This document shows, piece by piece, positions 1-12,441 of a stretch of 12,441 bases of DNA. The DNA lies in assembly GCA_003694465.1 (NCBI GenBank), contig RFKM01000172.1, positions 1 to 12,441 of the forward strand. The letters run 5' to 3'. Below the pieces are notes generated by a model. It saw nothing but the letters and a program-made list of their open reading frames with translations, was not told the origin of the DNA and did not search any database. Within the stretch, counting starts at the first letter, position 1; the number at the start of each line of letters is the position of its first letter. This DNA is from Alphaproteobacteria bacterium (GTDB lineage Bacteria; Pseudomonadota; Alphaproteobacteria; Rhodobacterales; Rhodobacteraceae). A program made the position numbers and the translations under genes.

Positions 1-1565
1 AGGGTGACGATCTTGTGGCGCAGCGTCCAGCGCAGGAGCCGCAGGTAGAGCCGCATGGCAAGGCTGTCGGGCCGCTCGGTGGCATGGGCCTTTGCCGGTT
101 TCATCAGGTAGGCGGCCATCATCGGGGTGATCAGGCGTGCCACCGCCAGCGAGGCCAGCGCCGCGATCGCCACCGTCAGGCCGAACTGCTTGAAGAACTG
201 CCCCGGCACCCCGCCCATGAAGCTCACCGGCGCGAAGACGGCGACGATGGTCAGGCTGATGGCGATCACCGTCAGCCCGATCTCGGTGGCCGCATCGCCG
301 GCGGCCTTGAGCGGGCTCTTGCCCATGGCGAGGTGGCGCTCGATGTTCTCGACCTCGACGATGGCGTCGTCAACGAGAATCCCGGTCACGAGGGTGATGG
401 CCAGCAGGCTGATGGAGTTGAGCGAGAAATCGAGCGCATACATGCCGAAGAAGGCCGGCAGGATCGACAGCGGCAGCGCCGTCGCCGCGATGATCGTGGC
501 GCGCATGTTGCGCAGGAAGGCAAAGACCACAAGCACCGCCAGCGCCATCCCCTCGTAGAGCGTCTGCATGGCGCTTTCGAAGGTGCCGGCGGTGTAGGTG
601 GTGGAATCGTCGATCTTCTCGATCACCGCCCCGGGGTAGCGCGCCCTGAGCCGTTCGAGCTCGGCGCTCACCCGCTCGGCGGTGTCGAGATCGCTCGCCC
701 CCGAGGCGCGATAGACCGCCAGCGCGACCACCGGGCGCCCGTCGAGGGTGGCGAAGTCGCGCGCCTCGGCCGAGCCGTCGCTGACCCGCCCGAGCTGTTC
801 GAGGCGCAGCTTCTGCCCGGTCGGCAGGGTGATCGGGGTGGCCGCCAGCGCCGCCACGTCGGGGGCGTCGCCCAGCACCCGCAGCGAGAATTCGATGCCC
901 GCCAGATCGCCGCGCCCGCCGCCCATGTTGGCGTTGGTGGCGCGCAGCTGGCGGCTGACGTCGGCGGCGGTGATGCCGAGGCTGAGCAGGCGGTCGGGGT
1001 CGAGATCGACGCGGATCACCCGGTCGGCGCCGCCGATGCGCACCACCCCGCCAACGCCCTTCAGCCCGAGCAGCCGCCGGGCGATCACGTCATCGGCGAA
1101 TTTCGAAAGCCCCTCGATGGTCAGGGTCGGGTCGGCGACGGTATAGATCTGGATCGGCTTGCCGATCAGCTCCTCGCGCTTGACGATCGGCTCGGAAATC
1201 GTCTCGGGCAGGTCCTGCCGGATCCGGCTGACCGCGTCCTTGACATCGTTCAGCGCCCGGTCGGTCGGGGTTTCGATGGTGAAGTTGATGATCACCGTGG
1301 CGCGCGAATCCGTCGCCCGCGAGGTGATGTGATCGACGCCGGTGATATTGGCCACCGCATCTTCGACCGGCTTGATGATCTGGCCGGCGAGTTCGGCCGG
1401 GGCGGCGCCGGGCTGGCTGATGGTCACCGAGATCACCGGCACGTCGACATTCGGAAACTCGGTCACCGGCAGGCGGGTGAAGGAATAGAAACCGGCGATG
1501 CAGAGCACCAGGAACAGCGCCACCGAGGGGATCGGGTGGCGGATCGACCACGTGGCGAAGTTCAT
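1..1565 (-). CDS. RND multidrug efflux permease, N-terminal part (truncated by window edge)
   Basis: This is the inner-membrane, proton-driven pump subunit of a tripartite efflux system. The reading frame starts at ATG 1565-1563 and stays open to position 1, giving about 521 codons of a family that usually has about 1,000-1,050. Seen: an N-terminus beginning MNFATWSIRHPIPSVALFLV with a first membrane helix, then RLPVTEFPNVDVPVISV and PGAAPAELAGQIIKPVEDA, typical of the porter domain of HAE-1 pumps. The fourth membrane helix has GILVDDAIVEVENIERHL, with the paired proton-relay aspartates at about residues 399-400 (compare D407/D408 of AcrB). MGGVPGQFFKQF follows. Its ATG overlaps the fusion-protein stop as ATGA, so translation is probably coupled. 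The right-hand end of the gene lies upstream in the operon; its C-terminal half and any outer-membrane channel gene would lie off the left edge. Substrate cannot be read from sequence. Confidence 0.93.
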   Translation of the reverse strand, partial: MNFATWSIRHPIPSVALFLVLCIAGFYSFTRLPVTEFPNVDVPVISVTISQPGAAPAELAGQIIKPVEDAVANITGVDHITSRATDSRATVIINFTIETPTDRALNDVKDAVSRIRQDLPETISEPIVKREELIGKPIQIYTVADPTLTIEGLSKFADDVIARRLLGLKGVGGVVRIGGADRVIRVDLDPDRLLSLGITAADVSRQLRATNANMGGGRGDLAGIEFSLRVLGDAPDVAALAATPITLPTGQKLRLEQLGRVSDGSAEARDFATLDGRPVVALAVYRASGASDLDTAERVSAELERLRARYPGAVIEKIDDSTTYTAGTFESAMQTLYEGMALAVLVVFAFLRNMRATIIAATALPLSILPAFFGMYALDFSLNSISLLAITLVTGILVDDAIVEVENIERHLAMGKSPLKAAGDAATEIGLTVIAISLTIVAVFAPVSFMGGVPGQFFKQFGLTVAIAALASLAVARLITPMMAAYLMKPAKAHATERPDSLAMRLYLRLLRWTLRHKIVT

Positions 1566-2797
1566 TGGTCGCTCTCCCCGCCGGCGGCGCCCTCGAGCAC
1601 CGGGATCACCTTGTCGCCGCTCTGGAAGAACGGCCCGGCCCGCAGCACCACCCGGTCCCCCTCGTCAAGGCCCGAGACGATCTCGCGCCGCCCGGCCCAG
1701 ACCGCGCCGGCTTTCACGTCGCGGCGCTCGAGAATGTCGTCCTTGCCGAGCAGCAGCACGAAATCGCCGTCGCCGTCGGAGAGGATCGCGCTCACCGGAA
1801 CGGTGAGGGCGGTGTAGCGCCGCGCCTCGATCAGGCCGCGGGCGAAGCTGCCCGTGCGCAGCCCGTCCACGCCGGGCAGGGCGATGCGCAATTTGGCCAG
1901 CCGCGTGCGCGCATCCACCGAGGGCGGCACGAGACGGACCTTGCCCTCGGTCTCGCCGATACCGGCGATGTTGAGGGTGACCCGGTCGCCGAGCGAAACC
2001 TGCGCGACCTCGGTTTCGAGCACCTCGACCTCGGCCTCGACCTCGCCATGGGCGATGATCGAGAACATCGGCTGCGCCCCGGCCACAGCCACCGCGCCGA
2101 GGCGGGCGTTACGCGCGGCGATGATGCCGTCGACCGGCGCGGTGATCCGCGTATAGCCGAGGTTCAGGCGCGCCATGCGCAGCTGTGCCTCGGCCTGCCG
2201 CACCTGCGCATTGGCCACCGCCAGCCCGTCCTGCGCCGCCGAAAGCGAGGCCCGGGCGGTCTGATAGGCGGTTTCGCTCTGGTCGACGGAGGCCTGCGAG
2301 ATGGTGCCGCTCTCGCGCAGCTTGCGGTTGCGTTCATAGTTGGTGGCGGCGTTGTCGAAATTGGCCTGCGCCAGTTCGACCTGCGAGGCGGCCTGTTTCA
2401 CCGCCGCCTTGGCCCGCGCCAGTTCGGCCTCGGCCTGGGCGAGCTGGACCTCGAGGCTGTCGCGGTCAAGCTCGGCGAGCAGGGCGCCCTCGTCCACCGC
2501 GTCGCCCACATCGGCGTGCAGCGCCATGATGATGCGCCCGGCAACGCGCGGGTTGACCATCACCTCCTCGCGCGCGACCAGCGTGCCGGTGACCGGGATG
2601 TTGATGGCGATCTCCGCCGGGCGGGCCTCGGTCACGCGCACCCGGGGCGCCTCGGCGGCCGGCGCCGGGGCGGCGGCGACGAGGGGCAGGGCAAGGGCCA
2701 GAACGGCGAGGGCGAGGGCGCGGGCGCGCGCCACGCCGGCGCCACGCCGGCGCGCCGGCATCGGTTCGGCGAGCGGGGGCAGGAGGGTGGACATCAT
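1562..2797 (-). CDS. RND efflux membrane fusion protein (periplasmic adaptor)
   Basis: This is the periplasmic adaptor (HlyD/AcrA-like) that links the RND pump to an outer-membrane channel. About 411 residues, normal for the family. Seen: a basic N-terminus and a hydrophobic stretch at about 26-43 ending in Ala-rich APAPAAEA, consistent with an exported signal sequence. A lipoyl-like half follows (VTGTLVAREE and VNPRVAGRI, then VGDAVDEGALLAELDRD, about 69-112). A long Ala/Glu/Gln-rich coiled-coil hairpin spans about 112-210. The second lipoyl half is LGYTRITAPVDGIIAARN, then a beta-barrel region and a final VVLRAGPFFQSGDKV segment. Two adjacent ATG codons (2797 and 2794) are possible starts; GGAG at 2806-2803 lies 5 or 8 nt upstream respectively, so the second may be the one used. 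First gene of the operon, directly downstream of the promoter in the divergent region. Confidence 0.93.
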   Translation of the reverse strand: MMSTLLPPLAEPMPARRRGAGVARARALALAVLALALPLVAAAPAPAAEAPRVRVTEARPAEIAINIPVTGTLVAREEVMVNPRVAGRIIMALHADVGDAVDEGALLAELDRDSLEVQLAQAEAELARAKAAVKQAASQVELAQANFDNAATNYERNRKLRESGTISQASVDQSETAYQTARASLSAAQDGLAVANAQVRQAEAQLRMARLNLGYTRITAPVDGIIAARNARLGAVAVAGAQPMFSIIAHGEVEAEVEVLETEVAQVSLGDRVTLNIAGIGETEGKVRLVPPSVDARTRLAKLRIALPGVDGLRTGSFARGLIEARRYTALTVPVSAILSDGDGDFVLLLGKDDILERRDVKAGAVWAGRREIVSGLDEGDRVVLRAGPFFQSGDKVIPVLEGAAGGESDQ

Positions 2798-2853
2798 CGT
2801 GTCTCCGTCTGGTGTCTGCCGGCCCGTTTGACAGGGGCGGGCCGATCCGGTAA

Positions 2854-2875
2854 TTGCATTCCGTGCAAATTTTGC
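2854..2875. promoter_or_regulatory. Overlapping inverted repeats, candidate TetR operator
   Basis: Two palindromes overlap here. TTGCA-N5-TGCAA spans 2854-2868, and GCAAA-T-TTTGC spans 2865-2875. Both use the TTTGC/GCAAA or TGCA half-sites also found in the inverted repeat at 2902-2921. They lie just downstream of the predicted -10 of the efflux promoter, where a bound repressor would block transcription. Assignment to the adjacent TetR protein is inference from position and symmetry. Confidence 0.45.
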
Positions 2876-2883
2876 GTGGCGTG

Positions 2884-2912
2884 CATATACAGCCCCCGCG
2901 CAATTTGCTCAA
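2884..2912 (-). promoter_or_regulatory. Predicted promoter of the RND efflux operon
   Basis: On the minus strand there is a -35-like TTGAGC (2912-2907), a 17-bp spacer and a -10-like TATATG (2889-2884), about 85 bp upstream of the adaptor start codon. This is the best sigma70-type match in the divergent region. Its -35 is embedded in the inverted repeat at 2902-2921. On the plus strand a perfect TTGACA at 2828-2833 has only a poor -10 (TAATTG at 2851) 17 bp later; it could serve tetR but is weak. Confidence 0.5.
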
Positions 2913-2921
2913 GGGCAAATT
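2902..2921. promoter_or_regulatory. Inverted repeat AATTTGC-N6-GCAAATT, candidate TetR operator
   Basis: A perfect 7-bp inverted repeat with a 6-bp centre, 20 bp in total, a common size for TetR-family operators. It is AT-rich against the surrounding GC-rich DNA. It covers the -35 of the predicted efflux promoter and lies 60 bp upstream of the TetR start codon, so one bound repressor could affect both divergent genes. Operator function is inferred. Confidence 0.55.
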
Positions 2922-2981
2922 CGGCACCGCCCATGCTCCGGGGCTTGGGGCGCCGTGCCAAGGGGGTGACAGGGTCGGTTC

Positions 2982-3641
2982 ATGACGGCACGGGTCGCGG
3001 ACAAGGCAGAAGGCGGCGCGGGGTTGGGCGCCGGGCCCGATCTGCGCGGCCGGCGCCGACGGCGCACCGCCGAAACCATCCGCCGCGCCGCCCTCGATCT
3101 GGTGCGGCGCCACGGGCTCGAGGCGGTCACCGTCGAGATGATCGCCGAGGCCGCTGGCATCAGCCTGCGCACTTTCTTCAACTATTTCAAATACAAGGAA
3201 GAGGCGCTGCTGCGCCCGCCGATGGCCCTCGACGGGGCCGAGGCCGAAGCTTTCGCCGCCGGGCGGGGCAGCCTGATCGACGATTTTCTCGCCCTCATCG
3301 CCACCCATCTCGAAGACGCCGCCCCCGACCGCGCAGAGATCGCCATGATCATGCGCCTTGCCGAGGAAAACCCGCGCCTTCTTGCGGTGCGCGAGCGCAT
3401 TTTCGCCAGTTATGAGAACGCCTTTCGCGGCCTTCTGGCGCGCCGCCTCGGCCGGGCGGAGGATGACCGCGAAACCCGGCTGCTTTCGGCGGTGATCGGC
3501 GCGGCCTTCGAAGTCGCCATGAACCGCTGGGTGGCCGGCACCGCCGCCGACAGCCTGTGCGAGGAGCTGCGCGAAACCCTGAACGCCCTGCCGCGCCTGC
3601 TTGCCGAGGCGGGCCGGGAAGGGGCGAACGGGGCCGGCTGA
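2982..3641 (+). CDS. TetR/AcrR-family transcriptional regulator
   Basis: A 219-residue DNA-binding regulator, usual length for the family, and probably the local repressor of the divergent RND operon. Seen: a basic N-terminal stretch (RGRRRRRTAETIRRAALDLV), then a helix-turn-helix at about residues 40-72, including TVEMIAEAAGISLRTFFNYF followed by KYKEEALL, the classic TetR signature. The remaining ~145 residues form a helical ligand/dimer domain with no recognisable ligand-specific motif. AGGGGG at 2961-2966 is rather far (15 nt) from the ATG, so ribosome binding is not strong, but no better in-frame start was found. It is divergent from the efflux genes and convergent with acr3, with only 10 bp between the two reading frames. 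Regulation of the pump, and possibly of its own gene, is inferred from position and from the inverted repeats in the shared upstream region. Confidence 0.9.
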   Translation: MTARVADKAEGGAGLGAGPDLRGRRRRRTAETIRRAALDLVRRHGLEAVTVEMIAEAAGISLRTFFNYFKYKEEALLRPPMALDGAEAEAFAAGRGSLIDDFLALIATHLEDAAPDRAEIAMIMRLAEENPRLLAVRERIFASYENAFRGLLARRLGRAEDDRETRLLSAVIGAAFEVAMNRWVAGTAADSLCEELRETLNALPRLLAEAGREGANGAG

Positions 3642-3657
3642 GGCCTCCCGCTCAGCC
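3636..3657. terminator. Hairpin shared by convergent tetR and acr3 ends
   Basis: A perfect 7-bp stem, GGCTGAG (3636-3642) and CTCAGCC (3651-3657), with an 8-nt loop. It contains the tetR stop (TGA 3639-3641) in one arm and the acr3 stop (3654-3652) in the other. It is symmetrical and could end transcription from both sides, but no T-tract follows on either strand, so termination efficiency is uncertain. Confidence 0.4.
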
Positions 3658-4719
3658 CCGGGTCTTGCCCCCGGCCCGGGCGCGCCGTTGCACGGCCGCG
3701 CCGCGCTCGTACCAGGGCTTCGTCGCATTCACGATCTTCACCACGCTCAGCATCACCGGCACTTCGATCAGCACCCCGACGACCGTCGCCAGCGCCGCCC
3801 CGGAGGTGAACCCGAACAGGCTGATGGCCGTCGCCACCGCCAGTTCGAAGAAGTTCGACGCTCCGATCAGCGCCGAGGGCGCGGCGACGCAATGGGCCTC
3901 GCCGGTGACCCGGTTCAAGAGATAGGCGAGGCCGGCGTTGAAATAGACCTGAATGAGGATCGGCACCGCGAGAAGGGCGATGATCAGCGGCTGGGCGATG
4001 ATCTGCTCGCCCTGAAAGCCGAAAAGCAGCACCAGCGTTGCCAGCAGCGCCACCACCGAGGTCGGCCCGAGGCGGGCGAGCAGCGCCCCCAGCGCCGCCT
4101 CGCCCCCGGCGCGCAGGCGGTTGCGGCGGATCGCCTGGGCGAGGCCGACGGGCACGACGATGTAGAGCCCGACCGAGAGCAGCAGCGTCTCCCACGGCAC
4201 GGTGATCGCCGACAGCCCCAGCAGGAAGGCGACGATCGGGGCGAAGGCGACGATCATGATCGTGTCGTTCAGCGCCACCTGGCTGAGGGTGAAATGCGGC
4301 TCGCCATCCGAGAGGTTCGACCACACGAAGACCATCGCCGTGCAGGGGGCGGCGGCGAGGATGATCAGCCCGGCGATATAGCTGTCGATCTGCCCGGCCG
4401 GGAGCCACGGGCGGAACAGCCAGCCGACGAACAGCCAGCCCAGCAGCGCCATCGAGAAGGGCTTGACCGCCCAGTTCACCAGCAGCGTCACCCCGACCCC
4501 GCGCCAGTGGCCCGCAACCTTGCCGAGCGCCGCGAAGTCGATCTTGAGCAGCATCGGAATGATCATCAGCCAGATCAGCACCGCGACCGGCAGGTTGACA
4601 TGGGCGATCTCGAGCCCGCCGATGGCGTGAAAGAGCCCCGGAAAGACCTGCCCGAGGCCGATCCCCGCGATGATGCACAGCGCAACCCAGAGCGTGAGGT
4701 GACGTTCGAATGCGTTCAT
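3652..4719 (-). CDS. acr3: ACR3-family arsenite efflux permease
   Basis: An inner-membrane arsenite (As(III), possibly antimonite) efflux permease of the ACR3/BART type, driven by the proton motive force. 355 residues, the usual length, with about ten hydrophobic segments. Seen: LTLWVALCIIAGIGLGQVFP near the N-terminus, PVAVLIWLMIIPMLLKIDF, and LAAAPCTAMVFVWSNL with the family's conserved cysteine at residue 126. Also IGASNFFELAVATAI (Glu292) and VVGVLIEVPVML (Glu319), conserved acidic membrane positions. GGAG about 7 nt upstream of ATG 4719 gives a fair ribosome binding site. The gene stands alone: no arsR, arsC or arsH is visible on either side. The neighbouring glutathione reductase could supply reduced thiols, but it is divergent. 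An arsenite role is assigned from family; induction by arsenic cannot be judged here. Confidence 0.93.
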   Translation of the reverse strand: MNAFERHLTLWVALCIIAGIGLGQVFPGLFHAIGGLEIAHVNLPVAVLIWLMIIPMLLKIDFAALGKVAGHWRGVGVTLLVNWAVKPFSMALLGWLFVGWLFRPWLPAGQIDSYIAGLIILAAAPCTAMVFVWSNLSDGEPHFTLSQVALNDTIMIVAFAPIVAFLLGLSAITVPWETLLLSVGLYIVVPVGLAQAIRRNRLRAGGEAALGALLARLGPTSVVALLATLVLLFGFQGEQIIAQPLIIALLAVPILIQVYFNAGLAYLLNRVTGEAHCVAAPSALIGASNFFELAVATAISLFGFTSGAALATVVGVLIEVPVMLSVVKIVNATKPWYERGAAVQRRARAGGKTRG

Positions 4720-4791
4720 GGCGTGGCTCCCTTCCTGCCGCCTGTCCCCCGCGGCCCCGCGCCGCCCGGCTCGCCGGTCATACCGCGATTG

Positions 4792-4815
4792 GCGCCCGGG
4801 CGGAAGGCCGGGCGC
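4792..4815. repeat. GC-rich inverted repeat in the acr3-gor divergent region
   Basis: The 261-bp region between the divergent acr3 and gor starts holds a perfect 8-bp inverted repeat, GCGCCCGG (4792-4799) and CCGGGCGC (4808-4815), with an 8-nt centre. It could be an operator or an RNA hairpin in the leader of either gene. No convincing -35/-10 pair or ArsR-type site was seen in the region. Two adjacent CTAG tetramers lie at 4935-4942. In so GC-rich a region the inverted repeat may be chance. Confidence 0.35.
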
Positions 4816-4980
4816 GAAGATCGACCAAGAATTTCCGTCGCCCCCGGCCGCCTTCCCGGGGCCTCGCGCGCCTTGCCGCCACCACCGTCCGCTCGCGCCC
4901 GCACGCGGCGGCTGGCCTTCGCCCGCGCTCTGCGCTAGCTAGGGTTCTGGCCCTCGGGCCGAAGCAGACGGGAGCGCGCC

Positions 4981-6339
4981 ATGAGCACATTCGACTACGA
5001 TCTTTTCGTCATCGGCGGCGGTTCGGGCGGCGTGCGCGCCGCGCGGGTGGCGGCGGAGACCGGCGCAAAGGTGGGGCTCGCCGAGGAAAGCCGCATGGGC
5101 GGCACCTGCGTCATTCGCGGCTGCGTGCCGAAAAAGCTGATGGTTTTCGCCAGCCATTACGGCGTCGCCGCCGAGGATGCCCGCCGCTTCGGCTGGGAGT
5201 TCCGCGACGCCCGGTTCGACTGGCCGACCTTCCGCGGCAAGCTCCATGCCGAGCTCGACCGGCTCGAGAACGTCTATCGCACAAATCTCGCCCGCCCCGG
5301 CGTCGTCATCCACGACACCCGCGCCACGGTGAAGGATGCCCACACCGTTGCCCTTGCCACCGGCGAGGAGGTGACGGCGAAACACGTTCTCATCGCCACC
5401 GGCGGGGTGCCTTACGTGCCGCATTTCGAGGGGTGCGAGCTTGCCATCACCTCGAATGACGTGTTCTCGCTCGAGACCTTCCCCGAGCGCATCCTGATCG
5501 TCGGCGGCGGCTACATCGCCTGCGAATTCGCCACCATCTTCAACGGCCTCGGGGCGCATGTGGCGCAGTGGTATCGGGGCGCCCAGATCCTGCGCGGCTT
5601 CGATGACGAGGTGCGCGGGCATCTGGCCGAGCTCATCCGCGGCCACGGAGTTGACCTGCACGTCGGCCTCGAGGTCGAGCGGATGGAACGCGCGGGCGGG
5701 CAGATCCGCGTTTACGGCACCGACGGGCGCGTCGAGCTGTTCGACCAGGTGCTCTATGCCACCGGCCGCCACCCCAACACCGAGGGCCTCGGCCTCGAGG
5801 CGGCGGGGGTGAAGCTCGGCCGCTGGGGCGAGGTGGTGGTCGACGATTACGGCCAGTCCTCGGTGCCCTCGATCTACGCCGTCGGCGACGTCACCAACCG
5901 CATCACCCTGACCCCGGTGGCCATCCGCGAGGGCATGGCCTTCGTCGAAACCGTGTTCAAGGGCAACCCGACGAAGCCCGACCATGAGCTGGTGCCCTCG
6001 GCGGTGTTCACGACGCCCGAATACGGGTCTGTCGGGCTTACCGAGGAACAGGCCCGCGAGCAGGAACGCATCGACGTCTATTGCGCCGAGTTCCGACCGA
6101 TGCAGAAGAGTTTCATCGACCGCGAAGAGCGGGTATTGTTCAAGCTGATCGTCAGCCAGGCCACGCGCAAGGTGCTCGGCTGCCATATCGTGGCCGACGG
6201 CGCCGGCGAGATGATCCAGCTGGCGGCGGTGGCGATCAAGATGGGCGCCACCAAGGAAGATTTCGATCGCACCGTGGCCGTCCATCCGACGATGGCCGAG
6301 GAGATCGTGCTGATGAAGGAGCCGGTGCGCAGCCATTGA
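4981..6339 (+). CDS. gor: Glutathione-disulfide reductase (NADPH, FAD)
   Basis: A cytoplasmic flavoenzyme that reduces glutathione disulfide with NADPH and keeps the thiol pool reduced. 452 residues, matching the family. Seen in order: FAD-binding VIGGGSGGVRAAR (about 10-22); the redox-active disulfide in GGTCVIRGCVPKKL, Cys43 and Cys48; the NADPH-binding ILIVGGGYIACEFATIF (about 171-187), followed by WYRGAQILRGFDDE, whose two arginines fit the NADPH 2'-phosphate contacts of glutathione reductase. The second FAD motif is SIYAVGDVTN. The C-terminal HPTMAEE contains the catalytic His435 and Glu440. This arrangement distinguishes it from dihydrolipoamide dehydrogenase and mercuric reductase. GGGAG at 4970-4974, 6 nt before ATG, supports the start. 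It is divergent from acr3 and separated from hflK by 88 bp with no clear terminator. Confidence 0.95.
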   Translation: MSTFDYDLFVIGGGSGGVRAARVAAETGAKVGLAEESRMGGTCVIRGCVPKKLMVFASHYGVAAEDARRFGWEFRDARFDWPTFRGKLHAELDRLENVYRTNLARPGVVIHDTRATVKDAHTVALATGEEVTAKHVLIATGGVPYVPHFEGCELAITSNDVFSLETFPERILIVGGGYIACEFATIFNGLGAHVAQWYRGAQILRGFDDEVRGHLAELIRGHGVDLHVGLEVERMERAGGQIRVYGTDGRVELFDQVLYATGRHPNTEGLGLEAAGVKLGRWGEVVVDDYGQSSVPSIYAVGDVTNRITLTPVAIREGMAFVETVFKGNPTKPDHELVPSAVFTTPEYGSVGLTEEQAREQERIDVYCAEFRPMQKSFIDREERVLFKLIVSQATRKVLGCHIVADGAGEMIQLAAVAIKMGATKEDFDRTVAVHPTMAEEIVLMKEPVRSH

Positions 6340-6427
6340 GCGCGCGCACCGGGTTGAAAACCGGGGCCCGGGTGGCCAAGTGCTCCCGAAGGCTTCGCGA
6401 AAGAAAAAGAAGAGAGGAAGCGACCAT

Positions 6428-7609
6428 ATGGCCAGCGACAATGGCGGCCCCTGGGGCGGGGGAGGCGGCAAGCGCCCCGGTTCGGACGGCGACGACAGGG
6501 GCGGACGGCGCCCGCCGGCGGGCGGCGACGGGCCGCAGATCCCCGAGATCGACGATCTCGTGCGCAAGGGGCAGGAGCAGCTGCGCGTGCTGATGGGCGG
6601 GCGCGGCGGCGCCGGACGGCGCGGCGGCGGCGGATCTGGCGGCTCCGGCGGCGGCCTGCCGCACATCGGGCGCGGGAGCATCGTTCTCGGCCTGCTGGCG
6701 CCGGTGGTGCTCTGGCTCTTCGCCTCGTTCTACCGGGTCGATACGTCCGAGCAATCGGTCGAGCTGCTGTTCGGCAAGCGCTACCAGGTCGGCACCGAGG
6801 GCCTCAACTTCGCCCCGTGGCCCTTCGTGACCTACGAGATCTACCCGGTGACGCGCGAGAACACGATCGACATCGGCACCGGCCTCGAGCAGGGGCTGAT
6901 GCTGACCGGCGACGAGAACATCGTCGACATCGATTTCCAGGTGGTCTGGAACATCGGCGACATCGAGAAATTCGTCTTCAACATCGCCGATCCGGTCGAG
7001 ACCATCACCGCGGTGAGCGAATCGGCGATGCGCGAGATCATCGGCCGCTCGGAACTGGCGCCGGTGCTCAACCGCGACCGTGGCGCCATTGCCCAGGAGC
7101 TCGAGGCGCTGATCCAGCAGACGCTCGAAAGCTACGATTCGGGCGTCAACATCGTGCGCGTGAACTTCGACAAGGCCGACCCGCCCGCCGAGGTGATCGA
7201 CAGTTTCCGGCAGGTTCAGGCGGCCGAACAGACCCGCGACACGCTGCAGAAACAGGCCGATGCCTATGCCAACAAGGTCATCGCCGGGGCCCGCGGCAAG
7301 GCCGCCCAGCTGCTCGAGGAGGCCGAGGCCTATCGCGCGCAGGTGGTCAACGAGGCCGAGGGCGAGGCGGCGCGCTTCATCGCCGTGCATGACGAATACG
7401 TGAAGGCCCGCGAGGTCACGCGCCAGCGCCTCTATCTCGAGACGATGGAGCGGGTGCTGGGCGGCGTCCAGAAGGTCATCATCGACGACAGCGCCGGCGG
7501 CGCCTCGGGCGTGGTGCCCTACCTGCCGCTGAACGAATTGCGCAGCGGCGCGGCGCCGGCATCGGCCCGGGCGAGCAGCAGCACGAGCAGCACCGGAGGG
7601 TCCAACTGA
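6428..7609 (+). CDS. hflK: FtsH modulator HflK (SPFH/Band 7 protein)
   Basis: HflK forms, with HflC, a large membrane-anchored cage around the FtsH protease and modulates degradation of membrane proteins. From ATG 6428 the product has 393 residues. Seen: a cytoplasmic Gly/Arg-rich N-terminus (PWGGGGGKR, GGGGSGGSGGG), as in other HflK proteins; one membrane helix at about 83-102 (SIVLGLLAPVVLWLFASFY); then the SPFH domain (DTSEQSVELLFGKRYQ, NIVDIDFQVVWNIGD). A long Ala/Glu coiled coil follows (QTRDTLQKQADAYANKVIAG onward), ending YLETMERVLGG. The upstream in-frame ATG at 6380 would add MLPKASRKKKKRGSDH; I reject it because AGAGGAAG lies 7 nt before 6428. The stop overlaps the hflC start as TGATG. 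Any effect on FtsH is inferred from family. Confidence 0.94.
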   Translation: MASDNGGPWGGGGGKRPGSDGDDRGGRRPPAGGDGPQIPEIDDLVRKGQEQLRVLMGGRGGAGRRGGGGSGGSGGGLPHIGRGSIVLGLLAPVVLWLFASFYRVDTSEQSVELLFGKRYQVGTEGLNFAPWPFVTYEIYPVTRENTIDIGTGLEQGLMLTGDENIVDIDFQVVWNIGDIEKFVFNIADPVETITAVSESAMREIIGRSELAPVLNRDRGAIAQELEALIQQTLESYDSGVNIVRVNFDKADPPAEVIDSFRQVQAAEQTRDTLQKQADAYANKVIAGARGKAAQLLEEAEAYRAQVVNEAEGEAARFIAVHDEYVKAREVTRQRLYLETMERVLGGVQKVIIDDSAGGASGVVPYLPLNELRSGAAPASARASSSTSSTGGSN

Positions 7610-8487
7610 TGCGACGCAGCCAGATACTCATCGGCGTTCTTGCGCTGGCGGTGATTGCCGCGCTCAACAGCTTCTACATCGTCGACGAACGCGAAAAGGC
7701 CCTGCGCCTGTGGTTCGGCGAGGTGACGCTCGAGGTCAACGAGCCGGGGCTCTATTTCAAGGTGCCCTTCCTGCACGAGATCGCCAAGTATGACGACCGG
7801 ATCCTGCCGCTCGACACGCAGCCTCTGGAGGTGACCCCCGCCGACGATCGCCGGCTGGTGGTCGACGCCTTCGCGCGCTGGCGCATTGCCGACGCGACGC
7901 AGTTTCGCAAGGCGGTGGGCGCGAGCGGCATTGCCGGCGCCCGCCTGCGCCTGATGCGCATTCTCAACGCGCAGCTGCGCGAGGTGCTGGGCCGGGTCGA
8001 CAGCGGCGCCATCCTTTCGGCCGACCGGGCGACGCTGATGAGCCAGATCCGCGACAAGAGCCGCGACGAGGCGCAGGCGCTCGGGGTCGAGATCATCGAC
8101 GTGCGCATCAAGCGCGCCGACCTGCCCGAGCAGAACCTCGCCGCCACCTTCGAGCGGATGCGCGCCGAGCGCGAGCGCGAGGCGGCCGACGAGATCGCCC
8201 GCGGCAAGGAAGCGGCCCAGCGGGTGCGCGCCCAGGCCGACCGGACGGTGGTCGAGACCACCTCGGCGGCGCAGAAACAGGCCGAGATCATTCGCGGTGA
8301 GGCCGACGCCCGGCGCAACGCGATCTTTGCCGAGGCTTTCGGGCGCGACCCGGAGTTCTTCGCCTTCTACCGCTCGCTGAAGGCCTATGAGGAAAGCCTG
8401 AAGGGCGACAACACCACCATGGTGATTTCGCCCGACAGCGAGTTCTTCAACTACCTCAAGTCCGAGACGGGGGCGGCGGCGCAGTAA
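7609..8487 (+). CDS. hflC: FtsH modulator HflC (SPFH/Band 7 protein)
   Basis: The partner of HflK in the FtsH-modulating membrane complex; 292 residues, typical. Seen: an N-terminal membrane anchor at about 4-24 (SQILIGVLALAVIAALNSFY), the SPFH start IVDEREKALRLWFGEV, EPGLYFKVPFLHEIAKYDDRI, then VDAFARWRI, a series of charged helices (FERMRAEREREAADEIARGK), and an ending with FAFYRSLKAYEESL and TTMVISPDSEFFNYL, a highly typical HflC C-terminus. GGAGGG at 7594-7599 lies upstream of the ATG. The start overlaps the hflK stop by one base, and its own TAA overlaps the next start (TAATG), so the three genes are probably translated as a coupled operon. Confidence 0.95.
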   Translation: MRRSQILIGVLALAVIAALNSFYIVDEREKALRLWFGEVTLEVNEPGLYFKVPFLHEIAKYDDRILPLDTQPLEVTPADDRRLVVDAFARWRIADATQFRKAVGASGIAGARLRLMRILNAQLREVLGRVDSGAILSADRATLMSQIRDKSRDEAQALGVEIIDVRIKRADLPEQNLAATFERMRAEREREAADEIARGKEAAQRVRAQADRTVVETTSAAQKQAEIIRGEADARRNAIFAEAFGRDPEFFAFYRSLKAYEESLKGDNTTMVISPDSEFFNYLKSETGAAAQ

Positions 8488-8684
8488 TGGGCTGGATCGC
8501 GCTCGGCCTCGGCCTTGTGCTGGTGATCGAGGGGCTGGCCATCGCGCTGGCCCCTTCGCGCCTCGAAGAGGTGGTGGCGCTGATCGCTTCTCTCTCGCGC
8601 GAGCGGCGGCGGGCCATCGGCCTCGGGGCGATGGCGCTGGGCCTCGGTCTGGTCTGGCTGGCGAAGGCGCTCGGGGTCTGCTGA
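8487..8684 (+). CDS. DUF2065 small membrane protein (YjeT-like)
   Basis: A 65-residue protein, almost entirely two membrane helices: WIALGLGLVLVIEGLAIALA at about 3-22 and IGLGAMALGLGLVWLAKAL at about 44-62, joined by a charged loop containing SLSRERRRA. This pattern and length match DUF2065, which in Escherichia coli (YjeT) also lies next to hflK-hflC. The molecular function is not known. Its ATG overlaps the hflC stop by one base (TAATG), which supports co-translation and a link to the HflKC complex, but the functional link is inference from conserved neighbourhood. Confidence 0.85.
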   Translation: MGWIALGLGLVLVIEGLAIALAPSRLEEVVALIASLSRERRRAIGLGAMALGLGLVWLAKALGVC

Positions 8685-8767
8685 CCGCGGGCCCGCCGAC
8701 GCATCGCGCCGGGCGCCGGCACGCCGCGGGGCGGCAGCCCTTCGCGGCAGCAAATCCGTTCAACATC

Positions 8768-8796
8768 TTGTGAGCACCCCGGCCGGCGGTTACGCT
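8768..8796 (+). promoter_or_regulatory. Weak predicted promoter for degP
   Basis: The 194-bp gap between the DUF2065 gene and degP holds TTGTGA (8768-8773), a 17-bp spacer and TACGCT (8791-8796), about 80 bp before the GTG start. CTTG at 8767 could equally belong to a heat-shock-type -35. Both matches are partial. The gap itself suggests degP has its own promoter even though it follows hflKC. Confidence 0.25.
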
Positions 8797-8878
8797 GGGC
8801 GGGTGGCGTTCCTACCTAAGAGCGCACGGAATGCGCGCGCGGCGTGTTTCGCCCACCGTGAGCAGCAAGGAGGCAGAT

Positions 8879-10372
8879 GTGACTGCGTTGATCCGCTCTG
8901 AAGATTTTTCCAAGGTCCGCTCGAAGTTGACCCCGGCGCGGGCCATTGCCGCGACGATGATGACGCTGGCCCTTTTCCTGATGTCGGTGCCGGAGGCGAT
9001 CGCGCGCGGGGCGCCCGAGAGCTTTGCCGACCTCGCCGAGCAGGTCTCGCCCGCCGTCGTCAACATCACCACCACGACGGTGGTGGCGCAGGACACCCAG
9101 CAGCTGCCGATGGTGCCGCCGGGCTCGCCCTTCGAGGAGTTCTTCCGCCGCTTCCAGGAGCAGAACCAGGGCGATCAGCCGCAGGTGCGCCGGGGCCATG
9201 CGCTGGGTTCGGGCTTCGTGATCTCGGAAGACGGCTACATCGTCACCAACAACCACGTCATCGAGGGGGCCGACGAGATTCAGGTCGAGTTCTACGGCTC
9301 GGGCAAGGTGCTTGATGCCAAGGTGGTCGGCACCGATACCAACACCGACATCGCCCTGCTCAAGGTCGACAGCGACGAGCCGCTGACCTTTGTCAGCTTC
9401 GGCGACAGCGACAAGATGCGCGTGGGCGACTGGGTGATCGCGGTGGGCAACCCGCTGGGGCAGGGCTTTTCGGTCACGGCGGGGATCATCTCGGCCCGCG
9501 GGCGCGAGCTCAGCGGCACCTATGACGATTTCATCCAGACCGACGCCGCCATCAACCGCGGCAACTCCGGCGGCCCGCTGTTCAACATGGATGGCGAGGT
9601 GATCGGGGTGAACACCGCGATCCTGTCGCCCAACGGCGGTTCGATCGGCATCGGCTTCTCGATGGCCTCCAACGTGGTCTCCAAGGTGGTCGACCAGCTG
9701 CAGAAATACGGCGAAACCCGCCGTGGCTGGCTGGGCGTGCGCATCCAGGACCTGACCCCGGACGTGGCCGAGGCGATGGGGCTCGACAGCACCGACGGGG
9801 CGCTGGTCAGCGACGTGCCCGACGGGCCGGCCAAACAGGCCGGGATCGAGCCGGGCGACGTGATCGTCGAATTCGACGGCCAGAAGGTGAAGAGCACCCG
9901 CGAGCTGGTGCGCATCGTCGCCGACGCCCCGGTGGGCAAGACCGTCCGCGTCGTGGTGCTGCGCAACGGCGAAAGCAAGACGGTGAAGGTCACCCTCGGG
10001 CGCCGCGAAGAGGCGCTGGCTTCCGAAGAAAGCGGCGCCAAGCCGATGCCCGGCGTCCAGACCCCGCCGGCCGAAAAGTCCGTGCTCGGCATGAAACTGC
10101 GCGAGCTGGACGATTCCCTGCGCGGCGATCTCGGCCTCGATGCCAATGCCCGCGGGCTGGTGGTGACCGATGTCGACGAGGCGAGCGAGGCCTGGTCGAA
10201 GGGGCTGCGCCCGGGCGACGTGATCGAGGAAGCCGGGCAGGCGCGGGTTTCGAGCCTTGCCGACATCGAGGGCCGGATCGAGGCGGCGCGCGCGGCGGGC
10301 CGGCAGTCGATCCTGCTGCTGATCCGGCGCAACGGCGATCCGCGCTTCGTTGCCCTGTCACTCGGCAACTGA
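8879..10372 (+). CDS. degP: DegP/HtrA-family periplasmic serine endoprotease (Do)
   Basis: An ATP-independent periplasmic protease and chaperone that clears misfolded envelope proteins. From GTG 8879 it has 497 residues. That start is chosen because AAGGAGG (8867-8873) lies 5 nt upstream; ATG 8831 would add 16 residues and has no good ribosome site. Seen: a signal-like segment at about 17-42 (ARAIAATMMTLALFLM, then PEAIARG). The trypsin-like domain has the catalytic triad: His126 in TNNHVIEGA, Asp157 in NTDIALLKVD, Ser230 in RGNSGGPLFN; the spacings match E. coli DegP. Two PDZ domains follow: first GWLGVRIQDL through GIEPGDVIVEFDGQKV, second from SVLGMKLREL through KGLRPGDVIEEAGQ. It lies beside hflKC, a membrane-protease regulator, so the block looks dedicated to envelope quality control. 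Confidence 0.95.
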   Translation: MTALIRSEDFSKVRSKLTPARAIAATMMTLALFLMSVPEAIARGAPESFADLAEQVSPAVVNITTTTVVAQDTQQLPMVPPGSPFEEFFRRFQEQNQGDQPQVRRGHALGSGFVISEDGYIVTNNHVIEGADEIQVEFYGSGKVLDAKVVGTDTNTDIALLKVDSDEPLTFVSFGDSDKMRVGDWVIAVGNPLGQGFSVTAGIISARGRELSGTYDDFIQTDAAINRGNSGGPLFNMDGEVIGVNTAILSPNGGSIGIGFSMASNVVSKVVDQLQKYGETRRGWLGVRIQDLTPDVAEAMGLDSTDGALVSDVPDGPAKQAGIEPGDVIVEFDGQKVKSTRELVRIVADAPVGKTVRVVVLRNGESKTVKVTLGRREEALASEESGAKPMPGVQTPPAEKSVLGMKLRELDDSLRGDLGLDANARGLVVTDVDEASEAWSKGLRPGDVIEEAGQARVSSLADIEGRIEAARAAGRQSILLLIRRNGDPRFVALSLGN

Positions 10373-10383
10373 AACATGAAAAA

Positions 10384-10401
10384 CCCCGCCCGAAGGCGGG
10401 G
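10384..10401. terminator. Intrinsic terminator hairpin, best for the minus-strand DUF1127 gene
   Basis: CCCCGCC (10384-10390) pairs with GGCGGGG (10395-10401) across a CGAA loop. On the minus strand it is followed by five T residues (10383-10379), a classic intrinsic terminator for the DUF1127 transcript. It lies 11 bp after the degP stop and also forms in the degP RNA. Confidence 0.75.
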
Positions 10402-10407
10402 CGAAGG

Positions 10408-10426
10408 GGCCGCCCTTGGGGCGGCC
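10408..10426. terminator. Second terminator hairpin, probably for degP
   Basis: GGCCGCCC (10408-10415) pairs with GGGCGGCC (10419-10426) across a 3-nt loop, followed on the plus strand by the pyrimidine-rich TCTTGCGTTT. With the hairpin at 10384 it forms a two-hairpin bidirectional barrier between the convergent degP and DUF1127 genes. Confidence 0.65.
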
Positions 10427-10442
10427 TCTTGCGTTTCTGGCC

Positions 10443-10640
10443 TCAGAAGCGGCGGTAGATGTCGGCGCGGGTGAGGCCGATGTCGTCGAGCTCGCGCGCG
10501 GTCAGTTTTTCGAGCGCCCGGCGGGTGGCGCGGCGGGCCTGCGCCTCGGCGACGCGGCCGACGAGGGTTTCGATGAAGCGGGTGAGGCGCGGCGCGAAGG
10601 CAAAGCCGGTGGCGCGCACGGCGGTGTCGATGGCGGTCAT
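10443..10640 (-). CDS. Small DUF1127 protein
   Basis: A 65-residue basic protein starting [17 protein letters not shown]. Its second half is [20 protein letters not shown] followed by [10 protein letters not shown], the diagnostic DUF1127 (YjiS-like) C-terminus. Such proteins are common in alphaproteobacteria; a Rhodobacter sphaeroides member (CcaF1) is reported as an RNA-binding protein affecting RNA turnover and stress responses, so an RNA role is possible here, by family only. The reading frame stays open upstream to 11057, but the family boundary and length fix the start at ATG 10640. The ribosome binding site is poor (GGGAAC about 7 nt upstream). It is convergent with degP and divergent from ruvC, with the repeat array in its upstream region. 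Confidence 0.85.
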
Positions 10641-10718
10641 GGTTCTGTTCCCGGATGAGTGCTGCGAATTGCTCGGGCGCAGATAGTCCTGCTGCGCTGC
10701 GGCGAGAAGCAGAATTAT

Positions 10719-10735
10719 TGCATGGCGCCCATGCA
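10719..10735. promoter_or_regulatory. 17-bp inverted repeat upstream of the DUF1127 gene
   Basis: TGCATGG (10719-10725) and CCATGCA (10729-10735) form a perfect 7-bp inverted repeat with a 3-bp centre, flanked on the left by the AT-rich AATTAT. It lies about 80 bp upstream of the DUF1127 start, a likely promoter position, and looks like a dimeric regulator site. No regulator can be named. Confidence 0.4.
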
Positions 10736-10826
10736 GCGCGAGCATGGCAGGCGATCCGGGGGCACAGGCAGCGGCGGGAAGCATGGGCGCTCGGTGACGG
10801 GTGCGCCGATCTGGCCGGGGAAGAGC

Positions 10827-10851
10827 CATGCGAATCCAGCGCCCCGATTCC
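10827..10851 (+). repeat. Degenerate outlying copy of the 26-bp repeat
   Basis: CATGCGAATCCAG, then an unrelated centre, then GATTCC. It keeps both ends of the array unit (one base shorter) and two of its GANTC sites (10832-10836, 10846-10850). It begins 86 bp before the first good unit, twice the array's period of about 43 bp. The intermediate position (from 10862) starts CACG but is otherwise hardly recognisable. Confidence 0.5.
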
Positions 10852-10912
10852 ATGGGGTGTCCACGAACAACGCGGCTCCCATGTCCCGAATTCCGCCTGT
10901 TCGGTGAGAGAC

Positions 10913-11167
10913 CACGCGAATCCGGATTGCTGGATTCCCCCGGATCCCGCCCCCTTCCACGCGAATCCGGATTTCTGGCTTTTTGCATTTCTCCGGATCG
11001 CTCGTCCTCACACGCAAAACCGGATTCTTGGATTCGCGAACCGCTGGTGGCAACCACGCGAATCTAGATTCCTGGATTCGACGCACCGGCCCTGCGCGAC
11101 GCGAACCCGGAGTCCTCGATCCTGCCCTGGCTCGGAAGACCCACGCGAATCTAGATTCCTGGATTCC
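10913..11167 (+). repeat. Array of six 26-bp GANTC-rich repeats
   Basis: Units begin at 10913, 10958, 11011, 11055, 11098 and 11142, so steps are 45, 53, 44, 43 and 44 bp. The unit reads CACGCGAATC, then YRG, then ATTYCTGGATTC and one C or G. Units 4 and 6 are identical over 25 bases with core GAATCTAGATTC; units 1 and 2 have a CCGG centre; unit 3 has CAAAACC for CGAATCC; unit 5 (11098) is the most diverged. The 17-27 bp between units are unlike each other. A full unit has one GAATC followed by two GATTC, 7 and 8 bp apart start to start. The period is not a multiple of three, so the array is not coding. No repeat family is recognised. It ends 108 bp before ruvC. Confidence 0.9.
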
Positions 11168-11226
11168 GTGACACCATTTCGCAATGCACGCCTCCCGCCC
11201 CGAACGCGCGCATTTTTCTGGCGGAT

Positions 11227-11241
11227 GTTCGCGTTTCGTGC
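11227..11241 (+). promoter_or_regulatory. LexA (SOS) box-like site upstream of ruvC
   Basis: GTTC (11227-11230), seven bases, GTGC (11238-11241). This differs at one base from the alphaproteobacterial LexA box GTTC-N7-GTTC. It lies about 35 bp before the ruvC start, a normal position for repression, and ruv genes are SOS-controlled in many bacteria. A single short imperfect match can arise by chance. Confidence 0.35.
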
Positions 11242-11275
11242 TAGGCGATGGAAAACGACGAGGGCAGGGCAGGCG

Positions 11276-11782
11276 ATGCGCGTGATCGGAATTGACCCGG
11301 GGCTGCGAAACCTCGGCTGGGGCGTGATCGACGTCGACGGCAGCCGGATTTCCCATGTCGCCAACGGGGTGCTCCACGGCGAGGGCGACGGTCTCGCCGC
11401 CCGGCTGCTTGCGCTGTTCGACGGTCTTTCCGAGGTCATCGCCCGCCATCGCCCCGAAACCGCCGCCGTCGAGCAGACCTTTGTCAACCGCGACGGCGCC
11501 GGCACCCTGAAGCTCGGACAGGCGCGGGGGATCGCCCTTCTGGTGCCGGCGCGCGCCGGGCTTGAGGTCGGCGAATATGCCCCCAACCAGGTCAAGAAGA
11601 CGGTGGTTGGCGTCGGCCATGCCGACAAGGCCCAGATCGCCCACATGGTGCGCCTGCAACTGCCGGGCGTCGAAATTGCCGGCCCCGACGCCGCCGATGC
11701 GCTCGCCATTGCCCTGACCCACGCCCATTTCTGCCGGGCCGGGCAGCGCCTCGGCGCCGCGCTCGAAAGGGCCGGGGCATGA
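11276..11782 (+). CDS. ruvC: Holliday-junction resolvase RuvC
   Basis: The endonuclease that cuts Holliday junctions symmetrically during recombinational repair, acting as a dimer with RuvAB. 168 residues, typical. All four catalytic carboxylates stand at the same positions as in E. coli: Asp7 in [10 protein letters not shown], Glu66 in [11 protein letters not shown], Asp138 and Asp141 in [29 protein letters not shown] is the other conserved block. The frame is open far upstream through the repeat array, but MRVIGIDPG is the universal RuvC N-terminus, so ATG 11276 is the start; AGGG at 11266-11269 lies 6 nt before it. Its stop overlaps the ruvA start as ATGA, so ruvC-ruvA form an operon, usually continued by ruvB. 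Confidence 0.96.
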
Positions 11783-12441
11783 TCGGGCGCCTTGCCGGAC
11801 AGATCGTCTATCGCGCCGAGGATCATGTCCTGATCGACGTGCGCGGTGTCGGCTATGTCGTGCATGTGAGCGAACGCACCCTCGCCGCCCTTCCCGGCCC
11901 GGGCGAGGCGGTGGCCCTCTGGACCGACCTTCTGGTGCGCGAAGACCTGATGCAACTCATCGGCTTCCTCACCCTCGAAGAAAAGGAATGGCACCGCCTG
12001 CTGATCGGCGTGCAGGGCATCGGCACCAAGGCGTCGCTGTCGATCCTCGGCGCGCTCGGCCCCGAGGGTGTGAGCCGCGCCATCGCCCTGGGCGACTGGA
12101 ATGCGATCAAGGCGGCCAAGGGGATCGGCCCGAAAACCGCGCAACGGATCGTCAACGAACTCAGAGACAAGGCCCCGGCGGTGATGGCCATGGCGGCTGG
12201 TGAGGCGCGGGCCTCGGTGCCCGATCCTGCCGGGTCCGGTGCCGAACCCGCCGCGCCCGCCCCGGTTCCGTCGAGCCCCGCGCCCGCCCCGGCAGCCCGC
12301 GCCGAGGCCCTCTCGGCGCTGTCCAACCTCGGCTATGCCCCGGCCGAGGCGGCGGCGGCGGTGGCCACCGCCCTTGGCGAGGCACCCGATGCCGATACCG
12401 AGGCGCTGATCCGCGCGGCATTGCGGCTTCTGGCCCCGAAA
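11779..12441 (+). CDS. ruvA: Holliday-junction branch migration protein RuvA (3' end cut by window)
   Basis: RuvA binds the four-way junction as a tetramer and loads the RuvB motor. 221 codons are present with no stop, probably within a few residues of the end, given the usual length of about 200-225. Seen: the OB-fold start [20 protein letters not shown] and [11 protein letters not shown]; the acidic-pin region [16 protein letters not shown]; two helix-hairpin-helix motifs, [17 protein letters not shown] (about 74-90) and [19 protein letters not shown] (about 110-128). An Ala/Pro-rich linker (about 145-173) leads to the C-terminal RuvB-binding domain, [10 protein letters not shown] followed by [17 protein letters not shown] overlap with ruvC indicates translational coupling. 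Confidence 0.95.

Follow-up and report, generated by a model that had tools for sequence, protein, structure and literature searches.

A dense GANTC cluster upstream of ruvC in a Rhodobacteraceae genome is probably one array of a dispersed intergenic hairpin repeat

According to Di Nocera et al. (2013, PMC3733652), REPs are imperfect palindromes of 20-40 bp that are intergenic, occur in many copies and are often species-specific. They favour gaps between convergent and tandem genes. In the same account, REPs of the CGTC type are common in alphaproteobacteria and are described without a dedicated transposase, GTGG appears as a variant tag in one GTAG family, and untagged REP-like families have already been reported, including ones from Brucellae. 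CIRs of Caulobacter and Brucella (Chen and Shapiro 2003, as summarised in a 2007 review, PMC2229807) are about 110 bp long and consist of two hairpin arms and a linker. As far as that review goes, they are conserved between species, their function is undetermined, and so is the reason why intergenic repeats of alphaproteobacteria carry CcrM sites. In Alphaproteobacteria with ccrM, depletion of GANTC is general, and the pentamer is over-represented in intergenic DNA, according to PMC3973325. In Caulobacter and Sinorhizobium, MucR is described as shielding GANTC from CcrM (PMC5172544). Our literature search yielded no repeat of exactly the kind described below, CIR and REP being the nearest.

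The window is the whole stretch of DNA that was analysed, 12,441 nt from a Rhodobacteraceae assembly (1.96 Mb in 380 contigs, 74% complete). The original prediction had pointed to a dense GANTC cluster in it, and a recount reproduced all 21 listed starts exactly: 14 pentamers at 10832-11166 and seven in the rest of the window. Mononucleotide shuffles of the 341-bp stretch with the cluster gave a mean of 1.16 pentamers and a maximum of 6, none of 5000 reaching 14. Over its full length the window is poor in GANTC, with 21 pentamers against a mean of 60 in dinucleotide shuffles. Both the enrichment in the array and the depletion outside it were borne out, but the earlier expectation of about 33 pentamers for the rest of the window was too low; since the dinucleotide expectation exceeds it, the depletion outside the array is stronger than first stated.

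The 14 pentamers form the body of a hairpin repeat of 26-32 bp, present here as seven head-to-tail units of 26 nt on the forward strand. Unit 5 (11054-11079) is the reference copy, with three GANTC and a centre, GAATCTAGATTC, that is a perfect palindrome. Unit 7 (11141-11166) is the same across its 26 nt and also carries three pentamers. Two pentamers each are found in units 2 (10912-10937) and 4 (11010-11035), and one in unit 3 (10957-10982). The remaining units are degenerate: unit 1 (10826-10851) is 65% identical to the reference and has two GANTC but falls below the 13-bit cut used for the genome, and unit 6 (11097-11122), at 73%, has one, as GAGTC. No Rfam family matched the window at gathering thresholds, and assignment of the array to a known RNA family was dropped.

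The array sits between two divergent genes, a DUF1127 gene (PF06568; 10443-10640, reverse strand) and ruvC (PF02075; 11276-11782, forward strand), and ends 110 bp from the ruvC start. A TGTTC-N7-GTGC box, which we take to be LexA-like, is located upstream of ruvC at 11226-11241 on the forward strand. It starts 53 bp upstream of position 11279, outside the array; the array lies further upstream, and the box is untouched and intact. A gene for an HtrA/DegP-type protease adjoins the DUF1127 gene (window 8831-10640); an htrA match was observed in the loci of 7 of 80 relatives (3-kb flanks), four of the seven being named Maritimibacter.

The 14-letter core of the repeat, with at most one mismatch, matched the whole assembly 49 + 41 times, whereas the reversed pattern gave 0 + 1; these figures are not a copy number, as a near-palindromic copy may be matched twice, once per strand. 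We read 33 of the 39 core-matching contigs, the window's included (199,111 bp, 10% of the assembly), and set aside six whose matches looked poor by eye (C12, C120, C153, C166, C224, C375). A position weight matrix with a 13-bit cut located 64 copies, distributed over 28 of the 33 contigs, and none in a Markov-shuffled control. The other five contigs have no copy above the cut; two of the five, C299 and C310, contain an exact core match. All copy counts are lower bounds, and in 9 of the 28 contigs the array comes within 200 bp of a contig end. When 341-bp stretches of these 33 contigs were ranked by GANTC density, as the original prediction had suggested, the window array came second with 14 after a stretch with 19, in a sample that is non-random, having been selected for a match to the repeat core. 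Every one of the 23 non-overlapping stretches with at least five pentamers contains the repeat, and stretches without it reach four at most.

In our judgement the GANTC cluster is likely explained by an intergenic hairpin repeat of the REP/CIR kind that is dispersed and specific to this lineage. The cluster would then be a consequence of the repeat, with no implication that it controls DUF1127 or ruvC in particular.

The core is 26-32 bp long, with the consensus approximately AACCACGCGAATCTAGATTCSTGGATTCCGTG, and conservation drops off beyond about 32 bp. It is made of GAATC words and their complements GATTC, and therefore an intact copy carries three or four CcrM sites. The fourth GANTC, at the left end, is present in 8 of the 64 copies; most others start with AACCACG or similar. 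The only fully symmetric copy, at L146, is GAATCCACGAATCTAGATTCGTGGATTC, a complete 28-nt palindrome composed in turn of GAATC, CAC, GAATC, TA, GATTC, GTG and GATTC. The spacing of the pentamers is specific: two GANTC separated by two nucleotides occur in 65 places (reversed pattern 1), versus 8 places (reversed pattern 4) for the control spacing of four. Four typed variants fold as hairpins when DNA parameters are used, with z-scores of -5.0, -2.3, -7.0 and -3.4. On contig L152, a 23-bp inverted repeat, TGACGATCCCGGCGGGATCGTCA, possibly a terminator, lies within about 200 bp of the copy at 3321-3346.

All 28 repeat loci lie outside genes, as predicted by our own codon-usage script, although 83% of the contigs read is predicted to be coding. 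Eighteen repeat-bearing gaps are flanked by a predicted gene at either end; 9 of them are convergent, 7 tandem and 2 divergent (16 of 18 convergent or tandem), the window locus being one of the two divergent exceptions. Among the 64 gaps that lack the repeat and are 60 bp or longer, 6 are convergent, 34 are tandem and 24 are divergent. Convergent gaps are thus enriched (9/18 with the repeat versus 6/64 without, p = 0.0004), in gap sets that are unmatched in length, with medians of 608 bp and 174 bp, respectively. One possibility is that the repeats act at the RNA level, as hairpins at the 3' ends of genes that stabilise mRNA or cause attenuation, as proposed for REPs. The preference for convergent gaps, the predicted hairpin (DNA parameters only) and the same location bias described for REPs (PMC3733652) are consistent with such a role. 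However, the window array is upstream of both its genes, and a scan for base-pair covariation found no convincing compensatory changes, so we regard an RNA-level role as very improbable.

The genes next to the repeat are unrelated. They encode serine hydroxymethyltransferase, a SufS-type desulfurase, histidinol dehydrogenase, IF-3, DHQ synthase, an ectoine hydrolase-like protein, a GyrB-type protein, and LacI-type and LysR-type regulators. A regulon of repeat-flanking genes was considered and rejected: 18 of the 46 such genes were scanned and have no common theme, three of the 18 being without a match.

These observations bear on the original prediction that the cluster is a methylation-state sensor timing the expression of DUF1127 or ruvCA. 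The array does lie between two divergent genes, close to the ruvC start; ccrM is present in the genome; and GANTC clusters in front of ccrM itself, here and in one other genome of the family, make such control plausible in the family. However, the repeat also stands beside unrelated genes and is enriched in convergent gaps, which hold no promoter to time, and a timing role is therefore doubtful. In 68 of 80 relatives ruvC is preceded by a DUF1127 match, and the pair is old in the family by this distribution. In these 68 the distance to ruvC, measured from the end of the match, is 210-468 bp, versus a gap of 635 bp here. The 700 bp upstream of ruvC contain 0-4 GANTC in each of the 80 relatives; the four nearest have 0, 0, 1 and 0. 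Among named relatives, a Maritimibacter MAG and Sinisalibacter aestuarii have the most similar RuvC (86%). Of the 80 related loci, 75 have a TGTTC-N7-GTKC box no more than 120 bp upstream of ruvC, all without the array, and the corresponding box is intact here. Finally, the pentamers in the genome's own ccrM promoter vary in the N and in spacing, unlike those of the rigid repeat. That the array times DUF1127 or ruvC is unlikely, and as a specific methylation sensor for these genes it seems to us a most improbable reading. The methylation interpretation as originally put forward is partly supported: the presence of ccrM, the extreme density of the array and the retention of the pentamers across the repeat copies speak for it, and the evidence on the repeat's neighbours and on the relatives speaks against the proposed function.

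The genome contains a full-length gene of the CcrM type, one of the checks proposed at the outset. Its frame of 366 aa has N6_N4_Mtase and RAMA domains and a full-length match to NF050803 (CcrM) of 631 bits, below the cut-off of 830. The repeat sites are probably methylated by this enzyme. The gcrA gene was not found in the assembly, which is 74% complete. The ccrM promoter (L169:603-642) contains three GANTC (GATTC, GAATC and GACTC) within 40 bp, and nine are found ahead of ccrM in another genome of the family (L188:1426-1548); methylation feedback on ccrM is possible.

Across the 64 copies, 174 of 192 GANTC pentamers are kept. The fixed letters of GANTC are mismatched in 20 of 768 cases versus 12 of 192 for the N (p = 0.02); five other core positions have 34 mismatches in 320. 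The difference is clearest at site 3, which was absent from the pattern used to choose contigs, though present in the weight matrix: 5 of 256 versus 7 of 64 (p = 0.003), and 5 of 156 versus 6 of 39 among the 39 unique cores (p = 0.009). All these p-values are optimistic, as the copies share ancestry. The lower variability of G, A, T and C relative to the N favours some constraint on GANTC. On the other hand, even the N is unchanged in about 94% of cases; conservation covers the entire core, and the constraint extends well beyond GANTC.

This conservation is relevant to a second explanation, a genome-wide element linked to CcrM, in which a protein would bind or read clustered GANTC in the methylated or hemimethylated state, or shield it from CcrM, and so mark gene ends. 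In addition to the ccrM gene and the mismatch bias, it is favoured by the density of the pentamer (on the contigs read, 75 per kb in the repeats, 1.2 in coding sequence and 2.5 in the remaining intergenic DNA), and MucR provides a described precedent for shielding (PMC5172544). However, the near-fixation of the N, the caveat on the p-values and the failure to find gcrA in the incomplete assembly all weigh against it, and we consider such an element unlikely. A particular form of it may be imagined. Since SeqA reads clustered GATC, a putative GANTC reader could by analogy discriminate full, hemi and bare methylation states. The palindrome, which consists almost only of CcrM sites, would then be kept by selection at gene ends throughout the genome as a CcrM-coupled chromosomal mark, and its arrays would report the passage of the replication fork. 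This analogy is a speculative one, and we think it quite unlikely to hold.

The dispersed hairpin repeat remains the preferred explanation, and the layout of its copies suggests how the array could have arisen. Repeats occur singly or in head-to-tail arrays. The spacing of 38 neighbouring pairs is 43-47 bp in 17 and 93-107 bp in 13. Mean identity in these pairs is 0.82 for the cores and 0.43 for the flanks, with 0.28 for random sequence; without the L149 and L155 loci (30 pairs) the values are 0.80 and 0.38. The L149 array still keeps whole tandem copies of 46 bp, and L155 is perhaps its other end. Spacers are mostly private to a locus: with the cores masked, the comparison returned the L149/L155 pair plus some weak or GC-rich matches. 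The 3' flanks at L151:7346 and L163:9699 are alike (score 22 versus shuffled maxima of 16-20 in 20 rounds), and those of L152 and L153 slightly so (score 21). The unit copied at some loci may be longer than the core, near 100 bp. A CRISPR array was considered and rejected on the layout of the repeats: they are not confined to one or few loci, the repeat being dispersed over 28 contigs, its units are degenerate, and its spacers are 17-124 nt long.

In the proposed scenario, a copy of the repeat would have entered the spacer between DUF1127 and ruvC and then multiplied there by tandem duplication. The genomes searched included no sister species with the repeat, so both the insertion and its direction are inferred. 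The spacers would subsequently have diverged around a preserved core, kept either through selection (for binding or structure) or because it was copied again and again. Conservation of this core is better than would be expected of a decaying neutral insertion, which leaves room for a function.

The repeat as a family is held by none of the other genomes searched, where loose patterns gave at most three matches per genome. None of 60 relatives has a match with at most one mismatch. Triplets of GANTC with the same spacing occur in 19 of 394 genomes of the family, this one included, with at most three elsewhere (strands summed) versus 30 + 31 here. A core pattern with free N occurs in 23 of the 394, again including this one, with at most two elsewhere versus 13 + 20 here. 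Inspection by eye of 16 of 19 triplet loci from the 18 other genomes (L170, L177 and L180 excluded) revealed no array of the repeat unit. A viral origin or wide spread was rejected: the exact 23-letter pattern is absent from the viral_contigs and genome_contigs collections, from which the records nearest to the window's genome were possibly omitted.

Some isolated sequences in the family deserve mention. Genome G183 has a lone GACTCCACGACTCTAGAGTCCTG (L173:1501-1523), laid out like the repeat but with the N letters swapped in both arms. It is the sole such match there, and the one that was read among the 23 matches of the free-N core in other genomes; perhaps it is a distant relative of the repeat, or a chance occurrence. 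Genomes G348 (L184:1363-1531) and G394 (L179 from 1501) contain recurring units similar to CCCCGGATTCCTCAC or to TTCGGGG, with many GANTC; by eye, the units of the two genomes resemble each other.

Within the searches made, we observed no set of equally dense stretches lacking the repeat, no absence of CcrM from the host and no related arrays that kept the repeat and lost the pentamers, the three findings named at the outset as contradicting the original prediction. Methylation sites packed extremely densely next to a gene can be a by-product of a multiplying repeat, which calls for caution in methylome studies of Alphaproteobacteria. If a reader protein exists, the dozens of natural copies, single and arrayed, would make the effects of GANTC density testable.

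Comparison with described systems places the repeat nearest to REPs and CIRs. Clustered intergenic GANTC in ccrM-bearing alphaproteobacteria are also a feature of the MucR sites as described (PMC5172544); those are linked to promoters or genes and have a known binder, whereas here the pentamers are parts of a dispersed repeat. With CIRs, as characterised in the review (PMC2229807), the repeat shares dispersed intergenic inverted repeats with GANTC in a ccrM-bearing alphaproteobacterium. It differs in its length of 26-32 bp, its one hairpin with three or four GANTC in the body, its frequent head-to-tail arrays and its occurrence in a single one of the genomes searched; this separation is by the described size and layout.

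The general traits of REPs in the account of Di Nocera et al. (PMC3733652) are all present: a short imperfect palindrome of 26-32 bp, a predicted hairpin (four variants), many extragenic copies in convergent and tandem gaps, and occurrence in one genome. CGTC REPs in that account likewise have no dedicated transposase; for the present repeat, no mobilising enzyme of the Y1/RAYT transposase type was found in the assembly (74% complete). Head-to-tail pairs are negligible in CGTC families as described there, whereas head-to-tail arrays occur here. No tag is consistent, GTAG being found in at most 1 and CGTC in at most 4 of the 64 copies in any placement tested. Read on the complementary strand, 48 of the 64 copies have GTGG at the left end, as the conserved CCAC, and this is mostly paired in the consensus fold. 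Finally, unlike REPs, the core is saturated with GANTC. We therefore file the repeat as a new, GANTC-saturated candidate family of the already known untagged REP-like kind.
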